From Neoalteromonas facilis (GTDB lineage Bacteria; Pseudomonadota; Gammaproteobacteria; Enterobacterales; Alteromonadaceae), in NCBI RefSeq assembly GCF_002807665.1, contig NZ_PEAY01000004.1, positions 410,604 through 474,603 on the forward strand: 64,000 nucleotides of DNA, in the 5' to 3' direction. The notes under the pieces are model-generated. The model ran no database searches and was not told the DNA's origin. It saw only the letters and a list, made by a program, of their open reading frames with translations. The translations under genes were made by a program, and so were the position numbers. Positions 1 to 64,000 of the stretch are shown here, in pieces. Positions within the stretch are counted from its first letter, which is position 1. Each line of letters begins with the position of its first letter.

Positions 1-1244
1 AATACAATGTCGAGTTATCTGACGCCCAGCCGCAACTCTCACTGTTTTCAAACATTACGTGGCCAGAAGAGGCGAGTTCTGCAGACTTGCAAACTCAGTT
101 AGTAAAGCGTTTTGCGACTGACTTTACGCGCGACGAGTATCGCCTATCGATTGGCGACGATTGTGTTGAAGTTGTGTTTGATTGCGGGTTAGTCACCACG
201 GAAAATAATGAACACCCAATCAATGAAGTTGAAATTGAACTCAAGCAAGGCGATGTAAAGCGTGTTTTTCAAGTTGCTCGGATTTTAAATCAGCATCTAT
301 CTTTGCGCCTAAGCGATACTACTAAAGCTGCGGTAGGCTACACATTGTTAGGGGAGGCCCGTCAAGGGCGTCGTCTACTGCCGGACTTTTTGCCACTGGA
401 ACATCATATCTCCACTGAAGAAGCTTTCTGTAAAGCCGTTGCCTGTGCCCTTGATCATTGGCAATACCATGAGCAGCTGTATATGAATACGCAAGCGCTT
501 AAGTATTTGGAAAACGTTAATGAAGGTTTGTACCTGTTAATGCAGAGTGTTTCGTTGTATTTGCCCGTCTTACAGTGCGGGCCGCTATTAACCTTGCATA
601 AAAGGTTAATTAGTTTTGCACAAAAGTGGACGTGGCTAACGGAATTGCACAACTTGCGTTTTTTACGCTCAAAGAAAGGGCCGTTCACACACTTTTTAAC
701 CGAACATGAAGCCTTGATGAGTTATCTTCAAGGCCGCAAAGTGGGTTTATTGCAAGGGCGTTCTCCCGAGCAGCTGTTTTTTAATAGTGAAGCCAACGAA
801 ATTAAGATATTAACGAGCGAGATCGTATATCACAAACCATGGCGCCAAGAAGCAACAGGCTATGATAAACCTTTGTTGGAGCATGCCAGAGGGTGGTTAT
901 CCCAAGGCTGGCAAAATGTTATGCAAAGCTTGTCTCAACAAGAGCCGTTGTCACAGACACACTACATTGCAACTGAGGCTATTCTTCGTCAGGCGTTGTC
1001 GAATGGTTTTTTACTGGCGGATTTGTTCAGTGACCAACGAGGTGAATTTAGAGCACCTTGGCAAGATATTTTGATTGGTGTTGAAGAAATGAAAGCCTTA
1101 ATAACATTAAAAAAGCTACTTGGTGATGCTGAATTTGAGGACATTCCTGCACTAAAATCTTGGACAGCCGATAAACTTCATAACTTACTTCTCGTTATTG
1201 AGCGTACGCGTGCAGTGGCGATTGAACAGGAAGCGTATTGGTAG
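1..1244 (+). CDS. ygiF: CYTH-CHAD inorganic triphosphatase, 5' truncated
   Basis: This is the C-terminal part of a YgiF-type inorganic triphosphatase. The reading frame is open from base 3, so the start codon lies left of the window. The visible N-terminal part matches the end of a CYTH barrel: a TDFTRDEYRL strand, an acidic NEVEIELKQGD strand and the KAAVGY motif, all typical of the tunnel enzymes that hydrolyse tripolyphosphate. From about base 400 a helical CHAD domain follows, a histidine-rich family that binds polyphosphate in other proteins. The N-terminal ExExK motif is outside the window. The gene is followed after 5 nt by a membrane AraC-type regulator, probably in the same transcript. 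The family call is firm; the substrate is inferred from the family. Confidence 0.85.
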   Translation, partial: YNVELSDAQPQLSLFSNITWPEEASSADLQTQLVKRFATDFTRDEYRLSIGDDCVEVVFDCGLVTTENNEHPINEVEIELKQGDVKRVFQVARILNQHLSLRLSDTTKAAVGYTLLGEARQGRRLLPDFLPLEHHISTEEAFCKAVACALDHWQYHEQLYMNTQALKYLENVNEGLYLLMQSVSLYLPVLQCGPLLTLHKRLISFAQKWTWLTELHNLRFLRSKKGPFTHFLTEHEALMSYLQGRKVGLLQGRSPEQLFFNSEANEIKILTSEIVYHKPWRQEATGYDKPLLEHARGWLSQGWQNVMQSLSQQEPLSQTHYIATEAILRQALSNGFLLADLFSDQRGEFRAPWQDILIGVEEMKALITLKKLLGDAEFEDIPALKSWTADKLHNLLLVIERTRAVAIEQEAYW

Positions 1245-1249
1245 GCTGA

Positions 1250-2446
1250 ATGATAGAACTGGTAGGCTCATTTACCCCATTCCTATTTGCACTTTGGATG
1301 GGCTTGATGGTTATCGCTTGGATGCGTTTTGATACGTTGCCGCATGGCAAGCTTTTGTATGCGTTGAGCTTATGTTGGCCGTTGTTGCTTTTTGAAGATT
1401 TGCTGCGTATGGCCGGTGCTAGTGACTATTTCGCGAGCTTCGTCGGCATCTCGTATTTTGTACCGGTTCTGCTAATGGCGGGGTTGGTGAAGATGGTCTT
1501 CCCGCTGATTGATGAGAAGCCAATTGCATGGAAGCCGCTTACTTTTATCGCAGTAGGCATCATCGTCTTGTGCCAAATTCCTGTTTTGATATATCCCTTC
1601 GAGCAAAAGCTAGCACTATTAAATCAGCAACCAATCGGGAGTCCGTTAGCCAACGCCCCTGTTTATATTGCATATGGATTGAGTGGACTGTTTATCGTGG
1701 CAATGGGCATCAAGCTGGCTGATGCCATGCGCAACTACCAAGAGACATTGTCTGAACAAGTGGTGGATATTAGCTACTACCGCGTTCCTGCTATTGCGGG
1801 GTTAGTCGCATCACTTGTTGGGGTTGGGTTTGCGGCTACGGTATTAACTGCCTTAGTTGCGTTTGGTTTTTTTCAATTCAACGCCTGGCAAACCTTGTTG
1901 CACTACGCCTACGCATTGGTGTTTTTAATGATTTTTTTGGTCATGCTGGAGCGACGACGATATTCGCCACTGCCGCTGGATTTGTCTGCGTTAGCGGCGC
2001 GAAGCGGTGATGAGCAACGATTGCGCGAAACATTAGCAAAGGCTGAAAAAACCATGATAAGCCGCAAAGCTTACAAGGTGATCGGGCTGCGTATACGTCA
2101 ACTTGCGGATGCCGCTGGCGTTCCCCCGACCGAGCTGGCGATTGCGATTCGAACATTGCTCAATCGTAATTTTCGCGCGTTTGTTTACCATTACCGTTTG
2201 GAATACGCCAAAAAAGTGCTGATGCAAACGGATGCCAAAGTGTCTGCTGTCGCCAGAAAACTCGGATTTGATTCAGAGAAGTTTTTGTCGGATATGTTTA
2301 TTCAATATATCCAGAAAATGGGGGCGCGCAGTGGACAAACGTTTGAAGACCCATTAGACACGCCAGAAGACGACATCTTTGCAGACCCTGCTAACGCGAT
2401 AAAGTCGCCCAGTGAGTCGCAAACAGAGAGCAAGCCCAGCAGTTAA
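1250..2446 (+). CDS. Membrane-anchored AraC-type transcriptional regulator
   Basis: This 398-residue protein has about seven hydrophobic segments in residues 1-230, then a cytosolic AraC-like helix-turn-helix region at about 270-360 (elements ADAAGVPPTELAIAIRTLL and VSAVARKLGFDSEKF), and an acidic, Ser/Pro-rich tail. The design resembles other bacterial regulators in which a multi-TM sensor is joined to an AraC domain, so it probably binds DNA from the inner membrane in response to an unknown signal. It starts 5 nt after the triphosphatase stop, suggesting co-transcription. The second helix-turn-helix is followed by a less typical sequence than in canonical AraC. No target or ligand can be named. 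Confidence 0.75.
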   Translation: MIELVGSFTPFLFALWMGLMVIAWMRFDTLPHGKLLYALSLCWPLLLFEDLLRMAGASDYFASFVGISYFVPVLLMAGLVKMVFPLIDEKPIAWKPLTFIAVGIIVLCQIPVLIYPFEQKLALLNQQPIGSPLANAPVYIAYGLSGLFIVAMGIKLADAMRNYQETLSEQVVDISYYRVPAIAGLVASLVGVGFAATVLTALVAFGFFQFNAWQTLLHYAYALVFLMIFLVMLERRRYSPLPLDLSALAARSGDEQRLRETLAKAEKTMISRKAYKVIGLRIRQLADAAGVPPTELAIAIRTLLNRNFRAFVYHYRLEYAKKVLMQTDAKVSAVARKLGFDSEKFLSDMFIQYIQKMGARSGQTFEDPLDTPEDDIFADPANAIKSPSESQTESKPSS

Positions 2447-2459
2447 TGGCGATGTGAAT

Positions 2460-2705
2460 TTAACTGTGCAAACGCGTATATTTCTCGGCTAGTTCGTCAA
2501 TACTTTCTTTATACTCAGGATCGGGCTCTATACAGTCTACGGGACAAACCGCCATGCAATTGGGCTCATCGTAATGTCCCACGCACTCTGTGCAACGGTC
2601 GGTATCAATCTGATATATTTCACTGCCCATCGTAATGGCTTCATTTGGACATTCAACAGGACATAAATCGCAATTAATGCAGTCTTCGGTAATACGCAAG
2701 GCCAT
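2460..2705 (-). CDS. yfhL: YfhL-type 2[4Fe-4S] ferredoxin
   Basis: This 81-residue ferredoxin has two cysteine clusters: C9-x2-C12-x2-C15-x3-C19, and C38-x2-C41-x8-C50-x3-C54 with a further C58. The eight-residue insertion between the second and third cysteines of the second cluster, plus the short charged C-terminal extension, marks the Allochromatium-type/YfhL family of low-potential dicluster ferredoxins, which are soluble cytosolic electron carriers. A GGGGG Shine-Dalgarno precedes the ATG. The gene stands alone, tail to tail with the AraC-type regulator. An FNR-like palindrome lies about 70 nt upstream, suggesting oxygen-dependent control. The redox partner is unknown. Confidence 0.9.
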   Translation of the reverse strand: MALRITEDCINCDLCPVECPNEAITMGSEIYQIDTDRCTECVGHYDEPNCMAVCPVDCIEPDPEYKESIDELAEKYTRLHS

Positions 2706-2768
2706 TTTGACCCCCTACTATTCATGATTATTTCTGCCGTCACTATATGGTAACGTTGAAATAGTGCT

Positions 2769-2782
2769 TTGACTTATATCAA
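2769..2782. promoter_or_regulatory. FNR-type binding site upstream of yfhL
   Basis: TTGACTTATATCAA matches the FNR/CRP-family consensus TTGAT-N4-ATCAA at 9 of 10 defined positions. It lies in the 89-bp gap between mutH and yfhL, centred about 71 nt upstream of the yfhL ATG, where an activator could act on a ferredoxin promoter. The motif match is seen directly; the regulation is inferred. Confidence 0.45.
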
Positions 2783-2794
2783 GGCTGATGGGCT

Positions 2795-3472
2795 TTATGC
2801 GCCAAACGCGTCAATTAATATCTGGTGAGTAAAATTCTTGCGTAAGTAAAAGCCGCGAGGGCGGGTTTTGATTAAAGTACCTTTAGCACCGATGGCATCG
2901 GTTAACTGGCTGCCATCGGCTGCTTTCGGTCTAAGCTGTAAAACTTCACCATGGCGGGCGGTAATGGATTCTATCTCTCCCAAACTGATACGTTCCATAA
3001 TCTCTTCCCAGTCGGCTCGAAGCGCTGCGAGCTGTTCGTCATTTGGGGTCCATAATATGGGGCTACCTATTACACGTTCACTTGGCGGAATATTGCGCTC
3101 TCCATCAATGGGTATCCATAATACAGTCTGTAATTTATTGTAAACATTGCTTTTTTCCCACGATATCGATTCCTGACCCAATAGTGGTGCGTAACACACG
3201 TATGTGGTTTCCGCGGGAGTCCCCAGTTTGGACAATGGCAGTGATTTGAGTTCTACACCTAATTGAGGGAAGTCGTGTTCAGGGCGTGATCCGGCTGAAG
3301 CGCCCAACCAAAGCTCCAGTAACTGCCCACTCCAACCTTTTTGTCGTTTGAAATCAACTGGAACCTGAATATTGGCTTGTTTGGCAAGGTCTCCGAGGGT
3401 GAGTCCAGCGAGCTGGTTGGCGCTTGTCATGAGGTCTTCAATGGATTGCGGGGGATGTTGAGGTAACTGCAC
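2795..3472 (-). CDS. mutH: DNA mismatch repair endonuclease MutH
   Basis: MutH nicks the unmethylated strand at hemimethylated GATC sites, activated by MutS-MutL. The 225-residue length is that of E. coli MutH. The active-site block is intact: KGWSGQLLELWLGASAGS followed by DFPQLGVELK, giving E53, D67, E74 and K76 for the DEK metal-binding centre. The C-terminal lever helix region (FYLRKNFTHQILI) is present. The gene is divergent from rppH across a 109-bp spacer, an arrangement common in marine gammaproteobacteria. Its presence implies Dam methylation in this organism. Confidence 0.96.
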   Translation of the reverse strand: MQLPQHPPQSIEDLMTSANQLAGLTLGDLAKQANIQVPVDFKRQKGWSGQLLELWLGASAGSRPEHDFPQLGVELKSLPLSKLGTPAETTYVCYAPLLGQESISWEKSNVYNKLQTVLWIPIDGERNIPPSERVIGSPILWTPNDEQLAALRADWEEIMERISLGEIESITARHGEVLQLRPKAADGSQLTDAIGAKGTLIKTRPRGFYLRKNFTHQILIDAFGA

Positions 3473-3581
3473 TTCAAACCTTATTTAATTGAGAAAACAT
3501 TTTAATGCTAATGCTATGCAATTCACCTCGTTTATGGAAGAATGAAATCATTGATAATGAATTACGCACATTGGAGTCTAC

Positions 3582-4118
3582 GTGATAGACGCAGACGGAT
3601 TCCGTGCGAATGTTGGTATTGTTATTTGTAATCGCTTAGGCCAAGTGTTTTGGGCGAGACGATACGGGCAGCATTCTTGGCAATTTCCGCAAGGCGGTAT
3701 CGATGATGGTGAAACACCTGAACAAGCGATGTACCGCGAGTTGTATGAAGAGGTTGGACTCAAGTCTAAAGACGTCGAAATTCTAACTTCTACCCGTAAT
3801 TGGGTGCGATACAAGTTGCCAAAACGGCTTATAAGACAAGGCTCAAATCCGGTTTGTATCGGGCAAAAGCAAAAATGGTTTTTGTTGCAGTTACGCTGCG
3901 ATGAGAAAGACGTTGATGTACTGCAATCAGGCCATCCAGAGTTTGACGATTGGCGTTGGGTTAGTTATTGGTATCCGGTGCGCAACGTTGTTTCGTTTAA
4001 ACGCGACGTATATCGACGCGTGATGAAAGAATTCTCTCAAATAGCCATGCCGACCAACAATAAACCAGCGTTTGGTCAACAACGGCGAAAAAAGCAGCGG
4101 CGTCAACACTCAAACTAA
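3582..4118 (+). CDS. rppH: RNA 5' pyrophosphohydrolase
   Basis: RppH removes pyrophosphate from the 5' end of primary transcripts and so triggers RNase E-dependent decay. The N-terminus [16 protein letters not shown] and the [12 protein letters not shown] stretch are diagnostic. The Nudix box runs from [12 protein letters not shown] into RELYEEVGL with all acidic metal ligands kept. The GTG start at 3582 is chosen because GGAG sits 5 nt upstream and it reproduces the family N-terminus. The basic C-terminal tail (RRKKQRRQ) may help RNA binding. It lies 69 nt upstream of ptsP, the usual gene pair. Confidence 0.95.
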
Positions 4119-4187
4119 GCATTTGCTTCTTCCTCCATTGCGACAAGTGGGGGGAGAGTTTGTGTCAAGATTGGATTACGGAGCAAT

Positions 4188-6482
4188 ATGCTTACTACGC
4201 TCAAGCGCATCGTACAAGAAGTTAATCAAATTCCCATTCTGGATGACGCAATTGGGCATCTCGTCTCACGTGTAAAAGAAACAATGTCTGTTGATGCATG
4301 CTCAATGTATCTAGCCGACTATCAAACCCAGCAGTTAACGTTAGTGGCAACCGAAGGGCTCGCGCCAGAGGCAGTTGGAGTCGTCAAAATAGGCTTTACC
4401 GAAGGTTTGATTGGTCTAGTCGGGCAACGCGAAGAGCCGTTAAATATTGACGATGCCCACCATCACCCGCGTTTTAAGCATTACGATGAAGTAAAAGAAG
4501 AAAATTTTAATGCATTTCTAGGTGCGCCCATTATTCATCAACGAAAAGTGCTGGGTGTTATCACGTTACAGCAAAAAGATAAGCGGCGTTTTAGCGAAGA
4601 TGAAGAAGCATTTCTTGTCACCTTAGCAGCGCAGATTGCGTTGGAAATTACCAATGCGGAAATTCGTGGTGCACTGCGCGCCCAAGCATCGATAAATAAA
4701 GCGGCGAGTCAAAAGAATTTGCACGGGGTGGCTGGCTCTCCAGGATTGGCGATGGGCGTGGGGTTTCAGCCCAACGTTAAAATTGACCTCGCACATTGGC
4801 AGGTTAGGCACACACAAGACATTTCTGCAGCCATAGATCAGTATCGAAAGGCGGTTGAAATCACGCGCAAAGAAGTGGATTCATTGTCGAATAGTTTAGA
4901 AGGGGCCATTCCCGATGATGTCCGTTCTATATTTCAGTTGTACCACCAACTCCTTGACGCCAACAGTCTTGGACGAGAAGTCGAAGCGAAAATAAAACAG
5001 CAAGAATGGGATGCCGGCTCCGCGTTGAAGTTGGTCATAGATGCCTATGCTGCGCGGTTTGCCAATATGGAAGACCCCTATATGCAAGAGCGCGCGATAG
5101 ATATCATTGACCTATCAAACCGCATATTGCGAAATATTGTTGAAGCAACTCAGCGCAGTGAGAAGGAACCTGCTCGTTGCGTAAGCCAACCTTCAATTTT
5201 GCTGGCTGAAGAGGTTTCTGCGCCTATGCTGGCGGAGTTCCCTCGAGAATATTTGGTTGGCATTATTTCCATTCGGGGTTCGAATAATAGTCATGCCGCA
5301 ATACTCGCGAGAGCGATGGGTGTGCCTGCAGTAATGGGATTAGATAAAGTCTCACCGCAATTGCTGGATGGTAAAGATATATTGCTGGACGGTTATTCTG
5401 GTGAAGTGATCGTCAACCCTCAGCGTACTATCAAGGCTGAATTTGAACAGCTCATTCAAGAGGAAGTTGAGCTTTCTGAACGTATTGAGGCTCACGCGGA
5501 TCGTCCTTCAGTAACATTGGATAATCACAAAGTGTCATTGCTGATAAATGCAGGGTTATCGGCAGAAATTGAATTACACAATATGCAGGGCGAGGGTATC
5601 GGGCTTTACCGTACTGAAATCCCGTTTATGTTGCGCGAACGCTTTCCTTCAGAATCAGAGCAAATGGGGCTTTATAAGCAAATCTTAGAAAGTGCCCCGG
5701 ATCAAGAAATTACGCTACGGACATTAGATGTCGGGGGCGATAAACCTCTGCCTTATTTCCCAATCACCGAAGAAAATCCATTTTTGGGCTGGCGTGGTGT
5801 GCGATTGACATTGGACCATCCAGAAATTTTCTTAGTTCAAGTTAGGGCGATGTTGCGCGCCAGTGCTGGGATGAAAAACCTGCACATATTGCTGCCTATG
5901 ATCACCTCTGTGTCAGAGGTTGACGATGCTCTGCGCTTAATTAATCAGGCTTTTCACGAAGTATCTGAAGAGCTAAAAGATAGTGAGCAGACCCTTTACC
6001 GCCCCAAAGTCGGGGTTATGCTTGAAGTGCCAGCGGTAATCTATCAAATTTGGCATATCGCCAAAAAAGTTGATTTTTTCTCTGTCGGTAGCAACGACTT
6101 AACGCAATATTTATTAGCGGTTGATCGTAATAACGCGCGTGTCGCAAGTCTATATAACAGCTATCATCCAGCAGTGTTGAATGCACTCAATACTATTTCA
6201 GAGCAATGTGTAGCCGCACATATACCTGTTACAGTGTGCGGTGAGTTTGCTGGCGAGCCAGGTGGCGCATTGCTGCTAATTGCGATGGGCTATCGTAAGC
6301 TCAGCATGAATGCACATAATATACGTAAAATTAATTGGGTTATTCGGCATATTGAAGTCGAAGAACTCCAATCGTTGTTGCCCAAAGCCCTCAATGCCGA
6401 GCATCCGCAACAAGTGTTTAAAATCGTTAATGATTACTTGGAAAGCAAACAGCTTGGGGGATTAACACGTGCAGGTCTGTAA
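4188..6482 (+). CDS. ptsP: Nitrogen-PTS enzyme I (EI-Ntr)
   Basis: EI-Ntr autophosphorylates from phosphoenolpyruvate and passes the phosphate to NPr, starting the regulatory nitrogen PTS. An N-terminal GAF domain (about residues 1-165) precedes the enzyme I core. The swivelling phosphohistidine domain carries NNSHAAILARA with H369. The PEP-binding barrel has GVRLTLDHPE, SVGSNDLTQYLLAVDRNN and a catalytic C684 in VTVCGEF. The 764-residue length fits PtsP. The ATG at 4188 has GGAG 4 nt upstream. NPr and EIIA-Ntr are not in the window, so they must be encoded elsewhere. Confidence 0.95.
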   Translation: MLTTLKRIVQEVNQIPILDDAIGHLVSRVKETMSVDACSMYLADYQTQQLTLVATEGLAPEAVGVVKIGFTEGLIGLVGQREEPLNIDDAHHHPRFKHYDEVKEENFNAFLGAPIIHQRKVLGVITLQQKDKRRFSEDEEAFLVTLAAQIALEITNAEIRGALRAQASINKAASQKNLHGVAGSPGLAMGVGFQPNVKIDLAHWQVRHTQDISAAIDQYRKAVEITRKEVDSLSNSLEGAIPDDVRSIFQLYHQLLDANSLGREVEAKIKQQEWDAGSALKLVIDAYAARFANMEDPYMQERAIDIIDLSNRILRNIVEATQRSEKEPARCVSQPSILLAEEVSAPMLAEFPREYLVGIISIRGSNNSHAAILARAMGVPAVMGLDKVSPQLLDGKDILLDGYSGEVIVNPQRTIKAEFEQLIQEEVELSERIEAHADRPSVTLDNHKVSLLINAGLSAEIELHNMQGEGIGLYRTEIPFMLRERFPSESEQMGLYKQILESAPDQEITLRTLDVGGDKPLPYFPITEENPFLGWRGVRLTLDHPEIFLVQVRAMLRASAGMKNLHILLPMITSVSEVDDALRLINQAFHEVSEELKDSEQTLYRPKVGVMLEVPAVIYQIWHIAKKVDFFSVGSNDLTQYLLAVDRNNARVASLYNSYHPAVLNALNTISEQCVAAHIPVTVCGEFAGEPGGALLLIAMGYRKLSMNAHNIRKINWVIRHIEVEELQSLLPKALNAEHPQQVFKIVNDYLESKQLGGLTRAGL

Positions 6483-6528
6483 AGGCCGGTTTGGGCTAAG
6501 GCATTAATCGGAAATTGGAAGTAGTTCA

Positions 6529-7332
6529 TTGGATACCTTAACGTTAGTCATACTGGCCTGTTTAGCTATTGGGGCAGTAGTTGGAGTTATGGCGGGTTTG
6601 CTCGGTATTGGTGGAGGGTTGATTATTGTACCTGCATTGACCTATTTACTCGCAGACGTAATGCAGGTTCCCCCAACAGAAACCATCGTTATCGCCATCG
6701 CGACATCGCTATCGACGATAATTTTCACTGGCATCTCTTCAGCGCGAGCTCACTATCGACTCGGCAATTTGAATCGTGACATTTTGTTATGGTGCGGTGT
6801 TGGTATCGGTGTAGGGGCTATTGTCGGCGCTACGTTAGCCAGTCATCTTCCCGGTAGCGTGCTAAAAGGCATTTTCGCCGGTTTGGTGATGGCGATTGCC
6901 AGTTATATGCTATTTGGGCGCCAGGTAACGTCTAATAATGAGATTTCATCACAAAAATTGGGCGTAATAGGGTTTGGAACCGGTACCCTGTCGGCCATTA
7001 TGGGTATTGGGGGAGGGGCTTTATTAGTACCAGCCTTAGTTTGGTATCGTGTTAATATTCGTCAGGCGATAGGAAGTGCAGCGTTTAGCGGCATCATCAT
7101 TGCCATTTTTGGCAGTGTTAGCTTTGCTGTATCCGGGTGGCATTATAGTCATTTAAGCGATGGTTACTTAGGCTATGTATATTGGCCTGCGACGTTAAGT
7201 ATAGCGGCGACGTCGGTGTTTACCGCTCCTTTGGGGGCGCGCCTAGGGCAAAGATTGAATACGCAACGGCTTAAAAAAGTATTTGCCGTTTTCTTAGTTA
7301 TTGTCAGCATTCGGATGCTGTGGGGATTATAG
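6529..7332 (+). CDS. TauE/SafE (TSUP) family membrane permease
   Basis: This 267-residue membrane protein has about eight hydrophobic helices in two homologous halves. Each half carries the glycine-rich signature of the TSUP/DUF81 family (AGLLGIGGGLIIVPAL near residue 25; IMGIGGGALLVPALVW near residue 162). Family members move sulfite, sulfoacetate or other small organosulfur anions; the substrate here cannot be told. It starts with TTG at 6529, supported by GGAAG 6 nt upstream. It sits between ptsP and lgt in the conserved block and ends 3 nt before lgt, implying one operon. Confidence 0.85.
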   Translation: MDTLTLVILACLAIGAVVGVMAGLLGIGGGLIIVPALTYLLADVMQVPPTETIVIAIATSLSTIIFTGISSARAHYRLGNLNRDILLWCGVGIGVGAIVGATLASHLPGSVLKGIFAGLVMAIASYMLFGRQVTSNNEISSQKLGVIGFGTGTLSAIMGIGGGALLVPALVWYRVNIRQAIGSAAFSGIIIAIFGSVSFAVSGWHYSHLSDGYLGYVYWPATLSIAATSVFTAPLGARLGQRLNTQRLKKVFAVFLVIVSIRMLWGL

Positions 7333-7335
7333 GTA

Positions 7336-8160
7336 GTGTCAGAACAGCAATATTGGGTATTTCCATACATTGACCCAGTGATTTTTTCTCTCGGTCCAGT
7401 CAGCGTACGTTGGTATGGACTGATGTATTTAGTCGGCTTTGTCGCCGCATTTTTTTTAGCGAAACAACGTATATCACGTGTCGGTTGGACCAAAGAACAA
7501 CTGAGTGATTTCCTGTTTTGGGGGTTTCTGGGGGTCATTATCGGTGGTCGCGTAGGTTATGTGTTGTTCTACCAGTTTGACCTTTTCCTCAGTGATCCGC
7601 TTTATCTGTTTAAAATATGGACCGGTGGCATGTCTTTCCATGGTGGGTTGTTGGGCGTTATTACAGCCATTGCCCTGTACGCGCGCAAAATGAACATGCG
7701 TTTCCTCACATTGGGAGACTTTGTTGCACCGCTTGTTCCAATTGGGCTTGGGGCAGGACGTTTAGGCAACTTTGTCAATGCAGAGTTGTGGGGCAGAACG
7801 ACAGATGTACCTTGGGCGATTGTCTTCCCCGGTGCTGGAGCTGAACCGCGTCACCCATCACAGCTGTATGAGTTTGCCCTAGAAGGCGTGTTGCTGTTTG
7901 TTATTCTTTGGTTCTTATCGGCGAAACCTAAACCGCGAGGCGTTATTGGTGGAGCCTTTTTGCTGGGCTACGGTTGCTTCCGCTTTATCGTAGAGTTTTT
8001 CCGCGAACCAGACAGCCACTTGGGTCTTTATTCTTTTGGATTATCTCAAGGTCAGCTATTATGTTTGCCAATGATTTTATTAGGCGTTTGGCTAATAGCC
8101 AATGGCTATCGCCAAGGCCAAATCGATGATCCATCTCAAACGCAAGGTCGTAAAAAATAA
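7336..8160 (+). CDS. lgt: Prolipoprotein diacylglyceryl transferase
   Basis: Lgt transfers diacylglycerol from phosphatidylglycerol to the lipobox cysteine of prolipoproteins in the inner membrane. The protein has seven predicted TM helices. The signature [14 protein letters not shown] gives R142 and N145, and the SFHGGLLG motif carries the conserved His in the N-terminal half. It begins with GTG and its stop codon (8158-8160) abuts the thyA ATG, so thyA is probably translated by coupling. At least two lipoproteins encoded in this window, the PrsT-like and the Nudix proteins, would be its substrates. Confidence 0.95.
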
Positions 8161-8994
8161 ATGCAACAATATCATGAACTAATGCGTCATATCCTCGACA
8201 ACGGCGTGCGCAAAGAAGACCGCACAGGTACAGGCACAATCAGCGTCTTTGGCTATCAAATGCGCTTTGATTTGGCTGAAGGCTTCCCGTTAGTAACGAC
8301 TAAAAAGTGCCACATGCGCAGTATCATTCATGAGTTGTTATGGTTTCTAAAGGGTGATACCAACATAAAGTACCTAAATGAACATGGTGTATCGATTTGG
8401 GATGAATGGGCTACCGACGACGGTGAGTTAGGCCCCGTATATGGTCACCAGTGGCGCAGCTGGAGTGGTGAAAACGGCGAATCAATAGACCAGATAGCCG
8501 AGGTTATCGAGCAAATAAAGCATAACCCAGATTCGCGCCGTTTGATTGTGAGCGCATGGAATCCAGCCGTGTTACCTGACACGAGCTTTTCTCCAAAAGA
8601 AAACGCAGCACGCGGTAAACAAGCATTGCCGCCTTGTCACACGCTGTTTCAGTTCTATGTGTTAAACGGCAAGTTGTCATGTCAATTATATCAACGTAGC
8701 GGTGACGTATTTTTGGGCGTGCCATTCAACATTGCGAGTTATGCGTTATTGACTATGATGGTAGCTAAGGTGTGTGATTTAGAGCTCGGCGATTTCGTTC
8801 ATACGCTCGGTGATGCGCACTTGTATGTCAATCATATTGATCAGGCGAATGAGCAGTTATCACGAGAGCCATATCCTTTGCCGACAATGCAAATTAATTC
8901 GGATGTTAAGGATATTTTCGGATTTAGCTATGATGACTTTGAGTTGTGCAATTATCAAGCGCACCCTCACATCAAAGCACCGGTAGCAATTTAA
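8161..8994 (+). CDS. thyA: Thymidylate synthase
   Basis: ThyA methylates dUMP to dTMP using methylene-tetrahydrofolate. The catalytic cysteine is C159 in [12 protein letters not shown], and the downstream [18 protein letters not shown] and [12 protein letters not shown] motifs are complete. At 277 residues it is longer than the 264 of E. coli because of an insertion of about 13 residues (around [14 protein letters not shown]) directly before the active-site segment, a variation I recall in other marine gammaproteobacteria. The start codon directly follows the lgt stop. Confidence 0.97.
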
Positions 8995-9027
8995 TCGTAC
9001 GGACCCGAAAAAGTAGTAGGTACCTTA

Positions 9028-10065
9028 ATGACAACACAAGTGCTTATATGCGATGACTCAGGATTTGCCCGTCGGCAAATGGCGCGCTCCATTCCAGATG
9101 GGTGGGAAGTGTCAGTGAGTTTTGCTGAGCACGGTGAAGATGCGATTGCACAGATCAAACAAGGTAAAGGCGATGTTCTTTTCCTTGATCTGAATATGCC
9201 GGTCATGGACGGTTACCAAACCATGCAGTACATCCGTGAACATGATCTACCCACATTGGTTATCGTTGTATCGGGTGATGTACAACCAGAAGCACGCAAT
9301 CGTATGATGGCGATGGGCGCTTTAGATTTCATTCGTAAGCCCATTGATAATGAGAAGCTGACGACTATTTTAAGCCAGTATGGTGTTTACACCGGAGCGC
9401 CAGAAGCAACCGGAAAAGTCGCACACACGCAAGATGAGCCCGTATCCACAAAGGTAAAAGCTGCAGATCGCATTGATGCCTATCGAGAACTCGTGAATGT
9501 GGCCATGGGGCGAGCCGGGGAAAGCCTTGCCACACTGTTTGGTGAATTTATTCAATTGCCGATCCCCAATGTGAATCTACTGGAAACTAACGAACTTCGT
9601 ATGGCAATTGCGGAAGTGAAGCGCAATACCATGTTGTCTGCGGTTTCTAAAGGGTTTGTCAGTGCCGGGATCAGCGGAGAAGCGTTGTTACTGTTCAACG
9701 ACAACAACTTCGCCAGTATGGTTGAGCTATTGGGCTATGACGCAACTGAAATTACCGAACAGCTCGAAATAGAAGCTTTGATGGATGTTTCAAATATTCT
9801 AATTGGTGCCTGTTTAAATGCACTGTCTGAACAGTTGAACGTGAAATTTAGCCATAACCACCCGATTATACTGGGGCGCCACTGTAACTTGGATGTTCTG
9901 CTTGAAACAACAATATCGCGTTGGAGCAAAGTCATGGCAATTGAAATTGCCTATGCACTGGAAAAACACGATATCCAGTTCGATTTACTGCTGTTGATCC
10001 CGGGCTCTGCAATGGAACAAGTGTATACGCGTCTAATCGATGTAAATGAGGGGCGTTTCGAATGA
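9028..10065 (+). CDS. Response regulator with CheC-like phosphatase domain
   Basis: Residues 1-120 form a receiver domain with acidic pair D9/D10, phosphoacceptor D54 (LFLDLNMPVMDG) and the RKP lysine near residue 105. Residues about 150-345 resemble CheC/CheX: two copies of the E/D-x2-N catalytic motif appear as ELVNVAMGRAGE and MDVSNILIGACLNAL. CheC proteins dephosphorylate CheY-P. Fusion to a receiver suggests a phosphorylation-controlled phosphatase that ends a chemotaxis-type signal. It overlaps the next gene by 4 nt (ATGA), so it is translationally coupled to a diguanylate cyclase. The partner kinase is not in the window. Confidence 0.85.
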   Translation: MTTQVLICDDSGFARRQMARSIPDGWEVSVSFAEHGEDAIAQIKQGKGDVLFLDLNMPVMDGYQTMQYIREHDLPTLVIVVSGDVQPEARNRMMAMGALDFIRKPIDNEKLTTILSQYGVYTGAPEATGKVAHTQDEPVSTKVKAADRIDAYRELVNVAMGRAGESLATLFGEFIQLPIPNVNLLETNELRMAIAEVKRNTMLSAVSKGFVSAGISGEALLLFNDNNFASMVELLGYDATEITEQLEIEALMDVSNILIGACLNALSEQLNVKFSHNHPIILGRHCNLDVLLETTISRWSKVMAIEIAYALEKHDIQFDLLLLIPGSAMEQVYTRLIDVNEGRFE

Positions 10066-11033
10066 GTCAGACCGCAAACGAAGTCGCAGAGCTCCACTGG
10101 CAATACGACCTGATGGGGTCAATTGAAGTGGGTATTGTGGTAATAAACCGAGATTTTAAAGTCGAAATGTGGAACCAGTTTATGGAAAATCACAGCGGTA
10201 AATTGCCCAGTGCTGTGGTTGGCAATAACTTGTTTTCTTTGTTTCCAGAAATCGACAAGGCTTGGCTGGAGCGCAAAGCTCAACCCGCATTTGATTTAAA
10301 AACGCCTGCTTTCCTCATTTGGGAACAACGCCCCTATTTGTTCAAATTTAGTACCAACAGACCGATTACGTCTGCTTCAGATTATATGTATCAAAACATC
10401 ACAATATTCCCTTTAGCCTCGCTCAATGAGAAGGTCGAAAAGGTGTGTATTATGGTTTACGACGTAACCGACCAAGCATTGGCTAAATTAAATATTGAGC
10501 GACTCAACTCTGAGCTTGAAGCGGTAAGTCGAATAGATGGACTCACGCGCTTGTATAACCGCCGCTTTTGGCAAGAACAGTTTGAGCGTGAGTACAAGCG
10601 TTCACTACGCAGTGAAGAGCCTGCAACAGTGATAATGCTTGATATTGACCATTTCAAACGTGTTAACGATACCTACGGTCATCAGGCCGGTGATAAGGTT
10701 ATTCAATCACTCGCGGATGTGATCAAAACGCTGATCCGAGAAACCGATTACGCCGGGCGTTATGGCGGTGAAGAATTTGCAATATTGCTACCCGACACCC
10801 CTGTCGTGCAAGCCAATTATGTCGCTGAACGCTTGCGTAAAGCGTCCGAAAAGGTCGTTGTGGAGCATGATGGTCAACGGATAACATTTACCATTAGTGT
10901 AGGCGCTGCTGAGTTCCATTCGAGCTATACAACTGCATTGGCGTGGCTCGAAGATGCAGACCAAGCGTTATACGCGGCCAAAGAGTCTGGCCGTAACCAA
11001 GTCAAAATATACGAAGGTAAACCTGGCGGATAA
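10062..11033 (+). CDS. PAS-GGDEF diguanylate cyclase
   Basis: The N-terminal PAS-like domain (residues about 15-135; IEVGIVVINRDFKVEMWNQ) is joined by a coiled linker to a GGDEF domain (about 165-320). The active-site motif is GGEEF. An RETD inhibitory site lies five residues upstream, so product feedback by c-di-GMP is expected. The DIDHFKRVND and DQALYAAKESGRNQ motifs are intact. There are no membrane segments, so this is a cytosolic cyclase. Its ATG overlaps the stop of the REC-CheC gene, and the two proteins likely act in one circuit. Confidence 0.9.
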   Translation: MSQTANEVAELHWQYDLMGSIEVGIVVINRDFKVEMWNQFMENHSGKLPSAVVGNNLFSLFPEIDKAWLERKAQPAFDLKTPAFLIWEQRPYLFKFSTNRPITSASDYMYQNITIFPLASLNEKVEKVCIMVYDVTDQALAKLNIERLNSELEAVSRIDGLTRLYNRRFWQEQFEREYKRSLRSEEPATVIMLDIDHFKRVNDTYGHQAGDKVIQSLADVIKTLIRETDYAGRYGGEEFAILLPDTPVVQANYVAERLRKASEKVVVEHDGQRITFTISVGAAEFHSSYTTALAWLEDADQALYAAKESGRNQVKIYEGKPGG

Positions 11034-11053
11034 GTTATGTTAACCGCCGCCTA

Positions 11054-12424
11054 CTACCCTCGGCTCTGTTCAAGAGCGGTTATTTTGTGACGCAAACTAT
11101 ATAAAAATAGCAGGCTTGGGGTCACCATTATCGCCGTGAGGATGAAGAACAAGCTCCAGTTGCCATCTAAAGCATCAACAATAAAGCCACTTGTCGATGA
11201 CAATAACGTGCGACTCAAATTGCTCAATGACGCCATCAGTGCGTACTGAGTTGCTGAAAACGTCTTATTACACAGTAAAGAAATAAACGCGACCATAGCG
11301 ACAGTACTCCATGCCGCTGTAAATCCATCAACAATAATGGTGGCGATAAACCACGGCTTGCTTGGGCCAATTTCTGCAATAACAGAAAACATTAGGTTAC
11401 TCGATGCCATGGCAATTCCCGCGATCATTAGTCCGCGATAGATACCGTAGCGCATATTAACCATACCGCCGATAACGGCAAAAATGATGGTTACCCACCA
11501 ATTCAGTAGTTTTGATAGCGTGCCTATTTCAGTATTGGTAAAGCCTATTTCTTTGTAGAACACAATACTCATTCTACCGAGGAAGGCTTCTCCAACTTTG
11601 AAAAGAAAAATAAACAGCAACATGCTGAGTGCGAGCTTAACACCATTGCGGGTAAAGAAATCTTTAAACGGCTCAATGAGGGTTACCGCTAGCCAACCCG
11701 CAATTGCTGAAAAGCCTTTATAAGTCTGTTGTGAAAATCGCTGACTGTAGTATTCAGTCGCACTTGCTTGCACAGCATCACGATCAGTAATGGGCTCAGA
11801 TATCCAGTACACTGTGGTGTGCAAGATGAGCATTACAAACGCGAGTACATAGTACACATCTTGCCATTGCCAACCCGGTAGATCCGCTAAGAAAAAAGGA
11901 ATTGCTCCCAAGCCTCCGTAGCCTGTCCACCAACCCGCCGTTGCCATGGCTGAGCCTGCGCTGAGCTTTTGTTTTTCGTCAGCACCGATTACATCGATAC
12001 GAAAAGCATCAATTGCAATGTCTTGTGTTGCACTGGAAATCGCGATTAACAGACCGGACAATGCAATAGCAAATAACTGCTCAGGTAGTTGCAATGACGC
12101 CATACTGAGGCAACTTAAAATAACGCCCCACTGAGTGACCACAATCCAGCTACGGCGCTGTCCCATGCGGGTGGTAAGCCATGGAATTCGTACACGATCT
12201 AATAATGGAGACCACAAAAAGTTAATGCTGTAGGCGACAAATAACACGCCAAATAATCCGATAGAGCTGCGAGAAAGCTCGCCATCTTTGAGCCAAGCAG
12301 ACAAGGCTGAACCTATCATCACCCACGGCATGCCACTGGCCATTCCTAAGCAGAAAATGGCAACAATGCGTTTATCTCGGTAATTAGCCAGTGAAGCGAT
12401 GAAATGACTAGCAGCAGAAGACAA
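11054..12424 (-). CDS. ampG: AmpG-type muropeptide MFS permease
   Basis: This 456-residue major facilitator has about 12-14 membrane segments. It shows the AmpG features GMASGMPWVMIGSALSAWL near the N-terminus, SPLLDRVRIPWL in the first cytoplasmic loop and SSATQDIAIDAFRID in TM5, a signature of AmpG-like transporters. AmpG imports GlcNAc-anhydroMurNAc peptides for cell-wall recycling. The gene is tail to tail with the PAS-GGDEF gene. No amidase or beta-lactamase regulator lies nearby. Confidence 0.85.
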   Translation of the reverse strand: MSSAASHFIASLANYRDKRIVAIFCLGMASGMPWVMIGSALSAWLKDGELSRSSIGLFGVLFVAYSINFLWSPLLDRVRIPWLTTRMGQRRSWIVVTQWGVILSCLSMASLQLPEQLFAIALSGLLIAISSATQDIAIDAFRIDVIGADEKQKLSAGSAMATAGWWTGYGGLGAIPFFLADLPGWQWQDVYYVLAFVMLILHTTVYWISEPITDRDAVQASATEYYSQRFSQQTYKGFSAIAGWLAVTLIEPFKDFFTRNGVKLALSMLLFIFLFKVGEAFLGRMSIVFYKEIGFTNTEIGTLSKLLNWWVTIIFAVIGGMVNMRYGIYRGLMIAGIAMASSNLMFSVIAEIGPSKPWFIATIIVDGFTAAWSTVAMVAFISLLCNKTFSATQYALMASLSNLSRTLLSSTSGFIVDALDGNWSLFFILTAIMVTPSLLFLYSLRHKITALEQSRG

Positions 12425-12513
12425 CAGCAGTTTCCTTGCAGGCCGTTTGACAATTGAGAAAAGGTATCAGAATTCTACGTTAAGGTCTTGAACAATCTGT
12501 GAATTGAATGTGC

Positions 12514-12834
12514 TCAGGGACGAATGCCGATGCAGTCGAAGGGGCATAGCCCTCGACCTTCAAGGTAGTGAATGCAATTGCTTAGCTCATCGTGCAGTAT
12601 GGGATCGGACGCAAGTTTAGCATCAGGCCAAAAATGCATTTGATGCAGCACATGCCAAAATACGCGCTCTTTCTGGCTATAGGGTTGTGCCCGATCATTG
12701 ACTTGTCCCCACTCTTCTAAAGTATCCCAGAAAAAAAGTTCCAACTCAGAATGAGGCAACTCGTTGCGCCAATATGCACTGAGGTAGTAAGTCAACTGTT
12801 GAGACTTTTGGTCAATAAACGAAGCTATTTGCAC
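12514..12834 (-). CDS. Conserved small protein of unknown function
   Basis: I do not recognise this 106-residue soluble protein. It is rich in Trp, His and Gln, with an amphipathic helical N-terminus and a C-terminal GLCPFDCIGIRP segment carrying two cysteines. The reading frame opens with GTG at 12834; an in-frame TAA lies two codons upstream, and AAGG is too close to act as a good Shine-Dalgarno, so the start is uncertain. Its clear reading frame and position between ampG and the DUF3530-like gene suggest a real gene, probably conserved only in related marine bacteria. Confidence 0.6.
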   Translation of the reverse strand: MQIASFIDQKSQQLTYYLSAYWRNELPHSELELFFWDTLEEWGQVNDRAQPYSQKERVFWHVLHQMHFWPDAKLASDPILHDELSNCIHYLEGRGLCPFDCIGIRP

Positions 12835-12955
12835 GCCTTATGTATCTGGTTGTTATTCTCTTACCATGAGTATAGACGGGTTTTTGAAATTTACCTGAGA
12901 TCGCCTAAAACAGTGCAATGTGAAGGATTAAAGCATTTGAAAAATAACTGGTTAT

Positions 12956-13804
12956 TTACCAGCCTAAATAGGTCACCCAGCCATATATTTGTTTTGCTAA
13001 AGCCTGATATTGCTGAGTAGTAAAAACAGTGCCGATAATGTCTCGCTGACGATAGTGGAGCTTTAGCTCAGTAATGGCTTTCACTCGTCTTTGTTCAATC
13101 GTTTGCAGGCTCCAGCGATTGTCCCATTCACTGGTGATGTCGAGAACGGGAAAAGCCGTTGTTGCGAGTTGAGCAGGTAAAGATTGGTTTAACTGTTGTT
13201 CAGGCCAGAAGGGCCCCGCTATCACGAGTCCATCGGGTTCTTGCAAAGACCCTTGTGAGTACAGTTGGACCAGTCCTGCTGCTGATATGCCACGAGCAAT
13301 CACTAAACGATAGCCTGGCGTCGTCTGTGCCATATTCCCTGCCGCTTCTACACGTTGACTTAATGCCAATACATAGCGCGACATTGCTTCTTGCGAGAAT
13401 GCACTGTGCGCACTGAGAGCATTGATTTCATCGCCGCTACCAGTATCTTCACTGCTGGTTAAGTTGGGCACAGGAGCTGGCACTATAACAGTGTGCCAGC
13501 CCCATTGATTCAATGACTTTTGGATCAGGCTTAACCCTTCGTTACCAAATAACCCGTCTAAATGATCACTAATGATAATGGCGACACCGCGAGTTAACGG
13601 GACACTTGCTGGTGTGGACGTGACGGGGACCTGTTCTGTGCCTGCCAGCACCATTTCTATTGTGCCCTTGGCCAGCCTATTCTGTGCGTCAGTTGCAAAC
13701 AACTCGCTGGTTGGTAGGGATTGCGCGCGCGCGCAAAAACTGCTTGTTAACAATAACAGGCAGTATCCTAGTCTAACTAAAAGCGAACGATTTATGACGT
13801 GCAT
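12956..13804 (-). CDS. DUF3530-like secreted alpha/beta-hydrolase-fold protein
   Basis: A signal peptide (VRLGYCLLLLTSSFCARAQS) leads a periplasmic protein of about 260 residues. It resembles the DUF3530 family: an early GVAIIISDHLDG strand-turn, a middle region GYRLVIARGISAAGLVQLY resembling a degenerate nucleophile elbow, and a late LDITSEWDN segment. The typical GxSxG is replaced by ARGISAAG, so hydrolase activity is doubtful. ATG at 13804 is used; a GTG three codons upstream (13813) is an alternative. It is divergent from nothing and sits 20 nt from the end of rluA on the same strand, possibly co-transcribed with it. Confidence 0.7.
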   Translation of the reverse strand: MHVINRSLLVRLGYCLLLLTSSFCARAQSLPTSELFATDAQNRLAKGTIEMVLAGTEQVPVTSTPASVPLTRGVAIIISDHLDGLFGNEGLSLIQKSLNQWGWHTVIVPAPVPNLTSSEDTGSGDEINALSAHSAFSQEAMSRYVLALSQRVEAAGNMAQTTPGYRLVIARGISAAGLVQLYSQGSLQEPDGLVIAGPFWPEQQLNQSLPAQLATTAFPVLDITSEWDNRWSLQTIEQRRVKAITELKLHYRQRDIIGTVFTTQQYQALAKQIYGWVTYLGW

Positions 13805-13833
13805 GTCTCCCACAGACTATAGCGCAGCGTAAC

Positions 13834-14580
13834 TTACTTATCGGCCGAGGTGGGTATTTCTTCATGTTGACTGACCTGAATAAATGCTTGGTGCTCGAAT
13901 TGATTGCTGTCAATGAGTTCATCAGAAAAAGCATGAGGCGACTCAAATCGCATGTTCTGGCCTGTTACAGGGTGAGTAAACTCAATTGACTGTGCGTGAA
14001 GCATAAGGCGTGGAGACACCCTTAGTGCCTCTGCATGGGCATATAGGCGGTCCCCTAGGATTGGGTGGCCTAACGCCTGCATATGAACGCGCAATTGATG
14101 CGACCGCCCCGTAATAGGAGACAGTTGTACGAGCGTACTGTATTGGTCTCGCTTGACGACTTGGTAGTCTGTTGTTGAAGGCTTTCCGTGTTCATGATCA
14201 ACCATCTGTTTTGGCCTGTTGGGCCAGTCACAAATCAAGGGTAGCTCTATGCGGCCAGTGTCATTTTGAGGATGACCAAACACTCTGGCAAAGTAAGTTT
14301 TGTGTACTTCTCTTTGTTGAAACTGTCTCGACAATTCTCGGTTTGCCGCTTTGTTTAGCGCCATTAACAGAATACCACTGGTCGCCATATCAAGGCGGTG
14401 CACTATTGAGGCCGTTGGGTATACCTTCATCACACGAGTCTGAATACTATCGAAGTGGGCCTCTGCTCGTCCTTTTACGCTGAGTAATCCGCTTGGCTTT
14501 TCCACTACCAATACGTCGCTATCCCGATACAGGAACTTCAAATAGGGCGATGTAGGTGGATCGTAATGTAGTAATACCAT
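13834..14580 (-). CDS. rluA: Dual-specificity 23S rRNA/tRNA pseudouridine synthase
   Basis: RluA makes pseudouridine 746 in 23S rRNA and 32 in several tRNAs. The catalytic-Asp motif is HRLDMATSGILLMA. The downstream KTYFARVFG, PITGRSHQLRVHMQALGHPILGDRLY and LMLHAQ blocks are all typical. The protein is 248 residues, with a C-terminal tail of about 25 residues beyond the E. coli protein. Its ATG shares one base with the rapA stop (TAATG), which indicates translational coupling; rapA-rluA is a conserved pair. Confidence 0.95.
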   Translation of the reverse strand: MVLLHYDPPTSPYLKFLYRDSDVLVVEKPSGLLSVKGRAEAHFDSIQTRVMKVYPTASIVHRLDMATSGILLMALNKAANRELSRQFQQREVHKTYFARVFGHPQNDTGRIELPLICDWPNRPKQMVDHEHGKPSTTDYQVVKRDQYSTLVQLSPITGRSHQLRVHMQALGHPILGDRLYAHAEALRVSPRLMLHAQSIEFTHPVTGQNMRFESPHAFSDELIDSNQFEHQAFIQVSQHEEIPTSADK

Positions 14581-17420
14581 TAGGGGTTGTTCACCAATAG
14601 TCGGATGGCGTCAAGCTGTAACTGAGCGCTTTGCATCACGGCATCAAGTTGCTTAACTTGATCGCGGATAAAGTCAATCTCCTCTGCTCGAATAGAGGGG
14701 TTATGTTCCGCCAATGACTGCAAACGTGTCGCTTCACCACCAAGTACATTGTGCATTTGTGCAATCGCATCATGCTGGATTTGATTGGCTTGTTGATGCG
14801 CGATCCGTTCAGCGGCCTCCAACCCCTGCAATATCGCAGGCTTGAGCGCGGTCAAAAGTTTACTTGCCACTTTCTTACTGACCGGGAAGAAGCGTTCAAA
14901 TTGCACATCGTTCGTAGCAGCTTTGGCGTCGAGCGTGACCATGATGGGGGTTGCCGGCAAGTAACTTTCCAATTGGAGTTGTCGCGGGGCTTTTGCCGCT
15001 AGAACAAAGCTTGCTTGGATAAAATATGCGCCTGTTGGTAGCGATGGGTCTTTGATAAATGCCATGCTACTTTTACCCAATACATCGGTTAAGACTACGT
15101 CCATGGCGTTGTGTACTAATGGATGATCCCAACTGATGAATTGCAAGTGTTCCATGCGAGTTGCGGTAGTGCGTCGATAAGTGATTTCCATCCCTTCATG
15201 GTCCAGCCCCGGTAAGTGGTTCACCATGGATTCTGTCGGCATTAACACATAACTGTGGGCATCCTTTTCATCTTGTTGAACGCCAAGGGCGTCGAGCAGC
15301 CGATTCATAAAATTAGGCAACTCACTGGAAACATCTTGGGTCGCTATGATATCAAGCAAAGGCTCAATCTTACCTTGCCCCGACGCATTGATTTCCAGCA
15401 ATTTGTCTCGCCCTTGTTCGAGCTGTTGGCTGTACGTTGTGTGCAATGCTTGTGTTTGTTCAATCAAAGCTTGGTGAGACACTGTCTGCTCAGTTGAGGT
15501 TAGCGCTGCGTGCAGGTTTTCATACACTTCTTCAAATACTCGAGTGCCGGTTGGGCATGTTTTTTCGAACGCGTTGAGTCCTTCATGATACCAATCAAAT
15601 AACACCGCTTGGCTGGAGTCTGTAAAATAGGGAACATGAATATCAATGTCTTGCGTTTGCCCTATACGGTCCAATCGACCAATGCGTTGCTCCAACAAAT
15701 CGGGCACCATCGGTAGATCAAACAACACTAATTGGTTGGCAAACTGGAAGTTACGTCCTTCACTGCCTATTTCGCTGCAAATCAACACTTGTGCGCCATC
15801 TTCCTGTTGCGCAAAATAATGGGCTGCTTTGTCGCGTTCTAACAAACTCATGCCTTCGTGGAACACGGTTTGGCGAATGCCGGTTTTAACTCTAACGTGT
15901 TCAGCGAGTTGTTGCGCAATCACTGAACTAGCACAAATGACGAGTACTTTTTGCGGTTTAACGTCAGTGAGAAATTGTAGTAACCAAGTGACTCTCGGAT
16001 CAATCGTTAGCCAAGTATCAAACACTTCTGCTTGTTGTTCAGGGTGTAATAACACATTGATATCATTAGTCTTGTCGGTTAATAGCTGCTGGTATTCTTC
16101 AGGCATTGAATGTGCGTGTGGGTGCACATGTCGTTGTGGGAAGCCTTGGATCGCGGCGCGTCGATTGCGGAATAGCAAACGGCCTGTTCCATGCTGGTCA
16201 ATAAGCCGGTCAACGACCGACTCTCTGACGTCTGATTGGCTAAAGTCTGAATAATCATCTAGCCAGTCACCGGCCACAGCCTTTAAGCGTTGTAGTTGCT
16301 CCTGATCGGGGATTTGATGGCTAAGCAGTGGTTCAACAGCACTGGCTAACTCACCATAGTGCTGTTCCTCCTGCAAAAATGTATCGTAGTTGTGAAAACG
16401 TGCAGGATCCAACAAGCGTAGACGGGCAAAGTGACTTTCATGACCTAATTGGTCAGGCGTCGCAGTGAGCAACAAAACCCCTTTAGTGGCTTGTGCAAGT
16501 TGTTCTACGATGCTGTATGCAAGCGAAGGTTCTTCTGGTTGCCATTGTAAGTGATGGGCTTCATCGACGATAAGCAAATCCCAGGTGGCATTAACCGCAT
16601 TCTCACAATATTGAGGGTTTTCAGTAAAAAAGCTCAGTGAACAAAGTATTAACTGTTCAGTTTCGAAAGGGTTTGCAGTGTTATCATGCTCTTCTTGGAT
16701 CGCTTCGTAGCGGCTTTTGTCAAATACTGCAAAACTTAGGTTCACTCGTCTAATCATCTCAACTAGCCATTGGTGTACAAGGCTATCAGGGACGACAATG
16801 AGTACGCGTTGAGCGCGTCCTGTTTGAATTTGTTGATGTACGATCAACGCAGCTTCAATGGTTTTACCCAGCCCCACTTCATCCGCTAATAAAACGCGCG
16901 GGGCGTAGCGCTTACCCACTTCAGACGCAATATGCAATTGGTGAGGAATTAACTCTAAACGAGCGCCTGATAATCCCAGCGTTGGCGATGTAAAGTGTTT
17001 ATGCTGGTGATGTAAACAGTCATGGCGTAGATCAAACCACTTTGGATCATCCAGTTGGCCGCTGAACATTCTTTTTTCGGGTTGATAAAGGCGAATATGA
17101 TGGTCCAACTGAATTTCGTGCAGCTTAGCATCTTGTTTTGTATCTTCGCGAAGACCAAAGTAATTCATTACGCCGCTGTGCTCTTCAACTTGGGTCACGA
17201 GCATGTCCCAGCCTTCATGACTCTTGATAGTATCGCCAACAGCAAATACCAGACGAGTTAGCGGCGCATCAACGATAGAGTAAGTTCGCTGTTCTTCTGT
17301 GGCTGGAAACAGTATGTCAACAGTACGATTGCTGACCGCAATAATAGCGCCAAGCCCCAGATCCGGCTCAGAATTGCTGATCCAGCGTTGTCCGACTGCA
17401 TAAGCGTCGTTAATGGCCAT
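14580..17420 (-). CDS. rapA: RNA polymerase-associated SWI2/SNF2 ATPase RapA
   Basis: RapA recycles RNA polymerase by remodelling stalled complexes. The 946-residue protein (E. coli 968) starts with Tudor-like domains (QRWISNSEPDLGLG). It continues with the ATPase: Walker A in LLADEVGLGKTIEAAL near residue 178, DEAHHL near 283, LLTATP, and helicase C motifs CSEIGSEGRNFQFANQLVLFDLP and QRIGRLDRIGQTQDIDIHVPY. The C-terminal RapA-specific domain is complete. ATG at 17420 gives the family N-terminus. It is coupled to rluA by a one-base overlap. Confidence 0.96.
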   Translation of the reverse strand: MAINDAYAVGQRWISNSEPDLGLGAIIAVSNRTVDILFPATEEQRTYSIVDAPLTRLVFAVGDTIKSHEGWDMLVTQVEEHSGVMNYFGLREDTKQDAKLHEIQLDHHIRLYQPEKRMFSGQLDDPKWFDLRHDCLHHQHKHFTSPTLGLSGARLELIPHQLHIASEVGKRYAPRVLLADEVGLGKTIEAALIVHQQIQTGRAQRVLIVVPDSLVHQWLVEMIRRVNLSFAVFDKSRYEAIQEEHDNTANPFETEQLILCSLSFFTENPQYCENAVNATWDLLIVDEAHHLQWQPEEPSLAYSIVEQLAQATKGVLLLTATPDQLGHESHFARLRLLDPARFHNYDTFLQEEQHYGELASAVEPLLSHQIPDQEQLQRLKAVAGDWLDDYSDFSQSDVRESVVDRLIDQHGTGRLLFRNRRAAIQGFPQRHVHPHAHSMPEEYQQLLTDKTNDINVLLHPEQQAEVFDTWLTIDPRVTWLLQFLTDVKPQKVLVICASSVIAQQLAEHVRVKTGIRQTVFHEGMSLLERDKAAHYFAQQEDGAQVLICSEIGSEGRNFQFANQLVLFDLPMVPDLLEQRIGRLDRIGQTQDIDIHVPYFTDSSQAVLFDWYHEGLNAFEKTCPTGTRVFEEVYENLHAALTSTEQTVSHQALIEQTQALHTTYSQQLEQGRDKLLEINASGQGKIEPLLDIIATQDVSSELPNFMNRLLDALGVQQDEKDAHSYVLMPTESMVNHLPGLDHEGMEITYRRTTATRMEHLQFISWDHPLVHNAMDVVLTDVLGKSSMAFIKDPSLPTGAYFIQASFVLAAKAPRQLQLESYLPATPIMVTLDAKAATNDVQFERFFPVSKKVASKLLTALKPAILQGLEAAERIAHQQANQIQHDAIAQMHNVLGGEATRLQSLAEHNPSIRAEEIDFIRDQVKQLDAVMQSAQLQLDAIRLLVNNP

Positions 17421-17632
17421 GAGTATTACTCCATCTCAATAAAAAGCGGCGTATTGTAGCGATAAGTGTAGCAAAGTCACTGTTAATCGTGGGATCGTCG
17501 CACAGAGGCAAAAATTTATCGTAAAAAGGAGGTGCGAAGCAGCACAAACTTTACTATTGTGATGGTACTGCTGTTAGTGTTTTTGCTTCACAACACATCA
17601 GCAGACATTGTGGTTAATAACTGGAGTAACGG

Positions 17633-19030
17633 ATGCCGAAAAAAAAAGTGCCCACCACTAAATTATATGTGCTTGATACCAACATTCTTCTGCATGAACC
17701 TTTAGCTTTTTTATCCTTTAAAGAAAATGATGTTGTAGTGCCAATGACGGTACTGGAAGAGCTCGATTATATTAAAGACAGCAAAAAAGATGTCGCTCGT
17801 GATGCGCGAGTGTCGATCCGAGCGATGGAAGACTTGCTGCATGAGGCATCACCGGAAGATATGCTCAATGGTGTTTCAATGGAGGGGCTTACGGCCGGGG
17901 AGTCGGCACCAACAGGTTCTCTCTCTATTTTTGCTGATTTAAACATGCATGAGTCGCAGCAAGTTTTCACCAGTAATGAAAATGACAATCGAATTATCAA
18001 TGTCGCCTTGCATTTGCAGCGCACCAGCTCACCGCGCCAGGTGGTGCTAGTGACAAAAGACATCAACATGCGTTTAAAAGCGAAAGGTGCAGGCCTTGCA
18101 CATGTTGAAGATTACCGTACAGACCAATTGATTAGCGATATCAAATATTTGTCCAAGGGTTATCACCGTTTTGAAGGTGATTTTTGGTCGAAAATCAAGT
18201 CAGTAGACAGTCGAACAGAAGGCCGAGATACGATCCATACTTTGCCGCGTAAGATATTGCCAGAAGCTTACATAAACGAATTTTTGTTAGATGACACGAA
18301 CCAGTTTGCGGGCATGGTTGAGTCAATGGACGAAGAAACCATGGACGTTCTTGATCTTGGCTATGAGCGACTAATGGGGCGTCATGCGTGGGGGATAACC
18401 CCTAAAAATATTGGTCAGGCCCTCGCTTTTCATGCGTTGCTCGACCCGCATATTGATTTGGTTATCCTTACAGGGCCCGCCGGCTCAGGTAAAACATTGT
18501 TGGCGTTGGCTGCAGCGCTAGAAATGACGGTAGAGCGAAATATGTATGACAAGATTATCGTCACACGTAGCACGCCGGAAATTGCGGAGTCGATAGGTTT
18601 CTTGCCGGGTACTGAAGAAGAAAAAATGGCGCCATGGTTAGCCGCGATCACTGACTCATTAGAGGTGTTGCACAAGAACGATGAAAACACCAAAGGTTCA
18701 ATGAGCTATATCATGGAGAAAGCCAATATCCAGTTTAAGTCCGTCAACTTCATGCGTGGGCGAAGCTTACAAAATGCAATTGTGTTACTCGATGAGTCGC
18801 AAAACTTAACGGCGTCGCAACTTAAGACGATTATTACGCGTTGTGGTGAAGGGACTAAGCTAATTTGTAGCGGGAACTTAGCGCAGATTGACAGTAACTA
18901 TCTAAGCGCCGTGACGTCGGGATTGACGTACATTGTTGAAAAATTCAAAAACTTCTCAGGTAGCGCCACCATTAATTTGGATGGGGTTGTTAGAAGTCGC
19001 TTAGCGGAGTTTGCTGAGCAGGAGCTGTGA
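17633..19030 (+). CDS. PIN-PhoH family ATPase/ribonuclease
   Basis: An N-terminal PIN nuclease-like domain (about residues 10-150; VLDTNILLHEP, VLEELDYIKD, NDNRIINVAL with the acidic residues kept) is fused to a PhoH ATPase (about 230-460). Walker A is GPAGSGKTLLALAA near residue 281, Walker B is IVLLDESQN, and the TRCGEGTKLICSGN sensor follows. This is the PhoH2/YlaK-type architecture, linked in other bacteria to RNA unwinding and cleavage. The ATG has GGAG 6 nt upstream. The gene is divergent from rapA. Its cellular role remains unclear. Confidence 0.9.
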   Translation: MPKKKVPTTKLYVLDTNILLHEPLAFLSFKENDVVVPMTVLEELDYIKDSKKDVARDARVSIRAMEDLLHEASPEDMLNGVSMEGLTAGESAPTGSLSIFADLNMHESQQVFTSNENDNRIINVALHLQRTSSPRQVVLVTKDINMRLKAKGAGLAHVEDYRTDQLISDIKYLSKGYHRFEGDFWSKIKSVDSRTEGRDTIHTLPRKILPEAYINEFLLDDTNQFAGMVESMDEETMDVLDLGYERLMGRHAWGITPKNIGQALAFHALLDPHIDLVILTGPAGSGKTLLALAAALEMTVERNMYDKIIVTRSTPEIAESIGFLPGTEEEKMAPWLAAITDSLEVLHKNDENTKGSMSYIMEKANIQFKSVNFMRGRSLQNAIVLLDESQNLTASQLKTIITRCGEGTKLICSGNLAQIDSNYLSAVTSGLTYIVEKFKNFSGSATINLDGVVRSRLAEFAEQEL

Positions 19031-19096
19031 ACCTAGGTATTTCGCAGATGCTTTGGTACAGTTAGTCAGGGAATATGATGATATGTTGAGGCGGAA

Positions 19097-20071
19097 ATGC
19101 CTGAATTAATGCTGGATAGGCTGCAAAACTATAAAGCGTCGGTGCTGGTTGTAGACGACGAACCCATTAATGCTGAAATATTGAGTCATGCGTTACAGCA
19201 AAAATATTGGGTGCATGTGGCTGCCTCGGGTCAGCAGGCGATAGACTTCGTGTCGAGGCGCCCGGTTGACCTTATCCTCCTTGATATTCGTATGCCCGGC
19301 ATGGATGGGTACGAAGTGCTGCGCCAATTAAAGCGACAGGACAATACCAAATCCATACCTGTGATGTTTGTGACCGGAGAAGGGTCGACGGATGACGAAC
19401 TTAAAGGCTTACAACTTGGTGCAGTAGACTACGTTAGAAAGCCCTTCCAGTTGCCATTAGCTATGGCTCGCATAGGCATGCAAATCGATCTCAAATTAAA
19501 AACCGATATGCTAAAAGCCTATGCCGATGCTGATGGACTAACGCGTATATCGAATCGACGTAGATTCGATCAGGCACTACACGACGCTTTTGTTGAAAGT
19601 GTTGAGGAACAGCGCACATTGGGCCTAGTGCTGCTGGATATAGATTTCTTTAAGCAGTACAACGATCATTATGGGCATGGCGCAGGTGATGAGGTGCTTA
19701 AAAAAGTTGCACGGGTTATCAACGGGGCTGCAAAGAGAAGTAAGGATTTAGCCGCCAGAGTCGGAGGCGAAGAATTTGCCCTGTTACTTCCCGATGTGTC
19801 GATAGAGGCTATACAATCTATCGCTGAACGCATTCACATGACGATTGCGGATCTAAAAATTGAGCATAAAAAATCCCAAGTGTCTGAATTCCTAACCGTG
19901 AGTATTGGCGCGGTGTGTATCAAGCCCAATACACAAAATACTGAGTCTGACGTATACAATGCTGCGGATAAACTGCTCTATGATGCCAAGCATAAAGGGC
20001 GAGCCTGTACGGTGAGCAGTGTGTATGGTAAAGGCTTTTCAGAGTCTAATTCAGCGTCAGGGCAGGAATAA
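19097..20071 (+). CDS. REC-GGDEF response regulator diguanylate cyclase
   Basis: A receiver domain (acidic pair D20/D21; phosphoacceptor D63 in LILLDIRMPGMDG; RKP lysine near residue 115) is followed by a GGDEF domain (about 160-315) with GGEEF and an RSKD inhibitory site five residues upstream. The layout matches WspR/PleD-like cyclases: phosphorylation probably promotes dimerisation and c-di-GMP synthesis. GAGG lies 5 nt before ATG 19097. The last 26 bases overlap the 3' end of the opposite transglutaminase-like gene. No kinase gene is nearby. Confidence 0.92.
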   Translation: MPELMLDRLQNYKASVLVVDDEPINAEILSHALQQKYWVHVAASGQQAIDFVSRRPVDLILLDIRMPGMDGYEVLRQLKRQDNTKSIPVMFVTGEGSTDDELKGLQLGAVDYVRKPFQLPLAMARIGMQIDLKLKTDMLKAYADADGLTRISNRRRFDQALHDAFVESVEEQRTLGLVLLDIDFFKQYNDHYGHGAGDEVLKKVARVINGAAKRSKDLAARVGGEEFALLLPDVSIEAIQSIAERIHMTIADLKIEHKKSQVSEFLTVSIGAVCIKPNTQNTESDVYNAADKLLYDAKHKGRACTVSSVYGKGFSESNSASGQE

Positions 20072-21023
20072 CTTGGGTAGTGTAAGTACCTTGGTTAATA
20101 GCCTGCAAGGTATCATCCCCAGCTTGTCCCAGTGGCAAGGTTAGCGGCCCAGTAGGCTCTAATAAAATATAGTGTAAACCCTCAATCTGAATGCTTTCGT
20201 CACCACCTTTGAGCGTAAGGTTTATGCCTAACAATGCGTGATTGCGCAAAAATATCAGTCGCATGGGAACGTTAGGGAGAAACGCTCTGATGATCGCAGC
20301 AGCGAGTACAGATTTACTATCACAATCACCCTTGTTTTGATTCAGTAAGGTTATGGGTGGTAAAAAACCTGAACCATTGGACTCAACGCGGTCGTTTAAG
20401 GGCGAGTAGGGGATGCTTTGCAGCCAGCCTAACAGCAAGTTGATATAATTTCTGGCGTCACTTTGCTGGTCAAGTTTCTCATATAATGCTTGAGAGAGTG
20501 GAATAAGTGCTCGCGTGCTTTCTTGAATATAGCGCGTATGGTCAGGCTTAATCGCATTTTCGTTTAAGCGCGTTTGATACTGTTCGTAGTAGTTCTTATA
20601 CAGATATTCATTGAAGGCTGATTTTTCTCGCGCCCGCATTTGTTCTTCATATTCGGCAATTTTTTCTGGAAAGCGGCTGCTCACGGCGATGTCGATTAAA
20701 TCGCCATTCGGCTTAATCTCGATGCGTACTTCACGCGGATCATAGGTTCTTGCATGCCTGAAAAGGGACACTACGACGTGCCTTTGGGCAATAGCGGGTT
20801 GATAATTGCGCTGAGTGGTCGGTAAATTGGCAATCGTATCTTGATCGAGTGCAAATGACAGAGACTGGCTCTGTCGCTTATCATCTTGCCATTGATAGGT
20901 ATATTGGATTTCCCGTTCATTAGCGACGCGAGAAAAATTCAATTGATCCGCGAGAGACACAGATGCCCACAACCAATAGCTGGTTGCAAAAATGATTACG
21001 ACTCTGTACGTGACTCCGCGCAT
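20046..21023 (-). CDS. Secreted transglutaminase-like protein
   Basis: A signal peptide (VVIIFATSYWLWASVSLA) precedes a 300-residue exported protein. Its C-terminal third resembles a transglutaminase-like core: cysteine in NKGDCDSKSVLAAAIIRA, histidine in LRNHALLGIN, and a third acidic position that looks like Glu in LLEPTGP rather than Asp. The middle is a charged helical region (EEQMRAREKSAFNEYLYKNYYEQY). Such proteins are often periplasmic proteases or peptide-binding folds; no substrate can be named. The start overlaps the 3' end of cysG by 28 nt, so it ends the deaD-cysG transcript. Confidence 0.65.
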   Translation of the reverse strand: MRGVTYRVVIIFATSYWLWASVSLADQLNFSRVANEREIQYTYQWQDDKRQSQSLSFALDQDTIANLPTTQRNYQPAIAQRHVVVSLFRHARTYDPREVRIEIKPNGDLIDIAVSSRFPEKIAEYEEQMRAREKSAFNEYLYKNYYEQYQTRLNENAIKPDHTRYIQESTRALIPLSQALYEKLDQQSDARNYINLLLGWLQSIPYSPLNDRVESNGSGFLPPITLLNQNKGDCDSKSVLAAAIIRAFLPNVPMRLIFLRNHALLGINLTLKGGDESIQIEGLHYILLEPTGPLTLPLGQAGDDTLQAINQGTYTTQVIPALTLN

Positions 21024-22405
21024 GGTTGATACCAGTTCAGTTGCCCCTGCAACTTAACAACACCTCCTACAATAATCAGCGTTGGTGGCTTAATGTCAAC
21101 CTGTTCTGCACATTTTTCAATCGATGATAATGTACCAGTCACAACTTTTTGCTGTGGTAGCGTAGCAGATTCAACCAATGCGATCGGTGTATCTTCGCCA
21201 AGCCCATTGGCGATCAGCTCTCGAACAATGATGGGTAATCCAGTCAAACCCATATAAAATACAATGGTTTGATTTTTATGCGCTAGCGCCGCCCAATTCA
21301 GATCGATACTGTCATCCTTTAGGTGCCCGGTAGCAAACACCACGGATTGTGCATAGTCACGATGCGTCAACGGAATGCCAGCATAACTCGCAGCACCTGT
21401 CGCAGCGGTTATACCCGGTACAACTTCAAAGCTAATATCATGTGCTAAGAGCGATTCAATTTCCTCGCCACCACGACCAAATATAAAGGGGTCCCCACCT
21501 TTGAGACGCACGACTCTGTTACCTTTGAGTGCCTCGTCGATCAATAATGAGTTGATATCCTGTTGCGGCAATGTATGGCGACTTTTTTCTTTACCGACGT
21601 AAATTTTTTCGGCGTCGCGGCGAACCAGTTCGAGAATTTGAGGTGACACTAACCGGTCGTATACAACAACATCAGCCTTTTGCATCAAGCGTAGCGCTCT
21701 AAAAGTCAAAAGGTCCGGGTCTCCGGGGCCTGCACCCACCAGATACACCTGCCCTTTGCCGGTTGATTGTTGTTGGTAATGCCGTAACAAGTCTTCTAAT
21801 TTTTGTTCAGCGCTTTGCAGACGTCCTTGATTAACATCTTCTGCGATATCACCGTCTAACACATCTTCCCAAAAATATCGGCGTTGTGTCACTGAACCCA
21901 GAGCCTGTTTTACTTTGTCTCTAAATCGTTCAGAGAAATCCCCTAAAGCAGCAATACTGTGCGGGATAACACTCTCTAGCTTTTGACGTAAGTAGCGTAA
22001 TAAGACTGGCGCGACACCACCAGAGCTCATCGCAATGATAATCGGCGAGCGATCGACAATAGAGGGTGTAATAAACTTGCACAGTGGCGTGTTGTCGACA
22101 ACATTCACCAGAATGTCTTGAGCGCTAGCTAAATCATGCACATGCTGGTTTACCGCAGGGTTATCGGTCGCAACAAAGATCAGATTTTTATGCTGAATAT
22201 CTGCATCCACAAATTCTCGTTCTATAAGCTCTACCTCGTGCTTTTGACACAGTTCTAAAACCGTTTTACAGCACCAAGGTGAGACCAGCGTGATGCTGGC
22301 CTCAGTCTTCAAGATTAGTTCGAGTTTGCGGGCGGCCACTTCGCCACCACCGACGATGAGTACTCGGCTGTGTTGGCTATCAACAAAAACAGGGAAATAA
22401 CGCAT
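20996..22405 (-). CDS. cysG: Siroheme synthase (trifunctional)
   Basis: CysG makes siroheme from uroporphyrinogen III. The N-terminal half (about 1-210; MRYFPVFVDSQHSRVLIVGGGEVAARK) is the NAD-dependent precorrin-2 dehydrogenase/ferrochelatase. The C-terminal half is the SAM-dependent uroporphyrinogen methyltransferase (GAGPGDPDLLTFRALRLMQ, VVRLKGGDPFIFGRGGEE, GITAATGAASYAGIPLTHRD). The 469-residue length is typical. The ATG shares one base with the deaD stop (TAATG). Pairing with an RNA helicase is unusual and probably only positional. No sulfite reductase genes lie nearby. Confidence 0.95.
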   Translation of the reverse strand: MRYFPVFVDSQHSRVLIVGGGEVAARKLELILKTEASITLVSPWCCKTVLELCQKHEVELIEREFVDADIQHKNLIFVATDNPAVNQHVHDLASAQDILVNVVDNTPLCKFITPSIVDRSPIIIAMSSGGVAPVLLRYLRQKLESVIPHSIAALGDFSERFRDKVKQALGSVTQRRYFWEDVLDGDIAEDVNQGRLQSAEQKLEDLLRHYQQQSTGKGQVYLVGAGPGDPDLLTFRALRLMQKADVVVYDRLVSPQILELVRRDAEKIYVGKEKSRHTLPQQDINSLLIDEALKGNRVVRLKGGDPFIFGRGGEEIESLLAHDISFEVVPGITAATGAASYAGIPLTHRDYAQSVVFATGHLKDDSIDLNWAALAHKNQTIVFYMGLTGLPIIVRELIANGLGEDTPIALVESATLPQQKVVTGTLSSIEKCAEQVDIKPPTLIIVGGVVKLQGQLNWYQPCAESRTES

Positions 22406-24174
22406 TACTTGTCTATTTTGGGTTTACGCCTTTTGTCTTGACCGCCTCTATCGGATTTACCTTTCCCACCTTTACGCGGAGGTTGATCCGACCACTCTCG
22501 GATATTCAGTCGTTGTCCAGCAACGCGCGTATTTTTCAGTACTTCGCGGGTTTCTGCTGGCATACCTTTGGGTAAATCAACAGTGCTGTAGGTGTCGTAT
22601 ATATCGATAGCACCAATATGCTTACTGCTAATATTCGCTTCATTGGCGATGGCACCAACGATATTACCGGGCTTGGCTCCATGAGCATGACCACAGTCGA
22701 TCCGATAACGTTGCTTATCGGCATCGGGTTGGCTATTGCGTTGAGGTTTACGACGTTCTGAGCGATCGTTGCGATCACCACGCTCTCCTCTTTCAGAGCG
22801 AGCACCGCGTTTATCATCTCGTGCGGGTTTGCTATGCAAGTCAGGACGATCAGTCTCATTCAATAGCAACGGCTCATCACCTTGCGCTAACTTCGCCAAA
22901 GCCGCCATTAGACGTTCCGGTGAGGCTTCGGTCTCGGTTTGAATGCTTTCTATGATTGGAATGAACTGCTCAATGGCATCGTCTTGTAAAGCTTCAACAA
23001 CACTTTGTTTGAAACGTGACAAACGCGATTGGTTTAACTCGTTGATCGATGGAATATCCATTCTTTCGATCACTTGCTTTGTTGTTTTCTCAATGGAAGT
23101 AAGCAAACGCTTTTCGCGATAATTGATAAACAAGATCGCATCACCTTGACGGCCTGCTCGACCAGTGCGGCCTATTCGGTGTACATATGATTCCGAATCG
23201 TAAGGTATATCAAAGTTGATAACGTGGCTTACGCGTTCGACATCTAGACCACGCGCAACAACATCGGTAGCTACCAATATGTCGATTTTGCCCTGTTTCA
23301 AACGCTCAACCGTGCGTTCACGGGCATTTTGTGGAATGTCGCCATTCAAAGGCTCTACATCGTAGCCGCGTGCAGACAATTTCTCTGCCAATTCAACCGT
23401 GGCAGTTTTGGTACGTACGAAAATTATCATGGCATCAAAGGTCTCGACCTCCATGATACGTGTCAATGCTTCCAGTTTATGATGACCGGCTACCTGGCAA
23501 TAGCGCTGACGGATGGTACTGGCCGTCGTCACTTTCGAGGCAATTTTGACATGCTTCGGCTGATTCAAATAGCGCTTGGTAATTTTACGGATAGGCTCTG
23601 GCATCGTGGCAGAAAATAGCGCAGTTTGTCGCTCTTCTGGTGCGTGACTGAGAATAAGCTCTACATCGTCGATAAAACCCATGCGTAGCATTTCGTCAGC
23701 TTCATCAAGTACCAAGAAACGTAATTCGTTGAGCTTCAACGTGCCACGATTAATGTGGTCGATGACTCGGCCTGGCGTGCCCACCACGACTTGCACACCA
23801 CGTTTTAGTTGGCGAATTTGATTATCATAAGATTGGCCGCCGTATATAGGTAATACACGGATCTTTTTAGAGAAGCTTGCGTATACCTGGAAGGCTTCGG
23901 CAACCTGAATAGCCAGTTCTCGCGTTGGTGCTAATACCAGTAACTGTGGCAGGGTGGCATCATCGTCAAGCTTTGCCAGCATAGGGAGCGCAAAGGCTGC
24001 TGTTTTACCGGTACCTGTTTGAGCTTGGCCAAGAAGGTCATGCCCTTCGAGTATAAGTGGAATACTTTCAGCTTGGATAGGTGATGGCTTTTCATAGCCC
24101 ACTTTTTCAAGCGCTTGTAAAATTGGTTCGGGGAGGTTGAGGTCGCTAAAATTAATGTCGACAGTCTGAGTCAT
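22405..24174 (-). CDS. deaD: Cold-shock DEAD-box RNA helicase
   Basis: DeaD/CsdA unwinds RNA in ribosome biogenesis and mRNA decay at low temperature. Motifs in order are GQAQTGTGKTAAF, PTRELAIQV, VGTPGRVIDH, LDEADEMLR, SATMPEPI, ARGLDVERVSHVINFD and HRIGRTGRAG. A basic Arg/Asp/Glu-rich linker and a DbpA-like RNA-binding domain (YRIDCGHAHGAKPGNIVGA) follow, with a basic tail. ATG 24174 is chosen because it has AGGA upstream and the family N-terminus MTQTVDINFSDL; the frame is open a further 28 codons upstream. The leader of about 200 nt to prsT may carry cold regulation. Confidence 0.95.
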   Translation of the reverse strand: MTQTVDINFSDLNLPEPILQALEKVGYEKPSPIQAESIPLILEGHDLLGQAQTGTGKTAAFALPMLAKLDDDATLPQLLVLAPTRELAIQVAEAFQVYASFSKKIRVLPIYGGQSYDNQIRQLKRGVQVVVGTPGRVIDHINRGTLKLNELRFLVLDEADEMLRMGFIDDVELILSHAPEERQTALFSATMPEPIRKITKRYLNQPKHVKIASKVTTASTIRQRYCQVAGHHKLEALTRIMEVETFDAMIIFVRTKTATVELAEKLSARGYDVEPLNGDIPQNARERTVERLKQGKIDILVATDVVARGLDVERVSHVINFDIPYDSESYVHRIGRTGRAGRQGDAILFINYREKRLLTSIEKTTKQVIERMDIPSINELNQSRLSRFKQSVVEALQDDAIEQFIPIIESIQTETEASPERLMAALAKLAQGDEPLLLNETDRPDLHSKPARDDKRGARSERGERGDRNDRSERRKPQRNSQPDADKQRYRIDCGHAHGAKPGNIVGAIANEANISSKHIGAIDIYDTYSTVDLPKGMPAETREVLKNTRVAGQRLNIREWSDQPPRKGGKGKSDRGGQDKRRKPKIDK

Positions 24175-24380
24175 TGTGGATCCTGAGTTTGGGCGAGGCC
24201 ATTTCAAGCAGCTATGTCGCGCCCACCAACCCCATATTATGCTGGTAGATAAAAACAAACACCGCTTGCGTGTTGCAAAGCTAATAGTATATTCGATAAC
24301 CTGTGGCTATACCATGAATACCACGCGTCCTTTTCAAACGAATTCGGCGAGCGCGGACATAAAAGCAACAAGGATTTTGT

Positions 24381-27164
24381 ATGATTCAACGTAAACACGG
24401 CGTTACCCATGCGCTAAAAGGCGTAGCAATGGCTGTTTGTATCGGCCTAATGGGCTGTTCACAAAAGACCAGTGAGGAGCACATCGCTGCGGCGCAAGCC
24501 TTTGTGCAGCAAGATAACCCCCAAGCCGCGATTGTTGAGTTAAAGAATGCGATTCAACTCGAACCCCAGTCAGCGAAGGCACGTTTCGAGTTGGGCAAGG
24601 TTTACATGGCCCAAGATGATTTCGCCAGTGCTGAAAAAGAATTGACCAGAGCAATGGACCTAGGACATCCGGCATCAGAAATTGTGCCGATGCTATCAAG
24701 GGCATACCGTCGCACTGGGGCGGTTAACGCATTGTCAGAAGTTGACCATAAGATGGCTAATTTGACCTCGGCAGAACGAGTAGAAGTCGGCTTCTTCAAA
24801 CTGCAGTCATTGGTTGAGCTTGATCAAATGGAACAAGCTCGTTTATTGATTGAAGAATTAACCCAACTGGACACGAGCTCTACCTACTTAGGCTTGGTCA
24901 AGGTGGTTGAAGCGGTGTTAAATGAGGACACTGAACTTGCACTGCAATTAGCCCAAGAAACCCGTGACAAGGCGCCCCTTAACCGTGATGCGCTATTATT
25001 TCTTGCCCGTTTGCACTTAGAGCAGCAGCAGGTCGATTTGGCCATTGAGGCATTTGCTGATTATGTCAGCAAATACCCTCGTGACACGGATACAAAGTTC
25101 TTACTTGCAACGATGCTGGTTGAGATGGGTAAGACCGACGAAGCCGCTAAGTACGTTGATGACTTACTCGCGATAGCGAATAAAAACCCGATGCTGAATC
25201 AACTAAAAGGCATTATTCTGAGTGAGCAAGGCGAATATGCGAAAGCGTATGAGCACCTTAAGGTCGCATTGGAAACCGGTCGAAATGACCCTGTCTTACG
25301 TTTGGTGTCAGGGTTTACAGCATTTCAGTTGGGCGATTACGAAGCCGCGCACAATCACCTATCGATGATTGCCTCTCAGTTACCCAATGATCATGCCGGG
25401 TTAAAGTTATTGGCTGCCAGTCAATTGCAGTTAGGCCTTTCTGACGACGCAACTGCTTCATTGCAACGTTTGCAAACAGACAGCAGTGATGATGCAACGC
25501 TATTCTCTCGAGCTGGCTATGAGTTAGTCAAAGCCGGTAACGTAGAAGACGCTAAAGAAATGCTTAAACGCACACAAGAACTCGGTACTGGCGCGGATGA
25601 TTTGTTGCGCTTAGGGGTGTTGCAGCTGTCATTGAATCAAGTTGAAGGCATTATCAATCTTGAACAAGCCGTTGAGCAGGCCCCTGAGTCAAGCACTGCA
25701 CAATCAACTTTGGCGACAGCCTACTTGGCCACGAGTCAACTGGATAAGGCAGCAAAGTTAGCTTCAGATTGGAAAAACATCGCGCCCAATGAACCTCAAG
25801 CCTATTTGCTTGCTGCAGAAGTGGCAAAACGCAACGATGATATGGCGACAGCCTTGAGTGAATACGAACAAGCCCTGGCAATAGCGCCTAATGACCCTGT
25901 AGTCGTGCTTTCTCATGCCCGTTTTGTTGGGCAACAAGGCGATCTTGACGCCGGTATCGCGGGTGCTAAACAGGTACTCGAGCAAGATCCCAAAAACCTC
26001 AATGCCTTGGCGTTGATGTACCTATTGCAACGTGAGCAAGGTGATGCTTCAGAGGCGATGTCATTAGCACAGCAGCAATTGCAGCAAGCGCCTAATGAAG
26101 AGAGTGTGCGTATTTTGGTGGCTCGTATGCAGGCAACCGAGGGCAGTGTTGAAGAAGCATTGCAGACGCTATCGCGTATAACACCTTCCGCCTCAACGCA
26201 GCGTGATTTCTGGCAGCTAAAAGGGCAAGCCCTTATCCAGCAAAGAAACATCAATGATGCTCAACAGCATTTCAATCAGTGGATTTCGTTGTATCCATAT
26301 GACAAGAATGCTGCGTTGGGTAATTTGTTGCTATTGGATATGGCAGGCAAAGTGGATGAAGGCATTTTAATCGTTGATAACTTCTTGGAAAAGCGCTCAG
26401 ATCCGCATATTCGTTTGTTACAAGCTCACTTTTATAGCTTAAAGCCGGATGTACAGAAAAGCCGAGAGGCGTTGTCCAAATTGCAGGGTGATTTAGATGA
26501 GAACCCGTTTTATCAAAGCGTTGTAGCGCGCAATTACCTGTTTGAGAAAGAGTTTGCTAAAGCAATAGCGCCAGCCGAGGTTGCGTATAACGCTGATCCT
26601 AATTTTAGAAATTTGTTGAGCCTACTGAGTGCATATGAAGGCAATGACCAGCTCGATAGAAGTAATGAAGTACTGGCTGCTCACACAGAAGAACACCCAA
26701 GAGATTTGCGCGCTAGAATGATTTTGGCTGAGCGTCACTTGCGGAGTGACAGTGATACGGCAATCCAACAATATTTAGCGTTAGTTGAAGCGGACGGCAA
26801 AAATTTCATTGCTCTGAATAACCTAGCGTATTTACTGATGGAGAAAAATGATCTCGACTCTGCGATCACGTACGCGGAGCGTGCAGTTGAATTGCAACCC
26901 GATAATGCGGCGACTGCTGACACGTTAGCGCAAATTCACGTTGCGGGCGGAGATTTAGATAAAGCATTGGCACTGTATGATCGTACGGTGAATGCACGTA
27001 TGGGCAATGAGGAAATTTTCCTCAATTATATTGAGACATTGCTTAAAGCTGATAAGAAGGTGATTGCGGAGCGTCGCCTTCAAGAGCGTAAGTTTGAGCA
27101 ACCTGAATCACAGCAAACGATTGCGCGTTTGGTTGAAACATACGGTATTAAAGTTGCCGATTGA
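24381..27164 (+). CDS. TPR-repeat lipoprotein resembling PrsT
   Basis: This 927-residue protein begins with a lipoprotein signal; the lipobox LMGC places the lipidated cysteine at C26, and Ser at +2 predicts outer-membrane sorting. The rest is tandem tetratricopeptide repeats, roughly twenty or more (for example AKARFELGKVYMAQDDFASAEK and AATADTLAQIHVAGGDLDKAL). The architecture and repeat pattern resemble PrsT of PEP-CTERM/XrtA exopolysaccharide systems. No exosortase, glycosyltransferase or PEP-CTERM protein is visible here, so it is an orphan relative or has another scaffold role. AGGA precedes the ATG. Confidence 0.75.
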   Translation: MIQRKHGVTHALKGVAMAVCIGLMGCSQKTSEEHIAAAQAFVQQDNPQAAIVELKNAIQLEPQSAKARFELGKVYMAQDDFASAEKELTRAMDLGHPASEIVPMLSRAYRRTGAVNALSEVDHKMANLTSAERVEVGFFKLQSLVELDQMEQARLLIEELTQLDTSSTYLGLVKVVEAVLNEDTELALQLAQETRDKAPLNRDALLFLARLHLEQQQVDLAIEAFADYVSKYPRDTDTKFLLATMLVEMGKTDEAAKYVDDLLAIANKNPMLNQLKGIILSEQGEYAKAYEHLKVALETGRNDPVLRLVSGFTAFQLGDYEAAHNHLSMIASQLPNDHAGLKLLAASQLQLGLSDDATASLQRLQTDSSDDATLFSRAGYELVKAGNVEDAKEMLKRTQELGTGADDLLRLGVLQLSLNQVEGIINLEQAVEQAPESSTAQSTLATAYLATSQLDKAAKLASDWKNIAPNEPQAYLLAAEVAKRNDDMATALSEYEQALAIAPNDPVVVLSHARFVGQQGDLDAGIAGAKQVLEQDPKNLNALALMYLLQREQGDASEAMSLAQQQLQQAPNEESVRILVARMQATEGSVEEALQTLSRITPSASTQRDFWQLKGQALIQQRNINDAQQHFNQWISLYPYDKNAALGNLLLLDMAGKVDEGILIVDNFLEKRSDPHIRLLQAHFYSLKPDVQKSREALSKLQGDLDENPFYQSVVARNYLFEKEFAKAIAPAEVAYNADPNFRNLLSLLSAYEGNDQLDRSNEVLAAHTEEHPRDLRARMILAERHLRSDSDTAIQQYLALVEADGKNFIALNNLAYLLMEKNDLDSAITYAERAVELQPDNAATADTLAQIHVAGGDLDKALALYDRTVNARMGNEEIFLNYIETLLKADKKVIAERRLQERKFEQPESQQTIARLVETYGIKVAD

Positions 27165-27229
27165 TGCTTGAAATAGTTGTGGTTGGCACCACTTTAACGC
27201 GGAGCCAACCATGACTGTAGATGCATCAA
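27161..27229. promoter_or_regulatory. Nested inverted repeats before the channel gene
   Basis: An outer 7-bp repeat, TTGATGC (27161-27167) and GCATCAA (27223-27229), encloses an inner one, GGTTGGC (27181-27187) and GCCAACC (27204-27210). The structure spans the prsT-like stop codon and ends one base before the channel ATG. No Shine-Dalgarno precedes that ATG. It has no T-run, so it is not a standard terminator; an RNA fold controlling channel translation is possible. Confidence 0.35.
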
Positions 27230-27230
27230 C

Positions 27231-28058
27231 ATGTACCAACAATTACAAGAACGCTTATTCCACCTAAAAAGCAATCGAGCCTTTGAGCTCTTTGTCGTTG
27301 CCGTCATTATTATTTCTGCGTTAGAAATAGGCGCAAAAACCTACGATCTTCCCGCGTTTGCGTATACGCTTTTAAGCGGTCTAGATATTTTCATTACTCT
27401 CTTTTTCCTGTTTGAAATTATTGTTCGCTTTATCGCAGAACCGAATAAAAAGGACTTTTTCAAATCGGGGTGGAATATATTTGACACCCTCGTGGTCGTT
27501 ATCAGCCTAATACCGGTGCAAGACAGTGAGATGGCACTACTGGCCCGTCTTGTTCGTGTGTTCAGGGTATTGCGGATGGTATCCATTATTCCGGAATTAC
27601 GACTGCTCATTAACTCATTGCTTAAAGCCTTGCCTCAATTAGGCTACGTAGTGTTGTTGCTGTTTATTATTTTTTATATTTACGCCGCCATCGGCAGTTT
27701 CTTATTCAAAGATATTAACCCATTCTTATGGGGCAATATTGCGATATCGATGCTGACTCTGTTCAGGGTTATGACGTTTGAAGATTGGACTGACGTGCAA
27801 TATGAGACCATGGAAGTCTATCCACTTAGCTGGATGTTCTACATGAGTTTTATCTTTTTCACGACATTTGCTTTCCTCAATATGGTCATTGGTATTGTGG
27901 TGAACGTGATGGAAGAGGAACACAAAGCAGAGGCAAAGAAGAACAATCCTGAGCCCAGCATGAGTGAACTACACCAAGAGATCAAAGCGTTAAAATCGTT
28001 GGTTAAACAATTAGCTGAGACAAAAAGCTCACAGCAACTGGAAGGTGATAAAAATTGA
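27231..28058 (+). CDS. Voltage-gated cation channel, BacNav-like, acidic filter
   Basis: This 275-residue protein has the six-segment layout of single-domain voltage-gated channels. S4 carries R106, R109, R112 and R115 at every third position (RLVRVFRVLRM). The pore loop holds the filter TFEDWTD at residues 182-188, followed by S6 (FLNMVIGIVVNVMEEEH) and a C-terminal helix likely to form a tetrameric coiled coil (about 243-268). NaChBac-type sodium channels have TLESWSM; the acidic 185 and 188 positions resemble those engineered into calcium-selective variants, so calcium permeation or block is plausible. A small ORF follows 32 nt downstream. Confidence 0.88.
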   Translation: MYQQLQERLFHLKSNRAFELFVVAVIIISALEIGAKTYDLPAFAYTLLSGLDIFITLFFLFEIIVRFIAEPNKKDFFKSGWNIFDTLVVVISLIPVQDSEMALLARLVRVFRVLRMVSIIPELRLLINSLLKALPQLGYVVLLLFIIFYIYAAIGSFLFKDINPFLWGNIAISMLTLFRVMTFEDWTDVQYETMEVYPLSWMFYMSFIFFTTFAFLNMVIGIVVNVMEEEHKAEAKKNNPEPSMSELHQEIKALKSLVKQLAETKSSQQLEGDKN

Positions 28059-28090
28059 CGTATACTAAAAACTATCAATCAAGGAGTTAA

Positions 28091-28261
28091 ATGCGCATGG
28101 ATAAGCCGGTATCGTCAGTTAAACCTATCTCGGATTCGTTGCAACGTCAGTTGAAAGAAGTATCCGATTCACTCTTAAGTTTTTCTGCCTCTCGCACCGA
28201 AGCGGAGAATTTGCGTGTTCAATTAAAAGATTTATTACAGCGCCTTGAAGAAAATCAGTAA
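28091..28261 (+). CDS. Small coiled-coil protein, 56 residues
   Basis: A perfect AAGGAG (28081-28086) lies 4 nt before ATG 28091; a second in-frame ATG at 28097 would also fit. The product begins MRMDKPVSSVKPISDS and is largely a charged amphipathic helix with regular leucines (SLQRQLKEVSDSLLSF, NLRVQLKDLLQRLEENQ), suggesting a coiled coil. No signal or TM segment is seen. It starts 32 nt after the channel stop and is closed by a strong terminator, so it most likely belongs to the channel transcript. I do not recognise the family. Confidence 0.65.
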   Translation: MRMDKPVSSVKPISDSLQRQLKEVSDSLLSFSASRTEAENLRVQLKDLLQRLEENQ

Positions 28262-28285
28262 TACGTAACAACAGATTTTAGATAT

Positions 28286-28316
28286 AAAAAAACCTCGACA
28301 TCTTCGAGGTTTTTTT
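28286..28316. terminator. Bidirectional rho-independent terminator
   Basis: The GC stem CCTCGA/TCGAGG with a 5-nt loop is flanked by seven As on the left and seven Ts on the right. It can end the small-protein transcript on the plus strand and tolC on the minus strand. Confidence 0.9.
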
Positions 28317-28356
28317 GTGGAAGCTAAACCACCAATACTGGGTGGTTCTTGCTGTG

Positions 28357-29739
28357 TTATCCAGCAGGCATCAGAGCCGCGTTAATCTGCTCTACGTCTT
28401 CTCGTGTCAAATTACCCGCCGCTTGCTTAAGACTGACAATTGACTGGATAAAGTCATAACGTGCACCGGCTAAATTACGACGTGCGTCGAACAAATTACG
28501 TGTGCTGTTCAGTACGTCGACAATTGTACGTGTACCAACGTCGAAACCTGCTTCAGTGGCTTCTAGCGCGCTTTGCGCAGATACAACGGCTTGTTGTAAT
28601 GCATTGATGGTTGAAATAGACGCGATGACGTCGTTGTACGAGCTACGGATAGAACGTACAGTTTGGCGATAGGTCAATTCAAGGTTCTCTGAAGCCGCAA
28701 CATAGCGGAAGCGAGCTTGATCGGTACGAGAAGATACCGCACCACCTTGATAAATTGGCACATTCAAGCGAACACCGATAGATTGGTTATTCAAAGCCGG
28801 TACATCAATATCGCCACCTGTCGCGACGACCGTAGTATCAGTACGGCCATATTCGGCGTTAAGTGACAATGTTGGATAGTGACCCGCGTTTGCGATATCA
28901 ATATCTTCTTTGGCAATGTCTTTTGCGAAACGCTGAACCAATAGATCCAAATTACTTTCTTCAGCAATACCCACCCACTCGCTGGCTGATTCTGGCGCTG
29001 GACGTGGTGCGCTGAATTTTTCAGTGTCTAACACGTATAGCTTATCGTGGTATTTACCGGTGATTTCACGCAGTTCCTCTAGGCGAAGCTCTAACTGATT
29101 TTCAGCACGGATCTGCTGAGCAATGGTGTTATCGAAGTTGGCCTGCGCTTCATGCACATCTGTGATTGCGGTTAATCCCACTTCAAAACGTTGGCGCGTT
29201 TGTTCAAGCTGGCGTTCAATGGCGCGTTTTTCCGCTTTTACAAACTCAACGTTATCTTTAGCGCGCAATACAGCCAAGTAAGCAGATACAGTGCGCGTAA
29301 TCAAACGCTGAAGTTCAGCTGAGTAACTGGCTTCACTTTGCTGTGCAACTAATTCAGCACGGTCTAGACCCAACCAGCGCGCGTGGTCATACAATGACAT
29401 CGTGAAGTTAGCACCCATGCTAAGGGTTTCGGTTTCGTTTTCAAAAACGGCAAAACCGGCAAATACTTCATCTGTATTCGGGTCGCCATCGTCATCGATA
29501 GTTACTGGGTCAGTGTTATCTCGCGTACTCATGGTATAACCGATGTTGGCCGAAATCTCAGGCAACAAACTTGCGCGGCTAATGCTAATGCCTTCAAATG
29601 CAGCGTCGCGGTCAGCTTTGGCTCGATTAACTACAGGGTCGTTGGCAATAGCTTGCTGATAGACCTGCAGCAAGTCGTCTGCAACTGCTCCGGTCGTCAC
29701 GCTCATTCCAATTAATAAGGAAAGTAAGGTTTTTTTCAT
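28357..29739 (-). CDS. tolC: Outer-membrane efflux channel TolC
   Basis: TolC forms the trimeric outer-membrane and periplasmic tunnel used by tripartite efflux and type I secretion. The 460-residue protein has a signal peptide (MKKTLLSLLIGMSVTTGAVA), then two OEP repeats. Characteristic stretches include DLLQVYQQAIANDPVVNRAKADRDAA and the second-repeat GFDVGTRTIVDVLNSTRNLFDARRNL. It is divergent from nudF, the usual arrangement with the nudF-yqiB-cpdA-yqiA-parE group. It could pair with the RND pump at the right edge of the window, though that pump may instead have its own partner. Confidence 0.95.
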   Translation of the reverse strand: MKKTLLSLLIGMSVTTGAVADDLLQVYQQAIANDPVVNRAKADRDAAFEGISISRASLLPEISANIGYTMSTRDNTDPVTIDDDGDPNTDEVFAGFAVFENETETLSMGANFTMSLYDHARWLGLDRAELVAQQSEASYSAELQRLITRTVSAYLAVLRAKDNVEFVKAEKRAIERQLEQTRQRFEVGLTAITDVHEAQANFDNTIAQQIRAENQLELRLEELREITGKYHDKLYVLDTEKFSAPRPAPESASEWVGIAEESNLDLLVQRFAKDIAKEDIDIANAGHYPTLSLNAEYGRTDTTVVATGGDIDVPALNNQSIGVRLNVPIYQGGAVSSRTDQARFRYVAASENLELTYRQTVRSIRSSYNDVIASISTINALQQAVVSAQSALEATEAGFDVGTRTIVDVLNSTRNLFDARRNLAGARYDFIQSIVSLKQAAGNLTREDVEQINAALMPAG

Positions 29740-29900
29740 GTGTGCGCCTTAGTGTAATGTTCAGTTCTGGTATATGCTTACCAGTCTACGTAATTCAAGC
29801 GGTAATCAATAATAAATAGTCGTAACACTTTGGGTTCAAGTGTAACAGAATGTAATCGCAATGCGCGCCTCTTCAGACTAATCAACGATTAAATGAGTTT

Positions 29901-30533
29901 ATGTCAAAAATTCAACGTTTTACTTCAAATGATATTCGTAATTTAACCATCAGCCCTTTATACCAAGGGTATTTTAAGATGGTTCAATACCAATTTCAGC
30001 ACCGCTTGTTTGAAGGCGGGTGGAGCCAGACGGTTACGCGTGAAATATTTGAACGTGGTCATGCCGTGGCCGTGTTGCCGTATGATCCCGTTAGAGAAGA
30101 GTTTGTGTTGATAGAGCAGTTTCGTGTGGGTGCACTCGACACTTCAAACTCACCGTGGCTGATTGAGATCATTGCGGGGATTATTGATGAAGGCGAAACA
30201 CCTGAAAGTGTGTGTCATCGCGAAGCCATTGAAGAAGCGGGGATTACATTGACGCATCTCACAAAGGCACTGAGTTATCTTGCAAGTCCTGGTGGCACAA
30301 CCGAGAGATTGGATATATTCATCGCTGCAGTTGATGCCAGTCAAGCTGGAGGCGTGCATGGCCTTGAGCATGAATCAGAGGATATTTTGGTGCACAGAGT
30401 ACCAGAAGCTGAAGCCGTTGAATGGCTAAATTCGGGACGAATAGACAACGCAGCGGCTATTATTGCGTTACAATGGTTTATGTTGAACAAAACAAAATTG
30501 TTGGAGCAATGGCAACACCGTGAAAGCGAATAA
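29901..30533 (+). CDS. nudF: ADP-ribose pyrophosphatase
   Basis: NudF cleaves ADP-ribose to AMP and ribose 5-phosphate. The Nudix box is GIIDEGETPESV then CHREAIEEAGI, preceded by a proper FVLIEQFRVGA strand and followed by the SPGGTTERLDIFIA loop typical of ADP-ribose hydrolases. At 210 residues it has the family length. It overlaps the next gene by 14 nt and opens the conserved nudF-yqiB-cpdA-yqiA-parE block. The Shine-Dalgarno before the ATG is weak. Confidence 0.93.
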   Translation: MSKIQRFTSNDIRNLTISPLYQGYFKMVQYQFQHRLFEGGWSQTVTREIFERGHAVAVLPYDPVREEFVLIEQFRVGALDTSNSPWLIEIIAGIIDEGETPESVCHREAIEEAGITLTHLTKALSYLASPGGTTERLDIFIAAVDASQAGGVHGLEHESEDILVHRVPEAEAVEWLNSGRIDNAAAIIALQWFMLNKTKLLEQWQHRESE

Positions 30534-30957
30534 GCGTAAGTATGTACCGCATTTACCCTCGATTTTAGCTGTTGGGGAAGCAAACTATGCGCGTATGATG
30601 CGTTTATTACCTGACGTCGATACGGAAAGTATGGAGTATACGTTTAATGCGGGAAAAGATTTGTATTATACGATCCAAATTATTGATTCTGCACCATACA
30701 CAAGCACGTTATCTATCTGTCAGCACAATAGCCAGATGCCAGACTATATGCAGCCGAGTATGCAGGTGCGCTTGTATCACGATGCAAAAGTAGCTGAGGT
30801 GATCCAGTCTCAACAAATCAGTGCACTAGCGCCATCTTATCCCTATCCGAATACGCGCATGCACCAGAAAAATGAAAAGCATCAGGTCAATTGTTTTTTG
30901 GCTGAATGGTTAGTGTTTTGTTTAAATCATCATAATGAACCCTCTGCCAGTGCGTGA
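30520..30957 (+). CDS. yqiB: DUF1249 family protein YqiB
   Basis: This 145-residue soluble protein matches the DUF1249 family found next to cpdA in gammaproteobacteria: YVPHLPSILAVGEANYARMMRLLPD at the start (shown in part), a LSICQHN strand and a C-terminal CFLAEWLVFCLNH helix. The function is unknown. Its GTG start lies inside the nudF end (14-nt overlap), and its own end overlaps cpdA by 23 nt, so translation is coupled through the block. Confidence 0.9.
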   Translation: MKANKRKYVPHLPSILAVGEANYARMMRLLPDVDTESMEYTFNAGKDLYYTIQIIDSAPYTSTLSICQHNSQMPDYMQPSMQVRLYHDAKVAEVIQSQQISALAPSYPYPNTRMHQKNEKHQVNCFLAEWLVFCLNHHNEPSASA

Positions 30958-31699
30958 TCCCGTTCAGATTATTCAAATTAGCGACTGTCATCTTTTTTCT
31001 AATCCGGCCACAACCGGTCCTGAAGGGATTAATCCATTTCAAACACTGGCAGCGGTGTTAAAAAAGATACAGCAATTAAAGCCCGACATGGTGCTACTCA
31101 CTGGTGATATTTCGGGTGATGATAGTGAAGAAAGTTATCAGCACTTCATGCAACTGTGGCAGCAATATTGTTCTGGTATGTCGTTAGTCAGTATTCCAGG
31201 CAATCACGACGTTATTTCGTTTTGGGAAACGCATTTTTCAGCACAACACCGTGTTCAACACGTGCACATTCAAGATAGCCCATGGTATTTGCATTGTTTG
31301 CCATCTAACTTTGTTGGTACTCGAGCCCTAATCTCTGAGGACAATGTAGCGCGTGTATGTGATTTTATCAGTGCGCATTCCAACCAGTATCACATGGTTG
31401 TGTTACATCACCCGGTTCAAGAAGAAGGCGTTTGGATGGATAAACATTCGTTGATTAATCCGGATGTCCTAACCCCTCTATATTCCCTGTCGGCATTAAA
31501 AATCGTGTTGCATGGGCATGTGCATACGCCAAGAACGGTAAATCGAGAACATGTAAAAGTACTGGCATGCCCGAGTACCTGTTGGCAATGGGGCAATACA
31601 CCTGAATTTAGCGTAGCCAAAGAAGCGCCCGCGTTACGAGTTATTCATCTCAGCGATGACGGTGGGTGGGAAACTCAGATAGTATCAGTACAAAGTTAA
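30935..31699 (+). CDS. cpdA: 3',5'-cyclic AMP phosphodiesterase
   Basis: CpdA hydrolyses cAMP and so tunes CRP activity. This is a class III metallophosphoesterase with all metal-binding blocks: SDCHLF (D-x-H), LLTGDISGDD, IPGNHD, VLHHP and HGHVHTPR. The 254 residues are close to the usual length. It overlaps yqiB by 23 nt and lies upstream of yqiA, as in Escherichia. Confidence 0.93.
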   Translation: MNPLPVRDPVQIIQISDCHLFSNPATTGPEGINPFQTLAAVLKKIQQLKPDMVLLTGDISGDDSEESYQHFMQLWQQYCSGMSLVSIPGNHDVISFWETHFSAQHRVQHVHIQDSPWYLHCLPSNFVGTRALISEDNVARVCDFISAHSNQYHMVVLHHPVQEEGVWMDKHSLINPDVLTPLYSLSALKIVLHGHVHTPRTVNREHVKVLACPSTCWQWGNTPEFSVAKEAPALRVIHLSDDGGWETQIVSVQS

Positions 31700-31731
31700 C
31701 GAACAACAGACCAGATGAAGTAGGAGTGACA

Positions 31732-32322
31732 GTGACGCCCGTCGTTTATTTACATGGATTTTTAAGTTCGCCTCAATCAGAGAAGGCCGTGCTAACTCAG
31801 GAGTATGTGCAAAAGCATTTGCCCAACGTTGTCATGCATACACCGCAGATCCCGAACACCATTGATCAGGTGCCAGCCGCAATTCATAATGTAATAAATC
31901 CTATTGTCAGTTCTGGAGCACCGCTGCGTCTGATTGGCAGTTCTATGGGGGGCTTTTTATCAACTTGGCTGATTGAGCAATTTGGCGGAAAAGCCGTGCT
32001 CATTAACCCCGCTGTTGCACCGTATAGGTTAATGCAAAAATATCAGGGGCCACATGTGAATCCCTATACGAATGAACAATTTGAGGTCACTTCTGCTCAT
32101 ACTGAACAACTAAAGCAGATGGAGCCGTCCACGATACACGCGCCATCTTGCTATAAGGTTTTGTTGCAAACGGGTGATGAAACTTTGGATTACCGCTTAG
32201 CACAAGAGCGCTATCAAGGTGCCGATATGGTGATTGAAGAAGGTGGTAATCACAGTTTTGTGGATTTTGCACAGCATCTACCGTCAATATTTGCGTTTTT
32301 ACTGTCTGACAATGGAGTATAG
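31732..32322 (+). CDS. yqiA: YqiA-type esterase
   Basis: This alpha/beta-hydrolase of 196 residues begins TPVVYLHGFLSSPQSEK, carries the nucleophile elbow GSSMGG, an acid region (LLQTGDETLDYR) and catalytic His in EGGNHSFVDF. Relatives hydrolyse short acyl-CoA or p-nitrophenyl esters. GTG 31732 is preferred because AGGAG ends 5 nt upstream and the family starts just before the LHGF motif; GTG 31726 and a longer open frame are also possible. It lies between cpdA and parE as usual. Confidence 0.9.
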   Translation: MTPVVYLHGFLSSPQSEKAVLTQEYVQKHLPNVVMHTPQIPNTIDQVPAAIHNVINPIVSSGAPLRLIGSSMGGFLSTWLIEQFGGKAVLINPAVAPYRLMQKYQGPHVNPYTNEQFEVTSAHTEQLKQMEPSTIHAPSCYKVLLQTGDETLDYRLAQERYQGADMVIEEGGNHSFVDFAQHLPSIFAFLLSDNGV

Positions 32323-32404
32323 CAATTGCCCAACTCCGGGCTGCTTGGTAACATCAACTGAGCAATGATGCGCAACTCAATTAACCGCACGCAGTGGTTA
32401 ATGA

Positions 32405-34339
<1,935 letters not shown>

Positions 34340-34434
34340 GTTTCGGGCAATTTCCCCGATTTACAGCGAGCTGTGAAGATTTAATACACGTACCGTCGTG
34401 TGGAAAATTTCTTACCTTATGATTTAATTTAACT

Positions 34435-35748
34435 ATGCGAACCGTCTTTCGTACGCTACTGCTTTTGGCTGGCGTCTCACTCATTCTGCTGGTGGTATTA
34501 GGCTTCGTTTTAACCGATGCCAAGCCCAGTGTTGCTGATTCTGGTCTACAAGGCTTAGATGACGCTGAATCTGTTACCGAGTTACTGCACCAATTGCAAA
34601 CCAGTGTGATAGAACGAGATGCTCCGCACACCATTGTGATTACACGAGCGCAGGCCAACAGTTTGGTGGCGTTTCTTGAAAGAGCCAAGCCACAAGTCGT
34701 AGGGCGAGTTCAGTTGTCAGAGTCTGAGACCGAGTTGCAATTAAGTTATCAACTGCAAAAGTTTGGATTGACGCGTTACGTGAACCTTCATGTTGCCGCA
34801 TTGCCGGATAACAAATTGACGTTCAAGTATGTGCGTGTTGGCAGTCTTTCATTACCGGGCGATTGGGCATTGTCGTTGGTCACTTTTGCGGTTGATTATT
34901 GGACCAGCAGTGATATCGCAACCTTTGCGACAGAACAGGTGTCTAGCATCAAAATGACAAACGATGCGGTGCAAGTTCAACTACGTCCGCTCGAAGGGTT
35001 ACTTAAAGAACTAACAGAATTGCAAAATGGGCTAAACATCGATCAAGATGAATGGTTAAGTGAGCGCACGGCATTTTATTTGCGTTTTCTGGCGCGCTTT
35101 TCCGTCAATAATGAGGCTATTTACAACGATCCCGAGCCCTCTCTAGCACCCTACCTTCAAGCTGTGATAAGCCATGCGATGAATAATGCAGAACGCAGCG
35201 CGGCTGAAGAAAATGAGGCTGCTCTATTAGCATTGACTGTGTTCGCAGGGCATCATCGTTTCGGAAACTTGGTTGGGCAGGTGCAATCAGATCCGGCACG
35301 AGCAGTGCGTCCTCCACACCCCACTCGATTGGCGGGGCGATTAGATTTAAGTCAGCATTTTATCATTTCGGCTGGGTTGAAACTGCTCTCTGAACAAGGG
35401 ATAACGAACGCAATTGGTGAATTCAAAGAATTGATGGACCGTGTCATGGGAGGCAGTGGATATAGCTTTGTTGATCTCGCGGCAGATATCGCCGGAGTTG
35501 AGTTTGCAGCCCTTGCAATTGATCCTGAACAGGCCGCTGCCGTGCAACGCTATATCGCCAATGGTGTCAATGAAGAAGACTTCTTTCCATCTATAGAAGG
35601 GTTACCAGAAGGACTGGACAAAACGTCTTTTACTGAGCGTTATGAAAGCGTAGAGAGTGAGGTGTATCAGCAGCAGGTTGCTGAGGTTAAAAAACGTGTT
35701 GCGTCATTACCGATTTATCAAGCACTTTCGCTCAAAGGGCGCGATTAG
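34435..35748 (+). CDS. Membrane-anchored protein of unknown function
   Basis: I do not recognise this 437-residue protein. One N-terminal TM helix (LLLLAGVSLILLVVLGFVL) leads a large domain predicted to be outside the cytoplasm. It contains a charged region (ERDAPHTIVITRAQANSLV), a beta-rich middle (ELQLSYQLQKFGLTRYVNL) and an AGHHRFGNLVG segment with HH that could bind metal, then SFVDLAADIAGVEFAALAI. It has no Shine-Dalgarno of note. It follows parE by 95 nt and may be transcribed with it. It looks like a conserved family of marine gammaproteobacteria. Confidence 0.6.
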   Translation: MRTVFRTLLLLAGVSLILLVVLGFVLTDAKPSVADSGLQGLDDAESVTELLHQLQTSVIERDAPHTIVITRAQANSLVAFLERAKPQVVGRVQLSESETELQLSYQLQKFGLTRYVNLHVAALPDNKLTFKYVRVGSLSLPGDWALSLVTFAVDYWTSSDIATFATEQVSSIKMTNDAVQVQLRPLEGLLKELTELQNGLNIDQDEWLSERTAFYLRFLARFSVNNEAIYNDPEPSLAPYLQAVISHAMNNAERSAAEENEAALLALTVFAGHHRFGNLVGQVQSDPARAVRPPHPTRLAGRLDLSQHFIISAGLKLLSEQGITNAIGEFKELMDRVMGGSGYSFVDLAADIAGVEFAALAIDPEQAAAVQRYIANGVNEEDFFPSIEGLPEGLDKTSFTERYESVESEVYQQQVAEVKKRVASLPIYQALSLKGRD

Positions 35749-35782
35749 CCTCGCTAGCGCCGCCCTACACTTGTCCCGTTTT

Positions 35783-36094
35783 CTAGCTTTTTAGCGAAGT
35801 TTTGAATTCTGCCAAAGTGGCAAACATCAGTTCCATTTGCTTGATGACAACAGGCAATGATTGACCCAGTTCGTTTTCATCCATTTGTTTTAATTGTTCG
35901 ATGTTGATTGTTAACTCTTCAACATAGGGACCAAACCGTTTGGCGTTTGTTTCAAACCCCGCTTCACTGCTGAAAATTTGCGTGAACTTTCCTTTTCCCT
36001 GTTGTTGAAGGCTGTCGATTGCGGCATCGGCATCAATGGCTTTACGGAAAATGAGCTGCAAATTGTCGTTTAATTGTTGATGAAGCGATTGCAT
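35783..36094 (-). CDS. Small helical protein of unknown function
   Basis: This 103-residue protein is all charged amphipathic helix (for example VEELTINIEQLKQMDENELGQSLPVVIKQMELM), with no signal peptide and no cysteine. It resembles small helical chaperone or adaptor proteins in composition only. AGGT precedes the ATG at 36094. It ends 35 nt from the stop of the neighbouring membrane protein and runs divergent from the YjfB-like gene. The function cannot be told. Confidence 0.55.
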   Translation of the reverse strand: MQSLHQQLNDNLQLIFRKAIDADAAIDSLQQQGKGKFTQIFSSEAGFETNAKRFGPYVEELTINIEQLKQMDENELGQSLPVVIKQMELMFATLAEFKTSLKS

Positions 36095-36191
36095 AAAAAA
36101 ACCTAAAGTTATCTAAATCTCGGTCGATACTGAAAGAAGCGGGCAATTGTGCCTGCTTTTAACTTTAGCTACAAGCAAACAGGAAATTGGT

Positions 36192-36383
36192 ATGGATTTA
36201 CAAGGTGCACAAACCTCTGAAACGTCCGGTGCTTCGCTAGAGCTTGCTTCGCTTAAGTTGGCTAAAAGTCAGCAAGAGCAAGAAGGTCAGGCGTCGCTTC
36301 AGTTGCTGGAATCAGCCGCTGACGTACCAAAAGCGACTTCTGCAAACCCTGCGATTGGTCGAAACATCGATACTTTTGCATAA
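36192..36383 (+). CDS. YjfB-like small motility-associated protein
   Basis: This 63-residue protein runs from ATG 36192, with AGGA 7 nt upstream; an upstream in-frame codon would add 15 residues but is less likely. It starts MDLQGAQTSETSGASLELA and ends in PAIGRNIDTFA. The C-terminal PxxGxNIDxx motif and Gln/Ser/Leu-rich helix recall the YjfB family of small proteins near flagellar genes in Bacillus and proteobacteria. The match is by eye and weak. No flagellar gene lies close. Confidence 0.5.
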   Translation: MDLQGAQTSETSGASLELASLKLAKSQQEQEGQASLQLLESAADVPKATSANPAIGRNIDTFA

Positions 36384-36431
36384 CCTGTAGAGTCTAAAGT
36401 AACTGGCCGAGAGGCCAGTTCTTTATTTTTG

Positions 36432-37460
36432 TTACTCGTCGAGCATGTTCAGATCGACGAGACTTTTTGATTGTTCCCCACCCACTTCTCTTACTAACTT
36501 TGGCACTAGATAGCCGGGTAGTTCCGCTGCAATATTTTGCATTAATGCGCGTGCTGCATCGGTTGGTATATCAAAATGAGATGCGCCTTCGACTTTATCC
36601 AGTAAGTGTATGTAGTAAGGCATTATGCCTGCAGCAAATAATGATTCACTCAATTGCACTAAACATTTGGCATTGTCATTTATACCGCGCAGCAAAACCG
36701 CTTGGTTTAATAGGGTAACACCCGCGTCAGCTAATCTTTTTAAACGTAAAATCAGTTGTGGTGATATTTCCTGTGGATGATTGATATGCAATACCATGAT
36801 GCGCTGTAACGGTAACCCGGAAAACCAATTAAAAAACGCATCATCGAGTCGCTCCGGCAACACGACCGGCAATCGTGTGTGGATGCGCAGTCGCTTGATG
36901 TGAGGGATGGTCGAAATTTTATGCGCCAATTCTGCCAAATGAGTATCTTTTGCCATCAGTGGGTCGCCCCCAGACAATATCACTTCATTGATATTAGGAT
37001 CAGCAGCAATAGTACTCAGAATGTTCTGCCAGTCTTGTTTACTCGGTGCGTTATCTGCGTATGGGAAATGGCGACGAAAACAATAACGACAGTTCACCGC
37101 ACAGCCACCGCGTACGATCAGTAGTACGCGAGAGCGATATTTGTGCAACATGCCAGGGGTTTGGTTATTTTGTTCAGCCAGCGGATCCACACTAAAACCG
37201 GGTGCCTGATTGAATTCCTGTCTGTCCGGGAGTACTTGCAATAGCAAGGGGTCATCGGGCGTTGCGGGTTGCATCAAGGAAACAAAATGGCGCGGCACAC
37301 GCATGGGAAAGAGTCGCCTAGCTGTTATGTCTTGACTGTATTGAGACGGATCCAATTTAAGGTGTAGCAATAACTTTTCAGGATCGGTAAACGCAAAAGA
37401 TAATTCTTTTTGCCAGTTAGACTCTACAGAACCCAGATTTTTAGGTATTATCTGCGCCAA
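36432..37460 (-). CDS. epmB: EF-P beta-lysine 2,3-aminomutase
   Basis: EpmB is a radical-SAM, PLP-dependent enzyme that converts lysine to (R)-beta-lysine for transfer to EF-P by EpmA. The iron-sulfur cluster cysteines are C120-x3-C124-x2-C127 in [15 protein letters not shown]. The [28 protein letters not shown] and [19 protein letters not shown] motifs are those of the lysine 2,3-aminomutase family. The 342-residue length matches E. coli EpmB. It is divergent from efp with only 33 bp between start codons, so promoters must overlap coding sequence. Confidence 0.95.
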
Positions 37461-37493
37461 TTCAATTGCCCATTACTAACGGTTAAACATACT

Positions 37494-38063
37494 ATGGCGA
37501 ATTTTAGCACCAACGAATTCAAAGCGGGCCTTAAGATAATGCTCGACGGCGAACCTTGCAACATTCTTGAGAACGAATACGTAAAACCTGGAAAAGGCCA
37601 AGCCTTTAACCGCGTAAGAATTCGTAAACTTATTTCTGGTAAAGTGCTAGAAAAAACCTTCCGCTCCGGTGAAACGGTTGAAGGTGCAGACGTACTCGAT
37701 ACTGAACTTGCATACCTATACACTGACGGTGAATTCTGGCACTTCATGAACAATGAAACTTTTGAGCAGATTGCGGCAGATGAAAAAGCGGTTGGCGACA
37801 ACGTGAAATGGTTAGTCGAAAATGACATGTGCACAATCACCCTATGGAATGGCACACCTATCACTGTCACGCCACCTAATTTTGTTGAGCTTGAAATCAC
37901 TGAAACTGATCCTGGCCTTAAAGGCGATACAGCGGGCACAGGTGGTAAGCCTGCAACATTAAGCACTGGCGCTGTCGTTCGAGTACCTTTATTCGTGCAA
38001 ACCGGTGAAGTGATCAAAGTTGATACTCGCAGCGGTGAATACGCGTCTCGCGCGCAAAAGTAA
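37494..38063 (+). CDS. efp: Translation elongation factor P
   Basis: EF-P relieves ribosome stalling at polyproline. The 189-residue protein has the three-domain KOW/S1-like layout and the modification site K34 in [15 protein letters not shown]. The presence of epmA and epmB on either side shows K34 is beta-lysylated here. ATG 37494 gives the canonical start [12 protein letters not shown]; the frame runs open 28 codons upstream but that would extend into the epmB promoter region. EpmC is not visible. Confidence 0.96.
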
Positions 38064-38074
38064 TTCCGGATTTT

Positions 38075-38102
38075 CCTGCTCTAACACCCTCGTTGGGGCA
38101 GG
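38075..38102 (+). promoter_or_regulatory. Hairpin between efp and epmA
   Basis: CCTGCTCTAAC (38075-38085) pairs with GTTGGGGCAGG (38092-38102) in an 11-bp stem with two G-U pairs and a 6-nt loop. No T-run follows, so it is not a classic terminator. It could slow ribosomes or RNases between efp and epmA and reduce epmA expression relative to efp. Confidence 0.4.
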
Positions 38103-38131
38103 CCTCACCTTCAATTCTATGGCGCGAACTC

Positions 38132-39085
38132 ATGACACATAATGTCACCACGACTTGGCAGCCAACAGCTCAACTCAACGCATTGCAACAACGTGCCACT
38201 ATGTACGCGGCAATCCGTCATTTCTTTGCACAAAGAGAAGTGCTTGAAGTTGAAACCCCTGTTTTGAGTCATCATGCCAATACCGATGTGCACATTGATT
38301 CGATGCAGTGCCATGAATGGTTTTTACAAACGTCGCCTGAATTCGCCATGAAACGGTTGTTGGCAGCGGGTACTGGTTCGATATACCAAATTTGTAAAGC
38401 GTTTCGGTATGAGGAAAGTGGCCGTTGGCATAATCCTGAGTTTTCAATGCTTGAGTGGTATCGTGTCGGGTTTACTCACCTTGACCTGATGCAAGAAGTG
38501 AGTGAGTTACTGCAGGCAACTCTTGGTTGCGAAGCGGCCGATACGCTGACTTACCAACAAGCATTTTTGCAATATACCGGGCTAGATCCACTTGAGCGTG
38601 AAAATGACCAACTCCGTCAGTGGGTTGTGGGACGTGAAATACTCGCGTCATCGCCTGACGATATGAGCGTTGATGATTTATTGAATTTAGTCTTTAGTCA
38701 TTGCATTGAGCCAGAACTTGGTCGACAGCGCCCTGTGCTGGTGGTGGGATTTCCCGCCTCACAATCAGCCTTAGCTCGCATAAACGAAAGTGATAATCGT
38801 GTTGCCGATCGTTTTGAAGCCTATTTTAAAGGTGTTGAACTCGCAAATGGCTTCTTTGAACTGAGTGATAGTCAAGAACAGCGCCGGCGATTTGAAGCCG
38901 ATAATGCACATCGCTTATGTGCGCAAAAAAACACAATGCCGATTGATGAAAACCTGCTAGCTGCACTTGAAAGTGGGTTGCCCAGTTGTGCTGGCGTTGC
39001 ACTCGGGCTTGACCGTCTACTGATGTTGGCAACCGGCGCACAACATATCAATGAGGTAATTGCGTTTCCCATTGAGCGCGCGTAG
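38132..39085 (+). CDS. epmA: EF-P lysyl/beta-lysyltransferase (GenX)
   Basis: EpmA is a truncated class II lysyl-tRNA synthetase that attaches beta-lysine to EF-P Lys34. Motif 2 is RYEESGRWHNPEFSMLEWY. Motif 3 is CAGVALGLDRLLML. There is no anticodon-binding domain, as expected for a 317-residue protein. ATG 38132 is preferred over an upstream ATG at 38093. It lies 68 nt after efp on the same strand. Confidence 0.93.
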   Translation: MTHNVTTTWQPTAQLNALQQRATMYAAIRHFFAQREVLEVETPVLSHHANTDVHIDSMQCHEWFLQTSPEFAMKRLLAAGTGSIYQICKAFRYEESGRWHNPEFSMLEWYRVGFTHLDLMQEVSELLQATLGCEAADTLTYQQAFLQYTGLDPLERENDQLRQWVVGREILASSPDDMSVDDLLNLVFSHCIEPELGRQRPVLVVGFPASQSALARINESDNRVADRFEAYFKGVELANGFFELSDSQEQRRRFEADNAHRLCAQKNTMPIDENLLAALESGLPSCAGVALGLDRLLMLATGAQHINEVIAFPIERA

Positions 39086-39122
39086 AGCAGTCTCGTCGAC
39101 GGTTGATTGCCTATACTTCCTC

Positions 39123-39144
39123 GATAATCCGCTGATTATCAGCG
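39123..39144. promoter_or_regulatory. Overlapping hairpins after epmA
   Basis: GATAATC (39123-39129) pairs with GATTATC (39134-39140), while CGCTGA (39130-39135) pairs with TCAGCG (39139-39144). The two stems are mutually exclusive. No T-run follows. It may be the 3' end of epmA or a switch-like element upstream of the zinc receptor; the role is unclear. Confidence 0.3.
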
Positions 39145-39190
39145 ACCAAATGCTATTAATCATGTAGATTAGCCGTTGCAAATTTTCAAA

Positions 39191-39206
39191 AATGTTATAA
39201 CATCAC
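39191..39206. promoter_or_regulatory. Putative Zur box 1
   Basis: The perfect 12-bp palindrome ATGTTATAACAT (39192-39203) matches the core of the gammaproteobacterial Zur consensus (GAAATGTTATAnTATAACATTTC). It lies 42 nt upstream of the receptor ATG. Confidence 0.6.
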
Positions 39207-39215
39207 ATAAAAGTT

Positions 39216-39233
39216 GATATATTATAACATTAT
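39216..39233. promoter_or_regulatory. Putative Zur box 2
   Basis: The stretch ATATTATAACATTAT resembles the right half of the E. coli znu Zur site (ATATTATAACATTTC). It sits between box 1 and the receptor Shine-Dalgarno, where Zur-Zn binding would block transcription. Confidence 0.6.
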
Positions 39234-39245
39234 ATGAGGTTGATA

Positions 39246-41714
39246 ATGGGGTTTACTAAGACGGCACTAGCAGGTTTTGCCGCCGCAGTTATCGGTACTG
39301 GCGTTCCATCTTTAGCATATGCAACCGTGTTGCAAGGTCAGGTTACAGACGTCAATGGCCAACCAGTCAGTGGTGCAACAATAAAAATTGAAGGCACAAG
39401 CCGTGTCGTTTTCACTGATGAGCAGGGGAATTATTCCGTTGATCTAACAGAGCGAGAGTTAGCGTCGCATTTACACGTGCATGTATATTCTGCAAACCAT
39501 CTTCATGGTGACAACGATCTTGGCTATATCAACGCTGATACGACAGTGAATTTCTCCTTGAAGCCGGTTGTGTTTGAAAATGTATTGGTAACAGCCAACC
39601 TATTAGAAACTTCTGTACTGGAATCCATAACCCCTGTTACGGTTCTGGGCGAGAAAACATTGCGCAAGCGTCAAAGCGCAACCTTAGGTGAAACCCTCAA
39701 ATTTACCCCTGGTGTGCACAGTACCTATTATGCAGGTGTCGCGGCTAGCCCTGTGATCCGCGGGAATGATGGTCCTCGGGTTAAAATTGTACAAAATGGA
39801 TTGGATGTCTCTGATGTCTCACGTATCGGACCGGATCACGCAGTCGCGTCAGATGCTAGCAGCGCAACACAAGTTGAAGTATTGCGTGGCCCCGCAACAT
39901 TACAGTATGGCAGTGGTGCGATCGGTGGGGTGGTCAATATCGTTGACAATCGCATACCGGATTATGTGCCTGTGGGTGTCGATGGTGAAGCTGAGATGCG
40001 CTATGCCACGGTTAATGATGAAAAATTTGCCAAAGTTGATATGACAACAGGATCAGGCAATTGGGCATTTCACCTTGATGCGTTTACCCGTGAAACGGGC
40101 GATATTGATATTCCGGGATTCGCCGAGATTGAACCTGAAGAAGACTCTCCTGAAGGGATTATTGAAGGCTCTGCGGTCGATACTGACAATGTTGTAGCTG
40201 GTTTTTCGTATGTGGGGGATGCAGGCTTTTTTGGCATGTCTTATCAGCAAATGAACAATTTCTACGGTGTACCTGGTCATGCGCATGAGCATGGCCATGA
40301 AGAAGAGCATGAGGAAGATGAACACGCAGAAGAAGAGCATGCGGAAGAAGCCCGCGTCAATATTGATGCTCAACTTGACCGTTACCAATGGGTTGGCAAA
40401 TGGTTTTCTCCTGTAGCTGGCATAACATCGGTAGAGTTCATGGGCGCCTACAGCGAGTATCAGCATGCTGAAATTGAGGGTGATGAACTCGGCACTCAGT
40501 TCGCAAATGATACCTTAGAAGGTCGTATCGATATTCGTCACGCCGATATCGCTGGGTGGCACGGTGTATTTGGTTTGCAATATGCTAACAGTGATTATGC
40601 TGCATTTGGTGAAGAGGCCTACACTCCGCCGGTGGAAACGGATGCGTATTCACTGTTTGTGATTGAAGAAAAACGCATTGAAGACTTCACTTTTCAGTTA
40701 GGCGCAAGGGTAGAAAGAACTGAGTACAGTGCGAGTGATGTGGATATTGATATCGCGATTGCTGACGTTGATCATGCTGATCATGAACACGAAGATGAGC
40801 ATGAGGAAGGCCATGACGAACATTTTGTGTTTGCCCCATATTCATTTACCAGCGTATCAGCATCAGCTGGAATGAACTGGCATTACTCAGACAGTAGCGC
40901 GCTAGCGGTGTCTATATCACATTCTGAACGTGCGCCGAGTCAACAAGAGATGTTTTCCGGTGGATTGCACTTAGCGTCAAGAACCTATGAATTAGGCCTG
41001 GTATTTGACCTTCATGAAGACGGCGATTTATCCACTGAGTTGGAACACCCTGTTGAGGAAGTGAGCCACAATATTGACATTACGTGGCGACAGTTTCACG
41101 AAGATTGGGGATTCTCAGCATCGGTATTTTATAGTGATGTGAGTGACTATATTTATCAAGCGGATACCGGACTTTCGTTTGCTGATGCGCACGAAGAAGA
41201 TATTCACGACGAAGATGTTCATGAAGATGAACTGCACGAAGATGAGCACGATGAACATGATGAGGGATATCCCATCCTAGTGTTTAAGCAAGGTGATGCA
41301 ACCTTGTATGGTTTTGAATTTGAAGGTCATTTAGACATGACTGACACATTAAGACTCAGTGCGTTTGGTGATTATATTCGCGCCAAATTGGATTCCGACG
41401 ATTTACCACGTATCCCGCCATTGCGTTTGGGCGCATCGTTGGATTACCAATGGCAAGACGTGAATGCAGATTTTGAAGTGGTTTGGTACGATGCGCAGGA
41501 CAACACTGCCGCATTTGAAACGGCTACAGATGGCTATACGTTGGTCAATGCGGGCGTGAATTATTCGTTGTATGCGTATGATACGGAGTGGCAAATCTTC
41601 GCGCGCGCTGAGAATATAACGGATGAAGAAGCGCGAGTGCATACGTCATTTTTAAAAGACCAAGCGCCGCTTCCGGGACGTAATTTCCAAATCGGTGTAC
41701 GTACCTATTTTTAA
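39246..41714 (+). CDS. TonB-dependent receptor with His-rich loops, probable zinc receptor
   Basis: A signal peptide (to AYA near residue 26) is followed by a carboxypeptidase-regulatory-like beta-sandwich (VLQGQVTDVNGQPVSGATI), then plug and barrel (SATLGETLKFTPGV, VEVLRGPATLQYGSGAIGGVVNI), and a final NFQIGVRTYF. Three extracellular-type segments are rich in His, Glu and Asp, at residues about 345-368, 509-526 and 646-672, in the manner of ZnuD-type zinc receptors. ATG 39246 has GAGG 6 nt upstream; an upstream ATG at 39234 overlaps that site. Two Zur-like boxes precede it. No zinc ABC transporter is nearby. Confidence 0.85.
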   Translation: MGFTKTALAGFAAAVIGTGVPSLAYATVLQGQVTDVNGQPVSGATIKIEGTSRVVFTDEQGNYSVDLTERELASHLHVHVYSANHLHGDNDLGYINADTTVNFSLKPVVFENVLVTANLLETSVLESITPVTVLGEKTLRKRQSATLGETLKFTPGVHSTYYAGVAASPVIRGNDGPRVKIVQNGLDVSDVSRIGPDHAVASDASSATQVEVLRGPATLQYGSGAIGGVVNIVDNRIPDYVPVGVDGEAEMRYATVNDEKFAKVDMTTGSGNWAFHLDAFTRETGDIDIPGFAEIEPEEDSPEGIIEGSAVDTDNVVAGFSYVGDAGFFGMSYQQMNNFYGVPGHAHEHGHEEEHEEDEHAEEEHAEEARVNIDAQLDRYQWVGKWFSPVAGITSVEFMGAYSEYQHAEIEGDELGTQFANDTLEGRIDIRHADIAGWHGVFGLQYANSDYAAFGEEAYTPPVETDAYSLFVIEEKRIEDFTFQLGARVERTEYSASDVDIDIAIADVDHADHEHEDEHEEGHDEHFVFAPYSFTSVSASAGMNWHYSDSSALAVSISHSERAPSQQEMFSGGLHLASRTYELGLVFDLHEDGDLSTELEHPVEEVSHNIDITWRQFHEDWGFSASVFYSDVSDYIYQADTGLSFADAHEEDIHDEDVHEDELHEDEHDEHDEGYPILVFKQGDATLYGFEFEGHLDMTDTLRLSAFGDYIRAKLDSDDLPRIPPLRLGASLDYQWQDVNADFEVVWYDAQDNTAAFETATDGYTLVNAGVNYSLYAYDTEWQIFARAENITDEEARVHTSFLKDQAPLPGRNFQIGVRTYF

Positions 41715-41720
41715 TGTTTT

Positions 41721-41727
41721 AAGGAGG
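41721..41727 (+). promoter_or_regulatory. Strong Shine-Dalgarno without canonical start codon
   Basis: AAGGAGG is perfectly complementary to the 16S 3' end, yet the next canonical in-frame start of the GGCT gene is 53 nt away. The frame is closed by TAA at 41720-41722 and then open; ATC at 41732, 4 nt after the site, is the only ATN codon in frame before ATG 41780. Confidence 0.55.
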
Positions 41728-41779
41728 CTACATCAGTAGCGAGCAGCACCATCCTAGTTGGTTAGAAGCCGAGCATTTT

Positions 41780-42400
41780 ATGCTCGGCTATGGCTCGTTG
41801 TTAAGCGCTGATAGTCGAGAACGGCACAGTGACCATGCACATGCGGCCTTTGCCGTGAGTGTTAAAGGGTTTTCCAGGGGGTGGGTCACAAGAGCCTATC
41901 ATGAGAATCAAACCTACGTTGGCGCAGAGCCTGCGTCTGACAGTTACCTCAACGCGCTATGCACGCCTATAGCGCTCAACCCTAAGTTTCAACAACGTGA
42001 ACGCGACTATCAATTTAAAGCCGTTGGCCTTGAGCAAATCTCATTTCTTGAGGACATTCCATCTGAATACTTGCAAAGAATTAAGCGCCCAGGCGTTACC
42101 TTGTGGATTTGTGAATCGTTGGATATTGCACCCGCTTCGGTTGAATATCCGGTTTACCTCAGTTATGTGGATACTTGCCTAGCGGGCTGCCTTAGTCATT
42201 TTGCTAATCTTGACGAGGGGTTAGATGCAGCCCGTACTTTTCTGCAAACAACACATGGTTGGCAACATGTGATTGATGACAGAGCTAACCCACAGTATCC
42301 TCGACGTGCAAATGTCAGTAGAGAGCATCAGCACATGATTTCATCTTTGTTAAATCAGCATAATATTTCGGTCAGAGATTTTCTGCATGCAAACACCTAA
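41780..42400 (+). CDS. Gamma-glutamylcyclotransferase-like protein
   Basis: The LGYGSLL motif near the start and the EYPVYLSYVDTCLAG region suggest a GGCT/ChaC-like fold, which cleaves gamma-glutamyl peptides to 5-oxoproline, though activity is not certain. The ATG at 41780 would begin the protein inside the first beta strand, just before LGYGSLL, whereas family members usually have several residues ahead of this motif. The frame is open back to 41723 and a perfect AAGGAGG lies at 41721-41727, so translation probably starts earlier with a non-canonical codon such as ATC at 41732. It overlaps the next gene by 14 nt. Confidence 0.65.
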   Translation: MLGYGSLLSADSRERHSDHAHAAFAVSVKGFSRGWVTRAYHENQTYVGAEPASDSYLNALCTPIALNPKFQQRERDYQFKAVGLEQISFLEDIPSEYLQRIKRPGVTLWICESLDIAPASVEYPVYLSYVDTCLAGCLSHFANLDEGLDAARTFLQTTHGWQHVIDDRANPQYPRRANVSREHQHMISSLLNQHNISVRDFLHANT

Positions 42401-42890
42401 TGTTCGCCTGCGACCAGTGCTAGTTGAGGATGCCGAGTTCATTTGTACGCTGGTAACTGATCCTGCCTGGCTTCAATATATTGGTGATCGCGGCGTCAAT
42501 GATAAGCACACTGCGCAACAATTTATTGTCAACAGTATTCAGCCAGTCTATGCCCAAAAGGGGATGGGGTTGATGGTTGTGGAAGATGCAGAGTCTGAGC
42601 AAACCTGGGGGCTGTGCGGGCTCTTGCAACGGGATTTCCTCGATGCGCCAGACTTGGGCTTTGCGCTGCTCCCGGTTGCCCGCGGTAAAGGCATTGCTTT
42701 AGCGGCGAGTGAACTTAGTTTACGAGCCGCTGAGAAAATGGGGCACACCCATGTGTATGCTTATACCAGCGCAATCAACGATGCGTCACAAGGGCTAATC
42801 AAACGTTTAGATTTTGAATTCGAGCGTCACATATCCCCTCATGGAGAGGAACTCTATTTATTCAAAAAGTCCTTTAGTCCATTAAGTTGA
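42387..42890 (+). CDS. GNAT family N-acetyltransferase (RimJ-like)
   Basis: This 167-residue protein has the RimJ/RimL-type GNAT layout: RLRPVLVEDAEFI at the N-terminus, the LGFALLPVARGKGIALAASE acetyl-CoA binding loop (R-G-K-G-x-A), and the INDASQGLIKRLDFEFE motif in motif B. Substrates of this branch are protein N-termini, amino sugars or small amines, and cannot be inferred here. The ATG overlaps the GGCT gene end, so the two are probably coupled. The last 37 nt overlap the opposite SRPBCC gene. Confidence 0.85.
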   Translation: MQTPNVRLRPVLVEDAEFICTLVTDPAWLQYIGDRGVNDKHTAQQFIVNSIQPVYAQKGMGLMVVEDAESEQTWGLCGLLQRDFLDAPDLGFALLPVARGKGIALAASELSLRAAEKMGHTHVYAYTSAINDASQGLIKRLDFEFERHISPHGEELYLFKKSFSPLS

Positions 42891-43357
42891 AGCCCTTGAA
42901 CATGGGCTACGATGGGAGCCAATTTTTCGAATCCTTCAGCATTTACGCCATGTACTTTATAAGTCAAGGTTACTTGAGTCCCTGTCGGGGTTTCAGTCAA
43001 TTGCCAATCTAACGCGCCATTCATACCCATGCCTTGGAGTGGACCTAGCCCACCACTCATGCGCAGAGTTTGGTTTGGGTCAACAAAAACGATGCGCATA
43101 TGTTCAGCACTTTTATTGTCTTTGCGTTCGCAGAAGCAACCGCCTGCGTTGGCGTCGATACTAAATGTACCCATCCACCATGAATGGTCTTTGGGCCACC
43201 ATAAGTCCACATCATCTATGAGCGCATGCCAAACCACATCCGGCGTTTGTGGGGTTTGCATGACATTTTCAACAATGAAACCATGCTGATCCGTGTGCTT
43301 AACATCAGCGTGAGCTGCAAAAGGGAGTAGCGCAATCAGTATCAACAAGGTTTTCAT
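42854..43357 (-). CDS. Exported SRPBCC-domain protein
   Basis: A signal peptide (MKTLLILIALLPFAAHA) precedes a domain resembling AHA1/START-like SRPBCC proteins (VVWHALIDDVDLWWP, GALDWQLTETPTGTQVTLTYKVHG), a fold that binds hydrophobic ligands. A CFCERK stretch follows GG. ATG 43357 is chosen for the clean signal peptide. Its 3' end overlaps the GNAT gene on the other strand by 37 nt. Next to it lies a periplasmic peptidyl-prolyl isomerase on the same strand. The ligand is unknown. Confidence 0.75.
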   Translation of the reverse strand: MKTLLILIALLPFAAHADVKHTDQHGFIVENVMQTPQTPDVVWHALIDDVDLWWPKDHSWWMGTFSIDANAGGCFCERKDNKSAEHMRIVFVDPNQTLRMSGGLGPLQGMGMNGALDWQLTETPTGTQVTLTYKVHGVNAEGFEKLAPIVAHVQGLQLNGLKDFLNK

Positions 43358-43374
43358 AGTGGCCTCAAGTTGCA

Positions 43375-43986
43375 TTATTCAGCAGGTAAAATAGTAACTT
43401 TATTGATGATAATAGGCTCTAACGGCACATTTGGGAAACCGGTTGTTTCATCAATACCGGTATCTACCAACTCCATGGCATCCAATACTTCATAGCCAGA
43501 AACAACGGTGCCGAATACCGTATATCCCCAGCTTTTGCCCGGATCTAAGCTTTCATTATCATTCATATTAAAGAAAAACTGGCGCATGGCACTGTGAGGA
43601 TCATTCTGGCGTGCCATTGATATGGTGTATTTTTCGTTTTTGAGGCCGTTGCCGGATTCGTTGAAGATAGGATCAAATTGAGGCTTTTCGTTAAATTCCA
43701 CATCATATCCGCCGCCTTGAATGACAAAATTCACCACAATGCGGTGGAAAATCGTATTGTTGAACAGTCCTTTGTCGGCATAGCGTAGGAAGTTATTCAC
43801 GGTAATGGGGGCGCGGCGGCGGTCCATTTCCACAATGAAATCGCCCATAGAGGTAGAGAACTGAACGCGAGGGTAGTAGTTGCGCTTTTGAATATGAGAA
43901 CCATCTTCAACACGATCGGCTAGGGATGGCATAGATAGCATTAGCCCAATTGAAAGCAGTAGAAGAGAAAATCCACGGTGTAACAT
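43375..43986 (-). CDS. Periplasmic cyclophilin-type peptidyl-prolyl isomerase
   Basis: A signal peptide (LLLLSIGLMLSMPSLA) leads a 180-residue cyclophilin domain with VQFSTSMGDFIVEMDRRRAPITVNNF (shown in part), FHRIVVNFVIQGGGYD, and MRQFFFNMNDNESLD. The catalytic Arg and surrounding pocket (FHRI) are present. It resembles periplasmic PpiA more than cytosolic PpiB and assists proline isomerisation during outer-membrane protein folding. It lies 10 nt downstream of rlmG on the same strand. Confidence 0.9.
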   Translation of the reverse strand: MLHRGFSLLLLSIGLMLSMPSLADRVEDGSHIQKRNYYPRVQFSTSMGDFIVEMDRRRAPITVNNFLRYADKGLFNNTIFHRIVVNFVIQGGGYDVEFNEKPQFDPIFNESGNGLKNEKYTISMARQNDPHSAMRQFFFNMNDNESLDPGKSWGYTVFGTVVSGYEVLDAMELVDTGIDETTGFPNVPLEPIIINKVTILPAE

Positions 43987-43996
43987 ACATTAATCC

Positions 43997-45172
43997 TTAT
44001 TTTTTAATTGCGCTCAAGATAACGAATTTCCGTTCACTTGCAAGTACACGGAACCCACCAAAAATTCGTTTCAACTCATTACCATAGGGCAGGTGGCGAT
44101 TGGCGACGACCCTTAGTTCACCACCACGTTTAAGATATTTATGGGCATCTTTGAACATTTGTTTTGCGATATGCTCAGTTACCACATTTTGTTGGTGGAA
44201 CGGCGGATTGCACACAACAACATCGATTTGATTGCGTTGTGCTTCATCCATCGCTTCTAAACAGTTGCTTGCCACAAATTGGCTGCGCTCAATTGCATCT
44301 GGCAGGTTTTCTTCAATACTGGCTTTTGCCGAGGCCAGTGCCATAAACGAATCATCAACGAACGTGACATAAGCATTGTCATGTTGTGCCAGAAGCGCGA
44401 TACCCAATACGCCGTTACCGCAACCCAAATCGACCACTCGTGTAGGCTCGCTGCTTGTGATATCGGGCAAATGTTGCAGCATCACCCGGGCACCAATATC
44501 CAAACTTTGGCGAGAAAACACGTTGGCATGATTGACGAGTGTTAACGCTACGCCAGTTTCAGACGCGTCAGTGGTAAAGGTTGTTGGATAAGCTGAAGCC
44601 GCAACCTTGGGTTGAGTATTCTGACAAAATAACAGGCGAGATTTCTTCTTGGCTAAAGAGGTGGTTACGGGCCCCAAGTAACGCTCAAACAGTTTGAAAA
44701 TACTGGGCGTTAGGGCGGTTACTTTAGCCGCCGCAATGACCTGAGTTTGTGACTCGCAATATTCGCGCACACTGTTGAGTTGCCATTCCAAATAACTTAA
44801 CGTGCGTGGAATTTTAACAACTACCAGAGTGTTTGGTTGAAGTGAGTGCATACTATCAATGAAATTTATGTCGGCAGTGATGTCGTTGTTGCGTAAATTT
44901 TGCTGAGTAGCTTTATGGCTGATCCAAGAGTCACTTTGAGAGTATAAAGTCATATCAGGAAATACATCTGCGAGCACGCAGGCAAGAGCACCGAATTCAT
45001 CATTGAGAAGCGTGATCGATGGAGGCGGTTCTGCAGGTGGAATGGCCAGTATATGCTCTAGTAGTAATTGGTCAGCAGAGTCCCAAGCCTGTAAACTCTT
45101 GTGTTGGAATTTGGCCGGATAGCGATAAAGCGTGTATTCTCGTTCGGCAAGTTGAAACAGCGTCGTCGACAT
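43997..45172 (-). CDS. rlmG: 23S rRNA (guanine-1835 N2) methyltransferase
   Basis: RlmG methylates G1835 of 23S rRNA. The 391-residue protein has a degenerate N-terminal methyltransferase-like half and an active C-terminal half with SAM motif VVDLGCGNGVLGIALL and catalytic NPPFHQ. ATG 45172 gives the family start (EREYTLYRYPAKFQ); the frame runs open to 45226. It is divergent from alkB with only 18 bp between start codons, so promoters overlap coding DNA. Confidence 0.9.
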   Translation of the reverse strand: MSTTLFQLAEREYTLYRYPAKFQHKSLQAWDSADQLLLEHILAIPPAEPPPSITLLNDEFGALACVLADVFPDMTLYSQSDSWISHKATQQNLRNNDITADINFIDSMHSLQPNTLVVVKIPRTLSYLEWQLNSVREYCESQTQVIAAAKVTALTPSIFKLFERYLGPVTTSLAKKKSRLLFCQNTQPKVAASAYPTTFTTDASETGVALTLVNHANVFSRQSLDIGARVMLQHLPDITSSEPTRVVDLGCGNGVLGIALLAQHDNAYVTFVDDSFMALASAKASIEENLPDAIERSQFVASNCLEAMDEAQRNQIDVVVCNPPFHQQNVVTEHIAKQMFKDAHKYLKRGGELRVVANRHLPYGNELKRIFGGFRVLASERKFVILSAIKK

Positions 45173-45190
45173 TAATGTACTCAAAGTTAT

Positions 45191-45835
45191 ATGCAATCTT
45201 CTTTTTTTGACCTCCAATCCAATCAACTAGAGCCGATGATTTTGCCCATGCAAGATGCAACGGTGGCTTATGTGCCTGGATGGATAGCGTCAAGGCGTGC
45301 AGATGACTACTACCATCATCTTACACAATCACTTTCATGGTCACAGGATACCATTAAGCTATACGGCAAAGAACATCTTATCCCTCGATTGCAGGCTTGG
45401 TATGGCGATCCACAATCGACATACCGTTATTCCGGTATGACATTGGCACCTTTACCGTGGGAGCCGGTATTAGATGAATTGAAGGTACTTTGCAGTGAGT
45501 ACTGTGAGAACGGTTTTAACGCAGTATTAGCCAATTGGTATCAACATGGTCAGCACAGCATGGGGATGCATAGCGATGATGAGCCTGAGCTTGGTATAAA
45601 GCCTATCATTGCATCACTAAGCTTTGGTGCAGATAGGGTGTTTATATTTAAACACAAGAAAACCAAACAGCAGGTTAAAGTGACTTTAACTCACGGTAGC
45701 CTCTTGATAATGTCAGGTGAAACCCAACGTTATTGGCAACATGGTATAAACAAGACCGCAAAGCCGATTGGTGGGCGGTTGAATCTAACTTTTCGACGGG
45801 TTTCGCATGATCATACAGCAACAAATTACCGATAA
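45191..45835 (+). CDS. alkB: AlkB-type 2-oxoglutarate-dependent demethylase
   Basis: AlkB oxidatively removes methyl lesions from DNA or RNA bases. Iron ligands are H127-x-D129 (MHSDDE) and H184 (WQHGI), and the 2-oxoglutarate arginines lie in GRLNLTFRR. The substrate lid region FNAVLANWYQHGQHSMGMH is typical. At 214 residues it matches the E. coli length. It overlaps bolA by 29 nt, and has no ada gene nearby, so its adaptive-response control is unclear. Confidence 0.92.
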   Translation: MQSSFFDLQSNQLEPMILPMQDATVAYVPGWIASRRADDYYHHLTQSLSWSQDTIKLYGKEHLIPRLQAWYGDPQSTYRYSGMTLAPLPWEPVLDELKVLCSEYCENGFNAVLANWYQHGQHSMGMHSDDEPELGIKPIIASLSFGADRVFIFKHKKTKQQVKVTLTHGSLLIMSGETQRYWQHGINKTAKPIGGRLNLTFRRVSHDHTATNYR

Positions 45836-46124
45836 ACTAACCAATCAACTCTCGCCACTATTCCTTGATGTTGTGAATGAAAGCCATCAGCACAATGTGC
45901 CTGAAGGCAGTGAAAGTCATTTCAAAGTAACATTGATCAGTGAAGCGTTTGAAGGTAAGCGTTTGATCCAACGTCATCGAATGGTTAATCAAGTGTTGGC
46001 TGATGAACTTGCTAATCATATTCACGCACTGGCATTGCATACGTTTACTCGCGAAGAGTGGCAAAACAAAATGGGCGAAGTGCCTGCATCACCAAAATGT
46101 TTAGGTGGTTCAAAACTGGGTTAA
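45807..46124 (+). CDS. bolA: BolA family protein
   Basis: BolA is a small KH-like protein that partners with monothiol glutaredoxins and affects morphology and iron-sulfur homeostasis. The 105-residue product shows HNVPEGSESHFKVTLISE and LIQRHRMVNQVLADEL then HALALHTFTREEW, the full BolA signature. Its ATG lies inside the alkB 3' end. The C-terminal SPKCLGGSK has one cysteine. A glutaredoxin is not in the window. Confidence 0.93.
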   Translation: MIIQQQITDKLTNQLSPLFLDVVNESHQHNVPEGSESHFKVTLISEAFEGKRLIQRHRMVNQVLADELANHIHALALHTFTREEWQNKMGEVPASPKCLGGSKLG

Positions 46125-46242
46125 CCAACTCGTTTACTATTTTCCCCTTCGTCAGGATCCCAAAGGGTAGTCCGTGGGAAGTGCTGTTTCGCAGCAACTT
46201 GTTGGGCCCTTGTCTGGTTTTCATAGCCAACCTCACCGCCCT

Positions 46243-47181
46243 CTAGCCGAGTAATATCACCCATTGGTAACCCAATAAAGTAATAGGAACCGATATGACG
46301 GTGGAGAGGGCAACAATATTTGCCGCAAGGTCGGCGTTACCGCCCATTTGTTTGACCATAATAAAACTGACAGCCGCTGTTGGTGCAACAGACATAAACA
46401 ACATGGTTAACAATTCTGTTTGATCCATTCCAATATAGATGCCGCTCATAATCATTATCAATGGATAAAGTAAGCACTTACTAATTGCGCTAAACAGCAA
46501 TGCGCTTAGTTGCCCTTTCATATCGCGAAAGCGGATCGATGCACCCGTACAAATGAGTGCTAATGGTAAGGTGAGTTGAGCTAAATAATCGGTACTCGCG
46601 GTAACAATTTGAGGGAGCGATAGTTTGAAGTAAGCCACTATCAACGCGCATACAATTGATAGCATGATTGGATTTGTAGCCATCGCCTTGAGTGTTTGTA
46701 TGGTGTTCGCGCGTTGCGGCAAATAAGCGTTTAACACCCAAACGGACAACACATTATAAAGTAGGATCAGTGCCCCCATATATACTGAGGCTTGTGCAAA
46801 GTCTGCAGGTGAAAACGAATTGGCTGCATAGGCAAGCCCAATAACTCCAAGGTTTGCTCGAAAACTACCTTGTACAATGACCCCACGGTCCTCGCGACAG
46901 CTAAATGCCCATTGCACAAATAGTAAACATGCTAGGAAAAATGCAAGGGTGACAATGAGGCCTGTACCGATCAGCCTGCTGTTGGCCGCTTGCGCGAAAT
47001 CTGCTTGGCTTATCGACATAAACAATAACGCAGGAAGCGCAAAGCTAAAAACCAGTCGTGATCCAGCAGAAACAAACTCGCTGCTAATAACGTTTTTAGC
47101 AAAAAGTATTTTGCCTAGAGCGAGTAATATGACGACAGGGCCAATGACATGGATACTAAAATCTAAAGTATTGGCTAACAT
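46243..47181 (-). CDS. AEC (auxin efflux carrier) family transporter
   Basis: This 312-residue inner-membrane protein has about ten hydrophobic helices in two inverted halves. It shows AEC/BASS-like signatures: FSFALPALLFMSISQADF in the first half and LTLPLALICTGASIRF in the second. Family members export or import small organic anions such as malate or malonate; the substrate here is unknown. The gene is tail to tail with bolA and head to head with the SulP gene across 151 bp. Confidence 0.85.
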   Translation of the reverse strand: MLANTLDFSIHVIGPVVILLALGKILFAKNVISSEFVSAGSRLVFSFALPALLFMSISQADFAQAANSRLIGTGLIVTLAFFLACLLFVQWAFSCREDRGVIVQGSFRANLGVIGLAYAANSFSPADFAQASVYMGALILLYNVLSVWVLNAYLPQRANTIQTLKAMATNPIMLSIVCALIVAYFKLSLPQIVTASTDYLAQLTLPLALICTGASIRFRDMKGQLSALLFSAISKCLLYPLIMIMSGIYIGMDQTELLTMLFMSVAPTAAVSFIMVKQMGGNADLAANIVALSTVISVPITLLGYQWVILLG

Positions 47182-47332
47182 TAGGGTATCAGTACAGCAG
47201 TTGAGTGAGTGTATTATATCAGGAAATAAATTCTGAAGGACTGAATTAACAATCTGTTAAAAGATTTCAGGGAATAATCCTGTTAGTATCGCCGGCTAAT
47301 TTTTCAGCAAGACAATATGGTGGGATAAATCG

Positions 47333-48898
47333 ATGTTTAATCTGATCACCAATCAACAAGGCAATATAAAGAATGATGTGTTGTCTGGGATAACTGTAGC
47401 ACTGGCACTGGTGCCAGAAGCTGTAGCTTTTGCATTTGTTGCGGGCGTTGAACCTATGGTGGGTTTGTATGCTGCCTTTATGATGGGATTGATTACCAGT
47501 GCTATCGGTGGGCGTCCGGGCATGATCTCAGGTGCAACAGGAGCAATGGCCGTTGTTATGGTTGCTTTGGTTGCACAGCATGGCATTCAATATCTGTTTG
47601 CCGCGGTGATACTCGCCGGGATACTACAAATACTGGCCGGCGTATTCAAACTCGGGAAGTTTATACGGCTGGTACCGTATCCGGTCATGTTGGGTTTTGT
47701 TAACGGTCTTGCGATAGTAATTTTCTTAGCGCAAATGGGCCAGTTTAAGATTCTGGGTAGTGATGGTGTAATGCAGTGGATGCAAGGCGAGATGCTTTAC
47801 ATTATGCTAGGGCTTGTGGCTGTGACGATGACAATCATCTATGTACTGCCTAAAATCACAACGGCAATCCCTGCCTCACTGGCGGCGATCATAACCGTCA
47901 CGTTGATCGTTCATGGTTTGGACGTTGAGGCGCGCACGGTTATCGATTTTGTTCGCGATATGCTTCCAGCGGATCAAAAAGATTCAGCTACACTAGCCGG
48001 TGAACTCCCAAGCTTTGCCATTCCCATGGTGCCTTTTTCAGTTGAGACGTTAATGATCATTTTACCGACGTCTATCATTTTGGCTTTGGTTGGTTTAATT
48101 GAGTCGCTTTTAACATTGACTTTGATTGATGAAATGACCGATACGCGCGGACGTGGCAACAAAGAATGTGTTGGTCAGGGCGTAGCTAATACGGTGAATG
48201 GTTTCTTTGGTGGTATGGGTGGTTGTGCCATGATTGGCCAGAGTATGATTAACATCAATTCAGGTGGTCGTGGACGACTGTCAGGTATTACGGCTGCAGT
48301 AGTACTGCTTGGCTTTATCTTGTTTGCTGCACCACTGATTGAAATGATCCCGTTAGCTGCACTGGTTGGCGTTATGTTTGTTGTTGTTATCGGTACATTT
48401 GAATGGGCCTCTTTCCGCATTATTCGAGGCGTAAACAAAGAAGATGCATTCGTTCTATTTTTGGTAACCGCGGTTACGGTGATTGCCGATTTGGCGATTG
48501 CAGTGGTGGTTGGTGTTATCGTGTCGGCACTGGTATTTGCCTGGAAACATGCGACACACATTATCGCGAAAACACACACCGATAAGGACGGCTGGAAAGT
48601 TTATGAACTTGATGGTCCGCTATTTTTCGGCTCAGTGAGTTATTTTAAAGACTTATTTGACCCTAAAAATGATCCGCAAGATGTGGTTATCGATTTCAAT
48701 AATTCACGTATTTGGGATTCTTCGGGCATTGATGCGTTAGATGGCTTGGCCGACAAATACGAGCAATACGGTAAGAAACTGCACATTCGTCATATCAGTT
48801 CTGAATGTCGTGGACTGTTGGTGAAAGCCAATAAGTACGTTGAAATGAATGTGAATGAAGATCCACGCTATAAAGTGGCGACAGACAAACTAGGTTAG
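47333..48898 (+). CDS. SulP family anion transporter with STAS domain
   Basis: A SulP transporter of 521 residues with about 12-14 TM helices ([57 protein letters not shown], shown in part) and a C-terminal cytosolic STAS domain (about 420-520; [18 protein letters not shown]). The family carries sulfate, bicarbonate or dicarboxylates; the short length suggests a bicarbonate or sulfate-type member but the substrate is uncertain. Promoter sequence lies in the 151-bp gap to the AEC gene. A clear terminator follows. Confidence 0.88.
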
Positions 48899-48946
48899 TT
48901 GTTCTAACGTCTGATTGGATTAGGTTTAACCCTAACCAAGCGGTTT

Positions 48947-48976
48947 AAAAAAGAGACCCTTTAGGTCTCTTTTTTT
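48947..48976 (+). terminator. Rho-independent terminator after the SulP gene
   Basis: Stem GAGACC/GGTCTC with a CTTTA loop, flanked by six As and seven Ts, follows the SulP stop by about 50 nt. Confidence 0.9.
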
Positions 48977-49071
48977 ATACCTCGAATACTAGTCGTAACT
49001 GGCAAGTTTACTGAATTGGTCGATACTGTAATAAAACATTCATGAAAATGTCACGCTGCTAGTGCAGCGGA

Positions 49072-49707
49072 TTGAGGTTGTTGTTGAGTATTCATCGCTG
49101 GATCGAAATGCTGGTGATCTTCCTTGGGCTGCCAGTCATTCTATATTTTACTATTGCGGAACTGTCGCTTTGGCTTATGCCATTACTCGGCATGGTTGGG
49201 CTTATTTGTTTGTCGCTGCTACTGGTGGATAAACAGTTCAAGCGCATCAGATTGTGGAAAGTAGAGGGCCTTGGTGAGCACATTATTGCTTCGGTTAAAC
49301 TATTTCTACCGTGGGCCTGTATTGTCAGCTTATTTATCTACCTAGTATTTCCCCAGTTATTTCTAGCGTTACCGTTAAAAGATCCAGGATTTTGGGCCAT
49401 GACCCTGCTGATTTATCCCTTGGTGTCGGTAATACCTCAGGAAATTATTTTCAGGACGTATTTTTTCCATCGATACAAACAGATATTGCCCTCCAAACAA
49501 GCGCGCTGGTTGCTAAGTACATTTTTCTTCGGTTTAGCGCATGTGGTGTATGGCAACTGGGTTGCAGTAGTGTTGTCTTGGGTGGGTGGAGCCGTATTTG
49601 GATATCGTTATATGGCGAGTCGCTCAACTTTGGCGGTTGTAGTGGAACATTCAATTTGGGGGAGCTTCATCTTTACTATTGGTCTAGGCGCTTATTTTCT
49701 AATTTAG
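49072..49707 (+). CDS. CPBP (CAAX-like) family intramembrane protease homologue
   Basis: About six TM helices; the CPBP motifs appear as PQEIIFR (first Glu of the usual EExxxR replaced by Gln), FFFGLAH and EHSIWGS. These residues form the metal-dependent site in CAAX-type proteases; the Gln substitution leaves activity uncertain. The product has no ATG: four TTG codons at 49072, 49078, 49081 and 49084 compete, with GAGG placed before the last. An upstream ATG in the same frame is closed by TAG. Located between the SulP terminator and arsR; function unknown. Confidence 0.75.
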   Translation: MRLLLSIHRWIEMLVIFLGLPVILYFTIAELSLWLMPLLGMVGLICLSLLLVDKQFKRIRLWKVEGLGEHIIASVKLFLPWACIVSLFIYLVFPQLFLALPLKDPGFWAMTLLIYPLVSVIPQEIIFRTYFFHRYKQILPSKQARWLLSTFFFGLAHVVYGNWVAVVLSWVGGAVFGYRYMASRSTLAVVVEHSIWGSFIFTIGLGAYFLI

Positions 49708-49729
49708 GCATGCATTTTTTTGATTTAAT

Positions 49730-49749
49730 ATATATGATTTTTCATATAT
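49730..49749. promoter_or_regulatory. ArsR operator
   Basis: The inverted repeat ATATATGA-TTTT-TCATATAT lies 30 nt upstream of arsR, the usual position and AT-rich sequence type for autoregulation by ArsR. Arsenite would release the repressor. Confidence 0.65.
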
Positions 49750-49779
49750 GTGATAAATCGAATGTGTGTTGAGGAAATT

Positions 49780-50115
49780 TTGAGCCCATTACCCTTCTTC
49801 AAATCCTTGGCTGATGAGACACGCCTGCTGATCGTACTTTTAATCAACAATGTTGGAGAGGCATGTGTGTGTGAATTAATGCTCGCATTGGCCATGGAAC
49901 AACCCAAAATTTCCAGACATTTGGCTGAACTGCGCAAGGCCGGTGTTGTTCTAGGTGAACGCCGGGGCAAATGGGTTTATTACTACATCAATCCCAGCCT
50001 ACCAGATTGGGCGAAAGAGGTTGTACACAACACGGCAGTTAACAATATCGCTTTTTATTCATCCGCTTTGCAAGCGTTAGAAAACGCCAAACAAGCCCAA
50101 ACCATTTGCCAGTAG
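49780..50115 (+). CDS. arsR: Arsenic-responsive ArsR repressor
   Basis: A winged-helix repressor of the SmtB/ArsR family, with SPLPFFKSLADETRLLIV at the N-terminus, the metal-binding CVCEL motif on the recognition-helix flank (EACVCEL) and DNA helix QPKISRHLAELRKAGVV. TTG 49780 is chosen because GAGG lies 5 nt upstream and it gives the family N-terminus; in-frame GTG 49750 and ATG 49762 are alternatives. It opens an arsR-arsC-acr3 operon and is preceded by an inverted-repeat operator. Confidence 0.9.
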   Translation: MSPLPFFKSLADETRLLIVLLINNVGEACVCELMLALAMEQPKISRHLAELRKAGVVLGERRGKWVYYYINPSLPDWAKEVVHNTAVNNIAFYSSALQALENAKQAQTICQ

Positions 50116-50128
50116 AGTCCAATTAGCC

Positions 50129-50605
50129 ATGAAAATTTTATACATATGCACCCACAATCGCTGTCGAAGCATTTTGTCAGAAGCGATTACGAATCAAAAA
50201 GCGAATGGCTATATTACGGCTAGGAGTGCCGGTAGTCAGCCGGCGGGCGAGGTGCATCCACTGAGTCTGAAATTTCTCAAGCTTGCGGGGTACGTTACCG
50301 ATGGCCTAAAAAGCCAGTCTTGGGACGAATTTGAAGACTTTGATCCCGATGTGGTTGTGACCGTGTGTGATTCAGCCGCTGCAGAAACTTGTCCAGTATG
50401 GTTTGGGAAGTCAGTGCAAGTTCATTGGGGGTTGAGTGACCCGTCCAAAGTAGAGGGGAGTGAGGATGCCGTAGCGACAGCATTCAAGGCCTGTATTGCT
50501 GAAATAGAACTACGGGTAACACAACTGAGTGAGGTAGCTATGCAAGCGCTGCCAGCGAACGAAATGCGCCAAGCGCTATTGAGCTTAGGGGCACAAGTAA
50601 AATGA
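50129..50605 (+). CDS. arsC: Thioredoxin-coupled arsenate reductase
   Basis: This LMW-phosphatase-fold ArsC reduces arsenate to arsenite. The P-loop is C7THNRCRS (C7 attacks arsenate), and a redox pair C80 and C88 follows ([11 protein letters not shown]). This is the thioredoxin-dependent, Staphylococcus pI258-like class rather than the glutaredoxin class of E. coli. The protein is 158 residues, with a C-terminal extension of about 25 residues beyond the usual 131. It lies 13 nt after arsR and 49 nt before the exporter gene. Confidence 0.92.
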
Positions 50606-50654
50606 ACAACAACGTTTACGGTTTCAAAATCATCAAACTAACGGAAATACACTA

Positions 50655-51671
50655 ATGGGATTGTTTGAACGCTATTTATCACTGTGGGTCGGCATCGCTA
50701 TTGTTCTCGGGATCGTGGCCGGTAGCTTGTCACCGCATACCTTTCAAAGTATCGCGACCATAGAATATGCGCACGTGAATTTGGTGGTGGCGGTCCTGAT
50801 CTGGTTAATGATTTACCCCATGATGGTGCAGGTGGATTTCTCATCGATAAAGCACGTGGGGGATAAACCCAAAGGCCTCATCCTGACGCTGATCATTAAC
50901 TGGGCAGTTAAACCGTTCACCATGGCGCTGTTGGGCTGGTTGTTCTTCAAAGGAATATTCGCCGATTGGGTCGATCCTCAAACCGCCACGGAATATATTG
51001 CAGGGATGATATTACTGGGCGTTGCACCCTGCACAGCCATGGTATTTGTGTGGAGCCAACTCACCCAAGGTGATGCGAATTACACCTTGGTACAAGTGTC
51101 CATCAATGATGTCATTATGATTTTCGCGTTTGCACCGCTAGCTGGGCTGCTGCTTGGCATTACCGACATTACGGTGCCTTGGGATACGCTACTGATTTCT
51201 GTGGTGTTGTATGTGTTGATACCGCTGCTCGCCGGTGCGTTCACACGAAGACAACTGGATAAGCAAAACGATCATTCGCAGTTGGAGCGCTTCCTGGCGA
51301 GGATGAAACCGTGGTCGATCATTGGTTTGTTGAGCACGGTAGTTTTGCTTTTTGGTTTCCAGTCAGAAACGATCTTAGCCAAACCACAAGCCATAGTGTT
51401 GATTGCAATTCCTTTACTGATCCAAACCTACGGCATATTTGCCATTGCGTATGCCTTGGCGAAGAAATTGAAACTCCCACACAACGTTGCCGCTCCAGCC
51501 TGCATGATAGGTACGTCAAACTTCTTTGAGTTAGCTGTCGCCGTAGCAATATCCTTGTTTGGCCTTCACTCAGGTGCGGCTCTGGCCACTGTGGTAGGTG
51601 TATTAGTGGAAGTGCCGGTAATGTTGTCGTTAGTGTGGTTTGCTAACCGAACGCGTCATTGGTTTGCCTAG
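50655..51671 (+). CDS. acr3: ACR3-type arsenite exporter
   Basis: A ten-TM arsenite permease of the ACR3/BASS family (338 residues), with the signature FFKGIFADW, catalytic C126 in [15 protein letters not shown], and [15 protein letters not shown] with the conserved Glu. It exports arsenite made by ArsC. It is unrelated to the ArsB antiporter. It closes the operon and is followed by a terminator shared with dsbA. Confidence 0.93.
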
Positions 51672-51718
51672 GCATTAGCCGTTTTATCTCGCACAATCTT
51701 TATCAACTGTCAGAAAAA

Positions 51719-51747
51719 CAAAAGCCGCTAATGATTAGCGGCTTTTG
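51719..51747. terminator. Bidirectional terminator between acr3 and dsbA
   Basis: The stem CAAAAGCCGCT/AGCGGCTTTTG (51719-51729/51737-51747) with a 7-nt loop follows acr3 and precedes the dsbA end. The minus-strand side has the better T-run, so it mainly terminates dsbA. Confidence 0.85.
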
Positions 51748-51771
51748 TGTGTTTACTTGTAGGTTACTGAA

Positions 51772-52395
51772 TTATTTTTGCTTCGATAACCATACAACCA
51801 AATCAACGATATCATCAGGTGTCATATCACGCGTGATATTGATTTGGAATTTATCATTGATGATGAAGTTTGGAACACGCGCTAGGTGCTGGCGGAATTT
51901 TTCAATTTCTTTGTTGTTTTTTTGCACCATACTATTAACGCCAAAGCTCGATGCTAATTTGTCAAACTCAGCAGCATCCACGTCGTTTATGATGAAAATG
52001 TTACGTACATCAGACAAGCCGGTAATTTGTGCGCGCTGTTTGTGGATGTAATCGAAGATTGCATCGTTTAGCTTCTCTTCCTGCTTAACAGCACGAGCAA
52101 TCATCAAACCGCGCGTGACTTCTTCTTGAATAGCAGGTGTCGTGAAGCCCATAAAGTTCACATGAACTTTTTCGAATTTGGTGTCTTTGTCCAACTTCTT
52201 CTTCATTTCTTTTACTAATGGTTCGAAGCGGTAACATCCGGGGCACCAGTAAGAGAAGAATTCTTTGACGATGGGTTTGCTTGAGGCTTTGTCGCTGATC
52301 ACGTTGTAGTGAGTACCTTCTTGCCACAACTCTTGCGCAAATGCTTGAAGTGGCAATACCGTAGCGAGCAACAATCCTAAAAACAGCTTTTTCAT
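51772..52395 (-). CDS. dsbA: Periplasmic disulfide oxidoreductase DsbA, CPGC active site
   Basis: DsbA introduces disulfides into exported proteins. A signal peptide (MKKLFLGLLLATVLPLQAFA) is followed by the thioredoxin fold, with active site C51-P-G-C54 (YWCPGCYRFE) and cis-Pro loop RVPNFIIN. The usual DsbA site is CPHC; the His-to-Gly change would make it less oxidising. Otherwise the protein is full length (207 residues). ATG 52395 is chosen for the clean signal peptide. dsbB is not in the window. Confidence 0.92.
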   Translation of the reverse strand: MKKLFLGLLLATVLPLQAFAQELWQEGTHYNVISDKASSKPIVKEFFSYWCPGCYRFEPLVKEMKKKLDKDTKFEKVHVNFMGFTTPAIQEEVTRGLMIARAVKQEEKLNDAIFDYIHKQRAQITGLSDVRNIFIINDVDAAEFDKLASSFGVNSMVQKNNKEIEKFRQHLARVPNFIINDKFQINITRDMTPDDIVDLVVWLSKQK

Positions 52396-52512
52396 GTTTG
52401 GTAGTTTCCTTTGCAAAAATTTCGCGTAAGCCTAGCATAGCTTACCTATTAGCGACTAGAGGTTAACCTAAAGTCGCGCGATAGAATTGGTATATCACGC
52501 GACTGAAGGGTA

Positions 52513-54450
52513 TCAAAGTGAGTAGGTCACAGAAGCATTTACTTGGCGCCCTTTTCCAACATACCCAACAATATCTTCATAGTCTTGGTTAAACAGGTTA
52601 TGGGCACTCAACTGAATCGACGCTGAATCGGACAGTGTGTAGCCAACACTAGCATTGACCAGCCAATAGGCAGAAAGTTTAATTCTTTGTGCCGCTTGAG
52701 GGTAAGGCGGGAAATATTGATCAAAGCGCGTTCCCGTATAATCAGCTTTGATGTTTGCAAACCATCGGTCATTGCTGTCTGCTAACGCCAATACGATTGA
52801 GGCTGTGTGCTGAGGGCGTCTAAGTTCTATAATTTGAGAGGCACTGTTAGAGTTTTCCTCTGCATCAACATAAGAATAGTAGGCTTTTAACGATCCCGTG
52901 CGCCAGGCTTGGGATGCACTCAGTTCTAACCCTTTTCGCTCACTTTCTGCAGTGCTATTTTGTGCGGTGTAGGCATTTTGTTCAGGCGCAAAAACAAACC
53001 CGTTAATTTCATCTGTCAGTTTGTTCTTATACCAGTTCAGCGTAACGTCTGTGTGTTGGCTGAGTTGCAATCGTGAACCTATCTCCGCACTTTTAACCGT
53101 TTCAGGCGTTAAGTTTGGATTGCCAACGAAACTACCCGGGTAATAGCCAAAGCGCTCAGTGAATGTTGGATTGCGTACGGCTTTACTGTAACTAGCATAT
53201 AGCTTGAGGCGCGGAGTAAGTTGCCAATGAGGGCCAAAACGGAAACTGCTTTGGTTGTTAAAATCACTGTTTTGGTCCCAACGAGCACTGCCGTTGAGTG
53301 TGATATGGCGGGTTGCCTTAACAAACGCATCAGTGAAAACACTTTGCGTATCCATGTGTTGAGTCTGATTCGGATCAGCAAAAACAATCGGACCGTATTG
53401 ATCAAATTTGTGTTCAACTGTTTCGATTCCGAGGTTCGCTTGATAAGACGCTGAGGGAGAATAGCTGGCAACATAGCTCACACTGAATCGGCGTGCTTCG
53501 CTGCCACCTTCATCATTTTTAGCTGCGTAGTTTTGATTTTCATTTACGCTAATGTGCGCTTGCACGTTGTGTTGCCAAATGTTGTCAACAGATTGGAACT
53601 GCCAGCCTAACCGGGCCGACAATTGCTTCCCATCCGTGACATTGTCAGAGTCTGACGGTAACCCCGTAATGTAGTAGTCAACGTTATCGTATTCATTACG
53701 GTAATCTAATGAGCGTATATTTAGACTGATCGTCTCCTGCTCAGAAGCTTGCCAAACGAGGCCCGCATGCAAAGTCGTATTATCGTAGCCATCGTCTTCA
53801 TTGCCGACGCGTGACACGTTTTCCCCATCAGTGGTGAGATGAGATAGTGACGCATTCCACGTGATCTCATTAGAGCGCTGATGCGTGCTGAACCCAACAC
53901 TACGCTGCTGATGATTTCCCAGGCTGGCACTGAACTTGGTTGAAGAATTGTGGTGTTGCGCTGTGGTAATACTCAGTACACCTGCTACGGCACCGCTGCC
54001 CCACAGCGCACTTTGCGGCCCCGATAGCAACTCTACGCGGGTTACATTGTCGGTTGTCAGGTGAGCAAAATCGAATAATCCCCCCTGACTTTCATCATTC
54101 ACTACTACTCCATCTATCATGACCAGTAAATGATTAGTTTCAGCACCGCGCATCCGAATTTCAGTTAAGCCTCCTACACTGCCTGAGCGACTGACACTGA
54201 TGCCAGGCATACCACGCAGTATGTCGACTAAAAATTGCTGGCCAGACTGGCGAATACTCAGCTCATCTAACACATAGACACTGGAAGACACGGTGGAAAG
54301 CGGTCTGGAACTGCGCGAACCAAGAACGGATATATGTTCAATGGATCCTGTAGTGAGTTGAGTTGAGTTTGATTGAGATAGCGCTATGTTAGGGCAAAGC
54401 AATGCCCCAAAAGCCACAGCCAAAGTGGCCGGGTTTATTTGTGTTTTCAT
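52513..54450 (-). CDS. btuB: Cobalamin TonB-dependent receptor
   Basis: A 645-residue outer-membrane receptor: signal peptide (NPATLAVAFGALLCPNIALS), TonB box region IEHISVLGSR, plug (LVDILRGMPGISVSRSGSVGG, shown in part, VELLSGPQSALWGSGAVAGVLSI), barrel and a C-terminal Leu. Vitamin B12 import is inferred from the cobalamin riboswitch directly upstream. ATG 54450 is chosen for signal-peptide fit, with AGGA 8 nt upstream. The barrel resembles BtuB rather than siderophore receptors. Confidence 0.9.
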   Translation of the reverse strand: MKTQINPATLAVAFGALLCPNIALSQSNSTQLTTGSIEHISVLGSRSSRPLSTVSSSVYVLDELSIRQSGQQFLVDILRGMPGISVSRSGSVGGLTEIRMRGAETNHLLVMIDGVVVNDESQGGLFDFAHLTTDNVTRVELLSGPQSALWGSGAVAGVLSITTAQHHNSSTKFSASLGNHQQRSVGFSTHQRSNEITWNASLSHLTTDGENVSRVGNEDDGYDNTTLHAGLVWQASEQETISLNIRSLDYRNEYDNVDYYITGLPSDSDNVTDGKQLSARLGWQFQSVDNIWQHNVQAHISVNENQNYAAKNDEGGSEARRFSVSYVASYSPSASYQANLGIETVEHKFDQYGPIVFADPNQTQHMDTQSVFTDAFVKATRHITLNGSARWDQNSDFNNQSSFRFGPHWQLTPRLKLYASYSKAVRNPTFTERFGYYPGSFVGNPNLTPETVKSAEIGSRLQLSQHTDVTLNWYKNKLTDEINGFVFAPEQNAYTAQNSTAESERKGLELSASQAWRTGSLKAYYSYVDAEENSNSASQIIELRRPQHTASIVLALADSNDRWFANIKADYTGTRFDQYFPPYPQAAQRIKLSAYWLVNASVGYTLSDSASIQLSAHNLFNQDYEDIVGYVGKGRQVNASVTYSL

Positions 54451-54518
54451 TATGTAATTCCTAAGACACTCCACCCGAGTGCGAACGGACAATATCGGCA
54501 AAGCTTGTGCCGGGCGAT

Positions 54519-54728
54519 CTCAGGCCGGTATCCGGGCTCGTTATTCACGCCAAATGACGTGTCAAAAGTCACCTTCCCATGCGAAGCACAGTGGTATGGA
54601 AGAACGTTAGCACGCTGTTCCTGACTTTCTGTTTTACCCAAAGATAAAACAGTACTTACCGTTGCGGGGGCAGCATTGGTTTCACACCAATTTCCCGTTT
54701 AACTCGCGTAACGACGCGAAGCACCTGA
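54519..54728 (-). ncRNA. Cobalamin riboswitch upstream of btuB
   Basis: Reading the minus strand, the element contains AACGGGAA, then GAAACCAATGCTGCCCCC followed by GCAACGGTAA, and the B12 box segment CCACTGTG, ending in AGCCCGGATACCGGCC. This order is that of the adenosylcobalamin riboswitch. A CACTC/GAGTG hairpin before the btuB Shine-Dalgarno could be the expression platform. Binding of cobalamin should shut off the receptor gene. The remainder of the 370-bp gene-free stretch (54451-54820) is leader and promoter sequence. Confidence 0.92.
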
Positions 54729-54820
54729 AGCGTTGCAGTGTATATAAAAAAGCTACTGATTACAGAGTTTTATTGTCTCTAATTATACGATTAAGCTTCA
54801 TCATGGACGAATAAGGACTA

Positions 54821-55840
54821 TTAAAATCCCGTCATCAGTTTTAGCGGAGGCTCATTCAGTGCAGAAAGCTGCTCTTTAAGGGCAAGGATCTGCTGTTCCC
54901 AATACTTTTCACTGGCAAACCAGGGGAAGGCTTTAGGAAAGGCGGCGTCTTCCCAGCGTTTTGCCAGCCACGCCATGTAGTGCACCATCCGCATGGCGCG
55001 TAATACTTCCACTTGGCCTAATTGACTGGGAACGAAGGTGTTAAATTCTTCATAGGCTTCAACCAAAACCTCTAATTGCAACTGTTGTTGTTGGCGGTCG
55101 CCTGACAACATCATCCATAAGTCTTGGATCGCTGGGCCCATGCGACAATCGTCAAGATCTAGAATACTGGGCCCGTCACGCCATAAAATGTTACTCGGAT
55201 GACAATCTCCGTGTAAGCGGATAAATCCGTCATCACTGAACCTTTCGGCAGTCGCTGCAATAACTTGCTCTAAAATGGTGAAAAAGGGCGTTTGTAGCGA
55301 GTGTGGTACAAAGCCACTGGCAATCAGTTGCTGTTGCGGTTGATAAAGGTATTGGTCTATGTCAAATGCGGGTCTGAATTCAAATGGACTTGCTTGGCCA
55401 ACTGCATGTATACGGCCAAGGTAACGACCAACCTGCTCGAGTTGGTCAAGATTGTCGACTTCAAATTGCCTCCCTCCAACCGAAGGAAACAGGCTAAATC
55501 GATAACCTTGATAGTGGTGTAAAGTGCTACCCTGCATATGAACCGGCGCAACAACAGGAATTTCAGCGTCGGATAATGCTGAGGCGAAAGCATGTTCTTC
55601 TAATATTTGCGCATCGGTCCATCGTTGAGGGCGATAAAACTTCACTACCCAACGGGTCCTGTCTTGGTCGATGAACTGATATACCCGATTTTCATAACTG
55701 TTAAGTGCCAGTAATCCAGATTCGGCAAAAACGCCAATGCTCTCGATACCATTTAAAATGAGATCAGGTGTTAAGTCAGAAAACTGAAAGCCAGCACTGT
55801 TGGTGCTGGCTTCAGGTGTTTGGGATGTATTTATATTCAC
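54821..55840 (-). CDS. srkA: Stress response kinase A (YihE)
   Basis: SrkA is a protein serine/threonine kinase of the aminoglycoside phosphotransferase-like fold that counters MazF-mediated stress death. This 339-residue protein shows the RTRWVVKFYRPQRW lysine strand, catalytic HGDCHPSNILWR near residue 211 and the metal motif LDLDDCRMG. In Escherichia it is next to dsbA; here btuB and its riboswitch lie between them. The gene starts inside ccoG (ATGA overlap, 4 nt). Confidence 0.93.
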   Translation of the reverse strand: MNINTSQTPEASTNSAGFQFSDLTPDLILNGIESIGVFAESGLLALNSYENRVYQFIDQDRTRWVVKFYRPQRWTDAQILEEHAFASALSDAEIPVVAPVHMQGSTLHHYQGYRFSLFPSVGGRQFEVDNLDQLEQVGRYLGRIHAVGQASPFEFRPAFDIDQYLYQPQQQLIASGFVPHSLQTPFFTILEQVIAATAERFSDDGFIRLHGDCHPSNILWRDGPSILDLDDCRMGPAIQDLWMMLSGDRQQQQLQLEVLVEAYEEFNTFVPSQLGQVEVLRAMRMVHYMAWLAKRWEDAAFPKAFPWFASEKYWEQQILALKEQLSALNEPPLKLMTGF

Positions 55841-57270
55841 CGATACAAGAACTTACTGGGCTCTTCAACTTCTATTAGATTACCGTCTAAGTCTTGCGTT
55901 TGCACATGAAAATCGATGTCGGTAACTCTGCCTTCGAGATTGTAAGGGTCGGTTGCAACTGAAATCGGTAAGCTGAATACTTCACCACCGGCCACGTTGA
56001 CGACTTGATCGCCAATATACTCATATTCCTTTAAACCTTTGACCGCAATGGTATACACGCGATCTTCCTGAGACTTATTAAGAATTTTCAGGGTGTAAAC
56101 ATTTTCAATTAAGCCTTCATTGGTCTCCCGATACAGAGAGTTTCGGTCACGAATAATGTCAACTTCAATAGACGAACGGGTCAACATTTCAAACGTCAGT
56201 AATCCTGTCATGATCACCAATACAATCGCGTAACCAATCAGCTTAGGGCGCACAATGTGCGTTGTCCCACCTTTTAATTCATGTTCTGAGGTAAAACTGA
56301 TCAGGCCTTTCGGGTAGTCCATTTTTTCCATAACACCGTTACAGGCATCTACACAGGCACCACAATTAATACATTCGTATTGCAAGCCATTGCGGATATC
56401 GATGCCGGTCGGGCACACCTGCACACATAGGTTGCAATCGATACAGTCGCCTAGGCCTTTTTCAGCTAAATCGCTGTGCGCTACTTTGCGAGGTCTTGGG
56501 CCACGTTGTTCACCACGTGTTGGGTTGTAAGCGACGGTAAAGGTATCTTTATCGAACATAGCAGACTGGAAACGCGCATAGGGGCACATGTGCGTGCACA
56601 TAATTTCACGCATCCAACCCGCGTTTCCATAGGTACATACGGTGAAGAAAATCACTGAAAAAGCGGCCCAGAAGCTGGTGTTAAAAGTGAAAAAGTTAAC
56701 AAACAGTTGGTCAATAGGCGTGAAATAGCCGACAAACGTTAATGCGGTTAACAACGCAACGGCTACCCAAGCCGTATGTTTTAATGTTTTGCGCCAGAAC
56801 TTATCAAAATCCATTGGCCGTTCATCAAGCTTCATGCGCTTATTGCGGCTGCCTTCGATTTTTTCTTCAAACCAAATGTAGATGAAAGTCCAAGTCGTTT
56901 GCGGGCACATAAAACCGCACCAGACGCGACCGGCAAAGGTTGTTACAAAAAACAGGGCGTAGGCTGACACGATCAAGAGCCAAGCCAGCAAAGTGAGATC
57001 TTGTGGCCAAAGAGTTAAGCTGAAAATGGTAAATCGCTGCTCTGCGATATCCAACAGTACCGCTTGACTACCGTTATATTGAAACCAAGGGATTATGGCA
57101 AACATACCTAAGAAGATAAGTCCGAAAAAGCGGCGAATATTTTCAAAGGTGCCTTCAACCGCACGCACATAGATACGACTGCGCGCAGTATAATTATCAC
57201 CCTGATTGCTTTTTTTAGGCTTGTGGACTTTCACCGGCGTCACATCTTTTACCGGGATTTGACTGTTCAT
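55837..57270 (-). CDS. ccoG: Cytochrome cbb3 oxidase copper-assembly protein CcoG
   Basis: CcoG/RdxA is a membrane ferredoxin-type protein that reduces copper for cbb3-oxidase assembly. It has about five TM helices (GLIFLGMFAIIPWFQYNG), the loop RVWCGFMCPQTTW and MCTHMCPYARFQSAM, and two 4Fe-4S sites CIDCNLCVQVCPTGID and CINCGACVDACNGVM. A C-terminal Ig-like domain is present. ATG 57270 with AAGG 7 nt upstream is preferred over a TTG upstream. An FNR-like site sits about 90 nt upstream. The cbb3 oxidase genes are elsewhere. Confidence 0.92.
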   Translation of the reverse strand: MNSQIPVKDVTPVKVHKPKKSNQGDNYTARSRIYVRAVEGTFENIRRFFGLIFLGMFAIIPWFQYNGSQAVLLDIAEQRFTIFSLTLWPQDLTLLAWLLIVSAYALFFVTTFAGRVWCGFMCPQTTWTFIYIWFEEKIEGSRNKRMKLDERPMDFDKFWRKTLKHTAWVAVALLTALTFVGYFTPIDQLFVNFFTFNTSFWAAFSVIFFTVCTYGNAGWMREIMCTHMCPYARFQSAMFDKDTFTVAYNPTRGEQRGPRPRKVAHSDLAEKGLGDCIDCNLCVQVCPTGIDIRNGLQYECINCGACVDACNGVMEKMDYPKGLISFTSEHELKGGTTHIVRPKLIGYAIVLVIMTGLLTFEMLTRSSIEVDIIRDRNSLYRETNEGLIENVYTLKILNKSQEDRVYTIAVKGLKEYEYIGDQVVNVAGGEVFSLPISVATDPYNLEGRVTDIDFHVQTQDLDGNLIEVEEPSKFLYR

Positions 57271-57355
57271 GAAATGGCCTTTATCGCTCAATGAGTCGAA
57301 AAAAAAAAGAAAATTGCGAATATTTATAAGTATACCTAAATGCGCCGACGAAACG

Positions 57356-57369
57356 TTAACTTAGATCAA
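57356..57369. promoter_or_regulatory. FNR-type binding site upstream of ccoG
   Basis: TTAACTTAGATCAA keeps the full right half-site ATCAA and matches 3 of 5 bases in the left, with the correct 4-nt spacer. It lies about 90 nt before the ccoG ATG. This is a weaker match than the yfhL site. Confidence 0.35.
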
Positions 57370-57520
57370 CTTTTCTGCGTAAACAGATACTTAGTGATTT
57401 CCGGCGAATGACAAGGGTCTCAAGAGTTATTGGTTTGTATACCCGAGTATCGTTAGTGTGATTGGCGATTGGTCAATTAGCGCTTATTGTGCAATATATG
57501 AACAATCCATTGGCACCGTT

Positions 57521-57892
57521 ATGTTTAAAGCATTTGTCGTTTTTATAGAGGTAGTCTTATTGGTCATGATATTGCGCACGCCATTCATGCAATACTGGTT
57601 AAGTGACATGCAGGCGACGGCATCTGACTGGATGACTACAATAGCAGAAATTCCTGATAAACAGGAAATTGGGCAGTTATACAATAGTATACAACCCGCT
57701 GTGGGTGGTATGAGTGATCGTCAAAGAGGTTATCTTGATGACGTTATGCAAAATCGCCAATCAGTGGAACAATTTCATCGCAAGTATTGTGTAGATGGTG
57801 ATATGAACCCCTTTATCTACGGCACGAGTCTGCGCGTAGTGTGCCGTGAAATGACGCAGTCACCACTGCTCGCGATGCAACGCGCTAGCTAA
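57521..57892 (+). CDS. Small single-TM protein of unknown function
   Basis: I do not recognise this 123-residue product. An N-terminal helix (MFKAFVVFIEVVLLVMIL) could anchor it in the membrane or serve as an uncleaved signal. The remainder is polar, with the C-terminal segment KYCVDGDMNPFIYGTSLRVVC containing two cysteines that could form a disulfide. ATG 57521 is used; a GTG-type upstream extension is open. No strong Shine-Dalgarno is seen. Confidence 0.5.
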   Translation: MFKAFVVFIEVVLLVMILRTPFMQYWLSDMQATASDWMTTIAEIPDKQEIGQLYNSIQPAVGGMSDRQRGYLDDVMQNRQSVEQFHRKYCVDGDMNPFIYGTSLRVVCREMTQSPLLAMQRAS

Positions 57893-58024
57893 GTGTATTT
57901 CGTTAGCATCATTCATTATTCAGACTCTGTTCAGGTGAATACGCTAAACTTTTCGTATTCACCGCTGTCTCAGTGATACTTACTGATCAACGGCAACTGT
58001 CTCAAAACGGAACGAGGGAGTCTT

Positions 58025-58564
58025 ATGAACACGTTTAAATCACTTATTACTATTGCGTTAGGGGTTACCTCTGGATTGGCTTTGGCCGACGAACCCCCTA
58101 TCAACGAACATGTTTCAGTAAGCTGGGAATCGCCTGAAGATTACACTGATGTGAGAGCAGCGAACCAATCTCGCAAGCGATTTATGGAACAAACGTTTCA
58201 TCGTTTTGACGACTATTTTGCCTCTCTTGCTCAACGGTTTCCTGACGACTATCAGTGGAATATTAAAGTAACCAATGTGGATCTAGCCGGACAAGTATGG
58301 CCTAGTTCGTTTGTTGGTTTAGGTCAGGGTGGACAGGACGTGCGTTTAATAAAAGATATCGATATTCCACGTATGTCATTTTCATATAAGCTATTGTCGA
58401 ATGGTGAATTAGTCAAAGAAGCCGATGTGGATTTGAAGGATATGGGCTTTTTACAACGTTCTTTACATGGCTCAGATACAGACCCTCTGCGGTATGAAAA
58501 GCGCATGTTGAAAGAATGGTTTAATCGTGAATTCTCTGACTATTTGATAACGGCTAAACAGTAA
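58025..58564 (+). CDS. DUF3016 secreted protein
   Basis: A signal peptide (SLITIALGVTSGLALA) precedes a 155-residue exported protein matching DUF3016: VSVSWESPEDYTDVRAANQSRKRF and the VTNVDLAGQVWPSS segment (shown in part) recall the family. The role is unknown; members are exported and often near transport genes. GAGGGAG precedes the ATG. A terminator follows 38 nt after the stop. Confidence 0.85.
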   Translation: MNTFKSLITIALGVTSGLALADEPPINEHVSVSWESPEDYTDVRAANQSRKRFMEQTFHRFDDYFASLAQRFPDDYQWNIKVTNVDLAGQVWPSSFVGLGQGGQDVRLIKDIDIPRMSFSYKLLSNGELVKEADVDLKDMGFLQRSLHGSDTDPLRYEKRMLKEWFNREFSDYLITAKQ

Positions 58565-58602
58565 CGACGTTTTCCCGTTTTAGTTTTTCGCAAATCAATA
58601 AG

Positions 58603-58627
58603 AAGCCGGCATTTTTGCCGGCTTTTT
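58603..58627. terminator. Terminator after the DUF3016 gene
   Basis: Stem AAGCCGGC/GCCGGCTT closed by a T-rich loop, followed by a T run. It lies between convergent genes and can also end the acyl-CoA dehydrogenase transcript. Confidence 0.85.
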
Positions 58628-58632
58628 GGACT

Positions 58633-60393
58633 TTATAAGTAGTCAAACTCTCGGTCTGAAACGGCTGTTAAATCTTCAGCCCCTGATACGAGTCCGGCTT
58701 TATGCATGTCTTTTCGCGGCAACAAACGTTTCACATAAAAATCGCGCGTTTTACATTTACCCGCAGCTAACGCCGCATTGTCTGTTTTGACGGCAGCATC
58801 AGCCATGCTGTACCAAAGTACGCCAATCAGCACATACGCGGTATAGTTTAAGTAATCACATGCGCCACCGGCGACATCTTCAGGACTATAACTCAATATT
58901 GTTTCAGACAACTCACGCCATTCACTTAATAAGGATTGCGCACTTACGCGAGCGCTATCATCTTCAATTGTGTCTGTCAGAGAAATAAATGCGTCGTAGG
59001 TGGCTCGCATCATGGTACCGCCACTGCGGGTGAGCTTGCGGCCTATAAGGTCAACGGCTTGAATACCATTGGTACCTTCATATAACTGCGCAATGCGGGC
59101 ATCACGCATCAATTGTTCCATACCCCATTCACGAATATACCCATGGCCGCCATACACCTGAATACCGTGGCTGGCGACTTCCAGACCCATATCGGTCATA
59201 AAGCTTTTGCACACGGGCGTTAAGTATTGCAGCACATGCTCAGCCTGTTGTTTTTCGTCGCCCGACGAGTATTTTTCAATATCCATGTATTTGGCGTAGA
59301 CCAACGACAACGCTCGACAACCCTCAGCAAAGGCTTTTTGTGTCAGTAGCATACGGCGCACATCCGGTTGATGAATGATCGCATCGGCTTTGTCATTGGG
59401 TTGCTGTGCACCTTGTGGAGCTCGAGATTGTAAGCGTTCACGGGCGTATGTCAGAGCACCTTGATAGGAGGCTTCAGCGATACCTAAGCCTTGCAAACCC
59501 ACTTGGAAGCGAGCGTCGTTCATCATGGTAAACATGCAAGCTAGACCTTGATTGGGTTCACCCACTATCCACCCTTTAGCACCATCATAATTCATCACAC
59601 AAGTAGGGCTGCCTTTAAGGCCCATTTTCTTTTCGATACTGCCGACTGAAACGGCATTTCGTTCTGCAGGTTGACCATTGTCATCCAATAAGAACTTCGG
59701 CACCAAAAATAGACTAATACCTTTCACGCCAGCGGGGGCGTCGGGTAAGCGTGCCAGTACCAAATGGATAATATTAGCACTCCAATCTTGGTCACCACCG
59801 GTAATGAATATTTTGTTCCCCGTGATGGAATAGCTGCCATCAGCCTGAGGTTCCGCTTTTGTGCTTAAGAGGGCTAAATCAGTACCTGCTTGAGGCTCGG
59901 TTAAATTCATCGTGCCTGTCCATTCACCTGAAATGAGCTGCGGCAGATATAGATTCTTAAGTTCGTCACTGGCATGTTTGTTAACCGCGAGAATGGCGCT
60001 TTCGGTTAGCATTGTGGTTAATCGCCAGCTCAGGTTGGCTGAATTGAGCATTTCATGCACGGGTACGGCGGCAGAGTATGGCAGGTCTTGACCGCCAAAA
60101 TCAGGATTGCCGAGCATCGCGTTCCAACCATTTTCAACATATTCCTGGTAGGCTTGAGCAAAGCCTTCCGGTGTCTTAACATCACCATCAGCAAGGGTGC
60201 AGCCTTGTTCGTCACCTTCTCTATTCAAAGGGGCTATCATGTCTTCCGCGAATTTTGCGCCTTGATTAAGCACTTCCATTACCAATTCTGCGTCATAATC
60301 TGATGCGCCAATGGTTTGATAGTGTGAATCAATCTTCAGCCAATCTCTGAGTAAAAACTGAAAATCGGCTATTGGTGCCTTATATTGCGGCAT
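58633..60393 (-). CDS. Acyl-CoA dehydrogenase, long form with C-terminal extension
   Basis: This FAD flavoprotein of 586 residues has the acyl-CoA dehydrogenase fold: MNLTEPQAGTDLALLSTKA, ITGNKIFITGGDQDW, MKKGLK-type loop (KKMGLKGSPT) and the catalytic-Glu segment YEGTNGIQAVDLIGRKL. A C-terminal extension beyond the usual 380-residue domain places it among the DmdC/AidB-like long enzymes. Substrates can be fatty acyl- or 3-methylmercaptopropionyl-CoA; not certain here. Start ATG 60393 has AAGGAG 6 nt upstream. Confidence 0.88.
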   Translation of the reverse strand: MPQYKAPIADFQFLLRDWLKIDSHYQTIGASDYDAELVMEVLNQGAKFAEDMIAPLNREGDEQGCTLADGDVKTPEGFAQAYQEYVENGWNAMLGNPDFGGQDLPYSAAVPVHEMLNSANLSWRLTTMLTESAILAVNKHASDELKNLYLPQLISGEWTGTMNLTEPQAGTDLALLSTKAEPQADGSYSITGNKIFITGGDQDWSANIIHLVLARLPDAPAGVKGISLFLVPKFLLDDNGQPAERNAVSVGSIEKKMGLKGSPTCVMNYDGAKGWIVGEPNQGLACMFTMMNDARFQVGLQGLGIAEASYQGALTYARERLQSRAPQGAQQPNDKADAIIHQPDVRRMLLTQKAFAEGCRALSLVYAKYMDIEKYSSGDEKQQAEHVLQYLTPVCKSFMTDMGLEVASHGIQVYGGHGYIREWGMEQLMRDARIAQLYEGTNGIQAVDLIGRKLTRSGGTMMRATYDAFISLTDTIEDDSARVSAQSLLSEWRELSETILSYSPEDVAGGACDYLNYTAYVLIGVLWYSMADAAVKTDNAALAAGKCKTRDFYVKRLLPRKDMHKAGLVSGAEDLTAVSDREFDYL

Positions 60394-60479
60394 AGCGGTC
60401 TCCTTAAAATTCAAACGGGCGTTTTAATTATTATACGAGAAATTATGTCGATTAGTACGGGTAATTTTCGTTTTAGGCT

Positions 60480-60998
60480 TTATTTCTGTATCGATGAGGC
60501 CATGACAAAGGCTTCGGCAATTTCAGGCCACTGATCCATGTATCGCCATTCTCTCGGGTTAAGGGTGAAAGGATCGACCCATTTAATTTGTGTCACTTCA
60601 CCTTTAGACCATTCAGGCAAGGGGAGGGTGGGGTATTTAGGTGGTGTGAAGCCACTTTGATGTGAACAAGCAAACAAGGCCATGCCGCTTGTTGTAGTGG
60701 TAATGTAGGCGTCCACACTGACATTTATGCCGGTTTCTTCGAAGGTTTCACGATGTGCTGTGCAGGCAAGAGACTCGCCTGTGACTTGTCCGCCCGCGGG
60801 AATATCCCAGCGGCCACTTAATCGATGTTTAATCACCAACAATTGTTGCTCGTTCACAATCAGGCAGCCGGCACTTGTCGCGGGGCTATTCAAAGGTTCA
60901 GCGTTAGCGCGACAATGTGGCAGATTAGGCGGCGGTTCAGAGCATCCTAATAGCACGGATAAACAAAAAAGCGTTAAACAACTAATTCTCACCGACAA
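60480..60998 (-). CDS. Nudix hydrolase lipoprotein
   Basis: The N-terminus is a lipoprotein signal with lipobox LLGC and lipidated C19, Ser at +2 suggesting outer-membrane location. A Nudix domain follows, with box GGQVTGESLACT then AHRETFEETGI and a strand KHRLSGRWDIPAG before it. Start TTG 60998 has AGGA 6 nt upstream; GTG 60992 is an alternative. A lipidated, periplasm-facing Nudix enzyme is unusual because most act on cytosolic nucleotides. Its substrate would be in the envelope. Confidence 0.8.
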   Translation of the reverse strand: MSVRISCLTLFCLSVLLGCSEPPPNLPHCRANAEPLNSPATSAGCLIVNEQQLLVIKHRLSGRWDIPAGGQVTGESLACTAHRETFEETGINVSVDAYITTTTSGMALFACSHQSGFTPPKYPTLPLPEWSKGEVTQIKWVDPFTLNPREWRYMDQWPEIAEAFVMASSIQK

Positions 60999-61118
60999 AT
61001 GTAATCCTAAGAGCTGTAAAACCAGTACAATACCGCATCTTATAAAAGTATCTCAGCGTTTTTGTATAAATCGCAGTTTAAGCCGATACTCTAACAACAC
61101 TTATTTATCAGGATCACT

Positions 61119-62195
61119 ATGGCTCGTGCATTTCGTTTTTCTCCTTTAGCTGTTGGTGCGTTGCTGCTGGCAGGATTTCTCGTGTATATCAATTGGCCGT
61201 TGGTGCTAGATTGGATGGGAATGACAGAGCAAAAGCAGCAACATCGCCAAGGTGGCGCAGCCCCAGTGGTTGCCGTAACAGTTGAAATGCAACCTTTTGC
61301 TATTGTCATTGAGGCCCTTGGAACAGCACAAGCCAATGAATCCGTTGAAATTACTGCGCAACAAGCCGAGGTGGCAACCTCGATAGCGTTTGACGATGGC
61401 GACGTTGTTCAAGCGGGGGATTTATTGGTTGAGTTGAATAATCGTGCTGAAAAAGCGCGCGTCAACGAGTTAGAAATCAATTTGGCGGAAGCGAAACGCC
61501 AATTAAAACGAATTGAGGGGCTAGCCAAGGAAAGAGCCGCGTCTCAGCAACTATTAGATGAACAGCAAGCGCGTGTAGATGCGCTAGTGGCACAGTTGGA
61601 TGTTGCCAATGCTGCACTTAATGAGCTTCAAATTGTAGCGCCGTTTTCAGGTAAATTGGGTATACGTCAAGTGAGCGTAGGTGCACTTGTGCGCCCCGGT
61701 GATGTGATCACCACTTTGGATGATATTAGTCGCGTGAAAGTTGACTTCAATGTTTCAGAGGCTCATTTAGCGTCTATCGCCAAAGGCCAGACCGTTAGGG
61801 CCACTTCCGTCGCTTACCCTGGTCAAACATTTGAAGGCGAGATTTCCAGTATTGATGCGCGCTTAGATCCGGTGACGCGTTCGATAAAGGTGAGAGCCAT
61901 CATTAATAATAGTGAGCAATTATTACGCCCGGGCATGTTGTTACAGGTGACGGTGCAACGCCAAATGCTTGAAGCTATTGTGGTGCCTGAAAAGGCACTT
62001 GTACCCATTCAAGAAAAGCAATTTGTATTTGTCATTGATGGGAACAAAGTCCGTTCAACCGAAGTGAAAGTGGGAGAGCGTAGACCTGGACGTGTGCAAA
62101 TCCTCTCTGGACTCACACCAGGGCAGCGTATTGTTACAGAGGGTACATTACGCCTGCGCGATAATGCACCTGTTAATGTATTAAACGCAGAGTAG
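61119..62195 (+). CDS. RND efflux periplasmic adaptor protein
   Basis: A membrane-fusion protein with one N-terminal TM anchor (PLAVGALLLAGFLVYINWPLV), a lipoyl-like hybrid motif (EITAQQAEVATSIAFDDGDVV, shown in part), an alpha-hairpin (about 105-165; NELEINLAEAKRQLKRIEG) that contacts TolC, and beta-barrel segment (VDARLDPVTRSIKVRA). 358 residues, usual size. It is followed after 10 nt by an RND pump gene, a conserved pair. Confidence 0.92.
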   Translation: MARAFRFSPLAVGALLLAGFLVYINWPLVLDWMGMTEQKQQHRQGGAAPVVAVTVEMQPFAIVIEALGTAQANESVEITAQQAEVATSIAFDDGDVVQAGDLLVELNNRAEKARVNELEINLAEAKRQLKRIEGLAKERAASQQLLDEQQARVDALVAQLDVANAALNELQIVAPFSGKLGIRQVSVGALVRPGDVITTLDDISRVKVDFNVSEAHLASIAKGQTVRATSVAYPGQTFEGEISSIDARLDPVTRSIKVRAIINNSEQLLRPGMLLQVTVQRQMLEAIVVPEKALVPIQEKQFVFVIDGNKVRSTEVKVGERRPGRVQILSGLTPGQRIVTEGTLRLRDNAPVNVLNAE

Positions 62196-62205
62196 GTGAC
62201 TATTT

Positions 62206-64000
62206 ATGTGGCTTTCTGATACTTCCGTTAAGCGCCCGGTCTTTGCATCGGTTGTAAACCTACTCCTTATCGTATTCGGGCTGGTTGCGATTTCGCTATT
62301 GTCTCTGCGCGAATACCCCGATATCGACCCTCCCATCGTGTCAATTTCCACCAATTATCCTGGGGCTTCAGCCAATATTGTCGAAACCCGTATCACGCAA
62401 ATATTGGAAGACCGGATCAGTGGTATCGAAGGGATAAAGAATATTACCTCGACCAGCCGCAATGGCCGTTCAAACATTAATATCGAGTTTAAGTTAAGTC
62501 GTGATATTGATGCTGCCAGTAACGATGTGCGTGAGCGAGTGAGCCGCGCCCTTAACAACTTACCTGATCAAGCTGATCCACCAGAAGTATCTAAGTCAAA
62601 TTCGGATGAAAACCCGATCATTTGGTACAACTTACGCAGTACCAACATGAACACTATGGAGCTTACCGATTACGCGCGTCGTTACATCGTTGACCGCCTA
62701 TCGATTGCAGGTGGAATTGCGCGTGTGCAAGTGGGTGGTGGTCGTGATTATGCGATGAAGGTGTGGCTAGACCGCAATGCTATGGCAGCACGCGGTGTAA
62801 CGGTCGCCGACGTCGAACGGATTATTCGATCTGAAAACGTTGAGTTACCCGCTGGGCAAGTAGAGTCCGCCGACCGTGATTTGGAAGTGCGCGTAGCGCG
62901 AACATTTTTGACACCAGAAGATTTTGCCAACCTAACCGTAGCGGTGGGGCGAGATGGTTACCTAGTGCGTTTAGGTGAAGTCGCCCACGTTGAGTTAACT
63001 TCAGTCGATGATGAAACTGACTTCCGGGGTGATGGCGTTAACATGATTGGTTTAGGGATTGTAAAGCAATCTAAAGCCAATACCTTAGACGTTGCCCGTT
63101 CAGCTAGAGAAGCGATTGAGCGCATTGAAGAAACGTTGCCGGAGAATATCTTTATCGTACCCAGCTATGACTCGTCAGTGTTTATCGAGGAGTCAATCAA
63201 TGAGGTGTATAACACGTTAGCGATTGCGATGATCATGGTTATTGTCGTGATCTATGTGTTCTTGGGAAATGTCAGAGCTACCCTTATCCCCGCCGTGACA
63301 GTACCGGTGGCGTTAATTTCAGCCTTCACCGTTATGTATGTCATGGGCTTTTCGATCAACCTTCTAACGTTACTTGCGCTAGTGCTCGCGATTGGTTTGG
63401 TTGTGGATGACGCAATCGTAGTACTAGAGAATATTTATCGACGCATTGAACTTGGCGAACCGCCTATTCTGGCAGCTTACCGCGGCGCCCGCGAAGTAGG
63501 GTTTGCGGTTATTGCCACGACACTGGTGTTGGTCAGTGTGTTCATGCCGCTGGTATTCTTAGAGGGCAACATCGGCCGATTGTTTACTGAGTTTGCCATC
63601 GCTATTGCCGCCGCAGTTATTTTTTCCAGTTTTACCGCACTGACATTGTCGCCCATGATGGCGTCGAAACTATTGCAGAAACGAGAGCGCAGTTCAGCCT
63701 TCGGCAACTTTGTCGACCGTAATTTTAAGAAATTGGAAAAGGGCTATTTCGACAGTTTAAATAAAACCTTACACCAACCGGTGATGATGACTATCTTGCT
63801 TATCTTCTCAGTGGTAGCTGTGTACCAATTGTATAAGCTCATACCTGAGGAGTTCGTGCCGAGAGAAGATAGAGGTAATTTCTTTATCATTATGCAAGCG
63901 CAAGAAGGTGCTAGCTATGAAAGTAACTCTGCTAACTTGGCCAAAATTGAAGAAATTTTGCTGGAGTATCGCGAATCTGGTGAAGCACAACGCGTATTGG
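62206..64000 (+). CDS. RND multidrug efflux pump, 3' truncated
   Basis: The inner-membrane RND (HAE1) pump is cut by the right edge after about 598 codons. MWLSDTSVKRPVFASVVNLL is the typical start; NYPGASANIVETRITQILED and the ISGIEGIKNITSTS loop follow. The TM4 proton-relay pair is present in LVVDDAIVV. ATG 62206 has AGGTG upstream. It pairs with the upstream adaptor and probably with TolC, encoded at 28.4 kb in this window, to make a tripartite pump. Export substrates are unknown. Confidence 0.95.
   Translation, partial: MWLSDTSVKRPVFASVVNLLLIVFGLVAISLLSLREYPDIDPPIVSISTNYPGASANIVETRITQILEDRISGIEGIKNITSTSRNGRSNINIEFKLSRDIDAASNDVRERVSRALNNLPDQADPPEVSKSNSDENPIIWYNLRSTNMNTMELTDYARRYIVDRLSIAGGIARVQVGGGRDYAMKVWLDRNAMAARGVTVADVERIIRSENVELPAGQVESADRDLEVRVARTFLTPEDFANLTVAVGRDGYLVRLGEVAHVELTSVDDETDFRGDGVNMIGLGIVKQSKANTLDVARSAREAIERIEETLPENIFIVPSYDSSVFIEESINEVYNTLAIAMIMVIVVIYVFLGNVRATLIPAVTVPVALISAFTVMYVMGFSINLLTLLALVLAIGLVVDDAIVVLENIYRRIELGEPPILAAYRGAREVGFAVIATTLVLVSVFMPLVFLEGNIGRLFTEFAIAIAAAVIFSSFTALTLSPMMASKLLQKRERSSAFGNFVDRNFKKLEKGYFDSLNKTLHQPVMMTILLIFSVVAVYQLYKLIPEEFVPREDRGNFFIIMQAQEGASYESNSANLAKIEEILLEYRESGEAQRVL

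Follow-up and report, generated by a model that had tools for sequence, protein, structure and literature searches.

The open reading frame at 27231-28058 of the window (the whole 64,000-nucleotide stretch of Neoalteromonas facilis DNA analysed here) encodes a voltage-gated channel with the acidic pore filter TFEDWTD, which, by analogy with the measured channel NavPp, is probably sodium-preferring and blocked by calcium. What is new here is a link, read from aligned sequences, between the Asp at the fourth filter position (Asp185, the beacon) and an arginine of the preceding pore helix (Arg179). The gene and its parts are as follows.

27231..28058, + strand: channel coding sequence, 275 aa plus stop, under purifying selection
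27276..27587, + strand: voltage-sensor region, residues 16-119 (Pfam Ion_trans), with AlphaFold2 helices at residues 16-35, 42-69, 80-93, 102-113 and 115-119
27546..27575, + strand: S4 gating arginines R106, R109, R112 and R115, at every third residue, invariant in 134/134 clade rows
27591..27707, + strand: S4-S5 linker and S5 helix, residues 121-159 (AlphaFold2)
27738..27773, + strand: P1 pore helix, residues 170-181 (AlphaFold2)
27765..27767, + strand: Arg179 in P1, at the place of NavAb Gln172 (alignment, tree and column scan)
27774..27794, + strand: selectivity filter TFEDWTD, residues 182-188 (phmmer, AlphaFold2), with E184 as high-field site, D185 as beacon and D188 as outer ring
27786..27818, + strand: P2 helix, residues 186-196 (AlphaFold2, alignment)
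27828..27944, + strand: S6 helix and extension, residues 200-238 (AlphaFold2)
27960..28052, + strand: C-terminal helix, residues 244-274 (AlphaFold2), probably a tetramer coiled coil

The reading frame is intact and contains a single Pfam Ion_trans domain (3.9e-46, channel residues 16-233). The features of the BacNav superfamily are all present, namely a voltage sensor with S4 arginines at every third position, a pore loop with two pore helices, and S6. An AlphaFold2 model of the monomer was obtained from an alignment of 42 sequences (the window protein and 41 translations drawn from the best 80 matches of one search) with a mean pLDDT of 89.4 and a pTM of 0.68. The model shows a helix at residues 170-181, a break at 182-185 and a second helix at 186-196, which correspond to the P1 helix, the filter and the P2 helix. 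The best solved matches to the model in Foldseek were NavMs (3.6e-13), NaChBac, NavRh (4dxw_B, 5.4e-12, 45% identity), NavAb and CavAb (5klb, 1.2e-11). In phmmer, channel residues 11-229 aligned without gaps to NavRh (4DXW, 208 bits), with TFEDWTD on NavRh TLSSWET; the top totals belonged to four-repeat T-type calcium channels, for which several stretches are summed, and NavRh was the best-scoring bacterial channel. Membership of the BacNav superfamily is thus borne out by the Pfam domain, the AlphaFold2 layout and the Foldseek matches. The earlier note had placed TFEDWTD at residues 182-188 and its acidic residues in the pore filter; the reading frame confirms the former, and the NavRh alignment and the P1/filter/P2 layout agree on the latter. 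Its description of the filter as TLESWSM with Asp at 185 and 188 holds for those two residues but is incomplete, as residues 183 (Phe for Leu) and 187 (Thr for Ser) differ too. Canonical channels carry one extra residue after the filter Trp, and the MAFFT gap falls at their Met, leaving D188 of the window channel opposite the Gly that follows it; the equivalence of D188 with NavAb M181 is not settled by the alignment.

The channel gene is ordinary for its lineage, and its filter is nearly invariant. Matches were found in 48 of 59 searched genomes, and within the same family in 34 of 35, with 31 of the 35 at E 1.9e-58 or better (own genome included in each count). At E up to 0.001 there were also matches in 120 of 369 genomes of a class sample and in 173 of 398 of a phylum sample, many of them distant. 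Among 30 loci read from the 59-genome search, own included, the filter is TFEDWTD in 29 and TFEGWTD in one (L021). Across 134 clade rows (sequences at least 48% identical to the window protein) it reads TFEDWTD in 117, TFESW(A)TA in 13, TLEDWTD in two, and TFEGWTD and TFESWTS in one each. Thr-182, Glu-184, Trp-186, Thr-187, the four S4 arginines and Asn217 of S6 do not vary over these rows, and mean entropy is 0.17 bit in the filter compared with 1.08 over residues 10-234. Comparison with seven near relatives gave saturation at synonymous sites (pS 0.77-0.87) and 0.10-0.19 non-synonymous differences per site, with all codon differences within the filter being synonymous; purifying selection on the gene is strong. 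This pattern, together with the matches in 48 of the 59 genomes, indicates that the channel is not a chance reading frame. Identity to it is 65-66% for the channels of Alteromonas and Aestuariibacter, and the source organism is probably a marine relative of Alteromonas. One genome of the same family (G021) has both an acidic TFEDWTD and a canonical TLESWSM channel (loci L019 and L122, C7 and C1).

For phylogenetic placement, 254 proteins, the best matches of each search with some genes present under two locus identifiers, were aligned with MAFFT. One contributing search kept its best 80 matches and had EDWTD in one of its two patterns, so that rows with the beacon Asp are over-represented; the tree test described below counts independent changes and is therefore less affected. 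The set was thinned to 122 rows, leaving out those shorter than 225 residues, and the unrooted tree was built from 121 rows, excluding L136, with residues 177-190 removed. Supports in the careful tree are given as bootstrap/SH-aLRT, of which the bootstrap is not fully settled. A clade of TFEDWTD-type channels (49 rows) received 99/98, and the group of 51 rows that it forms with NavRh and one relative received 100/99. The canonical clade, mainly TLESWSM (21 rows, 100/99), does not contain the window channel, and a third clade, mainly TLEDWTD (40 rows, 100/100), includes Chloroflexota, Acidobacteriota, Nitrospirota, Pseudomonadota and Omnitrophota among the rows listed. The window channel hence lies with NavRh and outside the canonical NavAb-like clade (100/99 each) in a tree that contains no Bacillus group. 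L103 is NavRh, differing by one residue from the crystallized form, and with L092 it is sister to the TFEDWTD-type clade rather than to the canonical BacNavs (100/99), so that its odd SSW filter belongs near the acidic lineage.

These results point to an acidic-filter, AnclNav-type relative of the bacterial sodium channels, an assignment inferred through filter, distribution and membership of Halomonadaceae channels in the clade. AnclNavs are spread over multiple phyla and have TLESW-like filters with more acids (PMC7041947), and TFEDWTD is a filter of this kind. At position 4 the window channel has Asp185, neither the Ser of canonical BacNavs nor the Gly of the CavMr type, and it departs from the CavAb-type TLDDWSD by Glu184 at position 3 while having Asp at 4 and 7. 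In Halomonadaceae, the family of Onishia taeanensis, 43 of 101 genomes match at 2.8e-80 or better, further matches being no better than 1.2e-12, and the 30 of these 43 loci that were read all fit the TFEDWTD-type clade. The published AnclNav of H. elongata, silent when tested, comes from this family (PMC7041947).

Arg179 lies three residues before the filter Thr. Its counterpart in NavAb, Gln172, bonds the main chain of Glu177 and is steadied by Arg185 of P2; NavAb Q172N gave no current in five cells per mutant, and the specific role of Gln172 is called unclear (PMC12919392). In the 254 proteins, some of them repeated and with Asp rows over-represented, a beacon Asp is accompanied by Arg at this place in 190 of 191 cases and a beacon Ser by Gln in 36 of 37, and the 23 beacon Gly rows have Asn (12), Arg (6), Gln (4) or Glu (1). 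The P2 helix differs as well: Tyr191 stands where canonical channels have Arg, and within the 20 commonest combinations all 195 Arg179 rows have this Tyr, while the Gln rows show Arg-Pro (24) or Tyr-Pro (13) there. The careful tree yielded 11 independent pairs that differ in the beacon Asp on well-supported branches; on average, Arg changes in step with the Asp in 6.7 of them, in the opposite direction in 0 and not at all in 4.3, with a median sign-test p of 0.0156 (range 0.0156-0.0312). The quick tree gave nine pairs (6.2 the same way, 0 opposite, 2.8 without difference; median p 0.031), and on it the narrower association between Ser and Gln fell short of significance (median p 0.25). In column scans, which passed over near-invariant or gappy columns (41 of 275 in the 234-column scan), residue 179 ranked third of 234 on the careful tree, after the beacon and D188 and first outside the filter, and third of 207 on the quick tree. 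Tyr191 and further P2 residues rank close behind it, and the link to the beacon Asp may, judging from these columns, extend to the whole pore-helix pair.

The association has exceptions. L136, which has a very long branch and was left out of the quick and the careful tree, combines Gln with a beacon Asp, and Arg is kept in five of 41 rows that have no beacon Asp (four Gly, one Ser). In Cav3.2 (9ayg) the EDW of the second repeat is preceded by Gln (FQILTQEDW), which runs against a strict rule but, as Cav3.2 is a calcium channel, does not contradict the role proposed below for the arginine. The switch occurs inside a single family in Halomonadaceae, where 19 of the 30 loci read have LFR..TFEDWTD and 11 have LFQ..TFESWATA with one added residue. 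The latter sequence, found in L247-L257, L132 and L133 (Halomonadaceae and one other family), resembles a canonical sodium-channel filter in a protein of the acidic clade. Asp and Arg are both absent from the Halomonadaceae TFESWATA branch, from NavRh, from TFDNWAH channels and from Chloroflexota Gly channels; with an unrooted tree, these cases carry no polarity of gain or loss. It is conceivable, though on balance doubtful, that the beacon Asp and the pore-helix Arg act together in prokaryotic channels, the Arg holding either the Asp or the filter backbone such that calcium blocks instead of passing. If so, a second switch would lie behind the filter and would explain why NavAb and NaChBac become calcium-selective and NavPp is calcium-blocked under near-identical acidic filters. 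A simple neutralization of the Asp by the Arg is weakened as an explanation by the five rows with Arg and no beacon Asp and by the calcium-selective NavPp-D4G. A literature search on the pore-helix arginine and filter coevolution of bacterial channels, covering titles and the beginnings of abstracts, did not return the Arg-Asp link; the main text of PMC7041947 contains none of the words "Arginine", "Arg", "glutamine" or "Gln", and the literal string TFEDWTD was not found in the literature search.

Natural variants of the beacon occur in several lineages. L021 (TFEGWTD) and L125 (TLEGWTD) have Gly at the position that decides selectivity in CavMr and NavPp and keep the pore-helix Arg, making them candidate calcium channels by sequence. 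Twelve Chloroflexota channels (L149, L155, L156, L159, L161, L162, L166, L179, L187, L191, L192 and L207) have CavMr-like Gly filters, including TLEGWTE, TLEGWTV and TLDGWTN, and Asn at the pore-helix place; they are candidate native calcium channels. The literature disagrees on the beacon Asp, which in one-domain channels is described as always giving calcium selectivity (PMC10120453), while NavPp, whose filter is almost that of the window channel, is described as a calcium-blocked sodium channel (PMC7041947). Natural Asp, Gly and Ser all occur at this position in the clade, in proteins that have the pore-helix Arg and in others that lack it, and the sister NavRh has a crystal structure, so the question becomes testable with natural genes rather than designed mutants. 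The variant series and the Arg-Asp link should be of use to specialists.

A TPR gene (24381-27164) and a gene for an outer-membrane efflux protein (28357-29739) flank the channel gene; the other neighboring genes are those of a DEAD-box helicase and of a NUDIX protein. Both flanking genes are kept in 10 of 20 relatives' regions, and in these the channel has the orientation seen in the window five times and is reversed relative to both neighbors five times. It thus occupies one intergenic place (within 24381-29739 of the window) in either orientation, as though flipped in place. Because it is reversed in half of the kept regions, it need not be co-transcribed with its neighbors, and it can probably be transcribed alone; 66 nt separate it from the TPR gene, and a scan of 26900-28500 gave nothing above chance. 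The occurrence of either orientation in a kept place favors an independent unit over a functional link with the neighbors, and a functional partner next door is unsupported by the identity of the neighboring genes. The TTG start listed for the DEAD-box helicase (22405-24258) is probably too far upstream, given an internal ATG at residue 29 and a Pfam domain that does not begin until residue 59.

The prediction of a sodium-preferring, calcium-blocked channel follows from the filter being one residue away from that of NavPp (Plesiocystis pacifica), whose natural TLEDWTD gives a PCa/PNa of 0.308. This sodium preference is termed modest and some calcium passes, yet the current falls as calcium rises. 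NavPp carrying the filters of calcium-selective mutants, TLEDWSD or TLEDWAD, did not become a calcium channel; block persisted with the former and was seemingly stronger with the latter (PMC7041947). The Phe at position 2, where NavPp has Leu, is described from some BacNav and AnclNav filters, and in NavAb the L176F exchange did not make calcium reduce the current (PMC10349818). Accepting the analogy, the protein would act as a homotetramer, a voltage-gated cation channel of the ancestor-like sort in which depolarization shifts S4 with its four arginines and opens the gate at S6, as in the family. The pore would conduct chiefly sodium, calcium might pass to some extent, and calcium bound at the rings of E184, D185 and D188 would slow the current as in NavPp. 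Its role may be that of a sodium entry or depolarization path in what is presumably a marine bacterium. The earlier note took the engineered CavAb (TLDDWSD) as its guide, which proves a poor choice and is ruled out as the main one by NavPp, whose acids at positions 4 and 7 are the same; its caution that not every natural acidic filter confers calcium selectivity is upheld by NavPp TLEDWTD, and its expectation of calcium permeation or block named the right options, of which calcium selectivity is now the less favored.

Against this reading count CavMr bearing TLEDWTD, the AnclNavs of H. elongata and T. turnerae, which have NavPp-like filters and gave no current in Sf9 cells (PMC7041947), and the statement in the Spafford review that a beacon Asp in one-domain channels always leads to calcium selectivity (PMC10120453). 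The abstract of that review describes another class that combines the beacon Asp with strong calcium block, and NavPp is nowhere named in its text. A native calcium-selective channel, in which E184, D185 and D188 form a high-affinity path as in the CavAb series and admit calcium on depolarization, is unlikely in our view. The NavAb TLEDWSD and NaChBac TLEDWAD mutants are described as calcium-selective (PMC7041947), and changing TLESWSM to TLEDWSM alone reportedly raises calcium over sodium permeability ~100-fold (PMC10120453). CavMr with the NavPp filter, although its selectivity is called "almost lost", retains a PCa/PNa of 13.8, so that these seven residues can favor sodium in one frame and calcium in another, and residues beyond them must matter. 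NavPp, however, lacks calcium selectivity with its native and with the mutant filters and gains it through D4G, whereas in the natural calcium channel CavMr position 4 is Gly, and G4D takes away much of the selectivity (PMC7041947); in CavAb position 3 is Asp too, where the window channel has Glu. The modest preference of NavPp and the more non-selective behavior of CavMr with the NavPp filter (PMC7041947) would also fit a pathway of weak selectivity among Na+, K+ and Ca2+, with acids that merely raise the local cation concentration, but a filter nearly invariant over 134 clade rows suggests a definite selectivity, and we hold such a pathway to be somewhat less probable again. That the channel conducts little alone and depends on some unknown partner or condition might account for the two silent AnclNavs (PMC7041947); with the adjacent genes having other functions, kept together in only half of the relatives' regions and flanking a reversed channel in five of these, we consider it very improbable. 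The sodium-preferring, calcium-blocked reading is thus the one we retain.

Of the known systems, NavPp is the closest by filter, the only level at which the two were compared: both are single-domain bacterial channels, their three filter acids are identical and identically placed, they differ in Leu (NavPp) or Phe (window channel) at position 2, and P. pacifica is marine. NavRh is the best-scoring solved bacterial channel, but its filter TLSSWET lacks the beacon Asp and it has Gln at the place of Arg179. CavMr from Meiothermus ruber, a natural prokaryotic calcium channel placed in the AnclNav group by its authors, likewise has an acidic filter, TLEGWVD, whose position 7 is Asp, and in this comparison of filters differs at position 4, where it has Gly, the key to its calcium selectivity (PMC7041947), instead of Asp185. 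CavAb and the NavAb TLEDWSD mutants share the fold of the window channel in Foldseek and the acids at positions 4 and 7, but they were engineered in a canonical frame, with Gln172 in P1 and Arg185 in P2 (PMC12919392), and CavAb has a further Asp in place of Glu184. The canonical BacNavs (NavMs and NavAb-like channels with TLESWSM) have the same six-helix voltage-gated fold, whereas Ser at the beacon, Gln in P1, Arg in P2 and one residue more past the filter Trp distinguish them from the window channel, from which they are separated as a clade of their own.
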